From: an uncultured Bacteroidales bacterium
GTDB lineage: Bacteria; Bacteroidota; Bacteroidia; Bacteroidales; Bacteroidaceae
Assembly: GCA_902801425.1 (NCBI GenBank)
Contig: CADCIQ010000026.1
Location: 1-64,000 of the forward strand
Length of the DNA stretch: 64,000 bases
Direction: 5' to 3'
In this document: positions 1 through 64,000 of the stretch, piece after piece
Layout: each line of letters opens with the position of its first letter
Position numbering within the stretch: the stretch's first letter is position 1
Notes under the pieces: generated by a model
What the model was told of the DNA's origin: nothing
Database searches by the model: none
What the model saw: the letters and a program-made list of their open reading frames with translations, nothing else
Made by a program: the position numbers and the translations under genes

Positions 1-99
1 GACGATACATACCAGGTTCAGGTTGTTTCTTGGTACGACAATGAGAACTCTTATACTTCTCAGATGGTTCGTACAATCAAGTACTTCTCTGAGATCTAA
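1..99 (+). CDS. gapA: Glyceraldehyde-3-phosphate dehydrogenase, C-terminal end (partial)
   Basis: The first 32 codons of the window read in frame to a TAA at 97-99 and end with VSWYDNENSYTSQMVRTIKY. The W-Y-D-N-E block followed by a short helix is the characteristic end of type I GAPDH, which oxidises glyceraldehyde 3-phosphate to 1,3-bisphosphoglycerate in glycolysis. The catalytic Cys/His part lies outside the window. The identification rests on this short motif, but it is distinctive. A strong terminator follows 45 nt downstream, so the gene is the last in its transcript. Confidence 0.85.
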   Translation, partial: DDTYQVQVVSWYDNENSYTSQMVRTIKYFSEI

Positions 100-143
100 G
101 CCGATTTCAAATAGACTTGATTGGAGAAATCCAACCAATATAC

Positions 144-177
144 GAGAGCATATCTTCGGGTATGCTCTCTTTTTTTG
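144..177 (+). terminator. Intrinsic terminator of gapA
   Basis: An 11-bp stem (9 Watson-Crick pairs from GAGAGCATA with TATGCTCTC, plus T-G and C-G) is capped by a TTCG tetraloop at 155-158 and followed by a run of seven T. This is a canonical Rho-independent terminator. Confidence 0.9.
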
Positions 178-1254
178 TTTATCACTATCCGTTAAACACC
201 TAATATATCGTGAGTTCGACGAAATTCATGGATGTATCTCCGATGCTTGTACTTTACATAAAATTAATGCGGTATTAATGTGGTATTAATGAGATATTAT
301 ATGTTTTCGCTCTGCGAACCTACATTAATTATCACAAATGACACATTAATGTCGCATTAATTTTTTCTTGTAGCAAGCGGTTTATTTTCGTCGAACTGAC
401 GTTAATATAACGTGAGTTCGACGAATTCAAAACTGCGAGGGCTGAAAGCCCGACACCTAATAGGGCAGTCCGTAAGGGCTGTTATTCGGTAGATGCGTGA
501 TTAAAGGAGCGCTGTAAGTGCGACACCTAAAAACATAGATAAATACAATAGGTGTCGGTCCTACAGACCTCATCCCCCTATATCGGCAAATATGACAGCC
601 CTAATGGACTGCCCTATTAGGTGGCGTCCCTTCAGGACTCGTCCGCATAGTTTGTTGAGCCTTGCGAAAAAATCCCTTTAATCTGTGCAATCTGCGTTCA
701 AATAAATAACCACAGATTTTCAGGATTTTAGGGATATTAATCACGAGCGCAAGCGAGCAAATCAGATACATCAGATACATCCGTTTCTTTTTTCTTTTTA
801 CGAACACGAAATGCACGAGATTTGTCGCAGACCCACTGACCACGGGGAAGTAAAGAAACGAAAGCTTTCGTTTATTCTGTGTTTTCCGTGTTCATGTTAT
901 ATTAACCACAGATATTCAGAATCTCACAGATTTTCATCACGAGCGCAAGCAAGCATATCCCTTTAATCTGTGCAATCTGTGTTCGAAAGAAAAGGGAAAA
1001 CGGAAACGGATGTATCTGATTTATCCGATAGCTGGCGCTGTAATATTTGGGCAATTTATTTCGGATAAATCAGTATTAATCTGTTTCTTTTTCTTTGTTA
1101 GCTCTCAATGCTACGTAAGTAGCCATTATTCGCTGTGGCTCATCAAGCTAAAGCAAGTCTCTAAATCGCATTAATTCCAAAAGAAAAATCTCTCATTCTC
1201 TAATTCTTGATAATATTTTTTACTCGCACTTTTTTCTCTTTCATTATTTTTTAT
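178..1254. repeat. Gene-free 1.1 kb of stacked intergenic repeats
   Basis: I see no convincing gene here. The stretch holds (1) an inverted repeat with 18-bp arms and one mismatch at 387-404 and 408-425, containing the recurring word CGTGAGTTCGACGAA, also present at 209-223 and in variant form near 3320, 4608 and 4736; (2) arms of about 31 bp at 452-482 and 595-625 that could fold into a long stem; (3) imperfect direct copies of a block around ATCTGTGCAATCTG at about 671-700 and 956-987, each near a CACGAGCGCAAGC word (about 740 and 935). The 80-codon minus-strand ORF at 601-843 runs through these repeats and is probably not a gene. Confidence 0.7.
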
Positions 1255-1263
1255 TACCTTTGC
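1255..1263 (+). promoter_or_regulatory. miaA promoter -7 box
   Basis: TACCTTTGC matches the Bacteroidetes -7 consensus. Transcription would begin about 3-5 nt after the TTTG, close to the ATG at 1269, so the mRNA would have almost no leader. Confidence 0.7.
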
Positions 1264-1268
1264 ACTCA

Positions 1269-2261
1269 ATGAAACAAAAGATGATTACCATAATAGGTCC
1301 TACGGCATCGGGAAAGACAACTCTCGCTGCCCATCTTGCTGCTTCCTTTATCGTTGAAGGACAGCCGGCAGAGATTATATCAGGCGATTCTCGTCAGGTA
1401 TATAGAGGCATGGATATAGGTACGGGTAAGGATCTGTGTGACTATACTGTGGAAATACCATCAGCCAACGCCCAACACCCGTCAACCACCATACAGATTC
1501 CCTACCACCTTATAGACATCTGCAATCCGGGCGAGAAATACAACATCTTTGAGTTTCAGCAGGATTTCCTCAAGGCATACGAGGACATCACTTCGCGTGG
1601 TGCCTTGCCTATCCTCTGTGGCGGTTCGGGATTGTATGTAGAATCCGTTATCAGGGAATATCACCTTTCGCCTGTTCCGAAGAACGAGGAACTGCGTGAG
1701 GAACTAAGCCATAAGTCGATGGCAGAGCTCACGGAGATTCTCATGGATCTGAAGGAGAAGAACAATTCGGATATGCACAACAAGACGGATGTCGATTCTC
1801 CGCAACGTGCCATACGTGCCATTGAGATTGAGGCTTATAACCTTGAGCACAAGACAGAAGACCGTTACTTTCCTCCTATCGAGACCACAATCATAGGCGT
1901 TGACATTCCTCGCGATGAGCGCAGACGCAGAATCTCTACCCGACTGAAGAACCGTGTGGATGAGGGTATGGTTGATGAGATAAAGCGCATCCTTGACTCT
2001 GGGGTAAGTGCCGAGGATTTGATTTACTACGGACTTGAATACAAGTACGTTACGGAATACGTCATAGGAAAGCGTTCATACGAGGATATGCTCAAGGAAC
2101 TTGAAATCGCCATACACCAGTTTGCCAAGCGTCAGATGACTTGGTTCCGTGGTATGGAGAGGCGTGGATGCAAGATAAACTGGATTGACGCTATGCTTCC
2201 GATGGAGGAGAAGGTGAAAGCGATAAAAGATATAAATGAAAAAATGAACAATGAAAAATGA
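1269..2261 (+). CDS. miaA: tRNA dimethylallyltransferase MiaA
   Basis: This enzyme transfers a dimethylallyl group to N6 of A37 in tRNAs that read UNN codons. The P-loop GPTASGKT lies at residues 10-17, followed by SGDSRQVYRGMDIGTGK (substrate-recognition DSRQVY motif), a PYHLID motif and, near the C-terminus, the RQMTWFR block. The length of 330 aa is normal. An in-frame TTG at 1260 also exists but lies inside the -7 box; ATG 1269 would be close to leaderless and ATG 1281 (MITIIG) is the alternative. The last codons (MNNEK and the stop) are made by an intergenic repeat of ATGAAAAATGAAAAAT type that continues past the stop. Confidence 0.95.
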   Translation: MKQKMITIIGPTASGKTTLAAHLAASFIVEGQPAEIISGDSRQVYRGMDIGTGKDLCDYTVEIPSANAQHPSTTIQIPYHLIDICNPGEKYNIFEFQQDFLKAYEDITSRGALPILCGGSGLYVESVIREYHLSPVPKNEELREELSHKSMAELTEILMDLKEKNNSDMHNKTDVDSPQRAIRAIEIEAYNLEHKTEDRYFPPIETTIIGVDIPRDERRRRISTRLKNRVDEGMVDEIKRILDSGVSAEDLIYYGLEYKYVTEYVIGKRSYEDMLKELEIAIHQFAKRQMTWFRGMERRGCKINWIDAMLPMEEKVKAIKDINEKMNNEK

Positions 2262-2340
2262 AAAATACAAATTACGTTTTTCATCGCCAAAAGTAAACTG
2301 TATTTTATAATTTTTCATTTTTCACTTTATAATTTAATTA

Positions 2341-3273
2341 ATGAAAACAGGATTGATATATTGTCCGAAACGCGAAGGCTTCAAATCGCCTGAGAAACGG
2401 TGGAAGAAGATAGCCGAATGTCTCGAAAGTCATGGGATTACATACGATCTCGTGCAGAGCGAGAATGCCAAGAGCGTGGAAAGACTCGTCTCTATGCTCA
2501 TCCACAACGGGTATGACAATATCATTATCTGTGGTGGAGATGCAGCCTTGTGCGATGCCGTGAACTGCCTGATGCGAGAAGAGAAAGAGGTTCGTGAGCG
2601 CGTGGTATTATCGGTTATTCCTAATGGTCTGATGAACGATTTTGCCGCCTTCTGGGGACTTACGGAAAAGGACATAAAGCTTGCGGTGGAATCGATTGCA
2701 GCAAGACGCATAAAGAAGGTTGACGCAGGTTGTCTTATCTATACCGACAAAGAAGGCAACAAACAGAATAGATACTTTCTAAATTGCGTGAACATAGGAC
2801 TTGTAGCAGGCATTCAGCATCTTAGAAAAGAGACTCGAAGAATATTCTGGTCAAGGAAGATTTCGTTCGTCATTTCATTCTTCCTACTGCTTTTCCAGCG
2901 TATGTTCTGGAAAATGGAATATACTATCAATTACGAAAAGGAGCAGCACAGCGTGATAACCATGTGCATCGGTAGTGCCTTGGGCTTCGGTCAGACTCCT
3001 AACGCCGTTCCATACAACGGAATGATAGATGTGACCGTGATACGCAATTCTGCCTTGACACAATTATTCTCAGTCATAGCCCTCTTCGTGCGTGGTAGAA
3101 TCCTGAATCACAAGATGATTCTCCCATACAGGTGTCACGACATCACAATAAAAGTGCCGAAGAATACGCCAGTAAGCATAGACGGCCATGCCTTCTCAGA
3201 TGTGGACACATCTACCGATTCAATGAAGATAATCGTAGAGCAGGAAGCGATAAACTTCATTATTGAGAAGTAA
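2341..3273 (+). CDS. Diacylglycerol-kinase-like lipid kinase (YegS/BmrU type)
   Basis: The 310-aa protein has the layout of the DAGK catalytic superfamily. An N-terminal nucleotide-binding half carries a glycine-rich IIICGGDAALCDAVNC block in the position of the usual GGDGT motif, then SVIPNGLMNDFA in the position of G-TGNDFA. A C-terminal beta half ends with the typical VPVSIDGHAF-like segment (here TPVSIDGHAFSD). Members phosphorylate diacylglycerol or related membrane lipids. GGDGT reads GGDAA and TGNDFA reads LMNDFA, so both loops deviate and activity or substrate may differ. The gene follows miaA after 79 nt of repeat sequence and has no clear promoter of its own. Confidence 0.8.
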   Translation: MKTGLIYCPKREGFKSPEKRWKKIAECLESHGITYDLVQSENAKSVERLVSMLIHNGYDNIIICGGDAALCDAVNCLMREEKEVRERVVLSVIPNGLMNDFAAFWGLTEKDIKLAVESIAARRIKKVDAGCLIYTDKEGNKQNRYFLNCVNIGLVAGIQHLRKETRRIFWSRKISFVISFFLLLFQRMFWKMEYTINYEKEQHSVITMCIGSALGFGQTPNAVPYNGMIDVTVIRNSALTQLFSVIALFVRGRILNHKMILPYRCHDITIKVPKNTPVSIDGHAFSDVDTSTDSMKIIVEQEAINFIIEK

Positions 3274-3679
3274 CAAGGTTATAGAAAAAAGCTTCAAGGA
3301 TGTATTATAAACTTATATTAACGTGAATTCGAGAAATTCGCACCTTTGGTGCTTGAACTGACAATAATTACCAATCTACGCAATCTTTTTCCATAAATTT
3401 CCATTTCTTATTGGTTAAAGATTGGCAAGATTGGTAATTATTGTCAGTTAAAAGCAGCTTGCTACCAGACAATTACAATTGGTCAAATTTGCGTTCAATT
3501 ATATAATTTATGGCTCATCCGACATTACGAGTGATGCGACAGTCGGAATGTCGGATGAGCCCAAATTTTATCGGGAATTTTATGTCTTCTTTTGAAGAAA
3601 AAACAGTCCAAACAACTGATATCGTTTAGTTTTTGAATTAAAAATCGTGGAATAATGCTCATATTTCACAAATAATATG
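3274..3679. repeat. Intergenic repeats with two large inverted repeats
   Basis: No gene is visible. Arms of 22 bp at 3356-3377 and 3428-3449 (AACTGACAATAATTACCAAT and complement) form a long imperfect hairpin; the same unit recurs at 4782-4860. A second, unrelated perfect inverted repeat has 15-bp arms, GGCTCATCCGACATT at 3512-3526 and its complement at 3547-3561, with a 20-nt loop. A variant of the CGTGAGTTCGA word lies near 3321. Confidence 0.75.
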
Positions 3680-3688
3680 TAATTTTGC
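3680..3688 (+). promoter_or_regulatory. Promoter of the small-ORF/GNAT pair
   Basis: TAATTTTGC is a full match to the Bacteroidetes -7 element, placing the start of transcription at about 3691, about 95 nt upstream of the first ORF. Confidence 0.75.
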
Positions 3689-3747
3689 ACTCAGGAAATC
3701 AGAGACGGGCACCACTCTGCGAGTGACAAGCCCTATTTCCTGAGTGC
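3687..3747 (+). ncRNA. Structured 5' leader element, copy 1 (candidate cis-regulatory RNA)
   Basis: GCACTCAGGAAAT (3687-3699) pairs without mismatch with 3735-3747. Inside it CAGAG (3700-3704) can pair with CTCTG (3715-3719), and GGGC in that hairpin loop (3707-3710) can pair with GCCC (3730-3733), suggesting a pseudoknot. A related element with changed but still pairing stem bases begins at 63702 ahead of the SLC13 permease. The shared single-stranded core is CTCTGCRAGYGACAAGYCCTA. The outermost GCAC probably overlaps the promoter, so part of the symmetry may act in DNA. I cannot match it to a named riboswitch class with confidence. Confidence 0.5.
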
Positions 3748-3785
3748 GAGCCAAAGTTTGCACCCGAATAATAATAGTAATAAAT

Positions 3786-3959
3786 ATGGCAATAGCAATT
3801 AAAGCAATTCCTACTCTGTACGGAGAAGATGCCATTCGTTTTCGCGAAGAGATAGAAAAAGTTGACAGAGAATGCGATAATCGTCCAGAGCGTGACCTTA
3901 CCACAGATCCACGCTATGCGATGATGAAAAAGATTCTAAGCAAGGCAAGGATTTTCTAA
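3786..3959 (+). CDS. Small protein upstream of GNAT, putative antitoxin-like partner
   Basis: The 57-aa protein begins MAIAIKAIPTLYGEDAIRF and is rich in charged residues (a Glu/Arg helix at about 12-35, then DPRYAMMKKIL). I start it at ATG 3786, since an upstream extension would begin inside the structured leader and has no conserved look. It ends 15 nt before the acetyltransferase gene, so the two are co-transcribed. Small charged proteins of this kind precede GNAT toxins in type II toxin-antitoxin pairs; the antitoxin role is inferred from this arrangement only. No HTH or RHH domain is evident. Confidence 0.7.
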   Translation: MAIAIKAIPTLYGEDAIRFREEIEKVDRECDNRPERDLTTDPRYAMMKKILSKARIF

Positions 3960-3974
3960 TTCACTTCACTGATT

Positions 3975-4601
3975 ATGAGTTTCTTGGCAGATAAGTGCAT
4001 CTTCGAGGTCTTGACACATGACATTCTTTCGGAATGCAATCCATTCACATGCGGAGATGATGCCGATATGGATGAGTTCTTCCAGAAGGATGCGCTGACG
4101 TATGCCCGTCGCAGAATAGGCAAATCCTACTGTTTCCGTCTGGAAGAGGATGCCAAGCAGATTGTAGCTTGCTTCACACTTTCAAACGATAGCATACGTA
4201 TCTGGGACTTAGGCAGTTCGAAGAAAAATGCGATGTGGAAAGAACTCACTAATCGCGAGAAAATGCTCAGCAGATTCCCTGGAGTCCTTATCGGTCGCCT
4301 TGCCGTGTCAGAAGCGTTTGCACGACATGGCATAGGCTCGGAAATCATTGATTTCATAAAGCTATGGTTTCTTAGCGAAGAGAACAAGACAGGATGCCGC
4401 CTTGCCATTGTAGATGCCAAGAACAACCCAAACGTGCTAAAGTTCTATGAGAAGAATGGCTTCAAATACCTTTTCAATCGTGAAATTGATGAGGATTTAT
4501 ACATCAAGCCACCTAAGAACGAAGAGGAACGGAAAGTAAGAATTCAGAATCCTCGCAATCTGAACACTCGCCTGATGTACTGCGACCTTTTGTCTGATTA
4601 G
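3975..4601 (+). CDS. GNAT-family N-acetyltransferase, possible toxin
   Basis: The 208-aa protein carries a GNAT acetyl-CoA fold: motif A reads LIGRLAVSEAFARHGIGSEI (V/I-G-R-L-A-V then R/Q-x-x-G-x-G/I-G-S), followed by AIVDAKNNPNVLKFYEKNGF, the usual motif B. The beginning (DILSECNPFTCGDDADMDEF, then an ALTYARRRIGKSYCF segment) resembles TacT/AtaT-type tRNA-acetylating toxins, which also start with a F-x-C-G-x-x-x-L/M-D-x-F block. Here FTCGDDADMDEFF fits that pattern. With the 57-aa gene just upstream this suggests a toxin-antitoxin pair; the target is not shown by the sequence. Ordinary protein acetylation remains possible. Confidence 0.75.
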   Translation: MSFLADKCIFEVLTHDILSECNPFTCGDDADMDEFFQKDALTYARRRIGKSYCFRLEEDAKQIVACFTLSNDSIRIWDLGSSKKNAMWKELTNREKMLSRFPGVLIGRLAVSEAFARHGIGSEIIDFIKLWFLSEENKTGCRLAIVDAKNNPNVLKFYEKNGFKYLFNREIDEDLYIKPPKNEEERKVRIQNPRNLNTRLMYCDLLSD

Positions 4602-5158
4602 TAGTTATAGTGAGTTCGACACATTTCATCAATTCGCATATTGTTGAAAAACATGTGTTAGAAGAAGCTCTGAACGTCGAAGAGGTCGACGGCCGAAGGG
4701 AAAGTCAAGGCCCGACACTTATTTATATATATTTAACGTGAGTTCGATGAATTCCTATATTGTAAACAGCAAGCTGTTTTTAACTGACAATAATTACCAA
4801 TCTTACCAATCTTCAACCAGTAATTATCATTTTTTATTGGAAAAAGATTGGTAAGATTGGATCACTAAATAAAATCATCATAGGTAGCACTTCTTCGCAA
4901 GCTCAGATCGCAAGCAAATCCGTACAATCCTTTTAGATGTCGCACCTTCAAAGCGAATTCATCGAGATTTGTTGCAGACCTACTGACCGTAGGGAGCTAA
5001 CTCACATTAAATACCCAAAACCATGCAAAACAAACACGATTATAAATATCAATAAAATCCGAAATGAAACACACTATTCCAGAAGTCTTTGCAAAGCGAA
5101 AAAATGAAAATGTTACAATTATGTTTCAATAATAATGAAATTTTGTTTAATTTCGGAA
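4602..5158. repeat. Repeat-filled gap before the glycogen operon
   Basis: No gene is visible. The stretch contains GTGAGTTCGA words at about 4609 and 4739, and a second copy of the AACTGACAATAATTACCAAT element (from 4782) in which perfect 17-bp arms at 4797-4813 and 4844-4860 can form a hairpin. From about 5000 it becomes plain AT-rich upstream DNA. Confidence 0.65.
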
Positions 5159-5206
5159 AATAATCTGCTTTTTATTTTGAAAAGCAGATTATTTTGTTTA
5201 CTTTTG
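5159..5206 (+). promoter_or_regulatory. Glycogen-operon promoter with overlapping palindrome
   Basis: TACTTTTG at 5199-5206 is the -7 box. Directly upstream, perfect 14-bp arms AATAATCTGCTTTT (5159-5172) and AAAAGCAGATTATT (5180-5193) with a 7-nt spacer cover the region where the -33 element should lie. Such placement suggests an operator, although a terminator-like hairpin for upstream read-through is also possible. Confidence 0.6.
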
Positions 5207-5208
5207 TA

Positions 5209-5274
5209 GGTGATTTCCAAACCATAGTGCCTATGGCATTAACGGTAAAGGAAATTTCCCTAAATCGCAACCTG
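5209..5274 (+). promoter_or_regulatory. Structured leader of the glycogen operon
   Basis: The roughly 100-nt leader contains CCATAG-tgc-CTATGG at about 5222-5236, enclosed by GGTGATTTCC and GGAAATTTCC segments that can pair imperfectly. It starts at the predicted 5' end of the mRNA and could protect it or regulate translation; no known riboswitch is recognised. Confidence 0.4.
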
Positions 5275-5309
5275 AAGTTAAATACATTATATACCTTAAT
5301 ATAGCAACT

Positions 5310-7250
5310 ATGAGTTATCTCAAATTTGAAAAAGCTCAGATGACTAACTTGCAGGAGTCCCTGCGCCGCGAACTATTATGTACAAATCGTTCGGGGGCTT
5401 ACTCATGCAGTACCGTTGTTGATTGCAACACACGCAAATATCACGGACTGCTCGTTGTACCTGTTCCTGAGATTGACGGAGAGAACCACGTTCTGCTCTC
5501 TTCACTCGACTGCTCGGTGATACAGCATGGTGCCGAGTTCAACCTCGGAGTGCATAAATACGAGAGTGGCGTGTTCAGTCCTAACGGTCACAAATACATC
5601 CGCGAGTTCTCACTCGAGACAATCCCGACAACCATCTATCGTGTAGGAGGCGTGATCCTGAAAAAGGAAACCGTCTTCCAAGTGTATTCTATGCGCGTTC
5701 TCATACGCTACACTCTTCTCGACTGCCACAGCGCAACAACCTTGCGCCTGAAGCCATTCCTTGCCTTCCGCAGCGTGAAGAACTGTATGGTGGAGAACGG
5801 CAACATCAACAGGGATTATGCAGAGATTGACGGTGGAATAAAGACTCATCTCTACGAGAACTACCCAGACCTCTATATCCAGATTTCCAAGAAGAACAAC
5901 TTCGTCTATGATCCTCATTGGAACAAGAGCCTCGTTTACGAAAAAGAGCAGGAGCGTGGTTATCATGGCGTGGAAGACCTCTACGTTCCGGGCTATTTCG
6001 AGATTCAGGCAAAGAAGGGCGATGAGATCGTGATTTCTGCGGGTATCGAGGAGATAAAGACAGCCACACTCAAGAAATTGTTCAATGAGGAAGTTGCACT
6101 ACGCATCCCTACCGACAATTTCTATCACGCACTCGTAAATGCAGCTCACCAGTTCCATGTTCGCGTAAGCGACACAGAGCGCTATCTGCTCGCTGGCTAT
6201 CCTTGGTTCAAGGTTCGTGCACGAGATACATTCATTGCCCTTCCGGGTCTCACGCTTGCCATTCAGGAAAATGACTATTTCGAGCTTGTTATGGATACGG
6301 CAGCCAAGAGCATCAGGGATTTCATGATTGGCAAGCCACTCACAAGCCTTATCCACGAGATAGAGCAGCCTGACGTGCTCCTGTGGGCTATATGGGCTAT
6401 CCAGCAATATGCCCATGAGGTTGGCAACAAACAGACTATAAAGAAATATGGTCAGTTGCTTATCGACATTCTCAAGTTCATTGAAAGCAACAAGCACCCT
6501 AACCTCGAACTAAGGGAAAACGGTTTGCTCCACATCGAAGGACGCGAGAAGCCAATGACATGGATGAACAGCATAGCCAATGGCCGCCCTGTGGTTCCAC
6601 GTACCGGCTATGTGGTTGAGATAAACGCCCTCTGGTACAATGCCCTCAAGTTCTGTGCAGAAATTGCAGATGCAAACAAGGACACAAAGACAGCCGCTAC
6701 GCTCGAAGTACGTGCCGACATTGCCAAGTCCTCATTCCAGAAGATGTTCATCACGGAGAGCGGCTACCTCTACGACTATGTAGAGGAAGGCATCACGGAT
6801 CTGAGCGTCCGTCCGAATATGATATTCCCTGTGGCATTCGACTACTCTCCACTTGAGCCAGAGCAGAAGAAATCGGTTCTCGACTTCTGTACACGCGAAC
6901 TCCTCACTCCAAAGGGTCTCCGCACATTGTCGCCAAAGTCAGGTGGATATAACCCGATGTTTGTAGGTCCACAGACAAAGCGTGACTATGCCTACCATTC
7001 AGGCACGGCATGGCCTTGGCTCGGCGGTTTCTACATGGAGGCATACCTGAAGCTCTACAAGCGTTCACGCCTCAGTTTCGTACAGCGACAGATGGTAGGC
7101 TATGAGGACGAGATGCAGTATCACGTATTAGGCTCTATCTCAGAGCTTTTCGATGGCAACCCACCATTCAACGGACGCGGTGCCTCTGCCTTCGCTATGA
7201 ACGTGGCTGAGATTCTGCGCACTTGGAGATTGATAGACCAATATAATTAA
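5310..7250 (+). CDS. Glycogen debranching enzyme, amylo-alpha-1,6-glucosidase (GH133)
   Basis: The 646-aa protein has the bacterial/archaeal GDE layout: an N-terminal beta-sandwich domain (RELLCTNRSGAYSCSTVVDCNTRKYHGLLV at about 19-48 is the hallmark) and a C-terminal (alpha/alpha)6 domain with YPWFKVRARDTFIALPGL, GRPVVPRTGYVVEINALWYNAL and HSGTAWPWLGG. These contain the acidic residues used by GDE_C family enzymes to hydrolyse alpha-1,6 branch points of glycogen. It lacks a signal peptide, so it acts on cytoplasmic glycogen. It is the first gene of an operon with a glycogen-synthase-like GT and a GH57 enzyme, the usual Bacteroidales glycogen cluster. Confidence 0.93.
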   Translation: MSYLKFEKAQMTNLQESLRRELLCTNRSGAYSCSTVVDCNTRKYHGLLVVPVPEIDGENHVLLSSLDCSVIQHGAEFNLGVHKYESGVFSPNGHKYIREFSLETIPTTIYRVGGVILKKETVFQVYSMRVLIRYTLLDCHSATTLRLKPFLAFRSVKNCMVENGNINRDYAEIDGGIKTHLYENYPDLYIQISKKNNFVYDPHWNKSLVYEKEQERGYHGVEDLYVPGYFEIQAKKGDEIVISAGIEEIKTATLKKLFNEEVALRIPTDNFYHALVNAAHQFHVRVSDTERYLLAGYPWFKVRARDTFIALPGLTLAIQENDYFELVMDTAAKSIRDFMIGKPLTSLIHEIEQPDVLLWAIWAIQQYAHEVGNKQTIKKYGQLLIDILKFIESNKHPNLELRENGLLHIEGREKPMTWMNSIANGRPVVPRTGYVVEINALWYNALKFCAEIADANKDTKTAATLEVRADIAKSSFQKMFITESGYLYDYVEEGITDLSVRPNMIFPVAFDYSPLEPEQKKSVLDFCTRELLTPKGLRTLSPKSGGYNPMFVGPQTKRDYAYHSGTAWPWLGGFYMEAYLKLYKRSRLSFVQRQMVGYEDEMQYHVLGSISELFDGNPPFNGRGASAFAMNVAEILRTWRLIDQYN

Positions 7251-7423
7251 TTTACCATTTTACTATTTACTATGTACTATTTGTTTACGACCTACTCAAA
7301 AGCCGAAAATCAACGAACTTCGGAAATCTATCTTCTGTAAGGATAAAAATAGTACATACTATAAAAAATAGTAAATAAATAGTAAATAGTACATAGTTAA
7401 ATAGTAAATGACACAATGAAGTT
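7251..7423. repeat. Short AT-rich iterated repeat between operon genes
   Basis: The gap consists largely of repeats and inverted repeats of TACTATTTACTATGTAC type, in one orientation at about 7258-7280 and the other at about 7350-7410. They could form a hairpin in the mRNA. Related words occur at 21407-21440 and 40504-40600. Confidence 0.6.
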
Positions 7424-8725
7424 ATGAAAGTATTAATGTTCGGATGGGAATTCCCTCCAAAGATATACGGTGGACTTGCTGTTGCCTCCTATGGTATCAC
7501 CAAGGGTCTGAGTATTCAGGGCGACATTGAGACTACCTTCTGCATGCCAAAGCCTACGGGCGAAGAGGAGAAGTTCCTCAAGATAGTGAATATGAGTCAG
7601 GTGCCAATCGTTCACCGCGATGTTCAGTACGAGGACATCAAGGATCGTTTCGTTGGGCATACAGTTGATGACTACTATCGTTTCCGCGATCATATCTATG
7701 CAGATTTCAGCTATATGCAGGGACTGGATGATCTCGGTTGCATGGGGTTTGCCGGTGGTTATCCAAGTAACCTGCACGATGAGATAAACAATTTCTCTAT
7801 CATTGCAGGCGTTCTGGCACGCTCAGAGCAGTTTGATATAATTCACGCTCACGACTGGCTCACCTACCCTGCCGGAGTTCATGCCAAGATAGTAAGCGGA
7901 AAGCCACTCTGCATCCACGTTCACGCAACTGATTTCGACCGTTCTCGCGGTAATGTGAACCCAACGGTATATTCCATTGAGAAGAACGGAATGGATAATG
8001 CCGACTGTATCATGTGCGTATCAGAGCTGACACGTCAGACCGTCATCAACCAGTATCATCAGGATCCTCGCAAGTGCGTTGCCATGCACAATGCCGTCTA
8101 TCCTCTCTCACAGGAGTATCTCGACATAGTGCCTCACAAGAATCCAAACGAGAAGATCGTTACGTATCTCGGTCGTATAACCATGCAGAAGGGTCCTGAG
8201 TATTTCATCGAGGCTGCAAAGCTCGTGCTCCAGCGTACCGACAAGATTCGTTTCTGCTTTGCCGGTTCAGGCGATATGATGAATGCGATGATAGAACTTG
8301 CTGCTGCATACGGCATTGCCGACAAGTGTCATTTCCCTGGTTTCCAGAGAGGTAAGCAGGTATATGAGTGCTACAAGAATTCAGATGTATTCGTCATGCC
8401 TTCGGTTTCAGAGCCATTCGGCATCGCACCACTTGAGGCTATGCAATGTGGTTGTCCAAGTATCATTTCAAAGCAGTCGGGTTGCGGTGAGATCCTTACT
8501 AATGTCATAAAGGTTGACTACTGGGATATCCACGCTATGGCGGATGCCATCTATTCTCTCTGCATGAACGAGAGCCTCCACAACTACATTGCCGAGGAAG
8601 GCATCAAGGAGGTAGCCGGAATAACATGGGAGAAAGTAGGACTACGCATTCGCCAATGCTACGACCAACTTCTATACAATGGATGGTTCAATAATGAGGA
8701 ATATCTTGCGAATTTCATAAAATAG
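7424..8725 (+). CDS. Glycogen-synthase-like glycosyltransferase (GT-B fold)
   Basis: The 433-aa protein starts MKVLMFGWEFPPKIYGGLAV, with the G-W-E-(F/Y)-P-P-x-x-x-G-G-L loop shared by starch/glycogen synthases and related GT4/GT5 enzymes. DIIHAHDWLTYPAGV (about 140-155) and EPFGIAPLEAMQCGCPSII (about 328-347, the E-x7-E motif) mark the acceptor and donor sites. In Bacteroidales this gene sits between the GH133 and GH57 glycogen genes and is taken as the glycogen synthase. Donor specificity (ADP- or UDP-glucose) cannot be read from sequence alone. Confidence 0.88.
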   Translation: MKVLMFGWEFPPKIYGGLAVASYGITKGLSIQGDIETTFCMPKPTGEEEKFLKIVNMSQVPIVHRDVQYEDIKDRFVGHTVDDYYRFRDHIYADFSYMQGLDDLGCMGFAGGYPSNLHDEINNFSIIAGVLARSEQFDIIHAHDWLTYPAGVHAKIVSGKPLCIHVHATDFDRSRGNVNPTVYSIEKNGMDNADCIMCVSELTRQTVINQYHQDPRKCVAMHNAVYPLSQEYLDIVPHKNPNEKIVTYLGRITMQKGPEYFIEAAKLVLQRTDKIRFCFAGSGDMMNAMIELAAAYGIADKCHFPGFQRGKQVYECYKNSDVFVMPSVSEPFGIAPLEAMQCGCPSIISKQSGCGEILTNVIKVDYWDIHAMADAIYSLCMNESLHNYIAEEGIKEVAGITWEKVGLRIRQCYDQLLYNGWFNNEEYLANFIK

Positions 8726-8732
8726 CCCACAC

Positions 8733-8873
8733 AGTCCCTCCCAAAGGGAGGGTTCCTCCCCCCTCACCCCCTCAAGGGGGAGTAGATACATTTTCTAATC
8801 AAAAAAATAATAACCAGCCAAACCAATTAAGGATAAATACAATAAAATATCCTTCCCTTTGGGAAGGCTTGGT
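8733..8873. repeat. G+C-rich palindromic repeat (CTCCC/GGGAG family)
   Basis: CCTCCCAAAGGGAGGG and CCCCCTCAAGGGGGAG hairpins follow the GT stop codon, and CCTTCCCTTTGGGAAGG lies just before the next start. Their base composition is unlike the surrounding AT-rich DNA. Related elements occur inside and at the ends of genes at 25.2, 25.9, 32.1 and 46.9 kb. Confidence 0.7.
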
Positions 8874-8895
8874 TAGGCTTAATATTTTTACAACA

Positions 8896-10335
8896 ATGAA
8901 AACAATATGCCTTTACTTTGAGATACACCAGATAACACATCTCAAGCGTTACCGTTTCTTCTTCGACATCGGTACTGATCACTATTACTATGACGACTAT
9001 GCCAACGAGCGTAGTATCACATATATTGCAGAAAACTCATACATGCCGGCTCTCACCGCCATGCATGAAATGATAAAGGAGCATCCGGGCTACTTCAAGG
9101 TTGCCTTCTCCCTCTCAGGTGTTGGTATGGAGCAGCTTGAGCTTCACGCTCCACAGGTGCTCACAAAGCTTCAGGAACTCAACGAGACTGGTCAGGTGGA
9201 GTTCCTTACCGAGCCATATTCTCATGGTCTTGCAGGTCTCATTAATGAGGAGAGTTTCAAGCGTGATATCGAGAAGATGTCAAAGAAGATTGAGGAGTAT
9301 TTCGGCAAGCGTCCAACCGTTGTGCGCAACTCATCGCTCATCTATACCGATGACATCGGCGCACAGGTGGCATCCCTCGGATATAAGGGTATGCTCACGG
9401 AAGGCGCAAAGCATGTACTTGGCTGGAAATCACCACACTACATCTACAATTGCAGTCTTGCTCCTAACCTCAAGCTCCTGCTTCGCGATGTTAATGCTTC
9501 TGATGATATTTCACTCCGCTTCAACAACTCTTCATGGGAGCGTTATCCTCTCTTTGCTGACACATACATCGAAGAGATTGCCAAGTGCCCAGAGTCAGAG
9601 CAGGTTGTGAACATCTTCATGGAACTTACCGCCCTCGGCATAGCTCAGCCTCTTTCAAGCAATATCCTTGAGTTCCTCAAGGCTCTCCCTACCTGTGCTA
9701 AGCATGCAGGACTTGAGTTCGCTACCCCAGGCGAGATTTGCGACAGATTTGAAAGCGTAGGTGCTCTTGAGGTTCCTGAATCACTCTCATGGGTTGACGA
9801 GGAGCGCGACACCTCTACATGGCTCGGAAACCAGATGCAGCGCGAGGCTTTCAACAAGCTCTACTCTGTTGCTGACCGCCTGCTCATTGCCAAGGATCCA
9901 GCTCTTCTTCAGGACTGGGATTATCTTCAGGCATCAAACAACTTCCGTTTCATGACCACGAAGCCAAGCAACTGCAACATTGACCGTGGAATCTATGACG
10001 GACCTTTCGACGCCTTCACCAACTATATGAACATCCTCGGTGACTTCATCAGTCGTGTGCGTGCTCTCTACGGAGGTATCGATAATGATCAGTTGGAGCA
10101 GATGCTCACCACTATCACTAACCTCGGTAAGGAACTTGATGTGAAGGAGAAGGAGATTCAGCGTCTCCAGACAAAGCTATCTAAGCTCGATCCTGACAAT
10201 GCTGGTCGTCAGCCAGAGAAGAAAGCCGCAGCAAAGAAAGCGACGGCAAAGAAGGCTTCTGCCAAGCCAAAAGAGGCTGCCAAGGCTGAAGAAAAGAAAG
10301 ACACTCAGAAATTAGCAGACCCTAAAGCTGAATAA
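8896..10335 (+). CDS. GH57 family glycoside hydrolase with Lys/Ala-rich tail
   Basis: The 479-aa protein begins MKTICLYFEIHQITHLKRYRF, matching GH57 conserved region 1 (H-Q motif). It continues with TGQVEFLTEPYSHGL (region 2) and GMLTEGAKHVLGW at about 166-178 (region 3, with the presumed nucleophile Glu). GH57 enzymes are alpha-amylases, 4-alpha-glucanotransferases or branching enzymes; in this operon a role in glycogen metabolism is likely. The C-terminus adds a coiled-coil-like stretch (about 405-430) and then about 40 residues built almost only of Lys, Ala, Glu and Pro (AAAKKATAKKASAKPKEAAK), like histone H1. A TTG at 8869 in frame lies in repeat DNA, so ATG 8896 is preferred. Confidence 0.9.
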   Translation: MKTICLYFEIHQITHLKRYRFFFDIGTDHYYYDDYANERSITYIAENSYMPALTAMHEMIKEHPGYFKVAFSLSGVGMEQLELHAPQVLTKLQELNETGQVEFLTEPYSHGLAGLINEESFKRDIEKMSKKIEEYFGKRPTVVRNSSLIYTDDIGAQVASLGYKGMLTEGAKHVLGWKSPHYIYNCSLAPNLKLLLRDVNASDDISLRFNNSSWERYPLFADTYIEEIAKCPESEQVVNIFMELTALGIAQPLSSNILEFLKALPTCAKHAGLEFATPGEICDRFESVGALEVPESLSWVDEERDTSTWLGNQMQREAFNKLYSVADRLLIAKDPALLQDWDYLQASNNFRFMTTKPSNCNIDRGIYDGPFDAFTNYMNILGDFISRVRALYGGIDNDQLEQMLTTITNLGKELDVKEKEIQRLQTKLSKLDPDNAGRQPEKKAAAKKATAKKASAKPKEAAKAEEKKDTQKLADPKAE

Positions 10336-10362
10336 CGCACTTACTATACTAACAACACTAAG

Positions 10363-10390
10363 AGGCGCTCCCGAGAGGAAGCGCTTTTTT
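10363..10390 (+). terminator. Glycogen-operon terminator
   Basis: GCGCTCC and GGAAGCGC form a stem with a short loop and one offset base, followed by six T. It lies 28 nt after the GH57 stop codon. Confidence 0.8.
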
Positions 10391-11440
10391 ACTTTGTAAG
10401 CATCCTCAAGTTCGGTTGAAGAGGTTAGAGGGGAGAGGTTGGAGATAAGAGGTTAGAGGTTAGAGATTTGAGTTCACATTCCTTTCATGGGCCTTTGATT
10501 GGAAAACGTGACTTAAATTCTTCACTCTTCGTTCTTCACTTTCTCCGCTCGTGGCCTTTGATAGGAAAACGTAATTTGTATTTTATAATTTTTCATTGTT
10601 CATTTTTCATTTATTTTCCGCTTGCAAAGTTACAACATTTTTCCCGAACGCCACAAAATAACATGAAAAATAATATGATAGTTTCTAAAAATCTGCACTC
10701 CACCTTCGTAACACATTGATACACAGAAATAAATTTTCGGAAGGCATATCATAAATAGACAAAACTACCATAATATCAGATAGTTTTATGACACACCCCC
10801 TATGTCTGCGAATTTTACCCCCAAAATATAAATATATAATATATATTATATATTTATATTTTGAAGTTTTTTTGAAGAGAAGAACTATCATATAGTCCCC
10901 CTATAAACTATCAGATATTATGATAGTTTCTCCATTCTGAGTCTCCTGTTAGGGGGATGATAGTAACATATCTTGAAATATGATATTTTCGTGATTAGTT
11001 ACAAACACGCATTTTTACTTGTTTTTACCACCAAAGAACACACAAACGAAGCAAAATCCCCGTTTTCCCAAGCATTTTCGTGTTCATTTTTGGTTCTTGA
11101 TGATGAGGTGTTTTCAACCCACCCCACCTCTCTTTTGCTTGTTTGAGCACAAAAGTAACATAATATCAGTTATTTTAGATAGGGAGAGGGGGTGTACCAG
11201 ATTCCTTTTCTGAGGTAGATATCCACCCCAAAATCGGCATTCATCCTAGCCTCTCCTTCACCTCCGCTCTTCCTTCGCTACAAGTCCGTTCCAAATCCGT
11301 TGCAAGTCCGTTCCTTAGAATAGGCAAAAATGGGACTTACAAGGGATTTGCAAGGGAGGAAGAAGGGAGTTACAAAATAGTTTTTCGCTTGCTTTTTCAA
11401 GATTTTCTTAGAAACTTTTGGTTATTTCACCAAAATAATG
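10391..11440. repeat. Gene-free accessory-region flank with palindromes and 11-mer repeats
   Basis: No gene is credible. The region holds GAGGTTAGAG-type direct repeats (10427-10470); two copies of a block containing GGCCTTTGATTGGAAAACGT or its variant (10489-10580); two palindromes of the same family, at about 10762-10787 and 10905-10929 (AAACTATCA-N7-TGATAGTTT), with further ACTATCAT words between and beside them; and an 11-bp iterated element of TCCGTTGCAAG type at 11251-11314. The DNA is very AT-rich around 10800-10880. Confidence 0.65.
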
Positions 11441-11512
11441 TAACTTCGCAAACGAGAATTTCCGCCACGCCTATGCTTTTGTATGCGTACCAGGGCGGAA
11501 CTTTTATTTTAT
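11441..11512 (+). ncRNA. Candidate small hairpin RNA convergent with the actin/Hsp70-like gene
   Basis: TAACTTCGC at 11441-11449 resembles the -7 box with one change (TTCG for TTTG). It is followed by a hairpin whose outer arms TTCCGCC (11460-11466) and GGCGGAA (11494-11500) precede CTTTTATTTT. The product would be about 60 nt and consist almost wholly of the hairpin. It could instead be only a terminator for reads entering from the left; the near-match promoter is the reason to suggest an RNA. Confidence 0.35.
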
Positions 11513-11567
11513 ATTGTAAAAATTTATTTCAGTTCATAGCTTCATAATAGTTGAGTCCTATCAGCAA

Positions 11568-12806
11568 TTATTTCCAAGCATCCCAATCATCGTATGCACT
11601 ACCATTGTTTGTAGATTCATTATATATATATTCAGAACTTTTTATTATATTATCAAATATATTTGTTAATGGCTTCATTATAATGTCGTCGTTCTCCGTG
11701 CTAATAGCCAAGCCATATGACGTTGATAGGATAGGACACAATTTTAAGTCTATAATTTCATCAATATCCTTGATGGACTGGACTTTCCATTCTTTGTGGG
11801 TAATCAGTTTACTGTCTTGATAACCACCATAACATTCACGCAAGTTCTTAAATGTACTACCACCACCACAATACACCAAAGGTCTGTTTTTCAGAGCGTC
11901 AAATAATTTATGAATATGAAACACTCTCTGCCTCATGAATTCATGCAAAAGCTTAGTTGTCAAAGATTCACATATTTGATTCACCTCTTTGATATACGCA
12001 TCTCTACGTTCTGGCTTTATTTCAGAAGCATCCAGCACGTTGCCCGCAATTCCACTCTGGTTGTTTTCATTTCTGTCAGTTAAGAAGTTAAGCCCTTTGT
12101 TAACGGAATAGAAGTCATAAATCTGCGGCTTATTGTTCTCAATGGTAAAGAAGGATATATCCGTTGTTCCTCCACCTATATCAATCATTAAACTCATACC
12201 ATCTGAAAGTTTCCCCTGACTTATAAGCGGTCTTAAACAAGCGTAGGCTTCGGGGAAAACCAACAAACCATATTCATCTTTGATTTCTTTTGAATAGGGT
12301 ATTATTTCTGTTAAATTCTCCAATTCCTTCTTAGGGGTAGCAAGGAACTTCTCTTTATCGTTGGCAAAAACTTCCTCAACAAGTCGATATGCAGATACGA
12401 TGATACGTGTTGCAATAGTCTTAGCCACGTTTACATGACTACTATCAGTCGGAACTCCCATCTGTATAGTGAAGTCCTGTCCATACATTTTCTCCAAATC
12501 GAACAGGATATATGCAAGATACCATATAGAGAAATACATGGCATCTATTCGCCGCATTTCTATTTCCGAAGGATAGAATGTACTTTGTTTAAAATAACGT
12601 ATGGTACGACCATCATATCTACAAGGTAAATAGCCATAGGATAATAAATTGTTTTCCCCTATCCCCACAATAGAGGGTAGGGTATAAAACTGACGATGGA
12701 ATGTATCTTCAAACTTCATGAAAGTGTAGCTAAGTTCTACGCCCTCTTTGTTCTCTATACAGACCTTTGTCTGATGTGTTCCAAAGTCAAGTCCTACTGT
12801 AATCAT
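11568..12806 (-). CDS. Actin/Hsp70-superfamily ATPase coupled to a SNF2 helicase
   Basis: The 412-aa protein shows the ASKHA nucleotide-binding signatures: phosphate-1 GLDFGTHQTK (5-14), phosphate-2 MIDIGGGTTDISF (207-219) and the adenosine motif VYCGGGS (311-317). It lacks the substrate-binding C-terminal domain of DnaK and ends with a short acidic, aromatic tail (YDDWDAWK). The start codon lies only 4 nt after the stop of the SNF2 helicase gene, so translation is coupled and the two products probably act together. Plasmid-segregation ParM or a DnaK chaperone are less likely, as there is no adaptor or J-protein gene. Function is unknown; a role in defence against phage or foreign DNA is an inference from the pairing and the location. 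Confidence 0.8.
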   Translation of the reverse strand: MITVGLDFGTHQTKVCIENKEGVELSYTFMKFEDTFHRQFYTLPSIVGIGENNLLSYGYLPCRYDGRTIRYFKQSTFYPSEIEMRRIDAMYFSIWYLAYILFDLEKMYGQDFTIQMGVPTDSSHVNVAKTIATRIIVSAYRLVEEVFANDKEKFLATPKKELENLTEIIPYSKEIKDEYGLLVFPEAYACLRPLISQGKLSDGMSLMIDIGGGTTDISFFTIENNKPQIYDFYSVNKGLNFLTDRNENNQSGIAGNVLDASEIKPERRDAYIKEVNQICESLTTKLLHEFMRQRVFHIHKLFDALKNRPLVYCGGGSTFKNLRECYGGYQDSKLITHKEWKVQSIKDIDEIIDLKLCPILSTSYGLAISTENDDIIMKPLTNIFDNIIKSSEYIYNESTNNGSAYDDWDAWK

Positions 12807-12810
12807 AATT

Positions 12811-15800
12811 TTAGATGATGTTTATTAGGTTTAATGAAACTATACTTTCGACAATCTCAATCTGCGAAGCCTCACGGATTTGAGTTAAGCGGTCTTCCTT
12901 CTCTTTTTCCATTTGCAGAATTCGAGTTTTAGCAAGACGGATTACACCTTGAAGTTGCTGTACCCTTTTATCGTCCACATTATATAGCATCTCTATATCA
13001 GACTCCCAATTACGAATATATCTGCGTTGATTGTCAATAAAAGAAGCATAATATTCATTCGTTTGCTTCTCATTTCTTTGTCTATCGCTCTCCACTTGAA
13101 GCTTTATCTCGGATAAGAGTTTATCTTTCACCTCGTTAATCTCCTCTACGAAATCGTAACGCATATCTTGAAGCATTTCGGTATCTATATCTGTATTGGT
13201 TGCATTGTGTTCTTTACCATCAGTTTGAGAACGCGAAAACACGCGGTTCACCATATCCTCATCCTTTACTATTTTCCTGTCATTCACACTATAAAGCAAA
13301 GGTAGTAATGTTTCCGTATGCTTTGGAACACCAAGCACTTTTCGGGTTACGCTCATCTGATAGACAATCATGTAATATGCAGAACCTTTCTGTAGCATAT
13401 CATCATTAGTCAACGCATAGCAGAATGATGTTTTAGCCTCATCATCATGTTTGCGGAAGTACTCTAAACATGCCAAAATGATAGGATTATAAATATTCAT
13501 AAACAATAGTTTCCTATTGTCGTATGCAACCTGCTGATTGAATGTCATGCGGAGCACCAGTTTGTCTTCTATTTCATGTTTGAACTGTTCGAAAAGACTT
13601 TTGCTTTCTTCACCACATGGTCGATAGCTTGTCAGAAAATTCCTGAGGATGCAAGGTTTACTTAATGGCAACTGCAACTCATATATAGCATCATCAACTT
13701 TCTCAAGTGTGCATGTGGTCAGTTCCTGACGAATAGCAGATTCCAGATAGTTACGAAGTTCAATCTCTGTAACGTATGCGTTATTGTTCTGGATGCGGTT
13801 TATTTCATCCTTGAAATAGGCATCATTGGTAAGAGCGTTATCAAGTCCTTCTTCCAGATGCTTGATGCTTTCCTTCTCGTTGGCAAAAGCGAGTTCTATC
13901 TCAGCAGCTTTTCTCTGCTTTTCTTCATCTGTCAAACGGCTTACATAGAGTTCTTTTCCCAGTTTATTATAAACATCTCGAATGGTAATGCTACCATCTC
14001 GTTCTAATGGTGCATCCATAATAGCTTCCATATCACCGATAGTTCCCCGAAAAATACCGATTCTGTCAAGAAGACGTATGCAAATATCCTCCAGAATTGA
14101 ACCAGCTACAATCATATTGTATATATTAACTGTTGGGGATTTCTGACCGAAACGATCAATACGACCGATACGCTGTTCAACGACCATCGGATTCCATGGC
14201 AAATCGTAATTTACCATGGAATTACAGAACTGCATATCCAAGCCCTCACTACCTACCTCTGAAGAAAGGAGAATTTGAGCATTAGGATTATTCTTGAACT
14301 CATCCAACACTTCAATACGGTTTTCAACCATACCATGAATCATCAATGCGCCAAAACCACGGCTCTTGAAGCGAATCTGGAGATATTTCAGGGTTTTGCG
14401 GAACAAGGCAAAGATGACAATTTTCTTTGTGCCGTGTTTGAAAACCTCATTGATGATTCTCAGCAACTCCTCGAACTTGGCATCTGTGTAATCTGCATAC
14501 TCATCAATTCCTTTGTCAAGACTGACCTCACTATTCAGATAGGCATAAACACTACTGGCTATTTGACGTTTTTTCTGAACCAACCCCAAAGCACCGCCTT
14601 GAGTTAGCACTTCTTCACCCCAATAGTCGGTATAGGAGTTGTCATCTCTATATTCCTCAATGACTCTATCAAACTCGATCTGCTCTTCTTTTGTCAAGAC
14701 AACTTTTCGCATGTGTGGCTTGCGCTCTGCCTGTGACATATCCGTAATAACTTCACGTTTACGAGTACGAGAGAAGATATTGTTCATCATGCTCATTGAT
14801 GAGATGAGGTATTGAAGACGTGCACGGTTTTTGGTGGTGTCCTCACCATTAAGCATTAGAATAATCTCCTGATACATTGCATCGTCAGCAAAAACTTTGC
14901 CAACAGTTGATTGATGTGAGAAAATTTCCACCTTATTAGAGAAGAAACGCGTGATGATTTCCGATTCATTCAGTTTTTTTGCAATAGTTGATAATGCCAC
15001 GTTATGGTTCAAATCGGTCAATGCTTCAACAAACGGACGATTTTCTTGCAACCGGTTATCGAAAATCTGATAGTTGTAATATTTTGTGTTGTCAAGCAGA
15101 TGCAGCAGATTATACAGATTCTCTGTACTAATCATGACTGGTGTGGCAGTCAAAAATACGGCAGCATCTGCATGACTCATAATAATTTCAGCGCCATCGT
15201 ATGTTTCATTATGATTACGCATTCTATGGGCCTCATCGCATAGCACAAGACTGAAGTGAAAGTCGTTAGCAGATAGAAAATCAACGATATTCTTTGGCAT
15301 ATCATCTTCCCCTTTCTTCCCCATATCACCATCCTTATACTTTTTCATGCGAATCTTCTCGTAATTTACGATGGCATGAACTGAAATACGATGATCCTGC
15401 ATTTCAGAAATAAGTTCCTTCTGACTTTCATATATTTTGAATTGCAGTCCAAACTTAAGTGACAACTCATCCTTCCATTTCTGTTGCAGAGATTTTGGGC
15501 ATACAATCAGCACATGGTGTAACTCTCGACGAGCTTTCAACTCCAACATGATATGACCTGCTTCTATCGTCTTACCAAGACCAACTTCATCAGCTACCAA
15601 CAATCTTCTGTTAGGAGAATTGAGAAATTTAAGCAAAGGCTTGAACTGGTAAGGACGGAATAACGTCTTTGAAGCTTTTAGTGAGGAAATGGTACTATTG
15701 TTTGAATTACGAATTTTAAAGGTCGTATTCTTCTTTGAGTATTCGGAATAAGAACCAAAGATTCCACTCATACAACGCTCAAACGGATCTGTAATGTCAC

Positions 15801-15963
15801 AATCAGGCAACAGATTCACCTCTAGTTCATCTGCAACAACGTTTCCCCAGCATACCTTGTAAAATTGGCGACCACCACGTCGAGGTGGCATGACCTCTAT
15901 TATGATGCCATGTCCATTGGATTCTGCTTTAACAACTTTGCTTCCTATTGCAAATTTACTCAT
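12811..15963 (-). CDS. SNF2/RapA-like DEAH-box helicase
   Basis: The 1050-aa protein begins with a small SH3/KOW-like segment (about 1-55, IGSKVVKAESNGHGIIIEV). The SNF2 ATPase core follows: Walker A DEVGLGKT at 125-132, Walker B DEAH at 243-246, TAT at 272-274, and in the second RecA lobe SSEVGSEGLDMQ (about 567-578) and QRIGRIDRFGQ (597-607). The rest is a long alpha-helical region ending in coiled coil (about 940-1040). SNF2 proteins of this type translocate on double-stranded DNA and may remodel bound proteins or polymerase. RapA itself is a housekeeping protein, but the partner ATPase, AT-rich setting and neighbours point to an accessory function. Confidence 0.88.
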   Translation of the reverse strand: MSKFAIGSKVVKAESNGHGIIIEVMPPRRGGRQFYKVCWGNVVADELEVNLLPDCDITDPFERCMSGIFGSYSEYSKKNTTFKIRNSNNSTISSLKASKTLFRPYQFKPLLKFLNSPNRRLLVADEVGLGKTIEAGHIMLELKARRELHHVLIVCPKSLQQKWKDELSLKFGLQFKIYESQKELISEMQDHRISVHAIVNYEKIRMKKYKDGDMGKKGEDDMPKNIVDFLSANDFHFSLVLCDEAHRMRNHNETYDGAEIIMSHADAAVFLTATPVMISTENLYNLLHLLDNTKYYNYQIFDNRLQENRPFVEALTDLNHNVALSTIAKKLNESEIITRFFSNKVEIFSHQSTVGKVFADDAMYQEIILMLNGEDTTKNRARLQYLISSMSMMNNIFSRTRKREVITDMSQAERKPHMRKVVLTKEEQIEFDRVIEEYRDDNSYTDYWGEEVLTQGGALGLVQKKRQIASSVYAYLNSEVSLDKGIDEYADYTDAKFEELLRIINEVFKHGTKKIVIFALFRKTLKYLQIRFKSRGFGALMIHGMVENRIEVLDEFKNNPNAQILLSSEVGSEGLDMQFCNSMVNYDLPWNPMVVEQRIGRIDRFGQKSPTVNIYNMIVAGSILEDICIRLLDRIGIFRGTIGDMEAIMDAPLERDGSITIRDVYNKLGKELYVSRLTDEEKQRKAAEIELAFANEKESIKHLEEGLDNALTNDAYFKDEINRIQNNNAYVTEIELRNYLESAIRQELTTCTLEKVDDAIYELQLPLSKPCILRNFLTSYRPCGEESKSLFEQFKHEIEDKLVLRMTFNQQVAYDNRKLLFMNIYNPIILACLEYFRKHDDEAKTSFCYALTNDDMLQKGSAYYMIVYQMSVTRKVLGVPKHTETLLPLLYSVNDRKIVKDEDMVNRVFSRSQTDGKEHNATNTDIDTEMLQDMRYDFVEEINEVKDKLLSEIKLQVESDRQRNEKQTNEYYASFIDNQRRYIRNWESDIEMLYNVDDKRVQQLQGVIRLAKTRILQMEKEKEDRLTQIREASQIEIVESIVSLNLINII

Positions 15964-15977
15964 AGTAGAAATAGATT

Positions 15978-16049
15978 TTAATGTGACTTCTCTAAAATAA
16001 CATCTATAGTGTGGGCAATATGCGACACAAACATTATAATCAAATTCAT
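15978..16049 (-). CDS. Possible tiny hydrophobic ORF upstream of the SNF2 gene
   Basis: From ATG at 16047-16049 a 23-aa peptide starting MNLIIMFVSHIAHT ends 14 nt before the SNF2 start codon. The same frame stays open upstream to a TAG at 16122-16124, and the extension (rich in Phe, Ile and Trp, with FANDGFFGFVFA) is also hydrophobic but has no ATG, only an ATT. It may be a small membrane protein in the operon, the remnant of a larger one, or chance. I see no homology. Confidence 0.25.
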   Translation of the reverse strand: MNLIIMFVSHIAHTIDVILEKSH

Positions 16050-16267
16050 TGCGAAGACAAATCCAAAGAATCCGTCATTTGCAAAAAAATTGAATATATT
16101 CTCTATGAACCATAAAATAAACTATACAACCTTAGCCTCACAATAGCATTACCTTTTTGCTCCTTATTTGTTTAGGGATATTAGTCATCGTTATAGCAAA
16201 GACATTAAGGTATAATGCTTCTCTGTGGGATGTCTATTTTCATAATCCAGAGACATTAATAATGTCG
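16050..16267 (-). other. Long 5' leader of the SNF2 operon
   Basis: The predicted transcript starts near 16264, leaving about 300 nt before the SNF2 start. Besides the hydrophobic ORF, the leader contains ATG ORFs of 21 codons (from about 16254, MSLDYENRHPTEKHY) and 16 codons (MTNIPKQIRSKK) on the minus strand. None has a visible ribosome-binding site; they may be leader peptides or chance. Confidence 0.3.
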
Positions 16268-16276
16268 GCAAAGATA
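16268..16276 (-). promoter_or_regulatory. Promoter of the SNF2 / actin-like ATPase operon
   Basis: On the minus strand TATCTTTGC is a full -7 match. The following 25-30 bp upstream (on the plus strand ATTATTTCAGTAAACACCAA) are nearly repeated beside the minus-strand promoter at 17476-17484, so the two operons share promoter-proximal DNA. Confidence 0.65.
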
Positions 16277-16521
16277 TAAATTATTTCAGTAAACACCAAA
16301 TTTTTTGATACATATTTATGAGATTTTTATGGGATTTTGATAAAAACATATGCAATCATATACAGATTCTCCATTCATCCTTTACAATCCCTCTGCTCTG
16401 GCCCTACTCCAGCAAAAGAGAAATAACGTTTTCACAATATAATTTCAAAGGAAAATAGTTAAATTTCACATAGATATTAGAAAAAGGCGAGTCAGAATTT
16501 TGTTAATCGCCAGAAAATTTG

Positions 16522-16530
16522 TAATTTTGC
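16522..16530 (+). promoter_or_regulatory. Promoter of candidate RNA A
   Basis: TAATTTTGC preceded by TTTTG about 20 bp upstream gives both Bacteroidetes promoter elements. The whole upstream region is conserved in unit B. Confidence 0.7.
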
Positions 16531-16533
16531 ACT

Positions 16534-16682
16534 CAATAATCAAGCCGTGGTCATCCTGTTGTATTCGCGTAGTGCAAAAGACCTCGCCCCGAGCCTTCAC
16601 CTTCCGCAAGGATTGTAAAGGGATCCACGCAAATTTTATGAGGCAAAATAAGCGCAGTTCATTTATGTGATCTGCGTTTTTT
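16534..16682 (+). ncRNA. Candidate small RNA A, convergent with gene A
   Basis: Between the promoter and a terminator-like hairpin (GCGCAG at 16652-16657, CTGCG at 16672-16676, then six T) there is no ORF of note. The 5' part can fold through GCAC (16529-16532) with GTGC (16572-16575) and AATA (16535-16538) with TATT (16562-16565), an outer-stem plan similar to the leaders at 3687 and 63702. CCTT-ccgc-AAGG forms a small hairpin near 16600. The 3' end overlaps the last codons of the opposite gene by about 24 nt, so an antisense effect is possible. Confidence 0.5.
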
Positions 16683-17273
16683 CGTTTTAGGTTGCTGTTC
16701 GTTTTTTATAAGTGGCTCTCCTGGTCGCAATGCAGAAACACCATACTCAACTCTTTGTTTTGAATGTTTGACACCAACTGTCAATTTGATTGTACCAAGC
16801 TCTACATGCCGATATACCATAACAAGCATATATGCAAACATCTGCTGGTTTCTATCATTTCCCTTTACAGCTACTCGTCTAACAGGTTGAGCATTTTTCA
16901 TCACTTCATCGAGAATCATAATTGCACGAGTTGAATTGTAACTTTTGGAAGAATGTTCCTTGGCTTCTATAACGGAAATACCTTTAATATAAATAAAATC
17001 TTGTAAGGCTTCGTTGAATATCTTTCCTTCGTCAAACCTATCTCGCCAAGTTTTAAAGAATTCGCCAATAAGCCCCTCGCGTTTTCTGATTTCTTCCATA
17101 GATTGCCCCATTGGAATACCATCTGCATCATATTCTATTTCCTTGTGTTCATCATTCTGTGATGGTGCATCTTCGCTGACACGCCATACAACATCATCCT
17201 CTGGCAGTTCATAGCCTTGCTCAAAGGAAATGTCAATCAATTCATATTCGAATATATATTCTTGCTCTGGCAT
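16659..17273 (-). CDS. Unknown protein A of the duplicated unit
   Basis: The 204-aa protein begins MPEQEYIFEYELIDISF. Residues 1-62 (very acidic, including GYELPEDDVVWRVSEDAP and EYDADGIPMG) are almost the same as in protein B. The C-terminal part shares only scattered positions with B: K(S/T)Y-x-ST at about 110-114, a helix ending in ENA/KNA-(Q/E), an N-Q motif, and IKLTVG-x-x-x-x-x-x-x-x-(Y/V)-x-x-x-A/V. The tail is basic (KTKKRRSHK). I do not recognise the family. The K-x-Y-x-S-T plus late tyrosine pattern is vaguely like small BECR-fold RNases, but this is speculation. It follows a 47-aa ORF by 33 nt. Confidence 0.8.
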   Translation of the reverse strand: MPEQEYIFEYELIDISFEQGYELPEDDVVWRVSEDAPSQNDEHKEIEYDADGIPMGQSMEEIRKREGLIGEFFKTWRDRFDEGKIFNEALQDFIYIKGISVIEAKEHSSKSYNSTRAIMILDEVMKNAQPVRRVAVKGNDRNQQMFAYMLVMVYRHVELGTIKLTVGVKHSKQRVEYGVSALRPGEPLIKNEQQPKTKKRRSHK

Positions 17274-17306
17274 GATTGTTTAGATTATTTTGTTTCCGAA
17301 AAGACG

Positions 17307-17450
17307 TTAGAGTTCTTCAAGAAAAGCATCAAGTGTCTGTTCTTTTTCTCCACAGGCTTCTGCCTTACGCATATTTTCAAATGCGCGATGAAGGCTCTCT
17401 TTTACATAGATCTGCTGTGATGTAGGATTACTTTCATGTTTCTTACTCAT
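17307..17450 (-). CDS. Small charged protein upstream of gene A
   Basis: The 47-aa ORF MSKKHESNPTSQQIYVKESL... is preceded by a full -7 box about 22 nt upstream of its ATG at 17448-17450. The open frame extends further upstream, but that part lies across the promoter. The peptide is predicted helical and ends TLDAFLEEL. It sits in the same transcript as gene A, so it might be an antitoxin or regulator for it; unit B has no equivalent. Confidence 0.6.
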   Translation of the reverse strand: MSKKHESNPTSQQIYVKESLHRAFENMRKAEACGEKEQTLDAFLEEL

Positions 17451-17475
17451 AACGCTAAGTGTTTTTATTCTGAGT

Positions 17476-17484
17476 GCAAAAATA
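17476..17484 (-). promoter_or_regulatory. Promoter of the 47-aa ORF / gene A operon
   Basis: TATTTTTGC on the minus strand, about 26 nt before the small ORF. Its upstream flank matches that of the SNF2-operon promoter. Confidence 0.65.
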
Positions 17485-17729
17485 CAAATTATTTCAGTAA
17501 CGACCAAATCATTCTCCATATTTTAGGAATTTTAGATTCATTCCTATGCTGATACTCCGCTAATCCTCTGCTTTTTCTCTGCTAAAGTTCTGCTTCCATA
17601 GTAAAGGAATAGCGTTTTCAAAGCGGTAGGATAACGTTTTTACAATAAAATTTCAAAGGAAAATAGTTAAATTTCATATAGATATTAGAAAAAGGAGAGT
17701 CAAGATTTTGTAAATCACGAGAAAATTTG

Positions 17730-17738
17730 TAATTTTGC
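17730..17738 (+). promoter_or_regulatory. Promoter of candidate RNA B
   Basis: TAATTTTGC with TTTTG about 20 bp upstream; nearly identical to the promoter of RNA A over some 90 bp. Confidence 0.7.
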
Positions 17739-17741
17739 ACC

Positions 17742-17849
17742 GTCACTTAGAGGAATTCGCAGAAAGGATGACAACCTTTATAATCCCATACAGGGATTGT
17801 TTCGAGCCTCAAAGCATAAGCCACTCCACGAAGAGTGGCTTTTCTTTTT
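17742..17849 (+). ncRNA. Candidate small RNA B, ending just before gene B
   Basis: About 107 nt between a strong promoter and a strong terminator, with no meaningful ORF. Internal hairpin ATCCC-ataca-GGGAT lies at about 17783-17797. The core GATGACAACCTTTATA resembles GAGTGACAAGCCCTATT of the leader at 3687, and CGAGCC follows in both. This suggests that RNAs A and B and the two leaders descend from one element, but the match is short. Confidence 0.5.
17818..17849 (+). terminator. Terminator of RNA B
   Basis: Perfect 7-bp stem GCCACTC (17820-17826) with GAGTGGC (17833-17839), loop CACGAA, followed by TTTTCTTTTTA. Confidence 0.85.
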
Positions 17850-17850
17850 A

Positions 17851-18390
17851 TTATTGTCGAGGAACTGTTATACAATACTGTACAAAATCCTTATTCGTTC
17901 GCTGAAGCCCAACAGTTAATTTGATGTTCTTATACTTCATATAGAGTATCTTATCATATTGTTTCTGGTTTTTGTTGTTCTTTGGGATAACCTCGTCAAC
18001 CAGTTCCGCATTTTCCAATATTTCTGTCAACTGAAATACTGCAAGTGTGGAATCGTATGTGCGTGAAGCTTTTGAATACGTTTCATTTATAGACTGGTAC
18101 TTTACAAGAATATTGTTTTTAAGCCACTTGTTCATAATAGCTTTGTCAGGATGTTCGGCAATCCACTTAGCATAGAAATCTTTTATCATTTTCTCACGAA
18201 TCTTTATCTCTTGCTTAGATCTGCCCATGGGAATCCCATCAGCATCATATTCTATGGACTTGTGTTCATCATTCCGTGATGGTGCATCTTCGCTGACACG
18301 CCATACAACATCATCCTCTGGCAGTTCATAACCCTGATCAAAGGAAATATCAATCAGTTCGTATTTGAATATACATTCTTGCTCTGGCAT
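17851..18390 (-). CDS. Unknown protein B of the duplicated unit
   Basis: The 179-aa paralogue of protein A starts MPEQECIFKYELIDISF and shares the acidic N-terminal 60 residues (VVWRVSEDAPS, YDADGIPMG). After that it diverges: AIMNKWLKNNILVKYQSINETY, SRTYDSTLAVFQLTEILENAEL, and the end IKLTVGLQRTNKDFVQYCIT. Strong N-terminal conservation with a variable C-terminus suggests that the N-terminal part binds a common partner while the C-terminal part is specific. Its ATG lies 11 nt after the GH2 stop codon, so it is probably transcribed from the GH2 promoter. Confidence 0.8.
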   Translation of the reverse strand: MPEQECIFKYELIDISFDQGYELPEDDVVWRVSEDAPSRNDEHKSIEYDADGIPMGRSKQEIKIREKMIKDFYAKWIAEHPDKAIMNKWLKNNILVKYQSINETYSKASRTYDSTLAVFQLTEILENAELVDEVIPKNNKNQKQYDKILYMKYKNIKLTVGLQRTNKDFVQYCITVPRQ

Positions 18391-18401
18391 GATTGTTTAG
18401 A

Positions 18402-21290
18402 TTATTTCACTTTAGGTTTCAGCTCATCAGGAGAGTCTTTGGTGAACATATCCACCTTCGGAGCCTCTTTCTCATAGAGATTACGTATCACGCTCTCGTC
18501 GAGGGTGATAGTTGGCTTGAAATCGGGGCTCTTCATATAGTTTATGATACTCTTGCGAAGCTGACGGGCAACGAGACGGTTCCTGAGATTTGAGGTAATA
18601 TCAATAGTGGTCATCAGAAGCTTACCGCCAAGCACATTAGCCTCTATGATCATACCGCACTTACGACTTACATGCCAAGTATCTATCGGCTGCATAGGTG
18701 GCTGATAATCAGCAGGAAACTCAGAGAGATTCATTACCTGAGCACGATTAACGAGTTCCCACCAGTTAAGGTCTGTCCAGTCGTCGGTAGGGAAATCACA
18801 ATACACAGGATGAGTGCTATCGATATATGCTCCCGTGACATGAGGCGGACGCATCTTGAACCAAGAGGTGTTCCAGAACACAGGCAGATAGTTCTGCTTT
18901 ATGTCATTGCCATAGCGCACCTTTCCAGCTGCCGTAAGAAGCACCTTATGCCCACGCTTCAAGGTCTCTATCGCCCAAGTGTCGAGAGTATCAGAAATAT
19001 ATACTCCGTCAACAAAGCCCTTCTTCAGTTCCACTTTAGCCTTCACGCTTTCCGATTCCCTTTCAAGAGACGGAACAACCCAGAAATCCCAATGATTCTT
19101 CCATTCCCTTTCGCCTGATGAAATAGTGACGCTAAGAGTGAGTTTACTTGGATCTATGAAAGATGTGAGAGGGAAGGTGAAAGTACCCAAATAATGATTC
19201 TTGCCAAGAGGTATAGGTGACAAAGGAACATCAAATGATGAAGAATACGCAAACTTTTCACTTTCCGCCTTATCCTTTACACCCTCCGTAATGCTATACT
19301 CCACCTTTGCATCCTCTATTTCACTTGCAGAGGCATTATATACCTCAACAGGCACTCGAAGGGTATCGGAAGAGGAATAGACGAACTTAGGGAACTTAGC
19401 CAAAGGCACGACATCATTGCAGAACTCAGTCCACTCTGACGCATCCACATATCCCTTCTCCTTCCAATGCACATTGAGAGGCCCGACCAAGGCTGTTCCC
19501 TGACCGCTATAGTCGTTCAAGCCAAGGAGCACGAAGCCAGCATAGCCATTGGTGCGGAGATTACGCTCTATCTCATATTTATATGCAAGAGTCTGCAACC
19601 TACCGCTCGACATAAGGAATTTATCCGCCTGTGAAGCCATTCCGTTATCACGAAGCAAGTCCTCGAAGATGTCAAAATTCTTCGCCTTATATGCTCCTGT
19701 ATATTGAGAGCGTTCCTTTAGGTCAGGAAAGGCGCACCATTGCCCTTGTTCATGGCAGATGATGGGCGAATTGTTTGGCACACTATCCTTATAGTTGCGT
19801 GGAAAGAGGATGTCCTTGGTGTAGTCATCATCAGAATGAGGCGCGTGGCGATTCCAGTCGAGACCTCGTCCCCCACCCTTCACATGATACTGAGAGCCGC
19901 TATCCCATGCCCAGCCGCCACCTACGTTAGCACCACAATAGATACGGCGCGAGTCGGTGTTTCTCCAATAGTCAACCCACGAATTGCACCATTTCACCCA
20001 ATCACCAGCCGGCTCATTTCCGGCACTCATCATAAGGAAAGACGGATGATTGCCATATGCCTCAACCATACGCTTTGTCTCGTCCATGAGATACTGATCA
20101 ATAGCCATTCCACGACAAAGTTTCACACCATGATTAGGCCATGAAGGTCCTTCGGGCTGAAGATAGAAACCGAGACGGTCAGCCACACGGAAAGCAGCCT
20201 CTGGAGGGCAATAGGAATGGAATCGCATAGTGTTGAGACCGTATTCCTTGCACTTACGGAAAACTCTTTCCCATGAAGCCTCATCGGTTGGAGGATAGCC
20301 CGTTTCCGGGAAACAGCAGTTACCCACGGTTCCACGCACATAAATAGGCTTTCCGTTGAGAAGAATATCCATTCCGTTCACTTTTATCTCTCTCATTCCA
20401 AAGGTTGTAGTGTAAGAATATCCGTTGGCATCGCGCACCTCAAGGGTATAAAGATTCGGATGAAACTCATCCCATAGCCTTACATCATCACCCATACGAA
20501 TGACATACGAGCTATCAGATTGAGCCACAGCCTTACTCTCTTTTCCGTCAATGAAGAAAGACATGCCTTGGGTGTTGCCTCTGAGCACAATACGGATAGC
20601 ACCATGAGAGACATCCGGATATACGTCAATATGCTCAATAGCATTCAGCGGACGGGCTGATAGTGAAATATCTCCTGCAATACCATTCCAGTTGCCTTGT
20701 GTCTGATCGGTAACGGAATGTGAATCCTGTCCGACGCATACGTTCTCTATACCATTATATACCTTGATTGCCACGGAGTTTTCCTTGCCAATTTTGATAT
20801 AATCAGTAACATCATAGAGATGGGGAGCAGAAAGTCCCATCTGATGTCCAGCCTCCTTACCATTAATGAATACGGTGGTCTCTATATGAGGTCGTTCAAG
20901 AGTAAGAATGATACGTTGTTTTTTCCATTCCTTTGGAACGAGAACCTTTCTGCGATACCACGCATTGCCCGTATAGTGGCGTTCAGGAGTAAGGAAGAAC
21001 GGGAATTTCATCTGCCCCTCAATACGGTATTTCTCCATATATGGATTGAAATAGAAGGAAGAATCGTAAAGAGAGCCTGTCCATTGTGTTTTCACGGACA
21101 CCAGATCGCCTTTGCCTCGCGTAACCATAGAGCCAGGCAACAGGATAGTATCATCATAAACAGATACTGGCGTAACGGAATTTTCGCTACGCTGAATCTG
21201 AAACTCCCAAGTTCCCGAAAGGTCTATCTTGTTTTGGGCAGATGCAGAAATTGCCGATGTTATAGCTATTAAGGCAAGGATTTTCTTCAT
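18402..21290 (-). CDS. GH2 family glycoside hydrolase (beta-galactosidase/glucuronidase-like)
   Basis: The 962-aa protein has a signal peptide (MKKILALIAITSAISASAQ). The GH2 domain order follows: jelly-roll sugar-binding domain with WYRRKVLVPKEW and FINGKEAGHQMG, an Ig-like domain, and a TIM barrel with NGKPIYVRGTVGNCC, GLNTMRFHSYCPP and SAGNEPAGDW (N-E acid/base, about residue 420). CHEQGQWCAFPD probably carries the nucleophile Glu (about 515). Exported GH2 enzymes remove beta-linked terminal sugars from polysaccharides. Substrate cannot be told; no SusC/D genes are adjacent. The -7 box TATATTTGC ends four bases before the ATG, so the mRNA is leaderless or nearly so. Confidence 0.9.
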   Translation of the reverse strand: MKKILALIAITSAISASAQNKIDLSGTWEFQIQRSENSVTPVSVYDDTILLPGSMVTRGKGDLVSVKTQWTGSLYDSSFYFNPYMEKYRIEGQMKFPFFLTPERHYTGNAWYRRKVLVPKEWKKQRIILTLERPHIETTVFINGKEAGHQMGLSAPHLYDVTDYIKIGKENSVAIKVYNGIENVCVGQDSHSVTDQTQGNWNGIAGDISLSARPLNAIEHIDVYPDVSHGAIRIVLRGNTQGMSFFIDGKESKAVAQSDSSYVIRMGDDVRLWDEFHPNLYTLEVRDANGYSYTTTFGMREIKVNGMDILLNGKPIYVRGTVGNCCFPETGYPPTDEASWERVFRKCKEYGLNTMRFHSYCPPEAAFRVADRLGFYLQPEGPSWPNHGVKLCRGMAIDQYLMDETKRMVEAYGNHPSFLMMSAGNEPAGDWVKWCNSWVDYWRNTDSRRIYCGANVGGGWAWDSGSQYHVKGGGRGLDWNRHAPHSDDDYTKDILFPRNYKDSVPNNSPIICHEQGQWCAFPDLKERSQYTGAYKAKNFDIFEDLLRDNGMASQADKFLMSSGRLQTLAYKYEIERNLRTNGYAGFVLLGLNDYSGQGTALVGPLNVHWKEKGYVDASEWTEFCNDVVPLAKFPKFVYSSSDTLRVPVEVYNASASEIEDAKVEYSITEGVKDKAESEKFAYSSSFDVPLSPIPLGKNHYLGTFTFPLTSFIDPSKLTLSVTISSGEREWKNHWDFWVVPSLERESESVKAKVELKKGFVDGVYISDTLDTWAIETLKRGHKVLLTAAGKVRYGNDIKQNYLPVFWNTSWFKMRPPHVTGAYIDSTHPVYCDFPTDDWTDLNWWELVNRAQVMNLSEFPADYQPPMQPIDTWHVSRKCGMIIEANVLGGKLLMTTIDITSNLRNRLVARQLRKSIINYMKSPDFKPTITLDESVIRNLYEKEAPKVDMFTKDSPDELKPKVK

Positions 21291-21293
21291 GGT

Positions 21294-21302
21294 GCAAATA
21301 TA
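21294..21302 (-). promoter_or_regulatory. GH2 promoter, leaderless geometry
   Basis: TATATTTGC on the minus strand, followed by ACC and then the ATG at 21288-21290. Transcription should start at or within about two bases of the start codon. Confidence 0.7.
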
Positions 21303-21438
21303 GTGATTTTTTTACAGAAAAAAGAAAGAACTCCGTTTTTTTGTTGAAATAAAATGCTATAAATGTGCGTTTATATAGAGTAAAGCTGAAATTGCACATT
21401 AAAAATAATAAATTGTACATTGTAAAATAGTAAATATT

Positions 21439-22032
21439 TTGAGATTTCTGATCGATGATAATATGACTCCAATGACTGAGGAGCAGTTTAACGACTGCCT
21501 CTCAAAGGTCAGTAAACAACGCCGCGAGAAGGTTCTGAAATATAAGTTTCAGGCAGGGAGAGAGCAAAGCCTTAAAGCCTATATGCTTCTTCAGAGACTG
21601 CTGAAAGAGGAATACGGAATCACGGAGCCACCTGTTTTCCGTGAACTGGAGAACGGCAAGCCAGTCATCATCGGACATGAGGACATTCATTTCAATATGT
21701 CGCATTGCAGATATGCGGTGGCATGCGCCATAAGCAACGCGCCTGTTGGCATTGACGTAGAAGTGATCAAGGAGAATGTGAAAGACGAACTTGCTCGCTA
21801 TGTGCTTAGTGATAGCGAACTCGAAGACCTCACCCCATTGAAATTCACCCGATTATGGACGATGAAGGAGGCCGTGGTGAAACTCACAGGCAGAGGCATA
21901 ACAGGCAAGGAACAGCTCCGCCCCCTACTCGACGACTACCATAAAGGAAAAAGTCCCTGGCAGATAATTACCAAGGACTTCCCAGAAAAGAATTATGTTG
22001 TTGGCGTTTGCACGAATTTCACTCGTAAGTGA
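21439..22032 (+). CDS. 4'-phosphopantetheinyl transferase (Sfp type)
   Basis: The 197-aa protein carries the PPTase signatures FNMSHCRYAVACAI, PVGIDVEVI (Mg-binding Asp/Glu) and FTRLWTMKEAVVKLTG. It transfers phosphopantetheine from CoA to carrier proteins, making holo-ACP or PKS/NRPS carriers. The frame opens with TTG at 21439; starting at ATG 21463 would remove the conserved-looking MRFLIDDN. The TTG lies just after an ATTGTACATTGTAAA repeat that may have replaced the upstream region. No -7 box of the usual kind was seen, and the gene faces away from GH2. Confidence 0.85.
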   Translation: MRFLIDDNMTPMTEEQFNDCLSKVSKQRREKVLKYKFQAGREQSLKAYMLLQRLLKEEYGITEPPVFRELENGKPVIIGHEDIHFNMSHCRYAVACAISNAPVGIDVEVIKENVKDELARYVLSDSELEDLTPLKFTRLWTMKEAVVKLTGRGITGKEQLRPLLDDYHKGKSPWQIITKDFPEKNYVVGVCTNFTRK

Positions 22033-22145
22033 AAAGAAAAGAACGAATAGTAAAGAATCTAATGATGTTTCTGAAGACTATTGCAAACTACGGATAAAAC
22101 AAAAGTAATTTAAATTCTTCACAGTTCACTCTTAACTCTTCACTT
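22033..22145. repeat. Short repeat between PPTase and LacI genes
   Basis: The gap ends in TTCACTCTTAACTCTTCACT, part of a dispersed family also present at about 10510 and 33100-33210. The lacI stop codon lies at its edge. Confidence 0.55.
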
Positions 22146-23180
22146 CTAAGGCATAGGCTCCCTTGTTGTGCCACGAACCACAAGGTTAGTCCTTACCACT
22201 TGTTTCTCCACGCGGTTAAGCGGTGTAATTCCCTCTACCTTATTAATAAGGATATTTGCAGCCTGATGACCGATTTCATTTCCACGCTGATCCATAGTGG
22301 TGAGCATCGGATCACAAGCCAAGGCACGTTCGCCATTAGTGAATCCACAGATACTCACATCCTCAGGAATACTGAGACCGAGACGCTTCACAACATGAAC
22401 GACCCCAACAGCGGTATCATCATTGATACAGAAGAAAGCATCAGGCCTGTCTTCACGTTGCATGATCTCAGGAATCATCTGCTCAGCAAGTTCACGCGAA
22501 TCACATTCAAGAATGAAATCGTTGTTCACATCCATTTCGTGAAGACGAAGAGCATCCTTATAGCCATTCATCCTGTTCTTCACGATCTCAAGATGCAACG
22601 AACTACCGCAGAAGGCTATTCGCTTGCAACCTGTATCTATTAGATACTTAGTAGCAGTAAAAGCACCGTGATAGTCGTCGATGACCACCCTGGAAGCATT
22701 CACGCCCGTACATATACGGTCAAAGAACACAAGAGGCATCTCATTGTTTATGACACGGATAAAATGGTCGTATTGCTTGGTGTTCTTAGCTTGTGAAACG
22801 ATTACGCCACAAACTCTTGACCTGATGAAATTATCACAGATCTTTACCTCACGGTCAAACTGTTCCTTACTCTGAGCCACGATGATAGAATACCCTCGAT
22901 TGGATGCTTCTTCCTCAATACCGGAAACAACGGTAGAAAAGAAATAATGCACGATCTCAGGTACAATAACACCAATGATTTTTTGTGCTCTTGCCTTGGA
23001 ATGACGCAATGACTCCGCAAGAACATTAGATACAAAATTATGCTCCTTGGCATACTCCTGTATTGTTCTCCTCCTTTTCTCACTAATACTTGGATTATCA
23101 GCCAAAGCTCGTGAGACAGTTGCCACTGACACTCCCAGTGCCTTGGCAATATCTTTCATTGTAATCTGTTGATGTGGCAT
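22146..23180 (-). CDS. LacI-family transcriptional regulator
   Basis: The 344-aa protein has a typical N-terminal helix-turn-helix (ITMKDIAKALGVSVATVSRA, about 6-25) and hinge, then a periplasmic-binding-protein-like effector domain (IIGVIVPEIVHYFFSTVVSG; AFFCINDDTAVGVVHV). It is transcribed divergently from malQ, and a 16-bp palindrome of LacI-operator type lies between the two genes. Control of maltodextrin use is therefore likely, with a sugar or sugar phosphate as ligand. Homologues in Bacteroidetes often control such cytoplasmic glycosidase genes. Confidence 0.92.
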   Translation of the reverse strand: MPHQQITMKDIAKALGVSVATVSRALADNPSISEKRRRTIQEYAKEHNFVSNVLAESLRHSKARAQKIIGVIVPEIVHYFFSTVVSGIEEEASNRGYSIIVAQSKEQFDREVKICDNFIRSRVCGVIVSQAKNTKQYDHFIRVINNEMPLVFFDRICTGVNASRVVIDDYHGAFTATKYLIDTGCKRIAFCGSSLHLEIVKNRMNGYKDALRLHEMDVNNDFILECDSRELAEQMIPEIMQREDRPDAFFCINDDTAVGVVHVVKRLGLSIPEDVSICGFTNGERALACDPMLTTMDQRGNEIGHQAANILINKVEGITPLNRVEKQVVRTNLVVRGTTREPMP

Positions 23181-23232
23181 AGTTATATAGGGTTAATAAG
23201 TGATTTTTATGAATTAATACTATTTTTTGAGT

Positions 23233-23241
23233 GCAAATATA
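23233..23241 (-). promoter_or_regulatory. lacI-type gene promoter
   Basis: TATATTTGC on the minus strand, about 55 nt before the ATG. Confidence 0.65.
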
Positions 23242-23436
23242 TGAAAAAATTTTCAAACGAAGAACATTTTTGCAAAAATATTTATACTATTCGTTATGGA
23301 AACGGTTGCACTATCATAGGATTTTATAGCAATTCAAAAAGAAGAGCTAATATTTCGTTTCGATTACATTGGGATTGCATTCTCCATTATGAAATTAATA
23401 AATGCGCAATAAACACATTTTTCAAGCCTATCACAC

Positions 23437-23452
23437 TCGCAAACGATTGCGA
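23437..23452. promoter_or_regulatory. Candidate operator for the LacI regulator
   Basis: TCGCAAACGATTGCGA has perfect 6-bp arms (TCGCAA/TTGCGA) around ACGA. LacI-family operators are usually 14-20 bp palindromes with a central CG. It lies about 55 bp upstream of the malQ -7 box. A weaker similar word, GAAACGGTTGCA, is near 23300. Confidence 0.5.
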
Positions 23453-23505
23453 TTCTATCTCACGATTATGAACCGCAAAAATGCGAGTCTTAATATTTTT
23501 ATTCT

Positions 23506-23514
23506 TACTTTTGC
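23506..23514 (+). promoter_or_regulatory. malQ promoter
   Basis: TACTTTTGC, about 43 nt upstream of the malQ ATG. Confidence 0.7.
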
Positions 23515-23556
23515 AGACGAAACTGTAAACCATACATAAACAAGAATAATACCTCT

Positions 23557-25959
23557 ATGAATTACTTCTATAGCACAGCATTCACGGAATGCATACACCG
23601 CCACGAAATACAGACTCTCACAAAGAGTAAATTCGATAAGACCCTCATCGTCAAGGTACAGGCTCCACAGCTTCGTACTAACCAGCGACTTGCCCTTAGC
23701 GGAAGCGTTGCGGAACTCGGCAACTGGCAGGAGCGCGAAGCCCTCAAGTGCCTCTATACTGGCGATAACGAGTGGACAGCCGTAATAGATGCGACAAATC
23801 TCACAGGCAAAGCCATTGAGATGAAGTATATCGTGATTGATGATGACCCAAGCGTGCCCGTTATCTGGGAGGCACGAATGAATCGTGTGCTGCATATCCC
23901 GGAAATAAAGAGTGGAAAGACAGAGACCATCAGCATCGAGATGGCACACTTCCCTATCCCAGCCGACCGCATAGCAGGTACTGCCATTCCTATATTCTCG
24001 CTCCGCTCTGAAGGCAGTTTCGGAGTTGGCGACTTTGGCGATCTGAAGAAAATGGTGGATTGGGTAGCACTCACCGGACAGCGAATCCTTCAGGTGCTCC
24101 CGATAAACGACACAACCATAACACGCACATGGTCAGACTCTTATCCATACTCCTCAATCAGCATCTTCGCCCTTCATCCGCAATATGCCGATTTCCGTCA
24201 GCTACCAGCATTGAAAGACTGGAAGAAAGCCACAGAGTTTGAAAAACTCAGAAAAGAGCTAAACGCCCTTCCGCAGATTGATTATGAGCGTGTGAACAAT
24301 GCCAAGAACGAATACCTGCATCTCATTTTTGAGCAGGAAGGCAAGAAGGTTCTCGCATCCGAGGAATATAAGCGATGGTTCAAGGAAGAAGAGCAATGGC
24401 TTGTGCCTTATGCTCAATACAGCGTCCTTCGTGATACCTACGGCACGGCAAACTATTCTGAGTGGCCAGACCATAACGTATGGAACGAGGACGACCGTAA
24501 ATCGCTCACCAACACTCGAAGCAAGGCATACAAAAAGGCTTCATACTATTATTATCTTCAGTTCATCCTTGCCCAGCAAATGATCTCTGCGCACAAATAT
24601 GCCCAGACTCATAAGGTGGCATTGAAAGGCGACATCCCTATCGGCGTAAACCGCTATGGCTGTGATGTTTGGATGGAGCCACGCTATTTCAATCTCAACG
24701 GACAAACAGGAGCACCACCAGATGACTTCTCAGTAAACGGACAGAACTGGGGATTCCCTACCTATAACTGGGACGAGATGCTAAAGGATGACTGCCAATG
24801 GTGGATTCGCCGATTCTCGAACATGGCAAAATACTTCGATGCCTACCGCATCGACCATGTACTTGGTTTCTTCCGTATCTGGGAGATACCTATCCATAGC
24901 GTTCACGGACTCCTCGGTCAGTTCCAGCCCTCCCTCGGAATGACCCGTCAGGAGGTTGAGCAATACGGACTTAAATGGCAGGAGGATTTCTTCCTGAACC
25001 CTTTCATAACCGACTGGGTATTGGAGCGCTTATTTGGTGACAAGGCAGAATATGTAAAGAACACATTCCTTGAGCCTTGGCACGATGGACTCTATAAATT
25101 CCGCGAGGGATTCAAGACGCAAAGGGAGGTGGAAAAGTACTTCATGACACACACGACCCCTCCCCAGCCCTCCCGAGGGAGGGAGTCTTTAGATACAATA
25201 ATACAATCCAAAAATCCCTCCCACTCGGGGGAGATGGAGGGGGGTATTTACTCTCTCCAGAGCAATGTTCTCTTCCTTGTTGACCACAAGAACCCGGAAC
25301 TCGTTCACCCACGCATCTCGGCACAGTCAGATACTTGCTACGAGACACTTTGGGAGCATGACAAATACAATTTCAACCGCTTATACAACGATTATTTCTA
25401 TCGTCGCAACAATCAGTTCTGGTACGAGGAGGCAATGAAGAAACTCCCACGACTCGTAGAGGCAACAAAGATGCTCGTTTGTGCCGAAGACCTCGGTATG
25501 GTGCCTGACTGCGTGCCTTGGGTTATCAACCAGCTCGAAATTCTGTCGCTCGAAATACAGTCAATGCCGAAAGATCCACAAGTAGCATTCGGAGTACTTG
25601 ACCGCAATCCATTCATGTCAGTATGCACCATCTCCAGTCACGATACAGCCACCCTGCGTATGTGGTGGGATGAGGACGAGGAACGCACACAAAACTACTG
25701 GAACTGGTCACTCGGACATGAAGGTAAAGCCCCTCATCCGCTATCTCCAGAGATAGCAACAGAAATAGTCAGCAACCATCTCGCCTGTCCATCAATGCTC
25801 TGCATCCTCACGCTTCAGGACTGGCTCGCAACAGATGCCACACTCCGTCTTGCTGATGCCAATGCCGAGCGCATCAAGCCCCTCACCCGTCCTGTGGACA
25901 CCCTCTCCCCAAGGGGCGAGGGAGAAGAATGTACCTCCCCCTCCAAGGAATCCCCATAG
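23557..25959 (+). CDS. malQ: 4-alpha-glucanotransferase with CBM20 (GH77), carrying repeat insertions
   Basis: The 800-aa enzyme has an N-terminal starch-binding CBM20-like domain (about 25-125, LALSGSVAELGNW) and a GH77 barrel: FDAYRIDHVLGFFRIWEIP at about 427-445 (nucleophile Asp), CAEDLGMVPDCVPWV near 641 (acid/base Glu) and SSHDTATLRMWW near 693. It transfers glucan chains between maltodextrins. Two oddities: residues of about 533-563 (PPQPSRGRES... SGEMEGG) are encoded by a G+C-rich palindromic repeat in frame; and after DANAERI the expected end (usually a NPRHYW-RYRMH block) is replaced by PLTRPVDTLSPRGEGEE, encoded by another repeat. The insert lies before VLFLVDHKNPELVHPRI, outside the catalytic motifs. 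Activity may be altered. Confidence 0.9.
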   Translation: MNYFYSTAFTECIHRHEIQTLTKSKFDKTLIVKVQAPQLRTNQRLALSGSVAELGNWQEREALKCLYTGDNEWTAVIDATNLTGKAIEMKYIVIDDDPSVPVIWEARMNRVLHIPEIKSGKTETISIEMAHFPIPADRIAGTAIPIFSLRSEGSFGVGDFGDLKKMVDWVALTGQRILQVLPINDTTITRTWSDSYPYSSISIFALHPQYADFRQLPALKDWKKATEFEKLRKELNALPQIDYERVNNAKNEYLHLIFEQEGKKVLASEEYKRWFKEEEQWLVPYAQYSVLRDTYGTANYSEWPDHNVWNEDDRKSLTNTRSKAYKKASYYYYLQFILAQQMISAHKYAQTHKVALKGDIPIGVNRYGCDVWMEPRYFNLNGQTGAPPDDFSVNGQNWGFPTYNWDEMLKDDCQWWIRRFSNMAKYFDAYRIDHVLGFFRIWEIPIHSVHGLLGQFQPSLGMTRQEVEQYGLKWQEDFFLNPFITDWVLERLFGDKAEYVKNTFLEPWHDGLYKFREGFKTQREVEKYFMTHTTPPQPSRGRESLDTIIQSKNPSHSGEMEGGIYSLQSNVLFLVDHKNPELVHPRISAQSDTCYETLWEHDKYNFNRLYNDYFYRRNNQFWYEEAMKKLPRLVEATKMLVCAEDLGMVPDCVPWVINQLEILSLEIQSMPKDPQVAFGVLDRNPFMSVCTISSHDTATLRMWWDEDEERTQNYWNWSLGHEGKAPHPLSPEIATEIVSNHLACPSMLCILTLQDWLATDATLRLADANAERIKPLTRPVDTLSPRGEGEECTSPSKESP
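25156..25244. repeat. G+C-rich palindromic repeat inserted in frame in malQ
   Basis: CCCTCCCGAGGGAGGGAG and CTCCCACTCGGGGGAG hairpins, separated by an AT-rich stretch with TACAATAATACAATCC. The pattern is that of the intergenic element at 8733, but here it lies inside an ORF and keeps the frame. Confidence 0.75.
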
Positions 25960-26022
25960 CGAGAAAAGGTAACCTTTCCCTCGCCCCTTGGGGAGAGGGT
26001 GTCCGTAGGACGGGTGAGGGGC
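25878..26022. repeat. Long inverted repeat at the malQ 3' end
   Basis: Arms of 46 bp (25878-25923 and 25977-26022) match at 44 positions and flank a 53-nt spacer that holds the malQ stop codon. The core word is CTCTCCCCAAGGGGCGAGGG. It sits between two convergent genes and could act as a terminator for both. Confidence 0.85.
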
Positions 26023-26033
26023 CGTTGTGGGCT

Positions 26034-26645
26034 TCAAAAATAAAACCTCGGCCCTATAGTGAATCTAAATGTAGCAGATCCCTTAACTGGTGGAGCATCC
26101 GGTTCTCCTTCATCAAATTCATCCATAACGAGATGCGAGAGCGCTAAGACACGGAAACCTGCAGCTATGCCAAAGTGCTTGGAGAAGCGTTTCTGAACCT
26201 CTGTCTGTGCAAAAATGCCAGTCAAATTATGAACATCAACTCTCCCCAGACGAGGTGTATCATACTTTATTCCTCCAATTCCAAGACCAGAGGAAAGACT
26301 CACAGTCCAACTACCGAATGGCTTCGCATAGACAAAAGATGGTCCCACGAAAAAAGTATGAGCATTATACTTTCCGTACTCCGTTATATAATCAAGTCCT
26401 ACGCCAATACGAGAATTTAGCAAATAGTCATAACTAATAGAGTAGCCTGCACCGAAAACACCACGATCATCCCGATTTTTTTCATCCTTTAAGACAGACA
26501 AGAACCATCCACAATTGAAATCGGTCTTCACGCAACTGTGCATGCCGCCGAAACCTGCCATCTTTGCAGCATCCTCCGACTGGGCATTAGACATAGAGAT
26601 ACTGCCTAACACCAACGCTGCGGTCAGCAAGAACTTTTTATTCAT
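26034..26645 (-). CDS. Outer-membrane beta-barrel-like protein 1
   Basis: The 203-aa protein starts with a signal peptide (MNKKFLLTAALVLGSISMSNAQ) and ends RFTIGPRFYF, a terminal aromatic typical of outer-membrane barrels. The middle has alternating polar/hydrophobic strands rich in Gly and Tyr (ISYDYLLNSRIGVGLDYI). It shares KIDFNCGWF-like (here KTDFNCGWFLS) and the C-terminus with the next gene, showing a tandem duplication. Role unknown; porin or surface structural protein are possible. Confidence 0.8.
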   Translation of the reverse strand: MNKKFLLTAALVLGSISMSNAQSEDAAKMAGFGGMHSCVKTDFNCGWFLSVLKDEKNRDDRGVFGAGYSISYDYLLNSRIGVGLDYITEYGKYNAHTFFVGPSFVYAKPFGSWTVSLSSGLGIGGIKYDTPRLGRVDVHNLTGIFAQTEVQKRFSKHFGIAAGFRVLALSHLVMDEFDEGEPDAPPVKGSATFRFTIGPRFYF

Positions 26646-26657
26646 AATCCTATTTTT

Positions 26658-27299
26658 TTAGAAATAGAAACGAGGACCGATAGTGAATCTCAGAGAACTT
26701 GTTCCATAGCTGTGAGAATCATAATAACTATTATTATCAGGCTTTGAAGCAGTTATATTTACAAGACGAATTCCGGCACCAATACCAAAATTTTTAGTAA
26801 TGCGCTTCTCAATATTACCCTGTACGAAAGTTCCAAGTCCATTTGCATCATCATATCCATAGCGATAAGAGTCAAGATTAAATCTGCCATATCCAATACC
26901 TATAGAACATCCATACGTCCATGTATTTTTTGATACATAATAGACAAACGAAGGAGCAATAACTCCCGTAGTGATATCGCTGCCTTCTCCCTGCTCGAAT
27001 ATTCCGTTAAGACCAAAGCCACAGCCATTCTTAAACACATGCTCATACATCAAAGAAAAGCCACAACCAAACATACCACGATTAGAATCGCCATCCCTAT
27101 CTACGACTTCCGAAACGAACCATCCGCAGTTAAAGTCAATCTTAATGTCATTCTTCTTACCACCGAAACCATATTTTTCGTCAGAAGAATAATGAGGTAC
27201 TGCTACATAATTTTTTCCTTCAGAATCTTCTGACTGTGCAAAAGTAGCAGATGTTGCACCAAACAGCATAGCTGCGGCTAATAGACATTTAAGTTTCAT
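26658..27299 (-). CDS. Outer-membrane beta-barrel-like protein 2
   Basis: The 213-aa paralogue of the adjacent gene has a signal peptide (MKLKCLLAAAMLFGATSATFAQ), the block IKIDFNCGWFVSEV, glycine/tyrosine-rich strands, and the same end, SLRFTIGPRFYF. The two genes are 12 nt apart and share a promoter at 27357-27365. A small periplasmic or barrel function is likely; no substrate can be named. Confidence 0.8.
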   Translation of the reverse strand: MKLKCLLAAAMLFGATSATFAQSEDSEGKNYVAVPHYSSDEKYGFGGKKNDIKIDFNCGWFVSEVVDRDGDSNRGMFGCGFSLMYEHVFKNGCGFGLNGIFEQGEGSDITTGVIAPSFVYYVSKNTWTYGCSIGIGYGRFNLDSYRYGYDDANGLGTFVQGNIEKRITKNFGIGAGIRLVNITASKPDNNSYYDSHSYGTSSLRFTIGPRFYF

Positions 27300-27356
27300 A
27301 TTCTATATTAATTCTATTTTGAATGTTATTAATACAAATTACCGTAAAATATTGGT

Positions 27357-27365
27357 GCAAAGGTA
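27357..27365 (-). promoter_or_regulatory. Promoter of the two beta-barrel genes
   Basis: TACCTTTGC on the minus strand, about 58 nt upstream of the ATG. Confidence 0.65.
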
Positions 27366-27426
27366 CATTTTTTCTGACAAATTACCAAATAATCCTTATT
27401 TTATTTTCAAAAAAAACGACAATTAA

Positions 27427-28302
27427 TCAATCCTCTGCATCTGCTCCTTGATAACTACAGAAAGAGAGGTGACTAATGCAAACATCATTATATTTTGCAC
27501 CAGGATATACCTTGAGAATCTTGAAAGTAAGTTCTACTACCCCTCCCTTTGTCTTTGGTGAAATAGAATCTGCATCAAAAGACTGCGTATAAGGAGTATC
27601 TTTCAAGTCGAATGTCTTGTACGGCTGTCCGTCAACCATCAACTGCATCTTAGCTACACGACCATGATTCTTCCATTGCTTCTCCGTATGGCAATAGCCA
27701 TTAACAACAGAAAAGCCGTCAATCGGACGCTTGCCTAATTTGAAAACACAAGTCACACTTGTGCCTTCTACTTTGCCTATGGCTGAGCACCACGGCTTAT
27801 ACACACCACCGCCCACAATCTCCCTCACATCATATTTCTTTCCCTCATTATGAGATACGGATGATGTATATACAGTATCCGGCCAAAGACCATACCAGTC
27901 AAGATCACCTGTGCCATAGAAATCGCCAAAAGCAGGAATGATAGCAGAAGAATCCCCTTTGAGCTCATAATCACCATCCAAGCCCCAGAACTGATTCCCG
28001 AAATAAGCCCTCACCAATGCACGAGCAAGAACTGGCAATTTCTTCCGATCTATTTCATCATCAACAATAAGTTTCCACATTTTCACTTCCTCTTCCGTAG
28101 GAAACCTACGCGAACAGAGGTCTGGAAGCAAAGTTTTCAGCAGTTCATTCTCTTCCTTCACCATAGCCAGAGAATCCTTTGGCATCACAGAATCAACGGC
28201 AACAACACCAGAATCTGCATTCAACTGCATAGCACTATCTGTTTTCTGACCACCACAAGCAGCCAAACCAACGGAAAACAAGAAGAAAAGAATTCGTTTC
28301 AT
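27427..28302 (-). CDS. Lipoprotein with NADase-type glycan-binding-like domain
   Basis: The 291-aa protein has a type II signal peptide with lipobox LAAC (MKRILFFLFSVGLAACGG), so it is lipid-anchored. Residues of about 60-120 are acidic and helical. The C-terminal domain (about 165-285) shows a discoidin-like pattern: KPWCSAIGKVEGTSVTCVF, FSVVNGYCHTEKQWKNHGRVAKMQLMVDG, TFKILKVYPGAKYNDVCISHL. This matches the NADase-type glycan-binding domain seen in Bacteroidetes surface proteins. It probably sits on the cell surface or in the periplasm; ligand unknown. Confidence 0.78.
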   Translation of the reverse strand: MKRILFFLFSVGLAACGGQKTDSAMQLNADSGVVAVDSVMPKDSLAMVKEENELLKTLLPDLCSRRFPTEEEVKMWKLIVDDEIDRKKLPVLARALVRAYFGNQFWGLDGDYELKGDSSAIIPAFGDFYGTGDLDWYGLWPDTVYTSSVSHNEGKKYDVREIVGGGVYKPWCSAIGKVEGTSVTCVFKLGKRPIDGFSVVNGYCHTEKQWKNHGRVAKMQLMVDGQPYKTFDLKDTPYTQSFDADSISPKTKGGVVELTFKILKVYPGAKYNDVCISHLSFCSYQGADAED

Positions 28303-28330
28303 AGAATAATAGTAATTTGCTTATACGGCT

Positions 28331-28339
28331 GCAAAAGTA
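28331..28339 (-). promoter_or_regulatory. Lipoprotein gene promoter
   Basis: TACTTTTGC on the minus strand, about 29 nt before the ATG. Confidence 0.65.
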
Positions 28340-28507
28340 ATGCTTTTAAGGCAAACCACCAAGCATTTTCCTCTAATTCTTTTTATTTATAGTGGAAAAA
28401 AGTAGAAAAATTTACCATTTCGAGGCTTTTTCATAGCAAAACCTTAGATTTTTAGTTAATAGAAGTTAAATTTATATTGGTAATTTGGTTAGTTCAAAAT
28501 AACAATC

Positions 28508-28538
28508 TATCTTTGCACTGTCATACTTCACTATGACA
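28508..28538 (+). promoter_or_regulatory. ABC operon promoter and overlapping inverted repeat
   Basis: TATCTTTGC (28508-28516) is followed directly by TGTCATA-cttcac-TATGACA (28519-28538), a perfect 7-bp inverted repeat at the expected transcription start. The last gene of the operon encodes a GntR-family repressor, so this is a good candidate operator for autoregulation; it may also form a 5' hairpin on the mRNA. Confidence 0.6.
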
Positions 28539-28590
28539 CCATGTAAGTATATCAACAAACAATACAAAAAACTTCAAAAACAAAACAGAT

Positions 28591-29412
28591 ATGATACAGA
28601 TTCAAAACCTGACTTTCGGCTATAAAAGCTCAAAGGAGAATGTACTTGAGAACGTGAACCTTCAGTTGAATCCAGGTTCCATTGTAGGACTGCTCGGCAA
28701 GAACGGTACTGGTAAGACAACGCTTCTTAACCTCATTACCGGACAGCTTTTTGCCAAGCAGGGCGTGATAACCATCGATGACGAAAACGTAAAGACTAAG
28801 AGCAAGTCAATTCTGGAGAAGATCTATTTCCTCCCGGAGGAACTTACCGTGCCAAGCCTCTCCCTTGAGAACTTCATCAAGCTGTATAGTCCTTTCTACA
28901 AGGACTACAGTCAGGAGGTAATGGACGAGTGTATGCGCGAGTTCGACCTCAAGTCAGAGAAGAAGAGCCTCAACAAGCTCTCAATGGGCACTAAGAAAAA
29001 GATGATGATATGCTTCGCCATTGCCACCAACGTGCCTTATCTGCTTATGGATGAGCCGACTAACGGACTTGACATCCCTTCAAAGCGCATCTTCCGAAAG
29101 CTCATAAACAGTCACATGAGCGAAGACCGCACAATCCTCATCTCCACCCATCAGGTACACGATGTAGAGAAGATGGTCGACCACATCGTCATCGTTGGCG
29201 AAAAGGATCTTCTCGTAAACGACACAATCGAAGGACTTAGCCAGAAATACACTTTCGGCACAACTCCAAAGGGTGAGGTGCTCTATTCAGAGAAGAGCCT
29301 TGAGGGCAATCTCTGTGTGGCTCGCCGTACAGAGTCAGAAGAAGAGACTCCCGTAAGTCTAGAACTTCTCTTCGAGGCAGTAAACGAAAATCCTAACGCT
29401 TTTAAGAAATAG
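28591..29412 (+). CDS. ABC transporter ATP-binding protein
   Basis: The 273-aa protein has Walker A GLLGKNGTGKTTLL (about 33-46), a signature-like KLSMGTKKKMMI, Walker B YLLMDEPTNGLD and the switch STHQ in place of the usual His motif (ILISTHQVHDVEKM). It belongs to the class that works with separate membrane subunits in GntR/YtrA-controlled operons. Three membrane-protein genes follow in the same operon. The substrate is not evident; such systems often respond to cell-envelope stress or peptides. Confidence 0.92.
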   Translation: MIQIQNLTFGYKSSKENVLENVNLQLNPGSIVGLLGKNGTGKTTLLNLITGQLFAKQGVITIDDENVKTKSKSILEKIYFLPEELTVPSLSLENFIKLYSPFYKDYSQEVMDECMREFDLKSEKKSLNKLSMGTKKKMMICFAIATNVPYLLMDEPTNGLDIPSKRIFRKLINSHMSEDRTILISTHQVHDVEKMVDHIVIVGEKDLLVNDTIEGLSQKYTFGTTPKGEVLYSEKSLEGNLCVARRTESEEETPVSLELLFEAVNENPNAFKK

Positions 29413-29417
29413 AGGCT

Positions 29418-30155
29418 ATGAACACATTCAAGTTTTTCCTCTGGCTCATAAAAGATTTTCTCAAAATGGGTATTTTAGGGGGCACTTTTTGTATAGGTGG
29501 TCTATATACATTTTATGTGTTTGCTAATGACAACACCTACTTCCCTCTTATGACCATCTATAGCTTTATGTCAATTATTAGTATCGGAGCCCTTATGATT
29601 TTTGGCATGTCTGTACCAAAATCCGTTTACAATATGGCAGAAGGTTTATCTCCTGAAAAATACATGATATCGCTATTACCGATATCACCATTAAAGAAGT
29701 ACATGAGTCTTGTGATAGCAACTTTGACTCTGTATTTATCTGCAATTCTGATGAGCCTGCCATTGGAAATAATCGGCAGCATGCTGACAGTCACCTATTC
29801 ACCAGACACACCTATCGAAATAGGAGGCATGCTAAATCATTTTGCCCATGACGGAATATTTACACTTTTGTTAGCTGGGGCGAGCGCAAGTTTATTTTTT
29901 AGCGTGTTATTCAGAAGAATCAGTCACGCAAGTACTGCTATAGCTATATCAGGCCTACCTGCTGGTGGTTATCTGGGTTATACCCTTGGTCACAATATGG
30001 CTTATACACAGGGTAAAGGATCATACGACCTTCCAGAGTCATTACTAATGACAGAAAATGCAATCTGCATATTCGCGACAATAGCCTTTATAATATCAGG
30101 CTATTATATATTCAAGCGCTGGCAAGTTGCAAATAATGGTCTTCTGATGATCTGA
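29418..30155 (+). CDS. ABC transporter permease-like membrane protein 1
   Basis: The 245-aa protein has about six hydrophobic segments and no signal peptide. It starts 5 nt after the ATPase gene and ends YIFKRWQVANNGLLMI, a closing motif shared with the next two proteins (YKRWQ-(I/P)-A-N-S-G-(I/F)-F-M-I). The common end shows that all three descend from one ancestor. It probably forms the channel part of the transporter. Confidence 0.8.
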   Translation: MNTFKFFLWLIKDFLKMGILGGTFCIGGLYTFYVFANDNTYFPLMTIYSFMSIISIGALMIFGMSVPKSVYNMAEGLSPEKYMISLLPISPLKKYMSLVIATLTLYLSAILMSLPLEIIGSMLTVTYSPDTPIEIGGMLNHFAHDGIFTLLLAGASASLFFSVLFRRISHASTAIAISGLPAGGYLGYTLGHNMAYTQGKGSYDLPESLLMTENAICIFATIAFIISGYYIFKRWQVANNGLLMI

Positions 30156-30164
30156 TGTAGAAAC

Positions 30165-30265
30165 CTCATTCCTTCTATGTTTCTCCATCGTTTGTCCATC
30201 GATACTACATCGAAACGATGGACCATCGATGGAGTATCGATGGAGTATCTACGGAGGAAGAGCGG
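30165..30265. repeat. Iterated repeat (CCATCGATGGAGTAT type) inside the ABC operon
   Basis: Repeated CCATCGA/TCGATGG words with period of about 11 bp, related to the TCCGTTGCAAG family of other gaps. The open frame through it adds residues upstream of the next gene, which are unlikely to be translated. Confidence 0.6.
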
Positions 30266-30293
30266 ACAAAAATATAAAAATCAAAGTAGAATT

Positions 30294-30953
30294 ATGAATA
30301 CAATAAAGAATATTTTTATTACGTATGGAGGGTATATACTATTGATACTTCTTGGAGCAGATTTTATGTATACTTTGCTGATGTTACTGTCACTTTCAAG
30401 AAATGATCCTATACCTGATCCTGAAATAATATACCCAGCAAGTTGCTACATACAATATTTTATTCTATCGATACCTGCATGCATAGCTGTGCGTGAACTT
30501 AGTTCCATAGGCAACTATCAGCTGCCTGCCACAACGCTTCGAAAGTATCTCACAGCATTAGGTGCAGCCTTTACACTCATTATCATCAGTCTGCTTTTCT
30601 CATACGTAATAGATGGCATTGGTGCAGCACTAGAGTATGTTTTCTCACTAAAGACTGACATCCATATTGGTAGGTATATGAATTTCCTATGTGAAAGAAC
30701 AGGAGGATTCTCATGCTTGTTCCTGACAATAGCAACAAATGCGTTTCTCGCCACTCTGATACGCAACAAGAGCGCAATGTATGGGGTTGTCATTACCATC
30801 AATCTGGTCTCCGGCATTTATGCGATAGCTCCACAAGACTACCCCCCATTCCTTTGCATTACGTTCTGGATACTCGGTTTCGCTCTCTTAATCGCAAGCT
30901 ATCACATCTACAAGCGCTGGCAGATTGCCAATAGCGGAATATTCATGATTTAA
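30294..30953 (+). CDS. ABC transporter permease-like membrane protein 2
   Basis: I start at ATG 30294 (MNTIKNIFITYGGYILLILL), giving 219 aa, as the upstream extension is encoded by the repeat. It has about six membrane segments and ends HIYKRWQIANSGIFMI, as in its two paralogues. A Leu/Ile-rich first segment begins right after the start. It lies in the same operon as the ATPase and GntR genes. Confidence 0.8.
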   Translation: MNTIKNIFITYGGYILLILLGADFMYTLLMLLSLSRNDPIPDPEIIYPASCYIQYFILSIPACIAVRELSSIGNYQLPATTLRKYLTALGAAFTLIIISLLFSYVIDGIGAALEYVFSLKTDIHIGRYMNFLCERTGGFSCLFLTIATNAFLATLIRNKSAMYGVVITINLVSGIYAIAPQDYPPFLCITFWILGFALLIASYHIYKRWQIANSGIFMI

Positions 30954-30969
30954 ATTAGAATAAAAAACT

Positions 30970-31734
30970 ATGAATACATTTAGATTTATACTAAAAAACT
31001 ATAAGCAAAAATGGTTGATCGCCATTATTGTTCCGCTTATCTTCTTTATCTATTGCACCTGCGAAGCAGGAACCGCAAGTTATATGATAAAGCACTCAAG
31101 CAAGGAGCAGATGATAGAGATGGTAAAACAAGAAAATGCCAATTTTCAAACAGAAAGTCTGGAAAAAATTGACATGAATACAATGAAGGAAGTTGACTTC
31201 TACTATCTTCTTACATCATGGTATCTGTTGATAATCGCTATTGTTCAAACAAAAATGGCTGGAGGCATACTTCACGATAGGAATTATTCTTTGCTACCTG
31301 AAAAAGAAGGCTCAAAGTTTATTTATGCCATCGTAACAAGTTATGCATACGCGATAGGTATGTTGCTGATTTCTGTTCCTATAGAAGGCCTATTCCAGTT
31401 GCTATCAAGTCTTGACATCTTGAAAAATGACATAGAAACAGGCTATTGGCTCAGAAGAATATACCTACATCCAAACAGGAGTTCTAGTTTTCTTGCATTT
31501 TCAAGTTTCTACATATTCCTTAGGGCACTTATAAGAAAGAAATTTGTGTATAGAATTCTTATCTGTCTGTGTGCGATAGTTCATTGGTTCATTCCAGTTG
31601 GCCTCGGATTTGGAATATCTTCAGAACCAGAGGTTACTTGCATATTTGCATTACTTTCACCAGTATTATTAATTGCAAGTTGGCAGCTGTACAAGCGCTG
31701 GCAACCAGCAAATAGCGGATTCTTTATGATATGA
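30970..31734 (+). CDS. ABC transporter permease-like membrane protein 3
   Basis: The 254-aa protein has an N-terminal membrane segment (WLIAIIVPLIFFIYCTCEAG), an extracytoplasmic loop of about 45 residues (SKEQMIEMVKQENANFQTE), and several more hydrophobic segments. It ends QLYKRWQPANSGFFMI. Its stop overlaps the GntR start by 4 nt (ATGA), so translation is coupled. The long loop distinguishes it from the other two and may contact the substrate. Confidence 0.8.
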   Translation: MNTFRFILKNYKQKWLIAIIVPLIFFIYCTCEAGTASYMIKHSSKEQMIEMVKQENANFQTESLEKIDMNTMKEVDFYYLLTSWYLLIIAIVQTKMAGGILHDRNYSLLPEKEGSKFIYAIVTSYAYAIGMLLISVPIEGLFQLLSSLDILKNDIETGYWLRRIYLHPNRSSSFLAFSSFYIFLRALIRKKFVYRILICLCAIVHWFIPVGLGFGISSEPEVTCIFALLSPVLLIASWQLYKRWQPANSGFFMI

Positions 31735-32105
31735 TTACAGCTAACGAAAAAACAATCTTCGGCAAGGTTGCATATCAGCTTTGCGAAGAAATCCTAAAGG
31801 GTAACTACCAGGGCGAAGACCGCATTCCGAGCGTCAGGGAACTGGCTGTTACCTACGAGATTAACTATAATACAGTATTAAGAGCTATGGAAGTATTGCA
31901 ACGCGAGGAAATAGTATATCAGAAGCGTGGCATAGGCTATTTCGTATGTGCCGATGCCAAGAAGAAACTGCTCAAAGGACAGAAGGAGGACTTCAAACGC
32001 CAACAACTGCCTGAATTGTTCCGACAGGCGAGAATGCTCGGTATAAGTATCGAGGAAATCGTGGAGGTGTGGAATAACAGCCTCTCCCCCCGCCCTCTCC
32101 CGTAG
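31731..32105 (+). CDS. GntR-family regulator (YtrA type), tail formed by a repeat
   Basis: The 124-aa protein has the GntR winged helix (DRIPSVRELAVTYEINYNTV, about 27-46; EEIVYQKRGIGYFV) and only a short helical dimerisation region, as in YtrA-type regulators of ABC operons. It is the last gene of the operon and probably represses it. Its final residues, SLSPRPLP, are encoded by a G+C-rich palindromic repeat whose TAG gives the stop, so the original C-terminus may have been changed slightly. Confidence 0.88.
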   Translation: MITANEKTIFGKVAYQLCEEILKGNYQGEDRIPSVRELAVTYEINYNTVLRAMEVLQREEIVYQKRGIGYFVCADAKKKLLKGQKEDFKRQQLPELFRQARMLGISIEEIVEVWNNSLSPRPLP

Positions 32106-32118
32106 AGAGGGAGCCGGA
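32081..32118. repeat. G+C-rich palindromic repeat at the end of the GntR gene
   Basis: CCTCTCCCCCCGCCCTCTCC followed by CGTAGAGAGGGAG can form a hairpin. It belongs to the same family as the elements at 8733, 25156, 25878 and 46842. Confidence 0.65.
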
Positions 32119-32161
32119 AGGCAAAATATGATACAATCAGAAAACTAAACAAAAAGAAAAA

Positions 32162-33070
32162 ATGATAAAGAAATTAATCACAATCGTAGCACTTGCTACA
32201 ACAACATTCGTGTCTGCCAATGCGCAGCTTTTATATCGTATCACTTCTGACTCTCAGAAGAAACCATCGTATATCGTCGGCACTTTCCACTTAGAGGACG
32301 GTAGCTATCTGGATAAGATTCCGGGAGCTAATGCCGCTCTTGACGAAGTAGATCAGGTGTATGGTGAATTGGACGTAAAGACCATGACTAATCCTGATAC
32401 TCTTGCAGCCACCCAGGCAATAACTATGCTTCCTGATGGCAAGACTATCAAAGATATTCTTACCGCAGAACAGTTTGAGAAGCTTGACAAATACGTGACA
32501 TCTATACTCGGTACAGGTCTCAGTAACCCTATGGTCTTTCAGCAGATGGGTAAGATGAATCCCGCAACATTGGATAATACCCTCACTATCACGAACTTTC
32601 TGAAAAAGATGCAGGGTAAGTTTAATCCGAACAATATCCTCGACCTCAGTATTCAGCAAACCGCTATCCAGAAAGGCAAGAAGACTAACGGTCTTGAGAC
32701 TATGGCTTTCCAGACAAAGCTCATGTTCGGACGACCTATGAATGAGATGATTGAGCAACTGATGTGCAGCATAGACAATAGCGAGTTCTATGACAAGCAG
32801 ACCTTACTCATGATTGATGCCTATCATGAACAGAACATAGAGAAGCTCTTGGAAATCACCTATATGAAGATGGGCAATAGCTGCGATATGACTGAGGAGT
32901 ATATGAATGGCTTGATTTTCAACCGCAACAGCGACTGGGCAAAGAAGATTCCTGCAATCATCAAGGACAGCCCTACCCTCTTCGTTGTAGGTGCAGGTCA
33001 TCTCGGTGGCGAGAAAGGCGTTATCAATCTTCTTAGAAAAGCAGGATTCAAGGTGGAAGGAGTGAAGTGA
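32162..33070 (+). CDS. TraB/GumN family protein
   Basis: The 302-aa protein has a signal peptide (MIKKLITIVALATTTFVSANAQ). The TraB/GumN family signature follows: PSYIVGTFHLEDGSYL with the G-x-x-H motif, VYGELDV with its conserved Glu, and near the end PTLFVVGAGHLGGEKGVINLLRKAGF with the second G-x-x-H. Family members have been compared with metalloproteases of the TIKI type, based on the two GxxH motifs and the Glu. It acts in the periplasm or outside the cell; substrate unknown. Confidence 0.88.
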   Translation: MIKKLITIVALATTTFVSANAQLLYRITSDSQKKPSYIVGTFHLEDGSYLDKIPGANAALDEVDQVYGELDVKTMTNPDTLAATQAITMLPDGKTIKDILTAEQFEKLDKYVTSILGTGLSNPMVFQQMGKMNPATLDNTLTITNFLKKMQGKFNPNNILDLSIQQTAIQKGKKTNGLETMAFQTKLMFGRPMNEMIEQLMCSIDNSEFYDKQTLLMIDAYHEQNIEKLLEITYMKMGNSCDMTEEYMNGLIFNRNSDWAKKIPAIIKDSPTLFVVGAGHLGGEKGVINLLRKAGFKVEGVK

Positions 33071-33210
33071 AGTTTCGCAAGCTTCACTTCAAGTGAAGAG
33101 TGAAAAGTGAAGAGTGAAGAATTTAAGTTACTATTTACTGCGAAAGGATGACGGACATCCCTAAACTGCAATACAAACTTAAATTCTTCACTCTTAACTC
33201 TTCACTTTTT
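33071..33210. repeat. Inverted repeat between convergent genes
   Basis: AGTGAAGAGTGAAGAATTTAA near 33105 and TTAAATTCTTCACTCTTAAC near 33180 are arms of an imperfect hairpin. It supplies the sequence right after both stop codons (the TGA of DUF1846 lies in it) and may terminate both transcripts. The family also occurs at 10500 and 22110. Confidence 0.65.
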
Positions 33211-34665
33211 CTTCACCGGCTCACAAGAAACGCCGATACCGAGTTTCTTGAAGATCTTGCGGTCAACCTCTGATAGCATTACGGTTGAGTGAACCTGACA
33301 ACCACGGAGGTTAGGGAGCTGCTCAAGAGCCTTCTTGCAGTTCTCGTCAGTATCGCTGAGAACGCTGAGGGCAACGAGCACCTCGTCAGTATGAAGTCGT
33401 GGGTTCTTGCCTCCGAGATATTCAATCTTGGTTTTCTGGATAGGCTCAATCATGCTCTGCGGAATGAGTTTCACATCATGGTCGATGCCTGCAAGATATT
33501 TTGTGGCATTAAGGATGAGGGCTGCGGAACAGCCGAGAAGCTCAGATGAATTAGAGCAGATGATTGTGCCGTCACTGAGTTCGATAGCCGAAGAAGCACA
33601 GCCACGCTCTTTCTGACGATTCTTTGCAGCTACGGTACAACGACGAGTATCGGTTGTTATCTTTGCCTGATTGAAGAGAAGGAGAATCTTATTGATCTCT
33701 GCCTGATTGCTTGCGCCTTCCACCTGCTTGTTGGTTGCCTCATAATAACGACGCACAATCTCTTCCTTCGAAGCCTGACAGCAAACCTCATCATCACAGA
33801 TGCTGTAGCCCACCATATTAACGCCCATATCCGTAGGACTCTTGTATGGATTCTCGCCATAGATACCTTCGAAGAGAGCGTTGAGAACAGGATAGATTTC
33901 GATGTCACGGTTATAGTTGATAGCCACCTTACCGTAAGCATCGAAGTGGAATGGGTCAATCATATTCACATCGTTGAGGTCGGCTGTTGCAGCCTCGTAG
34001 GCGATGTTCACAGGGTGCTTGAGAGGGAGATTCCATACAGGGAATGTCTCAAACTTAGCATATCCAGCACGTACTCCACGCTTGTTCTCATTATATAACT
34101 GTGAGAGGCAGACAGCCATCTTACCAGAACCAGGACCCGGAGCTGTAACGATGACAAGTTCGCGAGATGTTTCTACGTAGTCGTTCTTTCCGAAGCCCTC
34201 GTCAGAAGCAATGAGAGCCACGTTGTGTGGATAGCCGTCGATGAGATAGTGGAAATACGACTTGATGCCCATATTGGCAAGTCGCTCGCTGTAAGCCTTG
34301 GCTGATGGCTGGCCGTTATAGTGAGTGATTACGACAGAGCCGACGAAGAAACCACGATCCATGAACTCGCCACGGAGACGGAGCACGTCCTCATCGTATG
34401 TGATACCAAGATCGGCACGCACCTTGTTGCGCTCAATATCCTCAGCGCTTATGACAATGACAATCTCTATGCTGTCAGCCAACTGCGAGAACATACGCAA
34501 CTTGGAATCTGGCTGAAAACCTGGCAACACACGACTTGCGTGGTGATCGTCAAATAGCTTACCGCCAAGTTCGAGGTAGAGCTTGCCGTCAAACTGAGCT
34601 ATGCGCTCACGAATATGCTGCGACTGAATGGTACAATACTTGTCGTTATCAAATCCTATTCTCAT
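33202..34665 (-). CDS. DUF1846 domain-containing protein
   Basis: The 487-aa protein matches the DUF1846 family along its whole length. It starts MRIGFDNDKYCTIQSQHIRE, then FDGKLYLELGGKLFDDHHAS, and contains VIVTAPGPGSGKMAVCLSQL (a P-loop-like Gly-rich turn), PVWNLPLKHPVNIAYEAATADL, and GRC-like cysteines further on. No biochemical function is firmly assigned; a nucleotide-dependent cytoplasmic role is suggested by the P-loop-like segment. It stands alone, and no clear -7 box was seen upstream. Confidence 0.85.
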   Translation of the reverse strand: MRIGFDNDKYCTIQSQHIRERIAQFDGKLYLELGGKLFDDHHASRVLPGFQPDSKLRMFSQLADSIEIVIVISAEDIERNKVRADLGITYDEDVLRLRGEFMDRGFFVGSVVITHYNGQPSAKAYSERLANMGIKSYFHYLIDGYPHNVALIASDEGFGKNDYVETSRELVIVTAPGPGSGKMAVCLSQLYNENKRGVRAGYAKFETFPVWNLPLKHPVNIAYEAATADLNDVNMIDPFHFDAYGKVAINYNRDIEIYPVLNALFEGIYGENPYKSPTDMGVNMVGYSICDDEVCCQASKEEIVRRYYEATNKQVEGASNQAEINKILLLFNQAKITTDTRRCTVAAKNRQKERGCASSAIELSDGTIICSNSSELLGCSAALILNATKYLAGIDHDVKLIPQSMIEPIQKTKIEYLGGKNPRLHTDEVLVALSVLSDTDENCKKALEQLPNLRGCQVHSTVMLSEVDRKIFKKLGIGVSCEPVKKK

Positions 34666-34686
34666 CTTATCTTTAATTGTTAATTA

Positions 34687-34925
34687 TTCAACTTTCGCAA
34701 AGCTTTAGTTGTAGGTTTTTAGGTTTGAGGTTTTTGAGGTTATGAGGTCAGCATCGCCAATAAGCATTCCGACCTAAAAACCTTATAACCTCATAACCTC
34801 ACAACCCATTAATAGGTTTGAGGGTTTTGAGGTTATGAGGTCAGCATCGCCAATAAGCATTCCGACCTAAAAACCGTATAACCTTATAACCTCACAACCC
34901 ATTAAGTTGAGCTTGCGAAACTTCA
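34687..34925. repeat. Tandem copies of a palindromic intergenic repeat
   Basis: Two units of about 95 bp (34713-34810 and 34814-34905) share GAGGTTATGAGGTCAGCATC and the complementary GACCTAAAAACC-type end; each can form a hairpin. A third copy at 44205-44322, with the preceding word CAACTTTCGCAAAGCT also shared, shows it is a dispersed element. Confidence 0.75.
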
Positions 34926-34976
34926 GCTATTTTACAAAATATTTTGCAAAAATAATATTTTTTCGCGAAAAAACAC

Positions 34977-34984
34977 TATCTTTG
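34977..34984 (+). promoter_or_regulatory. GH43 gene promoter
   Basis: TATCTTTG, about 31 nt upstream of the ATG. Confidence 0.6.
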
Positions 34985-35015
34985 TAGCAAAATCTTTACT
35001 AATAACTATACGTTT

Positions 35016-36062
35016 ATGATGAAATGTAAGCTTTTTGGCATATTTTTCTTACTTTTTGTACACATTTCGGGTGTTGCACAAGACATTCATCGTTTTCATT
35101 TCAACGAAAACAATCCTGATGTTCACGACCCGGTAATGGCTCGTGGTGAGGACGGCAGATACTATGTCTTTTCCACGGGTATGGGCATAGGCGTGATGTC
35201 GAGTGCCGATATGAAGACCTGGAAAAAGGAGAAACCAGTTTTCGACCATGCCCCACAATGGGCAGTAGATTCCGTGAAAGGATTCAGAGGTCATATCTGG
35301 GCACCTGATATTTCGCGCCACGGCGACAAATGGTATCTCTATTATTCATGCTCCACATTCGGCAAGAACGGAAGTGCCATCGGCGTTGCTACCAACTCTA
35401 CGCTTGACCCACAATCTCCTCATTATAAATGGGAAGATCAGGGAGTTGTCGTCGTTTCCCACAAGCGTCAGGACAACTGGAACGCCATTGATCCAGCCCT
35501 CATGCCCAATAGCGAATCGCTTTTGCTCACCTACGGCTCATTCTGGGACGGCATACAAATTGTTGACCTTGCCAACGACCTGAAAACCAAGACAACAGTT
35601 CCCAAGACCATAGCAAGACGCATAGGGCGCAAACTCTCTCTATCTGAAATGAACGATTCCACAGCTTTCACCATAGAGGGAAACGACACCATAGAGGCTG
35701 GCGAGAATGCGATAGAAGCGCCGTTTGTGATACATCGCGATGGATGGTACTATCTGCTTGTGAGCTGGGACTATTGCTGCCGTGGCCGAAACTCCACATA
35801 CAAAACCGTTTACGGCCGTTCACGCTCCGCACGCGGTCCTTATCTCGACAAGGAAGGCAGGGATATGGCACATGGAGGAGGCACGTATCTCGTAGGTCCA
35901 TGCGAAGAATTCTTCGGCATAGGCCATTGTTCCGCCTATGAGTTTGACGGTCAATGGTTTTTCGTTTCTCATGCCTACGATGTCAAGGAGAACGGAAGGG
36001 CAAAACTATTCATCCGAAAGATGCAATTCGACAAGGATGGGTGGATAGAAATTGAAAAGTAA
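35016..36062 (+). CDS. GH43 family arabinanase-like glycoside hydrolase
   Basis: The 348-aa protein has a signal peptide (about 1-22, FGIFFLLFVHISGVAQ). The five-bladed propeller of GH43 is marked by HDPVMARGEDGRYYVFSTG (catalytic base Asp), HIWAPDISRHGDKWYLYYS, NAIDPALMPN (pKa-modulating Asp) and ENAIEAPFVIHRDGWYYLLVS (acid Glu). The close of the propeller is GHCSAYEFDGQWFFVSHAYD. The pattern fits endo-1,5-alpha-L-arabinanases and relatives, which cut arabinan side chains of pectin. It is exported and stands alone, without SusC/D genes. Confidence 0.9.
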   Translation: MMKCKLFGIFFLLFVHISGVAQDIHRFHFNENNPDVHDPVMARGEDGRYYVFSTGMGIGVMSSADMKTWKKEKPVFDHAPQWAVDSVKGFRGHIWAPDISRHGDKWYLYYSCSTFGKNGSAIGVATNSTLDPQSPHYKWEDQGVVVVSHKRQDNWNAIDPALMPNSESLLLTYGSFWDGIQIVDLANDLKTKTTVPKTIARRIGRKLSLSEMNDSTAFTIEGNDTIEAGENAIEAPFVIHRDGWYYLLVSWDYCCRGRNSTYKTVYGRSRSARGPYLDKEGRDMAHGGGTYLVGPCEEFFGIGHCSAYEFDGQWFFVSHAYDVKENGRAKLFIRKMQFDKDGWIEIEK

Positions 36063-36120
36063 GAAACTGAAAATTTTGCATCCCTAAAAAAGAATCGACC
36101 GTTTGAGCAAGAACAGGCTC

Positions 36121-36360
36121 TGTAAGTCCGTTTTTCTTCCGCTTTACCTTCGTTCTTCCTCCGTACCAAAGTCGGTGCAAAGTCGGTGCAAAGTCGGTGA
36201 TAATACCATTCGGAATAGGAGGATCATCGAGTTTGGTACGGAGGAACAACGGACTTACATAGGAAGTACTGGGAAAAGCATACGGCCAGAATTTTGCCGC
36301 AAAATACTAATTTCCTGATTTTTTTAGGATTATTTATGTCTCTGCAAGGCGGTATTCTCG
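36121..36360. repeat. 11-mer iterated element and dispersed 130-bp repeat, copy 1
   Basis: AAAGTCGGTGC repeats in tandem (36166-36200), then a segment of about 128 bp from TTGGTACGGAGGAACAACGG (36232) to GCAAGGCGGTATTCTC (36359). The latter recurs in the same orientation at 38650-38779, again just upstream of a promoter. Confidence 0.8.
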
Positions 36361-36371
36361 ATATTTTTTTG

Positions 36372-36405
36372 TAATTTTGTACTCAAATATAGGTATTATA
36401 CCTAT
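36372..36405 (+). promoter_or_regulatory. Promoter and palindrome upstream of the TlpA-like gene
   Basis: TAATTTTGT (36372-36380) is a -7 box. The perfect palindrome ATAGGTA-tta-TACCTAT lies at 36389-36405, just after the expected start of transcription, as an operator or 5' hairpin would. Confidence 0.55.
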
Positions 36406-36436
36406 CATCTTAATTGCCAATTCTTAATTTTCCAAA

Positions 36437-37465
36437 ATGAAAGTTCTGTTATCGTTTATTCTTGCTATAGTTGTGCTTAGTGCATCCGCAGCAAATGGAG
36501 CTGTTGTCTGGGAGAAACCATATTATGTTTCTACTAGTATTTCTCGATTTAACCTGCAATCTGTGGAGTTTTATGATAGTGCGACTATCGTCAAGGCTCA
36601 GATTAAGGATCCTGAGATGATAGTCAGCAGCGATTTGCATCTTTGTGGCGAGGATGGCAAGGACTACCTTCTTAAATACTGTAAGGAGTTTGCACTTGAT
36701 GCTCCTATCCCTGAATACGAGAATGGGGATGTTACGATGACTCTTGTATTTGAGCCATTGCCACTTACCACCACTTTTTTTGATATGCTTGAAGGATTGG
36801 CTGTAAGTCAATGTCGTGTTATGGGAATTTCTGATGCCAATAGTCCTGTGCAGGTAAAACCATACGCGCTCAATGAGGAGAAAATCAATGAGTTGCGCAA
36901 GGATTTCTTTAGTAAAAAAACTGCGTGCATCAAGGGCAAGGTAAACGGATATGCACTATCAAATGGTGTCACTTCACTTGATTTCTTTCTTGACAATAAC
37001 CTAACAGGTGAGTCTGAGCCTGTATCCCTAAAAATTAAGGATGATGGTACATTCGAGCAGAAGATAGATATACATTATCCTGTCTTGAATTATTTAAGGT
37101 CTGAAAACGGGAAATTCACAATACCATTTGTGATAAAGCCTGGCGAGACTCTCAATTTTGATATTCGTTGGCAAGGATCACCAGAGGTTAAGGTTAAGAT
37201 TACTGATGCGTCAGGTAAGCCAACATCTAATACCCATCACCCATCGCCTAATATACCTCAATACTCTACTGATAGCAGATATAAGGCATTGCAGGATAAT
37301 GTGAAATTAGGTTTCAAAAACTATATTAAGAAGGTTGAAGAGGCTTACAATGCCGCTATAGCTACTCATAACTATCTTGCTATGCGATATCACTATAACG
37401 ATATGGAATATCTGATTGGAAAGCTTGAGATGCAGTATGCCTATGCAGAAAACAAGTCTTTATAA
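36437..37465 (+). CDS. TlpA-like thioredoxin-family protein, N-terminal part (frameshifted)
   Basis: The 342-aa ORF has a signal peptide (MKVLLSFILAIVVLSASAANG). Two beta-rich regions follow: LHLCGEDGKDYLLKYCKEF and, from about 165, IKGKVNGYALSNGVTSLDFF, like the Ig-type N-terminal regions of Bacteroidetes TlpA-family proteins. It ends AYAENKSL and a stop, while the next ORF in the +1 frame carries on with SLYNEELPDSLSEYL and leads into a thioredoxin domain. A single-base shift at about 37455-37465 therefore appears to break one gene of about 640 codons. Confidence 0.8.
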   Translation: MKVLLSFILAIVVLSASAANGAVVWEKPYYVSTSISRFNLQSVEFYDSATIVKAQIKDPEMIVSSDLHLCGEDGKDYLLKYCKEFALDAPIPEYENGDVTMTLVFEPLPLTTTFFDMLEGLAVSQCRVMGISDANSPVQVKPYALNEEKINELRKDFFSKKTACIKGKVNGYALSNGVTSLDFFLDNNLTGESEPVSLKIKDDGTFEQKIDIHYPVLNYLRSENGKFTIPFVIKPGETLNFDIRWQGSPEVKVKITDASGKPTSNTHHPSPNIPQYSTDSRYKALQDNVKLGFKNYIKKVEEAYNAAIATHNYLAMRYHYNDMEYLIGKLEMQYAYAENKSL

Positions 37466-38369
37466 CGAAGAATTACCTGATTCGCTTAGTGAATACCTTG
37501 ACTTTGCCAATTATTCATTCTTGCGTAAGCTGCCATATAATGATCTGTTGTCGTTATGTGTTCCGAAATTCTATGCTTTCCGAGCACATTTCTGGAATGT
37601 AATCAGAACAAAAGCCAATGCTTATCGTTTATCTGAGGTAGATAGCGTAATGATAAACCAAGATATGGAAATGTTTGGCGAGAATACTATGTCATTACCT
37701 TTAAAGTTAGGGTATCTCTCGGCTTTCTATAAAGAGGGAAGAGGGGGAGTTCACAACTATGTTAATGTCAGCAGTATGTTGCTGAATGAATATTCGGTTG
37801 AGGAATTGGATGGTGAGATTGGGAAAAGGCTGGATTTAGTGAAAAATAGGGCAAGCATCGTAAAGGCAGAGATGCGCAATCCGATGTTCGAGGCTTTGCT
37901 TGACAAATATGTTGATTACGGAATTAATGATAGGACTCTTACCTATACCTTACCTGATTGCGAGGCTACCAATATCCTTCGCAAGATAACTGATAAATAC
38001 AAAGGGAAATACGTTTATCTCGATTTCTGGGCAACATTCTGTGCTCCTTGTCGTACAGGTATAGAGCAGACCAAGGCATGGCGTGAGGAGTTGCGCAACA
38101 ATCCAGACTTTGAATTTGTCTATATTACAAGTGACAAGAATTCACCTAAGACCACATACGAGGAATATGTGGCACAGAATCTAAACGGTGCAGAATGTTA
38201 TCGCATTCCAGAAGAAGACTACAAGAAGCTAACTGTCCTCTTCAAGTTCTCTGGGATTCCTCATCATGAAGCCCTTGATCCTAACGGCAATGTGCTCAAG
38301 GTTAACAATACCTATTACGAGGGTAAGGATGTTTTCTTGCGCAAGATTGAGAGCATGAAGAGAATGTAA
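37416..38369 (+). CDS. TlpA-like thioredoxin-family protein, C-terminal part (frameshifted)
   Basis: The second piece is open from 37416 (ATG 37443 also possible). After a helical linker of about 190 residues it has a thioredoxin fold: KYVYLDFWATFCAPCRTGIEQ with the C-A-P-C active site, then FVYITSDKNSPKTTYEEYV and GIPHHEALDPNGNVLKVN with the cis-Pro segment. Such proteins reduce periplasmic disulfides. Alone it lacks a signal peptide, so it would not reach the periplasm. Either the gene is a pseudogene, the shift is a sequencing error, or ribosomes shift frame; the sequence alone cannot decide. Confidence 0.8.
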   Translation: MESLRCSMPMQKTSLYNEELPDSLSEYLDFANYSFLRKLPYNDLLSLCVPKFYAFRAHFWNVIRTKANAYRLSEVDSVMINQDMEMFGENTMSLPLKLGYLSAFYKEGRGGVHNYVNVSSMLLNEYSVEELDGEIGKRLDLVKNRASIVKAEMRNPMFEALLDKYVDYGINDRTLTYTLPDCEATNILRKITDKYKGKYVYLDFWATFCAPCRTGIEQTKAWREELRNNPDFEFVYITSDKNSPKTTYEEYVAQNLNGAECYRIPEEDYKKLTVLFKFSGIPHHEALDPNGNVLKVNNTYYEGKDVFLRKIESMKRM

Positions 38370-38575
38370 TGGTGAATAACTTCTAATGACTTTTTAGGTG
38401 GGTTCTATAAATTATTCGCAAAGCTCATCAAGCTAAAGCAAGTTCCCACCATAAAATTCACAAATCAAACAAGAATTACGTTTTGCAACCTTTCGGTCTC
38501 TTTTCGGACTTAATGCAAGGCACTTATCGCATTCACTTCAACGAAATCCAGAACCAACTTAGCGGATTTCATCGA

Positions 38576-38779
38576 TAGGGATTCTTCCGCTATTCCTTCG
38601 CCTCCAGCTCTGTTGATCCTATAGTTCCTGAAGCGGACTTACACCGAGCTTGGTACGGAGGAACAACGGACTTGCATAGGAAGTACATGGGAAAAGCATA
38701 CGGATAGAACTTTCCTGTAGAAAAACTCATTTCCTATATTTTTTAGGAATATTTATGTATCCGCAAGGCGGTATTCTCA
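38576..38779. repeat. 11-mer-like element and dispersed 130-bp repeat, copy 2
   Basis: The segment from TTGGTACGGAGGAACAACGG (38650) to GCAAGGCGGTATTCTC matches copy 1 at 36232-36359 in direct orientation, with scattered substitutions. The two copies flank the broken TlpA-like gene. Confidence 0.8.
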
Positions 38780-38790
38780 TTTTTTTTTGC

Positions 38791-38799
38791 TAAATTTGC
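38791..38799 (+). promoter_or_regulatory. ettA promoter
   Basis: TAAATTTGC, about 36 nt upstream of ATG 38835. Confidence 0.65.
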
Positions 38800-38834
38800 A
38801 AGCAAAAATAAATAATAAGCAAAACAAGAAAATA

Positions 38835-40499
38835 ATGGCAACAGTTGACGACAAGAAAATCATTTTCTCCATGGTGGGTGTGTCGAAGGTCATCCCACAG
38901 AATCAGAAGCAGATATTGAAGAACATCTACCTGAGTTTCTTCTATGGCGCAAAGATCGGTATCATCGGTCTTAACGGTGCCGGTAAGTCCACCCTCATGA
39001 AGATTATTGCCGGAATCGACGATAAGTTCCAAGGGTATCTTGAGCAGGATCCTAAGCTCGACCCTAACAAGACCGTCAAGGAGAATGTGATGGAGGGCGT
39101 TCAGCATATCTATGATGCAATAAACGAATATAACGAGATAAACGAGAAGTTCGGATTGCCTGAATACTACGAGGATCAGGACAAGATGGACAAGCTCTTC
39201 CAGCGTCAGGGTGAGGTGCAGGATATCATCGATGCTACCGATGCATGGAATATAGACTCGAAGCTTGAACGCGCTATGGATGCCCTGCATTGTCCTCCGG
39301 GCGACTGGAAGGTAGAAAACCTTTCGGGGGGTGAGCGTCGTCGCGTGGCTCTCTGCCGTCTGCTTCTCCAGAAGCCTGACGTGCTTCTTCTCGACGAGCC
39401 GACCAACCATCTTGACGCAGAATCCATCGACTGGTTGGAACAGCATCTGCAGCAGTATGAGGGTACGGTTATTGCCGTTACCCACGACCGTTACTTCCTC
39501 GACGATGTATCAGAATGGATTCTTGAACTCGACCGTGGCGAGGGTATTCCTTGGAAGGGCAACTACTCTTCATGGCTTGAGCAGAAGACAAAGCGCATGG
39601 AGATGGAAGAGAAGGTGGCAAGCAAGCGTCGCAAGACTCTTGAGCGTGAGCTTGAGTGGGTTCGTATGGCTCCAAAGGCTCGTCAGGCAAAGGGTAAGGC
39701 TCGTCTTAACTCTTACGATGCAATGCTCAATCAGGAGCAGAAAGAGCGTGAGCAGAAACTCGAAATCTTCATTCCTAACGGTCCTCGTCTCGGAAACAAG
39801 GTTCTGGAGGCTAAGGATGTTTGCAAGAAATTCGGCGATAAGGTGCTATTCGAGAACCTTAACTTCATGCTCCCACCTAACGGTATCGTGGGCATCATCG
39901 GTCCTAACGGCGCAGGTAAGACAACCCTCTTCCGCATCATCATGGGACTCGAAACTGCCGATTCAGGCACATTCGAGCGTGGAGAGACCGTTAAGATGGC
40001 TTACGTTGACCAGCAGCACAAGGACATCGTTGCCGACAAGAGCGTTTATGATGTGGTTAGCGGTGGCAACGAGACAATCCGCATGGGTGGCAAGGACATC
40101 AACGTGCGTGCTTATCTCTCACGTTTCAATTTCTCTGGTGCTGATCAAGAAAAGAAATGCGGCGTGCTCTCTGGTGGTGAGCGTAACCGTCTGCATCTCG
40201 CTATGGCTTTGAAGGAAGAGGGTAATGTTCTTCTTCTTGACGAGCCTACCAACGATATCGACGTAAATACCCTTCGTGCTCTTGAGGAAGGTCTTGAGGA
40301 GTTTGCCGGATGTGCGGTGGTTATCTCTCACGACCGTTGGTTCCTTGACCGTATCTGTACCCATATCCTTGCCTTCGAGGGCGACGGAAAGGTGTTCTTC
40401 TTCGAGGGAACATACACGGAATACGAAATCAACAAGGCTGCGCGTCTCGGAACAGACGAAATCAAGCGTCCGAGATACCGCAAGCTGATGGAAGACTAA
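38835..40499 (+). CDS. ettA: Energy-dependent translational throttle protein EttA (ABC-F)
   Basis: The 554-aa protein has two ABC cassettes and no membrane segment. Walker A motifs are GLNGAGKST and GPNGAGKTT; signatures are LSGGERRRVALCR and LSGGERNRLHLA; Walker B segments are VLLLDEPTNHLDAES and VLLLDEPTNDIDVNT. The linker between them, with the basic KRMEMEEKVASKRRKTLEREL helix, is the ABC-F P-site tRNA-interaction motif. EttA binds the ribosomal E site and gates the first steps of translation according to ATP/ADP. I use ATG 38835 (MATVDDKKIIFSM), because the longer frame starts over the promoter region. Confidence 0.93.
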   Translation: MATVDDKKIIFSMVGVSKVIPQNQKQILKNIYLSFFYGAKIGIIGLNGAGKSTLMKIIAGIDDKFQGYLEQDPKLDPNKTVKENVMEGVQHIYDAINEYNEINEKFGLPEYYEDQDKMDKLFQRQGEVQDIIDATDAWNIDSKLERAMDALHCPPGDWKVENLSGGERRRVALCRLLLQKPDVLLLDEPTNHLDAESIDWLEQHLQQYEGTVIAVTHDRYFLDDVSEWILELDRGEGIPWKGNYSSWLEQKTKRMEMEEKVASKRRKTLERELEWVRMAPKARQAKGKARLNSYDAMLNQEQKEREQKLEIFIPNGPRLGNKVLEAKDVCKKFGDKVLFENLNFMLPPNGIVGIIGPNGAGKTTLFRIIMGLETADSGTFERGETVKMAYVDQQHKDIVADKSVYDVVSGGNETIRMGGKDINVRAYLSRFNFSGADQEKKCGVLSGGERNRLHLAMALKEEGNVLLLDEPTNDIDVNTLRALEEGLEEFAGCAVVISHDRWFLDRICTHILAFEGDGKVFFFEGTYTEYEINKAARLGTDEIKRPRYRKLMED

Positions 40500-40503
40500 T
40501 GGC

Positions 40504-40600
40504 ATGTACAATTTACCATGTACAATGTACAATTTGATTGGCATGCGGAATGGTAAAATAGCAAAATGATAATTGTACATTGTAAATGGTAAATGGTACA
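40504..40600. repeat. ATTGTACATTGTAAA inverted repeat
   Basis: Arms at about 40504-40534 and 40569-40600 are imperfect complements around TTGTACATTGTA-type words. The right arm overlaps the first codons of the MGMT gene. The same word is found upstream of the PPTase gene at 21410. Confidence 0.65.
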
Positions 40601-40900
40601 TCAGAAATACGTCAGAAGGTTCTCTCCTCACAGGATATTACGGAATTCCAGCGCAAGGTTTATCTGGAGCTTCTGAATATTCCGCGAGGAGAGACCATTT
40701 CTTACGGAGAACTTGGCAGACGCATCGGATGCCGTAGCGCACAGGCAATAGGACAGGCATTGAAGCGCAACCCATTCGCTCCAGATGTACCTTGCCATCG
40801 TGTCATTGCCGCCGACGGTTCGCTATGCGGATTCAGCGGACAACGCAAGGGCGAGATGATAGAGAAGAAACGAAGACTTTTGGAATCAGAAAAGGTTTAG
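40586..40900 (+). CDS. Methylated-DNA--protein-cysteine methyltransferase (short, DNA-binding domain only)
   Basis: The 104-aa protein covers the C-terminal MGMT domain: ITEFQRKVYLELLNIPRGETISYGELGRRIG, AIGQALKRNPFAPDVPCHRVIAADGSLCGFSG. PCHRV contains the Cys that accepts methyl from O6-methylguanine. The N-terminal domain of Ada/Ogt is absent, as in many Bacteroidetes proteins. The first residues (MVNGTSE) come from the right arm of a repeat, so the original start may have been lost. It is followed by the next gene after 3 nt. Confidence 0.88.
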   Translation: MVNGTSEIRQKVLSSQDITEFQRKVYLELLNIPRGETISYGELGRRIGCRSAQAIGQALKRNPFAPDVPCHRVIAADGSLCGFSGQRKGEMIEKKRRLLESEKV

Positions 40901-40903
40901 CTT

Positions 40904-41860
40904 ATGAAAATTGTTATTCTCGACGGCTTTACAGCCAACCCAGGCGACCTATCATGGAAGCCTTTGGAAGAAATCGGCGAAGTAACGGTCTATGACCGCA
41001 CACCACCCTCGGAAACGGTCTCGCGTGCCGCTGATGCCGAGGTTATCGTGACCAACAAAGTCATTATATCCAAGGATGTTATGCAGCAGTTGCCAAAGCT
41101 GAAATATGTCGGCGTGGCAGCCACGGGATACAATGTAGTGGATCTGAAGTATGCAAGCGAAAGGAATATCGTTGTGACAAACATTCCTGCTTACAGCACC
41201 GCATCCGTAGCACAAATGGCAGTAGCCCACCTTCTCAACGCAACCAATCGTGTTGCTCTTCATGCGGATAGCGTAAGCAAGGGCGAATGGCAGTCGAGCA
41301 AGGATTTCTGCTATTGGCTTACTCCACAGCGCGAACTTGCAGGCGAGACATTCGGAATCATCGGGCTCGGAAATACAGGTCTTGCCACGGCGAAAATCGT
41401 CCTCGCCCTCGGAATGAAAGTCCTCGCCCTCACCTCTAAGACGCAGGAAATCCTTCCTGAAGGCATCACCAAGGCAAAGGACATCGACGACCTTATGCGT
41501 AATAGCGATGTCATCTCTCTGCATTGCCCACTAACTCCCGACACAGAGCATATTATTAATAAGGTGAACATCGCCAAGATGAAGCGCAACGCAATCATCA
41601 TCAACACTGGTCGCGGACCGCTTGTTGACGAACAGGCAGTTGCCGAAGCCTTGCGCGAAGAAAGGATTGAGGCATTTTGTGCCGATGTCCTGACACAGGA
41701 ACCGCCACGCAACGGTTCTCCGCTCACCACGGCTCCACGTTGCTTCATCACTCCACACATTGCATGGGCAAGTGGTGCGGCACGACAGAGACTCGTCACT
41801 GTGCTTATTGACAACATCAGGGCATTTGCGGAAGGCAAGCCCCAAAATGTAGTAAACTGA
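40904..41860 (+). CDS. D-2-hydroxyacid dehydrogenase (glycerate/hydroxypyruvate reductase-like)
   Basis: The 318-aa protein has the catalytic and NAD-binding domains of the family: FGIIGLGNTGLATAKIVLALGM (Rossmann Gly motif), ISLHCPLTPDTEHIINKVNIAKMKRNAIIINTGRGPLVDE and DVLTQEPP, with the relay histidine in FITPHIAWAS. The family includes D-lactate, glycerate and phosphoglycerate dehydrogenases. Lack of an ACT domain argues against SerA. It lies in one operon with the MGMT gene. Confidence 0.9.
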   Translation: MKIVILDGFTANPGDLSWKPLEEIGEVTVYDRTPPSETVSRAADAEVIVTNKVIISKDVMQQLPKLKYVGVAATGYNVVDLKYASERNIVVTNIPAYSTASVAQMAVAHLLNATNRVALHADSVSKGEWQSSKDFCYWLTPQRELAGETFGIIGLGNTGLATAKIVLALGMKVLALTSKTQEILPEGITKAKDIDDLMRNSDVISLHCPLTPDTEHIINKVNIAKMKRNAIIINTGRGPLVDEQAVAEALREERIEAFCADVLTQEPPRNGSPLTTAPRCFITPHIAWASGAARQRLVTVLIDNIRAFAEGKPQNVVN

Positions 41861-41994
41861 TTTATATCAAGTAAAACCGCAGGTTTTAGTAAAAAATCAT
41901 TCCTTTTTTCAGGAAAACTATTCTATTTTTCAATAAAAGTGAATATTTTTTTGCTTTTTATTGTAAATAATTTTGTGATATCAAAAAAAAATTG

Positions 41995-42003
41995 TATTTT
42001 TGC
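41995..42003 (+). promoter_or_regulatory. Promoter of the COG0523 gene
   Basis: TATTTTTGC, about 16 nt before ATG 42019, giving a short leader. I did not find a convincing Zur box near it. Confidence 0.65.
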
Positions 42004-42018
42004 AAAGGAAATTAGAAA

Positions 42019-43323
42019 ATGATTATGAATAGCGAACTTCCAGTTCTTTTGTTGACTGGATATTTAGGTAGTGGTAAAACAACTCTTCTTAATAGAATAC
42101 TCTCTAATGAGCGTGGTATCAAATTTGCGGTAATCGTAAACGATATCGGTGAAGTGAATATTGATGCCGATCTAATTCAGAAGGGGGGCGTAGTAGGACA
42201 ACAGGATGACTCTCTCGTGGCACTCCAGAATGGTTGCATTTGTTGCACTCTGAAGATGGACCTCGTACAGCAGATTTCAGACATTACTGCTATGCAAAAA
42301 TTCGACTACCTCGTAATCGAGGCAAGTGGTATCTGTGAGCCTCAGCCAATCGCACAGACTATCTGCTCCATCCCTCAGATGGAGGAGAAATACTGGAAGA
42401 ACGGCTTAGCACGCCTCGATTGCATCGTAAGTGTAGTTGACGCACTTAGGATGCGCGATGAGTTTGGCGGCGGTCTCGACCTTCTCCGTCAGAACATCGA
42501 CGAAGATGATATTGAAAACCTTGTAATCCAGCAGATTGAGTTCTGTAACATCGTGCTGCTCAACAAGGCAGCAGAGGTAACACGCGAAGAACTCGGACGA
42601 CTGCGAGAGATTATCAAGGCACTACAACCTAAAGCTGAGATAATTGAATGTAACTACGGAGACGTGGAACTGACCAAGATTCTCAACACCAATATGTTTG
42701 ACTTCAACAAGACCGTAACTGCCGCAACGTGGGTAACTGAGGTAGAGAAACATCTTGATGAAATGAAGGAGGAAGAAATAGAGGAAATAGAAGAAGAAGA
42801 CGATGATCACGATCACGACGATCACGATCACAAACATTGTGAACATCATCACCATCATCACGAGCATGAGCACGACGAGCACTGCGAACACCATCACGGT
42901 GGAGAGTGCACCTGCGGTCATCACCATCATCACAATGAAGAAACCGGTGAGGCTGAGGAATATGGCATCGGAACATACGTCTATGTAGCACGACGCCCGA
43001 TGGACATAACGCGCTTCGACGAATTCGTGGCTCGACGTTGGCCTAAGTGCATCATCCGAGCAAAGGGTATGTGCTATTTCGCTGACGAACAGAACATCTG
43101 CTACGTTTTTGAGCAGGCCGGGAAGCAGGTCAACCTGCGAAACGCCGGTCAATGGTATGCCACAATGCCGGCTGACGAGTTTCAGCAATTCGTAGAACAG
43201 AACCCTGACGTACTTCGCGACTGGGACGACGTTTACGGAGACAGAATGCAGAAGCTCGTATTCATCGGACAACATCTTGACAAGAAACTTATAAAGACTG
43301 AGTTGGATGCATGTCTGGTGTAA
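42019..43323 (+). CDS. COG0523 (CobW/YjiA/ZNG1-type) GTPase metal chaperone
   Basis: The 434-aa protein starts with the P-loop LLTGYLGSGKTTLLNR (about 10-25) and carries the metal-binding GCICCTLKMDL at about 74-84 (C-x-C-C). SVVDA and LLNKAAEV provide the guanine-specificity region. Between the GTPase and the CobW C-terminal domain lies a long acidic, His-rich loop (about 255-312, with HDHDDHDHKHCEHHHHHH). Such GTPases deliver zinc or other metals to target enzymes. The loop would store or sense the metal. Some members use ATG 42025 instead, two codons later. Confidence 0.92.
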   Translation: MIMNSELPVLLLTGYLGSGKTTLLNRILSNERGIKFAVIVNDIGEVNIDADLIQKGGVVGQQDDSLVALQNGCICCTLKMDLVQQISDITAMQKFDYLVIEASGICEPQPIAQTICSIPQMEEKYWKNGLARLDCIVSVVDALRMRDEFGGGLDLLRQNIDEDDIENLVIQQIEFCNIVLLNKAAEVTREELGRLREIIKALQPKAEIIECNYGDVELTKILNTNMFDFNKTVTAATWVTEVEKHLDEMKEEEIEEIEEEDDDHDHDDHDHKHCEHHHHHHEHEHDEHCEHHHGGECTCGHHHHHNEETGEAEEYGIGTYVYVARRPMDITRFDEFVARRWPKCIIRAKGMCYFADEQNICYVFEQAGKQVNLRNAGQWYATMPADEFQQFVEQNPDVLRDWDDVYGDRMQKLVFIGQHLDKKLIKTELDACLV

Positions 43324-43392
43324 CGCCGCCCTCTATGGGTTGTAGTCAGGATATGCAACAACATTATTAACAGTTAAATAAGTAACGTCACA

Positions 43393-44136
43393 ATGCTCAA
43401 GCTAAAGGAAATCAAACTCGTTCTATCGCGCAAAGAATTAGCGCAGATACCTGAGGGCAAGAAGCTTATCAACACTATTAATGCCTTCAGCTACAACAAC
43501 GCACAGAAGGACAGCTTCTTTGCAGAAGCCCTCCGTGAGGGTGACTACCTCATTCCTGACGGAGCCGGCATAGTAAAGGCTTGCCAAATGAAGAATGCGA
43601 AGTATCAGCCTGTTGAGCGCATCGCCGGCTGGGATCTCTTCACATTCGAAATGAAGCGCCTCAACGAGAAAAGTGCCAAGAACGTACAGAACGGACAGCC
43701 ACGACTCAAGGTCATGTTCATGGGCTCTTCCGAGAAGGTACTCACGCTAATCCGTCTGCGTGCAGCGATAGAATACAGCAACCTTGAGGTTGTGACATAC
43801 TCTCCACCTTACAAGCCAGAGTTCTCCGAAGAGGATAACGAAGCTATCATCAACGCTATCAACGAGGCTAACCCTGACCTCCTCTGGATTGGCATGACGG
43901 CTCCAAAGCAGGAGAAATGGACTTATAAGCATTGGAAGCGACTCAATATCCATTGCCATGTCGGTACAATCGGTGCAGTGTTTGATTTCTTTGCAGGAAC
44001 AGCACGCCGCGCACCTCTCTGGTGGCAAGAGCACTCCCTCGAATGGCTCTACCGCTTCATCGTAGAACCACGCAGAATGTGGCGCAGATACCTCATAGGA
44101 AACATCGAGTTCCCACTGCTTCTCGCACAGGAGTAA
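43393..44136 (+). CDS. WecG/TagA/CpsF-family glycosyltransferase
   Basis: The 247-aa protein shows the GT26 layout: INTINAFSYNNAQKDSFF, LIPDGAGIVKACQ (with the conserved Asp), LKVMFMGSSEKVLTLIRLRA, NPDLLWIGMTAPKQEKW, HVGTIGAVFDFFAGTARRAP and WLYRFIVEPRRMWRRYLIGN. Family members add N-acetylmannosaminuronate or N-acetylmannosamine to a lipid-linked sugar during surface-glycan synthesis at the cytoplasmic membrane face. The isolated location gives no clue to the polymer. A terminator follows. Confidence 0.9.
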   Translation: MLKLKEIKLVLSRKELAQIPEGKKLINTINAFSYNNAQKDSFFAEALREGDYLIPDGAGIVKACQMKNAKYQPVERIAGWDLFTFEMKRLNEKSAKNVQNGQPRLKVMFMGSSEKVLTLIRLRAAIEYSNLEVVTYSPPYKPEFSEEDNEAIINAINEANPDLLWIGMTAPKQEKWTYKHWKRLNIHCHVGTIGAVFDFFAGTARRAPLWWQEHSLEWLYRFIVEPRRMWRRYLIGNIEFPLLLAQE

Positions 44137-44160
44137 ACAACACACCAAACCATATATTCC

Positions 44161-44203
44161 GCAGAGACATGAAGTAGCAATACCTCGTGTCTCTGCTTGT
44201 TTA
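44161..44203 (+). terminator. Terminator after the WecG-type gene
   Basis: Perfect 9-bp stem GCAGAGACA (44161-44169) with TGTCTCTGC (44188-44196), followed by TTGTTTAATT. Confidence 0.75.
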
Positions 44204-44204
44204 A

Positions 44205-44322
44205 TTCAACTTTCGCAAAGCTCAAGTTGCAGGTTTTAAGGTTTGAAGGTTTTCAGGTTCTAAGGTCGGAATACCTATTAGCAATGCTGACCTCTAACCT
44301 TATAACCTTATAACCCTAAAGT
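44205..44322. repeat. Palindromic intergenic repeat (third copy of the 34.7 kb family)
   Basis: It begins with CAACTTTCGCAAAGCTC and GTTGCAGGTTTTAAGGTTTG, as at 34687-34730, and ends with CTTATAACCTTATAACCC. Arms can pair through GAGGTTATAAGG-like words. Confidence 0.7.
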
Positions 44323-44328
44323 TTACTT

Positions 44329-45096
44329 ATGAACATTACAGAACTTATTAATATCATCCGCGAAGCATCCAAGCTGATGCTCAACGACTTCGAAATCTCA
44401 CAGAAAGACGGATTCTCTAACATCGTCACCTCTTCCGACATCGCCGTACAGGAATTTCTCTGCGAACACCTTGCCCAGCTTCTCCCTGGCTCCGGATTCA
44501 TCTGCGAGGAAGAGGACATCAACGATGCTACACACGAATACACATGGATCATCGACCCAATCGACGGCACGGCAAACTATTCCCGCGGCATAGGTCAATG
44601 CGCTATCTGCGTAGGACTCAGGCACAACGACCACATGGAGATGAGCGCTGTCTATCTGCCTCGCACCAACGAACTCTTCCATGCTGAGCGTGGCAAGGGA
44701 GCATTCCTCAACGGCAAGCCGATACACGTTTCCGACCGTCCCTTCCAGAACAGCATCATGTGTACCGCACTCGCCGTCTATCACAAGGAATACGCAAAGG
44801 TATGCTCCGACATCATCTGCGACACCTTCATGCAATGCAACGATATCCGTCGTTTCGGAGCAGCAGCCCCAGAGCTTTGCTATCTCGCCATGGGGCGCTG
44901 CGAACTCTATTTCGAATACCTTCTATCTCCATGGGACTATGCCGCTGCATCCCTTATCCTGACAGAAGCAGGAGGCTGTCTCAGCGACCTTCAAGGCAAC
45001 GCCCTCACATGCATCACACCTTCAGGTGTACTCGCAGCAAATACGAAGGAGAACCTCGACCGCCTCACCAGCATCGTAAGCAAGCATATAGGGTAA
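44329..45096 (+). CDS. Inositol-monophosphatase-family phosphatase
   Basis: The 255-aa protein has the Li-sensitive phosphatase motifs: GFICEEEDIN (metal-binding Glu), WIIDPIDGTANYSRGI (D-P-I-D-G-T) and SPWDYAAASLILTEAGG (W-D motif with the third metal ligand). The family dephosphorylates myo-inositol phosphate, fructose-1,6-bisphosphate or 3'-phosphoadenosine phosphate; which one applies cannot be told. It starts directly after a palindromic repeat. Confidence 0.9.
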   Translation: MNITELINIIREASKLMLNDFEISQKDGFSNIVTSSDIAVQEFLCEHLAQLLPGSGFICEEEDINDATHEYTWIIDPIDGTANYSRGIGQCAICVGLRHNDHMEMSAVYLPRTNELFHAERGKGAFLNGKPIHVSDRPFQNSIMCTALAVYHKEYAKVCSDIICDTFMQCNDIRRFGAAAPELCYLAMGRCELYFEYLLSPWDYAAASLILTEAGGCLSDLQGNALTCITPSGVLAANTKENLDRLTSIVSKHIG

Positions 45097-45110
45097 AGAA
45101 TCTGACCACA

Positions 45111-47591
45111 TCACATTTCTGTAGCGTCATTTCGTTCTGTGGTACACTCCCCTATTTCGGTAACAGTTACTATGTTACCAATCCCGCCTTTACGATACAC
45201 ACCACGTCCAATTCGTGCAATCTTTCCATTCCTACAGTAACGCGAGAGCAGCATCTTCACCTCCGGACTCTGTCCATCCTTCACACGCTGTTCCTTAAAC
45301 TGCCGAATAGTAAAGACCGTAGGCATTTTATCCAGCAACGGCTCCGCTGTCTTGCGTGCATCCAAACGAGCCGCAAGCATCTCATTGGCCGAAGTAATGT
45401 CCTTCTGCACACGGTGTCCGAAGATACGGCACATGGCATAATGAGCCGTCTCACCCACCCATCTGCAAAAATCCACTATTTCTTTCGTCTCATGTCCGTA
45501 CAAGGCAACCAGCGGAATGGCAGCACGCAACATAAACTCACCGCAGCGATGGCTCAGATCTGCCTCTGCATCTGTCAACTGACCATCATTGTAGCGTTCC
45601 TCCAACTTGTCAAACCACTGTCCGATGGCGCGGTTCATCATTGGAGTCTCCAATAGTTGCGTCTCGTCGCCCAATGCAAGGTCCTTCTGATAGAGTTCGA
45701 TAAGCAAGGAATCACGTTCCTGCTTCTGTTCGTCAGAAAGGAAATCCTGACACGGTGGACGGAATGTGCGCTTCGTCATAGGCACGAGCACAGGGATGCA
45801 ACGCTGCATCAGACCACCCTCGCAATTCGTGTCAGAGAACATACGCTCCAGCATCGCCTTCACCGTACCAGCCATCAAAAGCGAGATACTCATCTGCGTG
45901 TAGGTATTACAAGTCGAATCGCTCATATAGAACTGACGGTGCATATCCATATCCCAGCCCTTGCGCAACAGTACGCTGATATCAGAATAAGCTGCACGTG
46001 AAGCGCTTGAGAGTCCATCCACCTCTGAGAACATTCCCAGCAGCATGCCGTTCTTACCAAGATTCGTCTGTAACTCCAGAATACTGGATTTCGAGGTAGT
46101 CTCAAATAATCTCAGCTTCGGATGATACTTCGGCGGACGCTCCTTGGCATTAGCCATTTTGTCACGAAGCTCGGCATTTTCCTTCACCTTCTGCCACTCA
46201 CGATTGTCATTGTCCTGTAGCGTGTATTGTACCATTTCCTGATAGAGCGACGTACAAGTACCCTTTCCCTGTCCGCTGCCGCCAATCACGCTCACATACT
46301 GCTGCGGCCCAATAACCTTACCATTAATATATTTGGCACGGAAATGACTGGCATGAGCTGACAGTACAGGCAAAGCCGACAACAAGAGCATGTTGCGAAA
46401 ACGAGGATCATAATTGCTCACCAGCAGTTCCATCAGCCCCGGAATCTTCTTGGGCACCACTGGTGGCGTCCATGCTTCCGTCAATTCCTTCATTGCAGCC
46501 TCATCTTCCTCCTCTTCTTTATGGGAGACAGACGTAGGCATCTGTGCCTTTGCATTGATTTCTCTCAGCGTAGTGCTCATGAATCCCTTGTCTGCCACAT
46601 AATTATCGTAGAAGTAGGCAATCAGTTTCTTGCAGTCCTCCGTCTGGCTATAGTTAGGCAATTTCTCTCTCACCACAGCCAGCAACTGATCTTTCGACAT
46701 CAGTTTGGGCAATCCCACACTCAGCACCGCCATCAGGTTCGAGTGCCAGTTATGTTCTCCCCACACATCCATCTCACCCACCTTCAATCCTGCTTCCTTA
46801 ACGCACAAATCGAAGGCGATCAAGTTTGCTTTAAGAGGAGCGACCCCTTTCTGCCCTTCGGGCATCTTTCCCCGTAAGGGGCAAGAGGAGGAGTTACCAT
46901 TGTTCGCTTGCGAGGGGTTGCTTGCTTGATTGTTTGAGGGATTATTACTATCCCCTTGCCCCTTTACGGGGAAAGGGTGCCCGAAGGGCGGGAAAGGGGT
47001 CTCCCTTCTCTCGAATATCTCCTCATCTATAAAGAGTATATTCTCCGTCGTAGGCGTGAAGAACACTCTGGTGATATCCTTCGCTCCCTTGTCATACTCC
47101 ACGCCCAGCAACTCCGATGCCCATCTGAGGTTCTCCTCTTGCGACAGTTCCGGATGCCTGCGGAATACAATATGGAAGCCCTTTGTGGCACTTCTCTCCA
47201 GCATCAGCAATCCGAGCTCATCCTTCTTCTCAAGAATCCGATTTGGCACATCAGCCATCTTCTTCTCATAGTCAGCATCATCTGGATTAAAATCGATATC
47301 CATGCCAACCGTGCTACTCTGAGTCTTGCATCCCTTCAGAGGGAAATCGCTACCCGCTCTTTCCTCTTCCGGAGAGTCAGAACAAACCAAACTGTAGTTC
47401 ATCTGCACCATGTGCCATTTGTCGGCACGGCGATTCTCCTCACTGTCACGAAGCGACATATACTCTTCCTTGGTGAGGACCGGACGCATCATCTTGCGCC
47501 CACCTTTTATATAAACAAGGTTTACTGCCATCGTTAAAAAAGTTTTTTTGTGAGTGTCAGCGAGCGTCAGAGAAAAGAAGCGCTTTTTCAT
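45111..47591 (-). CDS. VirE N-terminal/DUF3987 primase-helicase-like protein with in-frame repeat
   Basis: The 826-aa protein matches the Bacteroidales VirE_N + DUF3987 proteins. The N-terminal part is a BT4734-like/VirE domain (about 40-195, with GMDIDFNPDDADYEKKMADV and GFHIVFRRHPEL). The C-terminal half has a P-loop (VSVIGGSGQGKGTC) and conserved helical blocks (MFSEVDGLSSASRAAYSDIS). Between them, residues of about 198-250 (PPFGHPFPVKGQGDSN...GKMPEGQKGVAPL) are encoded by a G+C-rich inverted repeat. Start options are 47591, 47531 and 47492; the first is uncertain. Homologues occur on conjugative and phage-like elements and as lone chromosomal genes; a replication or primase role is inferred. 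The 3' end carries a 21-bp palindrome. Confidence 0.85.
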   Translation of the reverse strand: MKKRFFSLTLADTHKKTFLTMAVNLVYIKGGRKMMRPVLTKEEYMSLRDSEENRRADKWHMVQMNYSLVCSDSPEEERAGSDFPLKGCKTQSSTVGMDIDFNPDDADYEKKMADVPNRILEKKDELGLLMLERSATKGFHIVFRRHPELSQEENLRWASELLGVEYDKGAKDITRVFFTPTTENILFIDEEIFERRETPFPPFGHPFPVKGQGDSNNPSNNQASNPSQANNGNSSSCPLRGKMPEGQKGVAPLKANLIAFDLCVKEAGLKVGEMDVWGEHNWHSNLMAVLSVGLPKLMSKDQLLAVVREKLPNYSQTEDCKKLIAYFYDNYVADKGFMSTTLREINAKAQMPTSVSHKEEEEDEAAMKELTEAWTPPVVPKKIPGLMELLVSNYDPRFRNMLLLSALPVLSAHASHFRAKYINGKVIGPQQYVSVIGGSGQGKGTCTSLYQEMVQYTLQDNDNREWQKVKENAELRDKMANAKERPPKYHPKLRLFETTSKSSILELQTNLGKNGMLLGMFSEVDGLSSASRAAYSDISVLLRKGWDMDMHRQFYMSDSTCNTYTQMSISLLMAGTVKAMLERMFSDTNCEGGLMQRCIPVLVPMTKRTFRPPCQDFLSDEQKQERDSLLIELYQKDLALGDETQLLETPMMNRAIGQWFDKLEERYNDGQLTDAEADLSHRCGEFMLRAAIPLVALYGHETKEIVDFCRWVGETAHYAMCRIFGHRVQKDITSANEMLAARLDARKTAEPLLDKMPTVFTIRQFKEQRVKDGQSPEVKMLLSRYCRNGKIARIGRGVYRKGGIGNIVTVTEIGECTTERNDATEM
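45159..45179. repeat. 21-bp palindrome GGTAACA-N7-TGTTACC, copy in coding sequence
   Basis: It lies in the last codons of the VirE/DUF3987 gene and encodes part of GNIVTVTEIG. Three more copies are at 49267, 49395 and 49486, upstream of the partner gene. Confidence 0.8.
46842..47001. repeat. G+C-rich inverted repeat inside the VirE/DUF3987 gene
   Basis: Arms at about 46842-46885 and 46955-47001 are near-complements (words CCCTTCGGGC and CCCCGTAAGGGG, with GCCCGAAGGGC and CCCCTTTACGGGG on the other side) and flank a 69-nt spacer coding for Asn/Ser/Gln-rich sequence. The insert keeps the reading frame. Confidence 0.8.
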
Positions 47592-47656
47592 CTCCAGGAG
47601 AACTCTCCCCGTCAGTTTGCCTTCACTCGGTTTAACATTAATTTTTTTTTATCGAT

Positions 47657-47665
47657 GCAAAGGTA
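47657..47665 (-). promoter_or_regulatory. Promoter of the VirE/DUF3987 gene
   Basis: TACCTTTGC on the minus strand, about 65 nt before the longest ORF start. An eight-codon ORF (MLNRVKAN) and a GGAGA-gt-TCTCC hairpin lie in the leader. Confidence 0.6.
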
Positions 47666-47799
47666 CAAACAATTTTTCGGGGTTTTAAGGTTGTGGAAGC
47701 GCCCTGTTCCGTATTGTTCTGACTTGTTCTAACTTGTTCCGCATTGTTCTGCAATAGGCAAAAAAAAACACCAGAACCTTTCGATTCTGATGCTTGTTA

Positions 47800-49074
47800 T
47801 TACTTGTTGTAGTACTTCCTGAAAGTAATTTCGCTGAAGCCTTCGCCATTAGGCATCCCCAGCCTTACGAGTTCCGCGTATGCAGCCGAGGGATTTGGCG
47901 GCAGCATCACTTTCTTCTCGCTCTTCAGTTGCACGAGGTATTGACAAATCATCTGTATGTTCCGAAGCCTTACTACTCGCTTCACGGCATCGTGAATATG
48001 CCAAGCCTCATCTTCGCTAAGTTCCGGATAAACAAAATGGAAAATCTCTTCATTCCGTTCCTTATTATAATAGGCTGTCTGCGCAGTGTCTTTCTCATGC
48101 ACTTTCAGCATCCCCTTAAGGAAGTCCAGCTTTATCCTTCTCGTATATAATCGGTATATTCCATTCCAACTATAATTCAGGGAATACAGAGCCGTGGCAA
48201 AGGTTTCGTCCGTCTCGGTATTCTTCTCATAGCTCTTCATCATTTCCCTGGAGAGCAATTCGGAAAGACACAATACCTCCTTACGCATCACCTCGTCTGT
48301 AAGGTTTCCTCCATTCGCAAATCCCAAGTTCCTGAGATAATCATCAAGCATCGACCTTCCATTCTCGCCTTTGCCTGTTGCATTCTCCTTAATCCTTTCA
48401 TACTGCTCTAAATAAGTCTGCGTCTTTATGTCATTATACATCCTGCCTATATCCTTGTGCTGCTCATAGATGCTGGAATAGACTTCCTTGATTTCGGGAT
48501 AGGTTTCCGCAAGAGACCTAAGATGCAGGAGAATGTCAGCCCTGTTGAAAGACGTTTCACCATCAAGCGACTTACAGCAATACACGGCATATTCACGTCC
48601 CGTAGCCAACAGCGAATCCGCATTGCCAGCCCTACCCTCTTTCAGCATGCTTATCTTCGTCTTCATCATCGAGGTAAGCTGCTGGATTCTCTGGTCGAAA
48701 GAGGTCATGGGAAAGACTGTCTCGCCTTCCATCAACTCAATCTCACGAATATACGGCTTACTGAATCCCTTGGTATTCTCAGCCTTCACGTACATACAAT
48801 TATCTGTTGCCGAGTGACCGCTTATCTCCACAGGCAGCATCTCGCCTTCGGGTATTTCAAGTTCTATGTAGCGTCTTTCCGTTTTGGCTATATTACCTAT
48901 CTTCTGTCCGTTATCATCCCATACCGACACGCTCCCCGGGAATTGTGAACCCGTAGGCTCCTTTCTCAGATACACGGTACTTCCAATAGGTAGTCTCGCA
49001 AACAACTCAGGATAATCATCCTCGCCATTTGCCAGATATTTCCTTATGCCAACAATCGTTATTTCTACTGTCAT
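47800..49074 (-). CDS. HIRAN-like domain protein paired with the VirE/DUF3987 gene
   Basis: Starting at ATG 49074 (MTVEITIVGIRKYLANGEDD) the protein has 424 aa. The first 80 residues, LPIGSTVYLRKEPTGSQFPG...VSVWDDNGQKIGNIAKTERRYI, resemble a HIRAN-type DNA-binding beta domain (L-x-x-E-P-x-N/T, A/S-V-x-V, G-x-x-I-G-x-I). The rest is alpha-helical and unrecognised (blocks LLATGREYAVYCCKSLDG, LDDYLRNLGFANGG, SYSWNGIYRLYTRRIKLDF). It is transcribed in the same direction as the VirE/DUF3987 gene but has its own promoter. Function unknown; a DNA-related role is suggested by the HIRAN-like start and its partner. Confidence 0.7.
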   Translation of the reverse strand: MTVEITIVGIRKYLANGEDDYPELFARLPIGSTVYLRKEPTGSQFPGSVSVWDDNGQKIGNIAKTERRYIELEIPEGEMLPVEISGHSATDNCMYVKAENTKGFSKPYIREIELMEGETVFPMTSFDQRIQQLTSMMKTKISMLKEGRAGNADSLLATGREYAVYCCKSLDGETSFNRADILLHLRSLAETYPEIKEVYSSIYEQHKDIGRMYNDIKTQTYLEQYERIKENATGKGENGRSMLDDYLRNLGFANGGNLTDEVMRKEVLCLSELLSREMMKSYEKNTETDETFATALYSLNYSWNGIYRLYTRRIKLDFLKGMLKVHEKDTAQTAYYNKERNEEIFHFVYPELSEDEAWHIHDAVKRVVRLRNIQMICQYLVQLKSEKKVMLPPNPSAAYAELVRLGMPNGEGFSEITFRKYYNK

Positions 49075-49129
49075 AATATCGTCTTTTATCTGCGATGTAT
49101 ATGAATTTGAATTTAATAGAATAATTGTT

Positions 49130-49138
49130 GCAAAGTTA
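49130..49138 (-). promoter_or_regulatory. Promoter of the HIRAN-like gene
   Basis: TAACTTTGC on the minus strand, about 56 nt upstream of ATG 49074. Confidence 0.65.
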
Positions 49139-49266
49139 CACTTTTTTTCTTGTAATACCAAAGACAATAATCAATTTTTGCAGAAAGATTTTTCCAACCA
49201 TCTTTCGCTTCATGTAATGATAAATACAGAGATAGAGCATATACATCGTTACCCCCCAACAGCAAA

Positions 49267-49592
49267 GGTAACATAGTAACTGTTACCAAACACACACACC
49301 GGGAAGGTTGCTTTATAATGCTTATTATATATATAAATAAAATTTATTTATATAATAAGACCTTTAGGATGTATGGGGGATAGTCCCCTTATTTGGTAAC
49401 AGATACTATGTTACCTTTTCTTTTCATGTGATACCGATATGTCCCACCTACGCATAAACAATATAAGGAACTCCACAAGCGCAATGGTAACATAGTATCT
49501 GTTACCAAACACACACACCGATACAGGTTCCGTTCACCTCCGCATTCAGGTCCGTTTCAGGTCCGTTGCAAGTCCGTTGTAAATCCGTTCCA
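49267..49592. repeat. Cluster of 21-bp palindromes and 11-mer iterated element
   Basis: GGTAACA-N7-TGTTACC occurs at 49267-49287, 49395-49415 (opposite orientation) and 49486-49506; the first and third are followed by AAACACACACACCG, so they are parts of a longer direct repeat. Between them is a perfect-looking AT hairpin (CTTATTATATA/TATATAATAAG, about 49320-49350). From 49521 to 49592 an iterated TCCGTTGCAAG element follows. Confidence 0.8.
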
Positions 49593-49637
49593 TATATCGG
49601 GCCATCTGTATCCCTCAAGGGGAGTATTAGGAGTATT

Positions 49638-49666
49638 AAAACAAAAGGCCCGCGATTTGCGAGCCT
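49638..49666 (-). terminator. galE terminator
   Basis: On the minus strand GGCTCGC-aaat-CGCGGGCC-type hairpin (49647-49665, one G-T pair) is followed by TTTTGTTTT. Confidence 0.75.
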
Positions 49667-49680
49667 CATGTGTTTATTTC

Positions 49681-50691
49681 TTAATATCCGTCAGGATTGT
49701 TCTTCTGCCAGTTCCATGAATCACGGCACATATCCTCAATGCCGTACTTAGCCTCCCAACCAAGCTCTGCCTTTGCCTTTGCAGGGTCGCAGTAGCAGGT
49801 AGCGATATCGCCTGCACGACGTGGCTTGATAACGTAAGGCACGTCAACACCGTTTACCTTGATGAATGCCTTCACCACATCGAGAACGGAATATCCGTGA
49901 CCTGTGCCGAGATTGTAGATAGCCAAACCGCACTTACGGTTGATTGCCTTCAAGGCTGCCACATGACCGGAAGCAAGGTCGCAAACGTGGATATAGTCGC
50001 GCACACCTGTTCCGTCTGGAGTATCATAATCATTACCGAACACGCCCAGTTCCTTGCGCTTGCCAACGGCTGTCTGTGTGATATAAGGCATGAGGTTGTT
50101 TGGTATGCCGTTTGGGTTCTCACCGATAGTGCCTGACTGATGTGCACCTATTGGGTTGAAATAGCGAAGCAGCACCACGTTCCACTCAGGATCAGCCTTC
50201 TGCACGTCAATCATAACCTGCTCAAGCATAGACTTTGTCTGACCGTAAGGGTTGGTGCACTGTCCCTTTGGGCATTCCTCCGTGATAGGAATGATAGCTG
50301 GGTCGCCATACACGGTAGCGGAAGAAGAGAAGATGATGTTCTTCACGCCATTCTTGCGCATCACATCCATGAGGACGAAAGTGCCAGTCATGTTGTTGTG
50401 GTAGTACTCCAAAGGCTTCTCAACCGACTCACCCACAGCCTTCAGACCTGCAAAGTGGATAACGGCATCAATCTTGTTCTCCTTGAAAATCTTGTCGAGA
50501 GCCTCAGCATCGCGCACGTCAGCCTCATAGAAAGGAATCTCCTTGCCGATAATCTTGCCAACACGACGGAGTGACTCAGGGTTTGAGTTTACGAGGTTAT
50601 CCACCACAACGACTGAGTGACCAGCCTTATCAAGTTCGATGGCGGTATGTGAGCCGATGTATCCAGCACCACCGCAAAGAAGTATATTCAT
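49681..50691 (-). CDS. galE: UDP-glucose 4-epimerase
   Basis: From ATG 50691 (MNILLCGGAGYIGSHTAIEL) the protein has 336 aa, the usual GalE length. It shows the NAD-binding GGAGYIGS, the catalytic region SSSATVYGDPAIIPITE and YGQTKSMLEQ (Y-x3-K) and the C-terminal block RRAGDIATCYCDPAKAKAELGW. It interconverts UDP-galactose and UDP-glucose for galactose use and glycan synthesis. The longer frame extends over the promoter. It is divergent from hrpB. Confidence 0.95.
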   Translation of the reverse strand: MNILLCGGAGYIGSHTAIELDKAGHSVVVVDNLVNSNPESLRRVGKIIGKEIPFYEADVRDAEALDKIFKENKIDAVIHFAGLKAVGESVEKPLEYYHNNMTGTFVLMDVMRKNGVKNIIFSSSATVYGDPAIIPITEECPKGQCTNPYGQTKSMLEQVMIDVQKADPEWNVVLLRYFNPIGAHQSGTIGENPNGIPNNLMPYITQTAVGKRKELGVFGNDYDTPDGTGVRDYIHVCDLASGHVAALKAINRKCGLAIYNLGTGHGYSVLDVVKAFIKVNGVDVPYVIKPRRAGDIATCYCDPAKAKAELGWEAKYGIEDMCRDSWNWQKNNPDGY

Positions 50692-50717
50692 AATTATGTT
50701 TGTTTTTGAATTAAGTT

Positions 50718-50726
50718 GCAAAGATA
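50718..50726 (-). promoter_or_regulatory. galE promoter
   Basis: TATCTTTGC on the minus strand, 27 nt before the ATG. Confidence 0.7.
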
Positions 50727-50789
50727 GTAAATTTCCACAATAATCACGATAAATAGCGCATAAAAATTGATTTTTAGTCAAAAAAATAG

Positions 50790-50798
50790 TAATTTTGC
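50790..50798 (+). promoter_or_regulatory. hrpB promoter
   Basis: TAATTTTGC; the predicted leader is about 12 nt. It is back-to-back with the galE promoter, 63 bp apart. Confidence 0.7.
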
Positions 50799-50814
50799 AA
50801 TCAAAACAAAGCAA

Positions 50815-53298
50815 ATGCTACATTCAGAAAAGATTTCTCATCTACCAGCATATTCCATTGCCGAGGAGGTAAATGCCGCTCTTGGCAATCACTCGTCTGT
50901 TGTCATTACCGCACCTCCGGGAGCAGGTAAGTCAACCGTCCTACCTCTTACCATACTGCAAGCGTTCAAGGGAAAGGGCATCATCCTCGAACCGCGCCGC
51001 CTTGCTGCCAGACAGATTGCCGAGCGCATGGCATCATTGCTTGGCGAGCCAGTAGGCGAGACAGTCGGCTACAGAGTTCGGTTTGAGACCATGGTATCGC
51101 CCAGCACACGATTAGAGGTGCTGACCGAGGGCATCCTCACCCGAATGCTTGTGAGCGACCCGACACTTGACGGCGTGGATTTCGTGATTTTCGATGAGTT
51201 TCATGAGCGCAGTCTTGCCTCTGACACCGCCCTCGCCCTCGTGCGTGAGGCGCAGAATCTGATACGCCCCGACCTGAAGATAATAATCATGTCGGCAACG
51301 ATTGACACAAGCAGCATTTGCACCGTCCTTGGTGCAAAACTGATAGAGAGCAAGGGGCGAATGTTCCCCGTAACACCTATCTACATAGCACCCGAACATG
51401 ATATTCCCACCACCGATGAGGTTGCCCGACTCATCATCCGCGCACAGCGTGAGCAAGAGGGCGACATACTCGTATTCCTCCCTGGCGAGGCAGAGATAAG
51501 GCGCGTGGCAGAGGTACTTCCAAACGACTCCAGCATCTTCCCTCTCTACTCCCGACTCTCTCCTTCGGAACAGCGTGCAGCCATTGCACCATCGCCCGAC
51601 GGAAGCCGAAAGACGGTGCTCGCGACATCTATTGCCGAGACATCGCTCACCATTGAGGGCATAAGGGTCGTCATTGACTCTGGGCTTTGCCGCACGATGA
51701 TTTTTGATAAGCGAAACGGAATGTCGCACCTCGAAACCGTGCGTATTTCGCGCGATATGGCTACGCAGAGAATGGGACGTGCAGGACGATTGTCGGAGGG
51801 CGTTTGCTACCGTATGTGGGCGCAGTCGGCAGAGCACGGAATGCAGGAATGTCGCCGTCCGGAGATTCTTGATGCAGACCTTTCATCGCTCGTTCTCGAC
51901 ATCACAGCTTGGGGTGCGAATGACATTGAGGCTCTCCCTTGGCTCACTCTCCCACCCCGAGGCAACGTGTATCAGGCACAGGCTTTGCTCGAATCGTTAG
52001 GAGCTATCAGAAACGGCAGCATAACGGAACTCGGCAAGCGTATGTCGCACATTCCTTGCCATCCTCGCATCTCGCGTATTCTCATCACCGATGATAGTCA
52101 GAAGGCGCTTGCCTGTGACATTGCCGCGTTGCTCGAAGAGAAAGACCCGCTCTCACATCTTACGGACGATAGTGATATTTTCACTCGCATCACCGAACTG
52201 CGCCGGGCAAGGTCAAACCGCACGCTCGGACAATGGTCACGCATCGCTCGTATTGCCTCCGAATACTGCCGTCTGGCTCGTTGCAAGGAGGATAATGCCG
52301 TACCTTCTCAGGACGAAATCGGCACTCTTCTCGCCCTTGCCTATCCTGAGCGTGTAGGTATGGCTCTGAGCACTCCGGGACACTTCCGTCTGTCGAGTGG
52401 CGACAATGCCTTTGTGGATATTAATGATACTCTCTCCGCAAGCAAGTGGATAGCCGTAGCATCGCTCAATGCTGCCTCTGGTCGCATCTTCCTCGCCTCG
52501 CCAATAAGCAAGGAGGCACTTCTTGTACTCTCCTACGAGCATACAACCGTACAATGGGACAGCCGTACGGAGCGAATCATTGCACAACAACAGAAACGTA
52601 TTGGTAATCTGGTAATTGACTCGCGCGACATTCAGTCGCCTGACCGTGCACAGATAATAGAGGCAGTATGCAAAGCGGTGACGAAAAGTGGTGTTTCGCT
52701 CCTCGATTTCTCCGATTCCGTTGCATTGCTCCAACGCAGAATAGAGGCGGTAAGAGGTTGGCATCCTGAATTGGAAATGCCAGATGTGAGTACCGAGAAT
52801 CTTCTTGCTACGGCTGACGAATGGCTTCCGTTCTATCTCGAACAAGTATCAGGAACGATAGACAAAAAAACGCTCAGGTCACTCGACCTAAGCGCAATTA
52901 TATTTGGCATGCTCACTTACGAGCAGCAACTTTCACTTGACCGTCTCGCACCGACTCACATCACTGTTCCGACGGGTTCTCGCATCCGCATCGACTATCG
53001 TCAGGGTGCCGAGGCTCCCGTGGTGAGCGTAAGGCTTCAGGAGTGTTTCGGCTTGACCGATACGCCAACAGTAAACGATGGCAAGCAGTCCTTGCTCATG
53101 GAACTTCTCTCACCGGGTTTCAAGCCTGTGCAACTGACGAAAGACCTACGCAGCTTCTGGCAAGAAACATATTTCGAGGTGCGAAAGGAATTGCGTCGCC
53201 GCTATCCCAAGCACTCTTGGCCTGATGATCCGCTAACGGCACCAGCCACACGAACAACGCAGCGCACGGCAAGTTCCTCATCAAGCAAATTGACATGA
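50815..53298 (+). CDS. hrpB: ATP-dependent helicase HrpB
   Basis: From ATG 50815 the protein has 827 aa, normal for HrpB. It has Walker A VVITAPPGAGKSTVLPL, ILEPRRLAARQIAERMA, the DEAH-box variant FVIFDEFHERSL, SATID, and in lobe 2 VLATSIAETSLTIEGI and QRMGRAGRLSEGVCYRMW. The HrpB C-terminal domain follows, closing with WQETYFEVRKELRRRYPKHSWPDDPL. It is a DExH RNA helicase of uncertain cellular role. The final residues (TTQRTASSSSSKLT) run into the opposite gene, giving a 97-bp convergent overlap. Confidence 0.93.
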   Translation: MLHSEKISHLPAYSIAEEVNAALGNHSSVVITAPPGAGKSTVLPLTILQAFKGKGIILEPRRLAARQIAERMASLLGEPVGETVGYRVRFETMVSPSTRLEVLTEGILTRMLVSDPTLDGVDFVIFDEFHERSLASDTALALVREAQNLIRPDLKIIIMSATIDTSSICTVLGAKLIESKGRMFPVTPIYIAPEHDIPTTDEVARLIIRAQREQEGDILVFLPGEAEIRRVAEVLPNDSSIFPLYSRLSPSEQRAAIAPSPDGSRKTVLATSIAETSLTIEGIRVVIDSGLCRTMIFDKRNGMSHLETVRISRDMATQRMGRAGRLSEGVCYRMWAQSAEHGMQECRRPEILDADLSSLVLDITAWGANDIEALPWLTLPPRGNVYQAQALLESLGAIRNGSITELGKRMSHIPCHPRISRILITDDSQKALACDIAALLEEKDPLSHLTDDSDIFTRITELRRARSNRTLGQWSRIARIASEYCRLARCKEDNAVPSQDEIGTLLALAYPERVGMALSTPGHFRLSSGDNAFVDINDTLSASKWIAVASLNAASGRIFLASPISKEALLVLSYEHTTVQWDSRTERIIAQQQKRIGNLVIDSRDIQSPDRAQIIEAVCKAVTKSGVSLLDFSDSVALLQRRIEAVRGWHPELEMPDVSTENLLATADEWLPFYLEQVSGTIDKKTLRSLDLSAIIFGMLTYEQQLSLDRLAPTHITVPTGSRIRIDYRQGAEAPVVSVRLQECFGLTDTPTVNDGKQSLLMELLSPGFKPVQLTKDLRSFWQETYFEVRKELRRRYPKHSWPDDPLTAPATRTTQRTASSSSSKLT

Positions 53299-54593
53299 CC
53301 TTTGGCAAGGAAATTTTTAAGTCCCTCTGCCTCGGTAAAGATGCTCGGACAGATGGTTATGATCGGCTTACGACACTCGCTTATCTTACGGTGAATAGCA
53401 TCGAAGAAATCCCCGAGAGGCTCAAGTCCGGCAGAACCGTATGACAATATTATCGCATCAATCTCATCGAAACGCTTGTCGCAATAATCTATGGCAGCCT
53501 CAAGATGTGCTACTGTTCCCGTGGCGAGCACATCAATCGGATTTGATACGGACGCACCCTTATGGAGCTTGGCAAGGAGTTCATCGGCTGCCTCGCCTTT
53601 CAGTTCTGGCACAAGCATTCCACCCTTGCTAAGCGCATCGGCGGTAATAACACCGAGACCACCTGCCTGAGTGATGATGGCAAAGCGATTTCCTTCGATT
53701 CTTGGCAGAGAGAAGAGGCAACCCATAGCCACGAGTTCCTGACGGGAGTAGCATCTTACAATTCCAGCCTCACGGAAAAGCTCATCGGCACGCTTGTCAT
53801 CAAAGGCAGCAGAGCCAGTATGGTGACTTGTAGCTCGTGCTCCGCTCTGAGTGCTGCCCGACTTTATGGCTGCAATTCGGCATCCCTTCGCAATAAGCGA
53901 CTTTGCATGACGAAGCAGTCTTTCAGGATCTCTGATGCTCTCAATATACAGAATCTTTCCACGCACATCCTTCGCAGGGTCGAAGTTCTCATCCATGTAC
54001 TGAAGCACATCCTCAACACCAGTATAACGAGCGTTTCCGATACTCCATACGGAATTAAATCTGAGACCTGTAGCCTTGGACATCTCTATGGTATAGAGAG
54101 CCATACCACCAGAATTGGAAATCAAATCCACTCCCTCGGGACAGAGTACAGGATTAGGTGAGGTGAACGCTCCGCAATAGTTGGCAGTAATCATGCCAAT
54201 GCAGTTAGGACCAATAAATGAGCATCCGTATTTATCGCAAGTGGCAAGCATCTGCGCCTCGAGTTCTGCGCCCTCCTCGGAGAGTTCGCTAAAACCAGAA
54301 GAAACCACGATGAACGCCTTGACTCCCTTCTCGGATGCGAGGTACTCTACATAAGAAGGGCAATATCTTGATACAACGACTAAAATTGCAAGATCAGCAT
54401 TTGGGATATCCTTCACATCACGATACGACTTTACGCCCTGAACGACATCCTCATGTGGGTTTACCACATACAGATTCCCCTGATATTTTCCATGTATCAG
54501 ATTATGCACCAAAGCCCCTCCGGGCTTAAGCGTATTATTGGATCCACCTATCACAACGATGCTGGCAGGATTAATAAGTTCTCTGTTAATCAT
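53202..54593 (-). CDS. Acyl-CoA synthetase (NDP-forming), alpha-type protein without ATP-grasp domain
   Basis: The 463-aa protein has a CoA-binding Rossmann domain (IVVIGGSNNTLKPGGALVHN, NPHEDVVQGVKSY), the succinyl-CoA-ligase-like domains (FIGPNCIGMITANY, VDLISNSGGMALYTIEMSK) and the phosphohistidine region (ARATSHHTGSAAF). These make acetate or other acids from acyl-CoA with ATP or GTP formation. In many bacteria a fused ATP-grasp domain follows, giving about 690 aa; here the gene stops at AGAVSGSSGQECLG, inside the end of hrpB. Either a separate beta subunit lies elsewhere or the gene has been cut off by rearrangement. Confidence 0.85.
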   Translation of the reverse strand: MINRELINPASIVVIGGSNNTLKPGGALVHNLIHGKYQGNLYVVNPHEDVVQGVKSYRDVKDIPNADLAILVVVSRYCPSYVEYLASEKGVKAFIVVSSGFSELSEEGAELEAQMLATCDKYGCSFIGPNCIGMITANYCGAFTSPNPVLCPEGVDLISNSGGMALYTIEMSKATGLRFNSVWSIGNARYTGVEDVLQYMDENFDPAKDVRGKILYIESIRDPERLLRHAKSLIAKGCRIAAIKSGSTQSGARATSHHTGSAAFDDKRADELFREAGIVRCYSRQELVAMGCLFSLPRIEGNRFAIITQAGGLGVITADALSKGGMLVPELKGEAADELLAKLHKGASVSNPIDVLATGTVAHLEAAIDYCDKRFDEIDAIILSYGSAGLEPLGDFFDAIHRKISECRKPIITICPSIFTEAEGLKNFLAKGHVNLLDEELAVRCVVRVAGAVSGSSGQECLG

Positions 54594-54636
54594 TGTAAGT
54601 ATTTATTGTCTGTACTATTTATTTTTGAATTTGAGT

Positions 54637-54645
54637 ACAAATATA
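54637..54645 (-). promoter_or_regulatory. Promoter of the acyl-CoA synthetase gene
   Basis: TATATTTGT on the minus strand, about 44 nt before the ATG. Confidence 0.55.
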
Positions 54646-54804
54646 CAAATTTCTTTTCACCTAACAAAACTTTTACCCGTTTTTTAAGTTTTCAGAGGAC
54701 GAGTTTTCAAAAATATCAATAAAGCCATGTTGCAAGGGGAGTAGGAATACACGAAAAAAGGCATAAATAACATGAGGGGAGCGACAAGTTAGGATAAAAG
54801 AAAT

Positions 54805-54838
54805 CGGGACATCCATGACTTGTGTCATTGATGCCCCG
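54805..54838 (-). terminator. Terminator-like hairpin after the TonB-domain gene
   Basis: CGGGGCATC and GATGTCCCG pair (one mismatch), with an inner ATGAC/GTCAT stem; minus-strand sequence then reads ATTTCTTTTATCC. The T-run is imperfect. Confidence 0.55.
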
Positions 54839-54854
54839 CGAAAGTTTCACCCAA

Positions 54855-56219
54855 TCATCTTACAATTCGAAGAGGATTATCTTCATCATTTGTCAAGCGG
54901 AAGGTAACAGGAAGAGAGTACTTCGCGTCAACTCGCTCGCCATTGTGCTTAGCTGGAATCCACTTTGGCATAGCAGAAATAACCCTAACCGCCTCCTTGT
55001 CAAGAAGTGGATCCACGGACTTAGTAACCGCAACATCCTTCACAATTCCGTCTCTGGTAATAGTGAATCGGCAGACTACACGTCCTTCTACCTTATTATC
55101 AATGCATGGACCTGGATACTTCACAGCTCCAGCAATATAAGCAATGATTGCAGGCCTGCCTCCAGGGAAGGAAGGCATTTCCTCTACAACTTCATACACA
55201 CGACTTGACTTACTTGAAACCGCAGCAGTCAAGTTAGCAGTTTTTCTCGGACCATACTGAGAAATGAACCAGCCACGCCTCTCACGCGGTTGCTTCTGAC
55301 CGCCGAGCTTACCGATGAGGTAGCCCTCAATCTGAGTTTCAGAAACAACAGGGTTCTTTGCATATTCCAAAATCTCAGAAGGGTAGATCATGAACATTGC
55401 ACTATCAAGAGGATTGATGATGTCACGAAGCTTGATCTCAACCTCAATCTGACGTACCTTGATAATGTCGCAAAGGTCATTGAAGTATCTCTTAGACTTA
55501 CTCATTCTCATAAATGAACCGAGCCATGCAATACGAGAAGCCTCACCACCATTAGCCTTCATCAAAGGGAAACCTCTATGAGTAGTCAGAAGATCAACAG
55601 ACAGCTTCTGGTTCTTGAGATCTGCATTGCAGAAACCTGCGCTATCGTGAGCAATATATACATCCTTCAACAGAGATTGCAACGCACGCTCGACGATGGT
55701 CTTGCTGAGATAATTCTTAAAGTCAGCCGGCATCTTACCGCCACAAAGCATAATGGCATTGCGGACAGCCTGAGTCTTGAAATCAAAAGAATACAAAGGT
55801 TCACCACCCTCAGGACCAACAACATCAACGAACCATGTATATACATCATCTCTGATTACACTTGAAAGCGAAGCAGACGCAAGAGCATCATTGGCAACCC
55901 TCCAGATGCAATAGTTTCGAGCAACATAACGATTCTCCTGAGCCTCAGTCTTAAATCTGCCCTCAGTTATCTCTGGGAACATTGAGGCGAATGTTGTGTT
56001 TCCCTTGGTGTAAACAACCTTGATGGTTCTGTCAGTCGCATACATCTTCGTCAGCTTAAGATTAAGGAGTTTGTCCATCTTTCCTATCTTATCTTTTTGC
56101 TGGAAAACGTAGTTTTTGGCTCTTTTGGTCATCTGATTAGCATTATTTTGCTGAGCAGCAATCGGAGTACAAATTAGTAGAACCCAAAATAAAGTGTAAA
56201 AATATTTCTTAAAAGTCAT
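54855..56219 (-). CDS. TonB C-terminal domain protein with unique N-terminal region
   Basis: The 454-aa protein has a signal peptide (FYTLFWVLLICTPIAAQ) and a long helical/mixed middle that I do not recognise (about 30-340). At the end is a TonB C-terminal domain: VEEMPSFPGGRPAIIAYIAG, VEGRVVCRFTITRDGIVKDVAV, LDKEAVRVISAMPKWIPAKHNG and KYSLPVTFRL. Such domains contact TonB-dependent receptors. As the N-terminal segment looks cleavable and there is no Pro-rich spanning region, it may act as a periplasmic or outer-membrane accessory rather than a classical TonB. Confidence 0.82.
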   Translation of the reverse strand: MTFKKYFYTLFWVLLICTPIAAQQNNANQMTKRAKNYVFQQKDKIGKMDKLLNLKLTKMYATDRTIKVVYTKGNTTFASMFPEITEGRFKTEAQENRYVARNYCIWRVANDALASASLSSVIRDDVYTWFVDVVGPEGGEPLYSFDFKTQAVRNAIMLCGGKMPADFKNYLSKTIVERALQSLLKDVYIAHDSAGFCNADLKNQKLSVDLLTTHRGFPLMKANGGEASRIAWLGSFMRMSKSKRYFNDLCDIIKVRQIEVEIKLRDIINPLDSAMFMIYPSEILEYAKNPVVSETQIEGYLIGKLGGQKQPRERRGWFISQYGPRKTANLTAAVSSKSSRVYEVVEEMPSFPGGRPAIIAYIAGAVKYPGPCIDNKVEGRVVCRFTITRDGIVKDVAVTKSVDPLLDKEAVRVISAMPKWIPAKHNGERVDAKYSLPVTFRLTNDEDNPLRIVR

Positions 56220-56519
56220 AATTGTATGGTGTTAATAAGGTTTTTTATTGACTACAAAATTAATAAAATAGTTCGATAATGCAAGAAAATATTGTTATTT
56301 TTTTCTATCAACTATTGTTTTTTTATGTTATCATGGGCATTTTGTCAACTACACATTACATTTTCACACGTCTTACATTGATTTTCATCATTAAATCATA
56401 CATGTGTTCACCTATCAAATCGGTATTTACCTTCATATCCCTTCACCTTAATTATATAAAAGAATGAAAAAAAACTACAATTTTTTGTGATATAATTCCG
56501 CTTTTTTGTTTTTTTTCCG
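56220..56519. other. AT-rich divergent intergenic region
   Basis: About 300 bp of very AT-rich DNA between the TonB-domain gene and carB. Apart from the carB promoter at its right end I see no repeat or gene. Confidence 0.5.
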
Positions 56520-56528
56520 TATCTTTGC
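56520..56528 (+). promoter_or_regulatory. carB promoter
   Basis: TATCTTTGC, about 42 nt upstream of the carB ATG. Confidence 0.7.
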
Positions 56529-56570
56529 AGAAAACTTAAACATCAGAATATTCTACAAAAGAAAAAACTC

Positions 56571-59500
56571 ATGAAGAAACAGTTGAAAAAAGTGCTGGTA
56601 TTAGGTTCCGGCGCACTAAAGATTGGACAGGCTGGTGAGTTCGACTACTCTGGTAGTCAGGCACTCAAGGCTTTGCGTGAGGAAGGCATCAAGTCAGTAC
56701 TCGTAAACCCTAACGTAGCAACCATCCAGACAAGTGAGGGTATTGCCGACAAGGTGTATTTCCTACCTATCACACCACACTTTATCACGGAGATAATAAA
56801 GAAGGAGCGTCCAGACGGCATCATGCTTGCCTGGGGCGGTCAGACTGGTCTTAACGTAGGTACGGCTCTTTATCAGAGCGGTGTGCTCAAGGAGTACGGC
56901 GTAGAGGTGCTCGGTACAAGCGTAGAGGCTATCATGAACACCGAGGACCGTGACCTCTTTGTAAAGGAGCTGAACAAGGTAGATCTCAAGGTGCCAGTAT
57001 CACAGGCTTGCGAGACTATGGAAGAGGCAGTAGCTGCTGCTCGTAGCATCGGCTACCCTATCATGATACGTTCAGCATACGCTCTCGGCGGTCTTGGCTC
57101 AGGTGTATGTCCTGACGAGAAGACCTTTATCGAGATTGCGGAATCAGCCTTCACCTTCGCTCCACAGGTACTTGTAGAGGAGTCTCTGAAAGGCTGGAAG
57201 GAGATAGAGTTCGAGGTTATCCGTGATGCCAACGACCATTGCTTTACTGTTGCTTCAATGGAAAACTTCGACCCACTCGGCATTCACACGGGTGAGTCAA
57301 TCGTTGTGGCTCCTACCTGCTCTCTTCGTGAGGATCAGGTAAAGATGCTTCAGGAACTCGCAGTTAAGTGCGTTCGTCACCTGAACATCGTGGGTGAGTG
57401 TAACATTCAGTATGCTTTCAACGCAGATACAAACGACTACCGTATCATCGAGATTAACGCTCGTCTGAGCCGTTCTTCTGCTCTCGCATCAAAGGCTACC
57501 GGCTATCCTCTCGCCTTCGTTGCTGCAAAGATTGCCCTCGGCTATACCCTCGACCAGATTGGCGAGATGGGTACAACAAACTCTGCATACGTAGCGCCTT
57601 CACTCGACTATCTCATCTGTAAGATTCCACGTTGGGATTTGACCAAGTTCACTGGCGTAAGCCGTAAGATCGGCTCTTCTATGAAGTCTGTAGGCGAGAT
57701 CATGTCTATCGGCCGTTCTTTTGAGGAAATGCTTCAGAAGGGTCTCCGTATGATTGGTCAGGGAATGCACGGATTTGTAGGCAACGACCATATCAAATTC
57801 GACAACCTTGACGAGGAACTGGCAAACCCAACCGACCTCCGTATCTTCGCTATTGCCCAGGCTCTTGAGGAGGGCTACACAATCGAGCGTCTCTATGACC
57901 TCACCAAGATTGATCCTTGGTTCATTGAGCGCATGAAGAACATCGTGGATTACAAGCATAAGCTCGAAGGCTACAACTCACTTGAGGAACTTTCTCCTGA
58001 TGTATTGCGTCAGGCTAAGGTTATGGGCTTCTCCGACTTCCAGATTGCGCGTTTCGTACTCAAGGTAAAGGAAGGCAATATGGAGAAGGAAAACCTTGCA
58101 GTTCGTGCTCAGCGTAAGAAGCTCGGCATTCTTCCTGCCGTTAAGAGAATCCCTACAGTTGCAAGTGAGCATCCTGACCTCACCAACTACCTCTACATGA
58201 CATACGCAGTTGAGGGACACGACATCAACTATTATAATAATGAGAAATCAGTCATCGTACTCGGTTCCGGTGCATACCGCATCGGCTCTTCCGTAGAGTT
58301 CGACTGGTGTTCGGTAAATGCTATCAATACCGCTCGTAAGCTCGGTTACAAGAGTATCATGATCAACTATAACCCAGAGACGGTTTCTACCGATTATGAT
58401 ATGTGTGACCGTCTCTATTTCGATGAACTCTCATTCGAGCGCGTGCTTGATGTCATCGACCTTGAGAACCCACGCGGCGTGATTGTTTCCGTTGGTGGTC
58501 AGATTCCTAACAACCTCGCTATGAAGCTTCATCGCCAGTCTGTGCCAATCCTCGGAACAAGTCCTGTGTCTATCGACCGTGCCGAGAACCGCGGTAAGTT
58601 CTCTGCCATGCTCGATAAGCTCGGCATCGACCAGCCACAATGGAGCGCCCTCACATCTATGGAAGACGTGAATGCATTCGTAGAGCGCGTTGGATTCCCT
58701 GTGCTTGTTCGCCCATCTTACGTACTCTCTGGCGCAGCCATGAACGTATGCTACAACAACGAGGAACTTGTGCGCTTCCTCCAGATGGCTTCTGAGGTCA
58801 GCAAGGAGTACCCAGTCGTTATCTCTCAGTTCATGACAGAGACGAACGAGATTGAGTTTGACGCTGTTGCACAGAACGGTGAGGTTGTGGAATATGGTAT
58901 CTCAGAGCATGTGGAGTATGCCGGTGTTCACTCAGGTGATGCTACAATGGTATTCCCTGCACAGAATATCACATTCGCTCAGGCTCGTCAGATCAAGAAG
59001 ATCTCTCGTGCTATTGCAAAGGAGCTCAATATCTCTGGTCCTTTCAACATCCAGTATCTTGCCAAGGGCAGCGACATCAAGGTTATCGAGTGTAACCTCC
59101 GTGCTTCTCGCTCATTCCCATTCGTCAGCAAGGTATTGAAGCGCAACTTCATCGAGACTGCCACAAAGATCATGCTTGATGCTCCATACGCTAAGCCAGA
59201 CAAACTCGTGTTCGACATCGACCGCATGGGCGTTAAGGCTTCTCAGTTCTCATTCGCTCGCTTGCAGAATGCTGACCCAATCCTCGGCGTTGATATGAGC
59301 TCTACAGGTGAGGTTGGATGTATGGGCGACACCTTCGAGGAGGCTCTTCTCAACTCACTCATCGCTACTGGCTACAAGATTCCGTCAAAGGACAAGGGCA
59401 TCATGCTCTCAAGCGGTGGTGCGAAGGAAAAGGCTGCCCTACTCGACCCTGCTCTTGCTCTCGTAAAGGCAGGCTACACGGTTTATGCTTCAGAAGGCAC

Positions 59501-59801
59501 AGCCAAGTATCTCAACGAGAATGGTGCGAAGGCAATAGCTGTTGGATGGCCTGACGAGTCAGGAAGCGGCGTTCCTAACGTGATGGATATGATACACGAC
59601 CATAAGTTCGACCTTATCGTGAACATCCCTAAGAACCACACCAAGCGCGAGCTTACCAATGGCTATAAGATTCGTCGTGGTGCTATCGACCACAACATCC
59701 CATTGATTACCAACGCCCGTCTTGCTTCTGCATTCATCGAGGCATTCTGCTCTATGAGCGAGAACGACCTGCAGATCAAGTCTTGGCAGGATTATGAATA
59801 A
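56571..59801 (+). CDS. carB: Carbamoyl-phosphate synthase large subunit
   Basis: The 1076-aa protein has the full double layout: two homologous synthetase halves, each with a pre-ATP-grasp domain (KVLVLGSGALKIGQAGEFDYSG; VIVLGSGAYRIGSSVEFDWCS) and an ATP-grasp domain (GYPIMIRSAYALGGLGSG; GFPVLVRPSYVLSGAAMN), an oligomerisation domain, and a C-terminal MGS-like regulatory domain (GIMLSSGGAKEKAALLDPAL). It makes carbamoyl phosphate for pyrimidines and arginine, with the CarA subunit providing ammonia. No carA lies next to it in this window. Confidence 0.97.
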   Translation: MKKQLKKVLVLGSGALKIGQAGEFDYSGSQALKALREEGIKSVLVNPNVATIQTSEGIADKVYFLPITPHFITEIIKKERPDGIMLAWGGQTGLNVGTALYQSGVLKEYGVEVLGTSVEAIMNTEDRDLFVKELNKVDLKVPVSQACETMEEAVAAARSIGYPIMIRSAYALGGLGSGVCPDEKTFIEIAESAFTFAPQVLVEESLKGWKEIEFEVIRDANDHCFTVASMENFDPLGIHTGESIVVAPTCSLREDQVKMLQELAVKCVRHLNIVGECNIQYAFNADTNDYRIIEINARLSRSSALASKATGYPLAFVAAKIALGYTLDQIGEMGTTNSAYVAPSLDYLICKIPRWDLTKFTGVSRKIGSSMKSVGEIMSIGRSFEEMLQKGLRMIGQGMHGFVGNDHIKFDNLDEELANPTDLRIFAIAQALEEGYTIERLYDLTKIDPWFIERMKNIVDYKHKLEGYNSLEELSPDVLRQAKVMGFSDFQIARFVLKVKEGNMEKENLAVRAQRKKLGILPAVKRIPTVASEHPDLTNYLYMTYAVEGHDINYYNNEKSVIVLGSGAYRIGSSVEFDWCSVNAINTARKLGYKSIMINYNPETVSTDYDMCDRLYFDELSFERVLDVIDLENPRGVIVSVGGQIPNNLAMKLHRQSVPILGTSPVSIDRAENRGKFSAMLDKLGIDQPQWSALTSMEDVNAFVERVGFPVLVRPSYVLSGAAMNVCYNNEELVRFLQMASEVSKEYPVVISQFMTETNEIEFDAVAQNGEVVEYGISEHVEYAGVHSGDATMVFPAQNITFAQARQIKKISRAIAKELNISGPFNIQYLAKGSDIKVIECNLRASRSFPFVSKVLKRNFIETATKIMLDAPYAKPDKLVFDIDRMGVKASQFSFARLQNADPILGVDMSSTGEVGCMGDTFEEALLNSLIATGYKIPSKDKGIMLSSGGAKEKAALLDPALALVKAGYTVYASEGTAKYLNENGAKAIAVGWPDESGSGVPNVMDMIHDHKFDLIVNIPKNHTKRELTNGYKIRRGAIDHNIPLITNARLASAFIEAFCSMSENDLQIKSWQDYE

Positions 59802-59810
59802 ATGCGAAGG

Positions 59811-59840
59811 AAAGGCTCCACTTGCGTGGGGCTTTTCTTT
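59811..59840 (+). terminator. carB terminator
   Basis: GGCTCCAC and GTGGGGC (one G-T pair) with loop TTGC form a hairpin, preceded by AAA and followed by TTTTCTTT, 9 nt after the stop codon. Confidence 0.8.
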
Positions 59841-60020
59841 GGAATTTTGGAAAGTAAATTAGGGGTAAATTAAACCAGTAAATTATAGCCAGTAAATTAT
59901 TATGTCGGCAATTTTTCTTCTCAAAAATATAATTTACTGATTATAATTTACTGAATTAATTTATTTCCCATTTACTTTCTAAAAAAAAATGGCGCAAGCC
60001 AAATTTACTCTCCAAATTGT

Positions 60021-60467
60021 ATGAGTAAAAAGATAATGTTCGTATGCCACGGAAACATTTGCAGAAGTCCGATGGCAGAGTATATGTTCCGCAGCATGGT
60101 TGAAGAGGCAGGTCGTGCAGACGAATTTGAGATATCATCTGCGGCTACCAGTACCGAGGAAATCGGCGAACCTGTCTATCCACCTGCTCGCAGAAAACTT
60201 GCTGAGCACGGCATAAATTGCAAGGGACATGAGGCACATCAGATAACCCGTAGCGAGTATGCCTATTATGATATGATTATCTGTATGGATCAGCATAACA
60301 TCCGTAATTTGCGCTATACCATAGGCGAGGACACCCAGCATAAGGTCATCCGACTTCTCGACCTTACCGATAATCCTCATGATGTTGCCGATCCCTGGTA
60401 CACAGGCGATTTCGAGACCACCTATCGGGATATTCTCGAAGGATGCAAGGCTTTGTTGAAATTATGA
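60021..60467 (+). CDS. Low-molecular-weight protein-tyrosine phosphatase
   Basis: The 148-aa protein begins MSKKIMFVCHGNICRSPMAE with the phosphate loop C-H-G-N-I-C-R-S at 9-16. Near the C-terminus it has DVADPWYTGDFETTY with the catalytic Asp (D-P-W-Y). It removes phosphate from tyrosine; in bacteria often from kinases of exopolysaccharide export, though arsenate reductases share the fold. The D-P and the loop favour a phosphatase. The next gene overlaps by 4 nt. Confidence 0.93.
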   Translation: MSKKIMFVCHGNICRSPMAEYMFRSMVEEAGRADEFEISSAATSTEEIGEPVYPPARRKLAEHGINCKGHEAHQITRSEYAYYDMIICMDQHNIRNLRYTIGEDTQHKVIRLLDLTDNPHDVADPWYTGDFETTYRDILEGCKALLKL

Positions 60468-61306
60468 AAATAATGAGAAAAATCATATTGGGCATCTCCG
60501 CATTGCTTTTCATTGCTTGTAAGAACCAGAACATCATAGAATACGTTCCGGAAGAAGATCCGTACCAGAAAGTTCAGGCAAATGGTGGCTCTTGTTTTTT
60601 TCCAGACAATGGCATGTATGATTGTTCATTCCAGTACATTACGCAAAAGGAATATGACAGCCTCAAATGCCTTTCCTATGAAATGGAGCATCAGAAGATA
60701 GACATGAAATCTGCAAAAGCCCAAGAATTAATATCTATGGCACAAAACCCATCTACAGAAATCGGTAAGTATCTTAAAAAATACTTAAACGATGGAGAAG
60801 ATGCGGATTACTCTGAACCTGCCGAGATTATAGGTATCTCCTACTATAAGCAAACTGACCAATACGAGGTCAAGACCTATTATATTGGTGACATTTCGTT
60901 TATGGCAATGGGCAACAAGGCTGACACGACGATTATGGATTCGCAAGGTTCTTCGTACGCTAAGAATGGTATTTATGCAGGTTTTGCAGGACAGGATTGC
61001 GATTTCCGCTGTGATATTCAATTCTATCTCTTTGACAAATCCTCAAAAAGAATGGTGTATGTCGGTCAATACATCAATTATCATTGGGCATTTGAAGAGT
61101 TTGGCGGTGAGAATAACAACGGCTCTATTAAATGGATAGCGCCAAATAAGTTACTGTGCAAAGGTTTTAGAGATGTTTGTGACGAATCTTGGGAATGGAA
61201 CGACAGCATTTCGAAAATCAAGGATTATAAAGGTGACAGGGCAAGTCGATATGGCTATCCTGTATATTCACTTATCACTCTTACAAAGAAAAATGAGGTA
61301 CGCTAA
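60464..61306 (+). CDS. Putative lipoprotein of unknown function
   Basis: The 280-aa protein starts at an ATG overlapping the phosphatase stop (ATGA), or three codons later. Its N-terminus, MRKIILGISALLFIACKN, is a lipoprotein signal with Cys after IA. The mature part is rich in Tyr, Asp and Asn (YYKQTDQYEVKTYYIGDISF, DESWEWNDSISKIKDY). I recognise no domain. Co-translation with a tyrosine phosphatase may be incidental. Confidence 0.75.
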   Translation: MKIMRKIILGISALLFIACKNQNIIEYVPEEDPYQKVQANGGSCFFPDNGMYDCSFQYITQKEYDSLKCLSYEMEHQKIDMKSAKAQELISMAQNPSTEIGKYLKKYLNDGEDADYSEPAEIIGISYYKQTDQYEVKTYYIGDISFMAMGNKADTTIMDSQGSSYAKNGIYAGFAGQDCDFRCDIQFYLFDKSSKRMVYVGQYINYHWAFEEFGGENNNGSIKWIAPNKLLCKGFRDVCDESWEWNDSISKIKDYKGDRASRYGYPVYSLITLTKKNEVR

Positions 61307-61310
61307 CACA

Positions 61311-61757
61311 AAAATCCTTATTGTTACCTGTTACTTGTTACTGCAAGGTTAGAAATGCTGTCGTGCCTTCGCCATGCCTTCGTTCTGCCTTCGCTTCAGG
61401 TTCGCTCCCATCGATGGAGCATCAACGGACTTACAACGGCTTTACAACGGACTTACAACGAACCCGCATTGGAGGGAGTTGAAAGTTCTCGCAGAATCTC
61501 ATTGAAGCCTGTATTAATTCTGGAGATGGTTTTGGAATAGTTTTCACGTTTTACATCATTTTCAAGCATACTGAACAAGGTTAAGTTGCCAGAAATTAAT
61601 GCTTATTGTTATGTTACTGAGACTGGTAGTCGCCTATATTCTGCCATCTGATTATACATAACAGCCTCATTTTCTTTGCTTTATTATATTAAAGTATCGG
61701 TCAGTAGGCAAGCGAAATTACGGTCTGTAACAAGTAACAGGTAACAATAAGGATTTT
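61311..61757. repeat. 447-bp segment bounded by perfect 31-bp inverted repeats
   Basis: The left arm (61311-61341) and right arm (61727-61757) are exact complements built of TTATTGTTACCTGTTACTTG-type sequence. Between them lies an iterated TCCGTTGTAAG element (61359-61470) and no ORF of note. A third, imperfect copy of the arm is at about 61849-61877. The arrangement resembles a miniature inverted-repeat element; target-site duplications were not evident to me. Confidence 0.75.
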
Positions 61758-62003
61758 AGTGCTTGCCATAATTTTACTGATTTTTTCTAAGGAGTTTATA
61801 TACATTATTATATATAAATAATAAAATATAGGCATCAGCTACACTAATTTCCTTATTGTTACCCGTTACCTGTTACCGATTGGGAACTTGCGTAAGACGC
61901 TGAACGTTTCGTTCACCGTTTTCTACACATTATGAAAACAAAAGAATATTCCGTCTGTTCATTAAGGAAGTATGCAGAAATCAGCTAAACCAACGTCTGC
62001 TAT
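61758..62003. other. AT-rich gap before the DUF3883 gene
   Basis: It contains an AT-only stretch (61797-61830) and the third copy of the GTTACC repeat (61849-61877). No gene is visible. Confidence 0.5.
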
Positions 62004-63227
62004 TTATTTCTTTGATGTACTCAATTGTACTTTATATTTCACTGGTTTCATATTGATACCTACCCCATTATTGAATGGGTTCTTGATAATCCAAACCTTT
62101 GGGCTTGCTGTCAGAATTTCATACACTACGTAGATGTAATAATCCTTACCATACTTCTTCGCAGTATCATATTCATTCTCTGTATAATAGAAATCCATGT
62201 CCCCCACTTTTCTTTGGGTAGCTTTCACTTCTATGTATCGTGGAGTTTTGTCTTTGTTCACAGACAGGATGTCATATCCAAAAGCATCACTTTCGCGAGA
62301 TACCCATTTGATTAGTTTCTTTGCTTTCGACTCTGAAATAGAGAGTTCTTTCATCAGTCTTTGAATTTCTGCCTGATAAACCACGTATTCACCTCTATCT
62401 CCAAGTTTCTTATACTTCTTGGCTTCTTTTTCATAGTCTGGAGAAGGTTTGCCAGAATGAGGATTTGTATGTGGAACGGATTTCCCCTTTGCCAACTGTA
62501 AATCAACAAACGAGAAGGATTCGAGAGTTGGAAATTCTATATCTTTTTCGTTAGAGGCAACAGCAACTTCATCGCTTTTCAGAGGACGTTTAGGATAATG
62601 ATCCCATAAAAAAACAGAAAACATATCGTTGCTCCATTTCTTCATGTCCTTGTCGCTATTCTTATAATCTAATAAAGCTTTTCTCTTGTATAGCACATTC
62701 TCTTTCATAAGATCTGTTGTATCAAGGTCGAAAGCCTTAAGATAGTGATCAAGGTGGTCATTCGAAAATATGTTTAGATAATCATTTGGATAATAAACAG
62801 CAAGAATTTTTCCTTTGAATAATGCATTCAATGGGTTATTAATGATTGCCTCATAGTCATGATTTTTTCCTGACTCCAACAGATTCAAGATGGACTTTTT
62901 GACATTCTTGAATACTTCTTTATAAGTGTCTCCAAGTCTTGACTCAAAACTATAGTCCTGCTTTTCCTTCGAATACCAAACTCCAAACTTTGTGGCATAT
63001 TGCCCTGTCATGTTACCTAATCCCTTTAATGAACGCTCAAGTATATAGCAAAAACTTGTTTTACTCTGCTTTCCTTGTACATATTCATCAATGGTCATAG
63101 ATGCAATCTTCGTAGGATTATACTTGCGAACAAATTCGTTTCTTATCTTGAAAAGGTTCTTATATTCCTTCTCTATAGTGTGAATTCTAAACGTCTGTTT
63201 TGCTTCCTGTAATTCCTGATAGTTCAT
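62004..63227 (-). CDS. DUF3883 domain protein, restriction-endonuclease-like
   Basis: The 407-aa protein ends in a DUF3883 domain (about 270-395): GDRGEYVVYQAEIQRLMKEL, SRESDAFGYDILSVNKDKTP and RYIEVKATQRKVGDMDFYYT. The pattern G-x-x-x-E...G-Y-D-(x)n-(I/V)-E-V-K is a PD-(D/E)xK nuclease-like core. The N-terminal part (LFKGKILAVYYPNDYLNIFSNDHLDHYL) resembles segments found in McrB-type restriction proteins. It stands alone on an AT-rich, repeat-flanked stretch, with no methylase nearby. Defence against modified or foreign DNA is inferred, not shown. Confidence 0.75.
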   Translation of the reverse strand: MNYQELQEAKQTFRIHTIEKEYKNLFKIRNEFVRKYNPTKIASMTIDEYVQGKQSKTSFCYILERSLKGLGNMTGQYATKFGVWYSKEKQDYSFESRLGDTYKEVFKNVKKSILNLLESGKNHDYEAIINNPLNALFKGKILAVYYPNDYLNIFSNDHLDHYLKAFDLDTTDLMKENVLYKRKALLDYKNSDKDMKKWSNDMFSVFLWDHYPKRPLKSDEVAVASNEKDIEFPTLESFSFVDLQLAKGKSVPHTNPHSGKPSPDYEKEAKKYKKLGDRGEYVVYQAEIQRLMKELSISESKAKKLIKWVSRESDAFGYDILSVNKDKTPRYIEVKATQRKVGDMDFYYTENEYDTAKKYGKDYYIYVVYEILTASPKVWIIKNPFNNGVGINMKPVKYKVQLSTSKK

Positions 63228-63694
63228 AGAGCATTCAATATTTTATAAAATTATTGATTACAAGTAAAAAAGTTAATTTCGGGTTTAAAGTTAATAAATT
63301 TCCACAGAAGAAGCGTTATTTTTTTGTTAAAAGCTACACAAACACCAATATTTCTTATAAATATCACTAAAAACGGTTTCTAAACGTCTATTTTCAAGCA
63401 GTAAAAGATACGGTAGTTAATTCTTCTCAATTCACAACGACGCTGTGGTTTCAACCCACACCGTCTTGATGTAAATCCTAAATAGGAAACGCAGGTCTGT
63501 CAAGGGATATGTTCATCATCAACGAGAGCAAAGTCTCATCCTCTACACTAATCAATTTATGCACACGGATGAGGATGACTCCCTAAAACAAGGCCTCATC
63601 GATTATCCCGAGGAAAAGAATCGCTGAAGGATTATTTTTTTGAGGATTTACAAAAAAATTCACAAAAAACGTATCTGTTTCTATCTTTTTTTTG
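63228..63694. other. Intergenic region between the DUF3883 gene and the SLC13 permease leader
   Basis: About 470 bp without a gene. GGGTGTGGTTGAAACC-like short inverted words (around 63445-63470) are weak. No -7 box for the DUF3883 gene was found; its nearest candidate (TAACTTTA near 63275-63295) is imperfect. Confidence 0.45.
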
Positions 63695-63703
63695 TAACTT
63701 TGC
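63695..63703 (+). promoter_or_regulatory. SLC13 permease promoter
   Basis: TAACTTTGC, giving a predicted leader of about 190 nt before the ATG at 63899. Confidence 0.7.
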
Positions 63704-63853
63704 ACTCGTCAATTGAAACAGACACAGCTCTGCAAGCGACAAGTCCTATTGACTTCGTGCGAGAAATTCCGATGTTGATAATATCGGAGTATGTGAAAAA
63801 ACGCACGTTGTCACTCATAAATCAATAAACATGCGCCAGCCTTTGAGGAGGCT
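63702..63853 (+). ncRNA. Structured 5' leader element, copy 2 (candidate cis-regulatory RNA)
   Basis: GCAC (63702-63705) with GTGC (63757-63760) and GTCAAT (63708-63713) with ATTGAC (63748-63753) form the basal stem. CAGA/TCTG can form the inner hairpin, and a short GAC/GTC pairing would match the pseudoknot suggested in copy 1. The core CTCTGCAAGCGACAAGTCCT is shared with 3715-3734. Two more hairpins follow: CCGAT/ATCGG (63769-63786) and AGCCT-ttgagg-AGGCT near 63838-63853, the latter possibly an expression platform. Confidence 0.5.
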
Positions 63854-63898
63854 GATATAAACCTGTATTTCTATTATTAACTTTAATATAATCACACT

Positions 63899-64000
63899 AT
63901 GGAATTAAGTTTTCAAGCATGGTACACCATCTTTGTTGTGCTCGCCATGTTCATCTCACTCTCATTCACTAAGATCCGCACGGAAGTGGCTTTCCTTGCC
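63899..64000 (+). CDS. SLC13-family permease, N-terminal start (partial)
   Basis: The ORF starts MELSFQAWYTIFVVLAMFIS and continues LSFTKIRTEVAFLA to the window edge. A first membrane segment followed by a short basic loop and a second hydrophobic segment is the typical start of SLC13/DASS anion transporters, which take up sulfate, phosphate or dicarboxylates with sodium. The assignment rests on 34 residues. The long structured leader suggests regulation. Confidence 0.6.
   Translation, partial: MELSFQAWYTIFVVLAMFISLSFTKIRTEVAFLA

Follow-up and report, generated by a model that had tools for sequence, protein, structure and literature searches.

In type III toxin–antitoxin (TA) systems (ToxIN, CptIN, TenpIN, AbiQ), a toxin is paired with a short, structured and pseudoknotted RNA, and the two diverge together; both genes share one promoter and are separated by a terminator. 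Where PMC5086642 deals with their organization, the antitoxin RNA lies upstream of the toxin gene, is co-transcribed with it and consists of tandem repeats. A related precedent is AbiF-RCd22 of Clostridioides difficile, in which a toxin outside the ToxN family is neutralised by direct RNA–protein interaction; as described in the relevant sections of PMC12373285, RCd22 is located upstream, co-transcribed and composed of two repeated motifs, and AbiF is an Abi_2/AbiD/F protein rather than an LPD3 protein. The LPD3 domain itself is known from phage polyvalent and MuF-like proteins and was described in 2017 without an assigned function in the passages of PMC5512222 devoted to it.

Here, we analysed a window of 64,000 nucleotides from an uncultured Bacteroidales bacterium (contig CADCIQ010000026.1), which contains two units that each join an LPD3 protein gene to a predicted RNA. 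As in type III systems, a predicted toxin accompanies a short, structured and presumably pseudoknotted RNA that has diverged with it. However, the RNA is convergent to the gene, has its own promoter and sits beyond the gene's end; it is a single RNA, with no tandem repeats within window positions 16400-18500, and the proteins match no ToxN, CptN or TenpN family, as judged by sequence family only. With AbiF-RCd22, the module would share the direct neutralization of a non-ToxN toxin by RNA. Protein 2 passes the Pfam cut-off for LPD3, yet, unlike in phage proteins, LPD3 occurs here as a free-standing chromosomal protein with an RNA partner. Type II toxins of the RelE/ParE superfamily (RelE, YoeB, BrnT, HigB) provide the solved folds nearest to the predicted core, whereas the LPD3 genes are without a constant small-protein neighbour as antitoxin candidate, and their partner appears to be an RNA. 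The best reading, then, is that the module works like a type III TA system but is not one. Our searches of the open-access literature turned up no description of an LPD3–RNA module.

Constant flanks and a variable cassette

As the preliminary description had stated, each unit holds a Bacteroidota-type promoter, a predicted terminated RNA of about 110-150 nt and a convergent protein gene; promoter motifs, terminator hairpins and both ORFs were found. The features are as follows.

16423-16532, plus strand: constant promoter block of unit 1, a 110-nt repeat (D2) 92% identical to 17631-17740
16498-16502 (TTTTG) and 16522-16529 (TAATTTTG), plus strand: predicted RNA1 promoter
16530-16682, plus strand: predicted RNA1 of class A, with its structured part at 16530-16647 and both ends deduced from promoter and terminator
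16533-17075, no strand: variable cassette of unit 1, comprising RNA1 and most of the core and filling the gap between repeats D2 and D1
about 16650-16682, plus strand: RNA1 terminator hairpin, fold z -5.1
16659-17273, minus strand: protein 1, 204 aa, constant N-terminus about 17121-17273, variable core 16662-17120
17076-17290, minus strand: constant block at the start of gene 1, a 215-nt repeat (D1) 87% identical to 18193-18407
17631-17740, plus strand: constant promoter block of unit 2, repeat partner of 16423-16532
17730-17737 (TAATTTTG), with TTTTG upstream, plus strand: predicted RNA2 promoter
17738-17850, plus strand: predicted RNA2 of class B, with its structured part at 17738-17814 and both ends likewise deduced
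17741-18192, no strand: variable cassette of unit 2, comprising RNA2 and the core and filling the gap between repeats D2 and D1
about 17818-17850, plus strand: RNA2 terminator hairpin, z -4.9
17851-18390, minus strand: protein 2, 179 aa, constant N-terminus about 18238-18390
18193-18407, minus strand: constant block at the start of gene 2, repeat D1

Both promoters were called by eye in the sequence; the sigma-70 scan does not cover their type. The terminator scan reports the hairpin of RNA2 only and not that of RNA1, and the z-scores cover both. The fold of RNA2 has a z of -2.3.

The two pairs of constant blocks are the sole ungapped direct repeats of at least 20 nt within 16400-18420, and homology of the promoter block stops no more than 3 nt from the predicted RNA start. 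Between the units, promoter (91%) and N-terminal block (92%) are nearly identical, while RNA (45%) and protein core (52%) have diverged, a contrast already drawn in the preliminary description; shuffled controls for the same comparison gave 55%, 50%, 45% and 47%, respectively. Protein core and RNA have diverged together as a single cassette between the units. Since the two adjoin without interruption and have a constant flank on either side, crossovers in both flanks would exchange both partners jointly.

Linkage and covariation of the RNA across Bacteroidales

The RNA had been proposed to be linked to the protein in homologues and to co-vary with its C-terminal domain, and homologues mostly lacking an RNA were named as the opposite outcome. 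That outcome did not occur. A convergent promoter motif (TAnnTTTG, or with the gap one base longer) lies 25-165 nt beyond the stop codon, a range chosen after the LPD3 loci had been inspected, at 34/34 distinct LPD3 ORFs of at least 120 aa from Bacteroidales, with the fused protein of L054 excluded, as opposed to 18 of 156 control ORFs (six further controls were too close to an end to be counted). These 34 represent 37 of 37 LPD3 rows, two rows from the window being duplicates of L006 and L014 a duplicate of L007. Two RNA classes recur: 17 of the RNAs belong to class A and 10 to class B, the other seven to neither. A promoter-led RNA was missing at none of the 34 ORFs, while RNAs were kept at 12 loci where the protein is broken or absent.

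Twelve class A RNAs served to build model R1, which recovered all eight held-out members (E 7.4e-9 to 0.0052); in 291,246 bases, it gave a single chance match (E 0.35). RNA1, which had been left out of model building, was matched at E 8.3e-4, and RNA2 scored 82.3 bits with model R2, which includes RNA2 itself among its sequences. Genus scans of 249 genomes returned 18 RNA matches, 14 of them adjoining a protein match. The protein is patchily distributed (14/249, 12/399 and 11/393 genomes). Across the phylum, LPD3 was found in 3 of 247 genomes, in the two besides the window's own within longer ORFs (471 and 2,067 aa), and in none of 14 control genomes. These phylum loci are unclean as negative controls, with TAnnTTTG 65 nt beyond the stop at L054 and 103 nt at L060; at L061 there is none within 165 nt of the stop.

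Covariation is seen in class B pairing, also in its pseudoknot, and in the outer helix of class A. In class B, 95.1% of cells are paired and 27 are changed on both sides, compared with 7.4 after shuffling (0/500); the pseudoknot helix is 88.5% paired, with both sides changed in two of its four pairs. For helix P1 of class A, the native duplex has -11.8 and the swapped one -8.5 kcal/mol (0/10,000 permutations). The class A pseudoknot 4-mer has an exact complement in 20/20 RNAs, in three versions (one tail read by eye), and the energy swap test gave no support for it. By comparison, then, the antitoxin-candidate RNAs are predicted to be pseudoknotted. Mapped on the protein tree, RNA class requires six changes for seven groups, the minimum possible (shuffled mean, 15.1), and RNA distance correlates with protein distance inside each class, which bears out the proposed co-variation.

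No ORF is conserved through the class A or class B RNA, and a coding role was rejected for class A, whose short peptide frame is missing in divergent members. No tRNA or tmRNA identity was found, nor any gathering-level Rfam match in the window. At E up to 1, Rfam gave three matches at ten other loci, all below cut-off; RF00558 on the L037 RNA (E 0.41, 26.5 bits against a gathering score of 58.7) was taken as chance.

The LPD3 proteins and their predicted fold

Protein 2 belongs to LPD3 (PF18798; 33.9 bits, cut-off 27). Protein 1 scores 15.1 bits, under the cut-off, but is 53% identical to protein 2, and is assigned to the family through this homology. LPD3 is the sole Pfam family reported for either at E up to 1. 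Four residues (E103, S114, T115 and K137) are invariant across 105 aligned sequences.

AlphaFold models have a mean pLDDT of 83.6 (protein 1) and 82.9 (protein 2), and the predicted folds resemble RelE/BrnT-type toxins weakly but consistently. Among the best 45 PDB matches of protein 2, 36 are toxins of TA pairs (RelE, ParE, YoeB, YafQ, HigB, BrnT etc.), the other nine being four CDI toxins, RegB, Cami1, two Helicobacter hypothetical proteins and Txp40; the top 12 of protein 1 are all TA or CDI toxins. ToxN-type toxins are not among the fold matches listed for the two proteins, to which we give no weight either way.

All 40 matches to residues 1-58, in a search restricted to a relative protein length of 0.55-1.75, were already in the full-length search, so that the N-terminus was not seen on other toxin cores. 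As regards a protein antitoxin, the surroundings of the 34 genes contain 235 small ORFs (30-129 aa), among which the widest set covers only eight loci and reads across the RNA region itself. The 130 neighbouring ORFs of at least 130 aa were of mixed kinds, with no PADLOC or Pfam family found in more than 3/130. Phage or plasmid cargo was likewise rejected: the protein was unmatched in the viral_contigs, phages and plasmids sets, and no exact RNA pattern occurred in viral_contigs.

A predicted toxin and its candidate guard RNA

As protein and adjoining RNA change as matched pairs across related genomes, the protein is likely a toxin checked by its own RNA, and this reading, in which toxicity, RNA expression and RNA binding are inferred, is supported as the best fit. 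Each unit is probably a two-part TA module, in which a putative RelE-like RNase would be held inactive by its own folded RNA, bound directly to it. The RNA would be transcribed toward the gene from the predicted promoter just beyond the gene's end, presumably in excess and with lower stability than the protein. Once its transcription stops, e.g. through host shutdown by a phage or loss of the locus, the RNA would decay before the protein, and the freed toxin might then cut RNA and arrest growth.

Tight linkage and matched divergence suit any obligate RNA–protein complex, and hence also a chromosomal defence system in which the protein needs the RNA as guide or cofactor and is not inhibited by it. 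This we consider doubtful, given the RNAs that persist without an intact protein, the aligned RNAs without an obviously variable guide segment (by eye) and the lack of a constant neighbour among those scanned. It is also unlikely that the protein is a regulator or RNA-binding protein with the RNA as its target or sensor, e.g. an RNA processing pair: the weak fold match and the absence of a given function for LPD3 (as introduced in PMC5512222) would allow it, but patchy distribution, protein decay with RNA retained and toxin-type fold neighbours argue for a toxin.

The convergent layout, with predicted RNA1 overlapping the last 24 nt of gene 1, would fit a type I-like antisense RNA that represses the toxin by base-pairing with its mRNA. 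Yet predicted RNA2 ends about at the stop codon of gene 2, predicted pairing with the gene's 5' region did not exceed that of shuffled sequences (mean z -0.24, range -1.86 to 1.69, at 20/34 loci), and antisense action needs neither covarying helices nor a pseudoknot, which makes this account quite improbable. Hardly credible is a small RNA or terminator that lies by chance beyond a duplicated gene: promoter-like motifs do occur past some control ORFs, but linkage at every distinct LPD3 ORF, covarying structures and the fit of RNA class to the protein tree contradict it.

Returning to the toxin and guard RNA, we give about even chances to a broader proposal, namely a new polymorphic TA type across Bacteroidales: LPD3 toxins of RelE-like fold, each with its own convergent, single-copy, pseudoknotted guard RNA (of many unrelated folds), core and RNA being traded as one cassette between constant flanks. 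If true, LPD3 would gain a function, and RNA antitoxins would be known with a further toxin fold, in a new gene arrangement and in an order that is common in gut and rumen; the module would also illustrate how toxin and RNA can be exchanged as one unit. MuF-type phage toxins ending in LPD3 may be RNA-guarded, too. One MuF-like phage protein (Phage_Mu_F score under cut-off) carries LPD3 at its C-terminus, the site of toxin domains in this family according to the parts of PMC11699363 and PMC5512222 that cover it, and the protein 1 model also hits an LPD3 protein of viral origin (E 3.9e-5). Elsewhere in the window's genome there is a third copy (G000:C6) with its own class A RNA. The same genome holds class A and class B RNAs, which makes cognate specificity directly testable.

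Two tandem units and their blocks

In the window, contig C26 from a draft genome of 3.9 Mb, the two LPD3-family (PF18798) genes each face a predicted plus-strand RNA:

16659-17273, minus strand: gene 1, facing predicted RNA1
17851-18390, minus strand: gene 2, facing predicted RNA2

The predicted start of both RNAs is directly preceded by TAATTTTG, which fits TAnnTTTG, the Bacteroidota promoter consensus, and hairpin-plus-T terminators are predicted at their 3' ends. Predicted RNA1 runs 24 nt into the end of gene 1, and the stop codon of gene 2 lies at about the 3' end of predicted RNA2. A third unit resides on contig C6 of the same genome, and named relatives of the protein are from Prevotella or Prevotellaceae.

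Two direct repeats link units 1 and 2: one of 215 nt (87%) spanning the gene start, and one of 110 nt (92%) spanning the promoter and ending at most 3 nt from the predicted RNA start. Beyond these, no ungapped direct repeat of at least 20 nt was found between the units. Identity between them was 92% in the N-terminus, 52% in the core (the variable C-terminal part), 45% in the RNA and 91% in the promoter, versus 50%, 47%, 45% and 55%, respectively, in shuffled controls. Against the related locus L028, the pattern was reversed (62%, 64%, 77% and 61%). Thus, in sequence comparison core and RNA stay together, with N-terminus and promoter acting as flanks. A Bacteroidales MAG (L007) carries a single unit of the gene 2 type at the corresponding place, adjoined by the same upstream gene; beside it (L007:6162-6894) lies a CRISPR-like array of 47-nt repeats, identified by eye.

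Besides, a 47-aa small ORF without a confident family sits between the units (17307-17450, minus strand), and a relative is found immediately upstream of the gene at L013. At 11568-15963, there is a DrmD-like SNF2 helicase (PADLOC DrmD, E 2e-111; NCBIfam DISARM_DrmD, 329.8 bits, under the cut-off of 610); the gene after it has weak actin-like matches, and the two are possibly a defence pair adjoining unit 1.

Linkage of LPD3 genes to a convergent RNA

The protein profile matched in 14 of 249 genus, 12 of 399 family and 11 of 393 order genomes, with fragments among the matches and the window's own genome included in each count. From the genus, family and order loci plus L007, we compiled the LPD3 ORFs of at least 120 aa, 34 of them distinct. 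A convergent TAnnTTTG was present 25-165 nt past the stop, a range fixed after the loci had been viewed, at all 34 of them versus 18 of 156 other ORFs from the same loci and the window, which supports the earlier expectation that homologues carry a linked, promoter-led RNA. The stricter TAnnTTTGC occurred at 32 of 37 LPD3 rows (duplicates counted) and 4 of the 156 other ORFs. The convergent TAnnTTTG is also present at L054, where LPD3 ends a 581-aa protein and which was excluded from the count.

The RNAs of the 34 ORFs comprise 17 of class A (like RNA1), 10 of class B (like RNA2) and seven others, assigned by eye (two class C, two class D, three singles). More RNAs unlike classes A and B, few of each, lie past divergent LPD3 genes in the same position (L044, L045, L046, L049, L051, L052, L053, L055). 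A class A covariance model (R1), trained on 12 RNAs excluding RNA1, recovered all eight held-out class A RNAs over 47 sources (E 7.4e-9 to 0.0052), with one chance match (E 0.35). Its class B counterpart (R2) matched class B RNAs, 14 distinct ones including a single held-out sequence. Across the 249 genus genomes, R2 gave 10 matches and R1 eight, 14 of these 18 beside a protein match; these scans were strictly filtered and missed RNA1 and the class A RNA of genome G157, though both were found over the 47 sources. Protein and RNA each matched in 14 genus genomes, and both in 11, versus about 0.8 expected by chance. As for the three protein-only genomes, G157 has an RNA in the 47-source R1 scan, while G034 and G099 hold fragments.

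Structure of the RNAs and matched change with the protein

For class B (13 sequences), the predicted fold has 19 pairs in four helices, with 95.1% of cells paired. Two-sided changes affected 10 pairs and 27 cells versus 4.9 and 7.4 in shuffles, exceeding every slid version, with the structure drawn from the same 13 sequences; further pair types showed no excess over shuffles (92 of 500). Comparison also predicts a pseudoknot, formed by a helix between the leader and the P2 loop. In class A (20 sequences), native helix P1 was far more stable than swapped combinations (0 of 10,000 permutations), while the same energy test was negative for P2 and the pseudoknot. Despite this, the pseudoknot 4-mer is exactly complementary in 20 of 20 sequences (CCCC/GGGG in 15, CCTC/GAGG in four, CCCT/AGGG in one; L034 tail read by eye). 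Neither class matched Rfam at family cut-offs in the window and ten other loci.

Mapped onto a tree of the 34 cores, the seven groups of RNA take six changes, the minimum possible, versus a mean of 15.1 after shuffling (none of 200 shuffles gave so low a count). Class B falls on one branch (95/97), and two changes are required for class A and two for class C. Support is good for 10 of the 31 inner branches. Within a class, distances between RNAs correlated with distances between proteins (Mantel r 0.77 with n 17 and r 0.81 with n 10; p 0.0001 for both). The parallel change of RNA and C-terminal domain proposed in the preliminary description is supported; both tree fit and correlation owe part to shared descent.

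Retained RNAs and known systems

At eight loci, the RNA is retained beside a broken or incomplete protein (L021, L022, L024, L025, L026, L048, L050 and L051, the class C RNA of the last identified by eye), and four more have a class A or B RNA without an intact protein gene (L056, L057, L058, L059), with a C-terminal protein remnant kept at L057. Conversely, none of the 34 ORFs of at least 120 aa lacked a promoter-led RNA; no RNA was seen beside the protein fragments L023 and L027, and L041 stops at a contig end. This asymmetry is what would be left by a toxin with its antitoxin, though the gene also offers the larger target.

Sequence comparison shows the anatomy of the units, the linkage, the covariation, the agreement of RNA class with the protein tree and the RNAs retained beside broken proteins; promoters, terminators and the fold are predictions. 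We infer that the RNA is expressed and neutralises, by binding, a toxic protein, with RNA cleavage as the presumed activity; the pair may serve in phage defence or maintenance. By analogy, the module would work like type III systems without being one: known type III systems are described, in the available part of PMC5086642, as operons with repeated RNA upstream, whereas LPD3-RNA units differ in layout, repeats and toxin family. AbiF-RCd22 (PMC12373285) is an example of an RNA antitoxin outside the type III toxin families. Antisense control of the gene by the RNA was unsupported (mean z -0.24; 20 of 34 loci).

Since neighbouring ORFs of at least 130 aa were mixed and no small-ORF set around the 34 genes that could encode a protein antitoxin occurred in more than eight loci (the most widespread reads through the RNA region), the pair seems to stand alone. 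Among the open-access papers listed in the literature search, we found no title or abstract opening that describes an LPD3-RNA pair, nor is it described in the available parts of PMC8040213, PMC11980606, PMC8770471, PMC10910872 and PMC11699363. At L060 (2475-2577), a convergent TATCTTTG and a stretch that is GC-rich and possibly structured follow a MuF-like protein with a C-terminal LPD3, a layout recurring in three IMG/VR contigs (L062-L064) at 94-100% identity.
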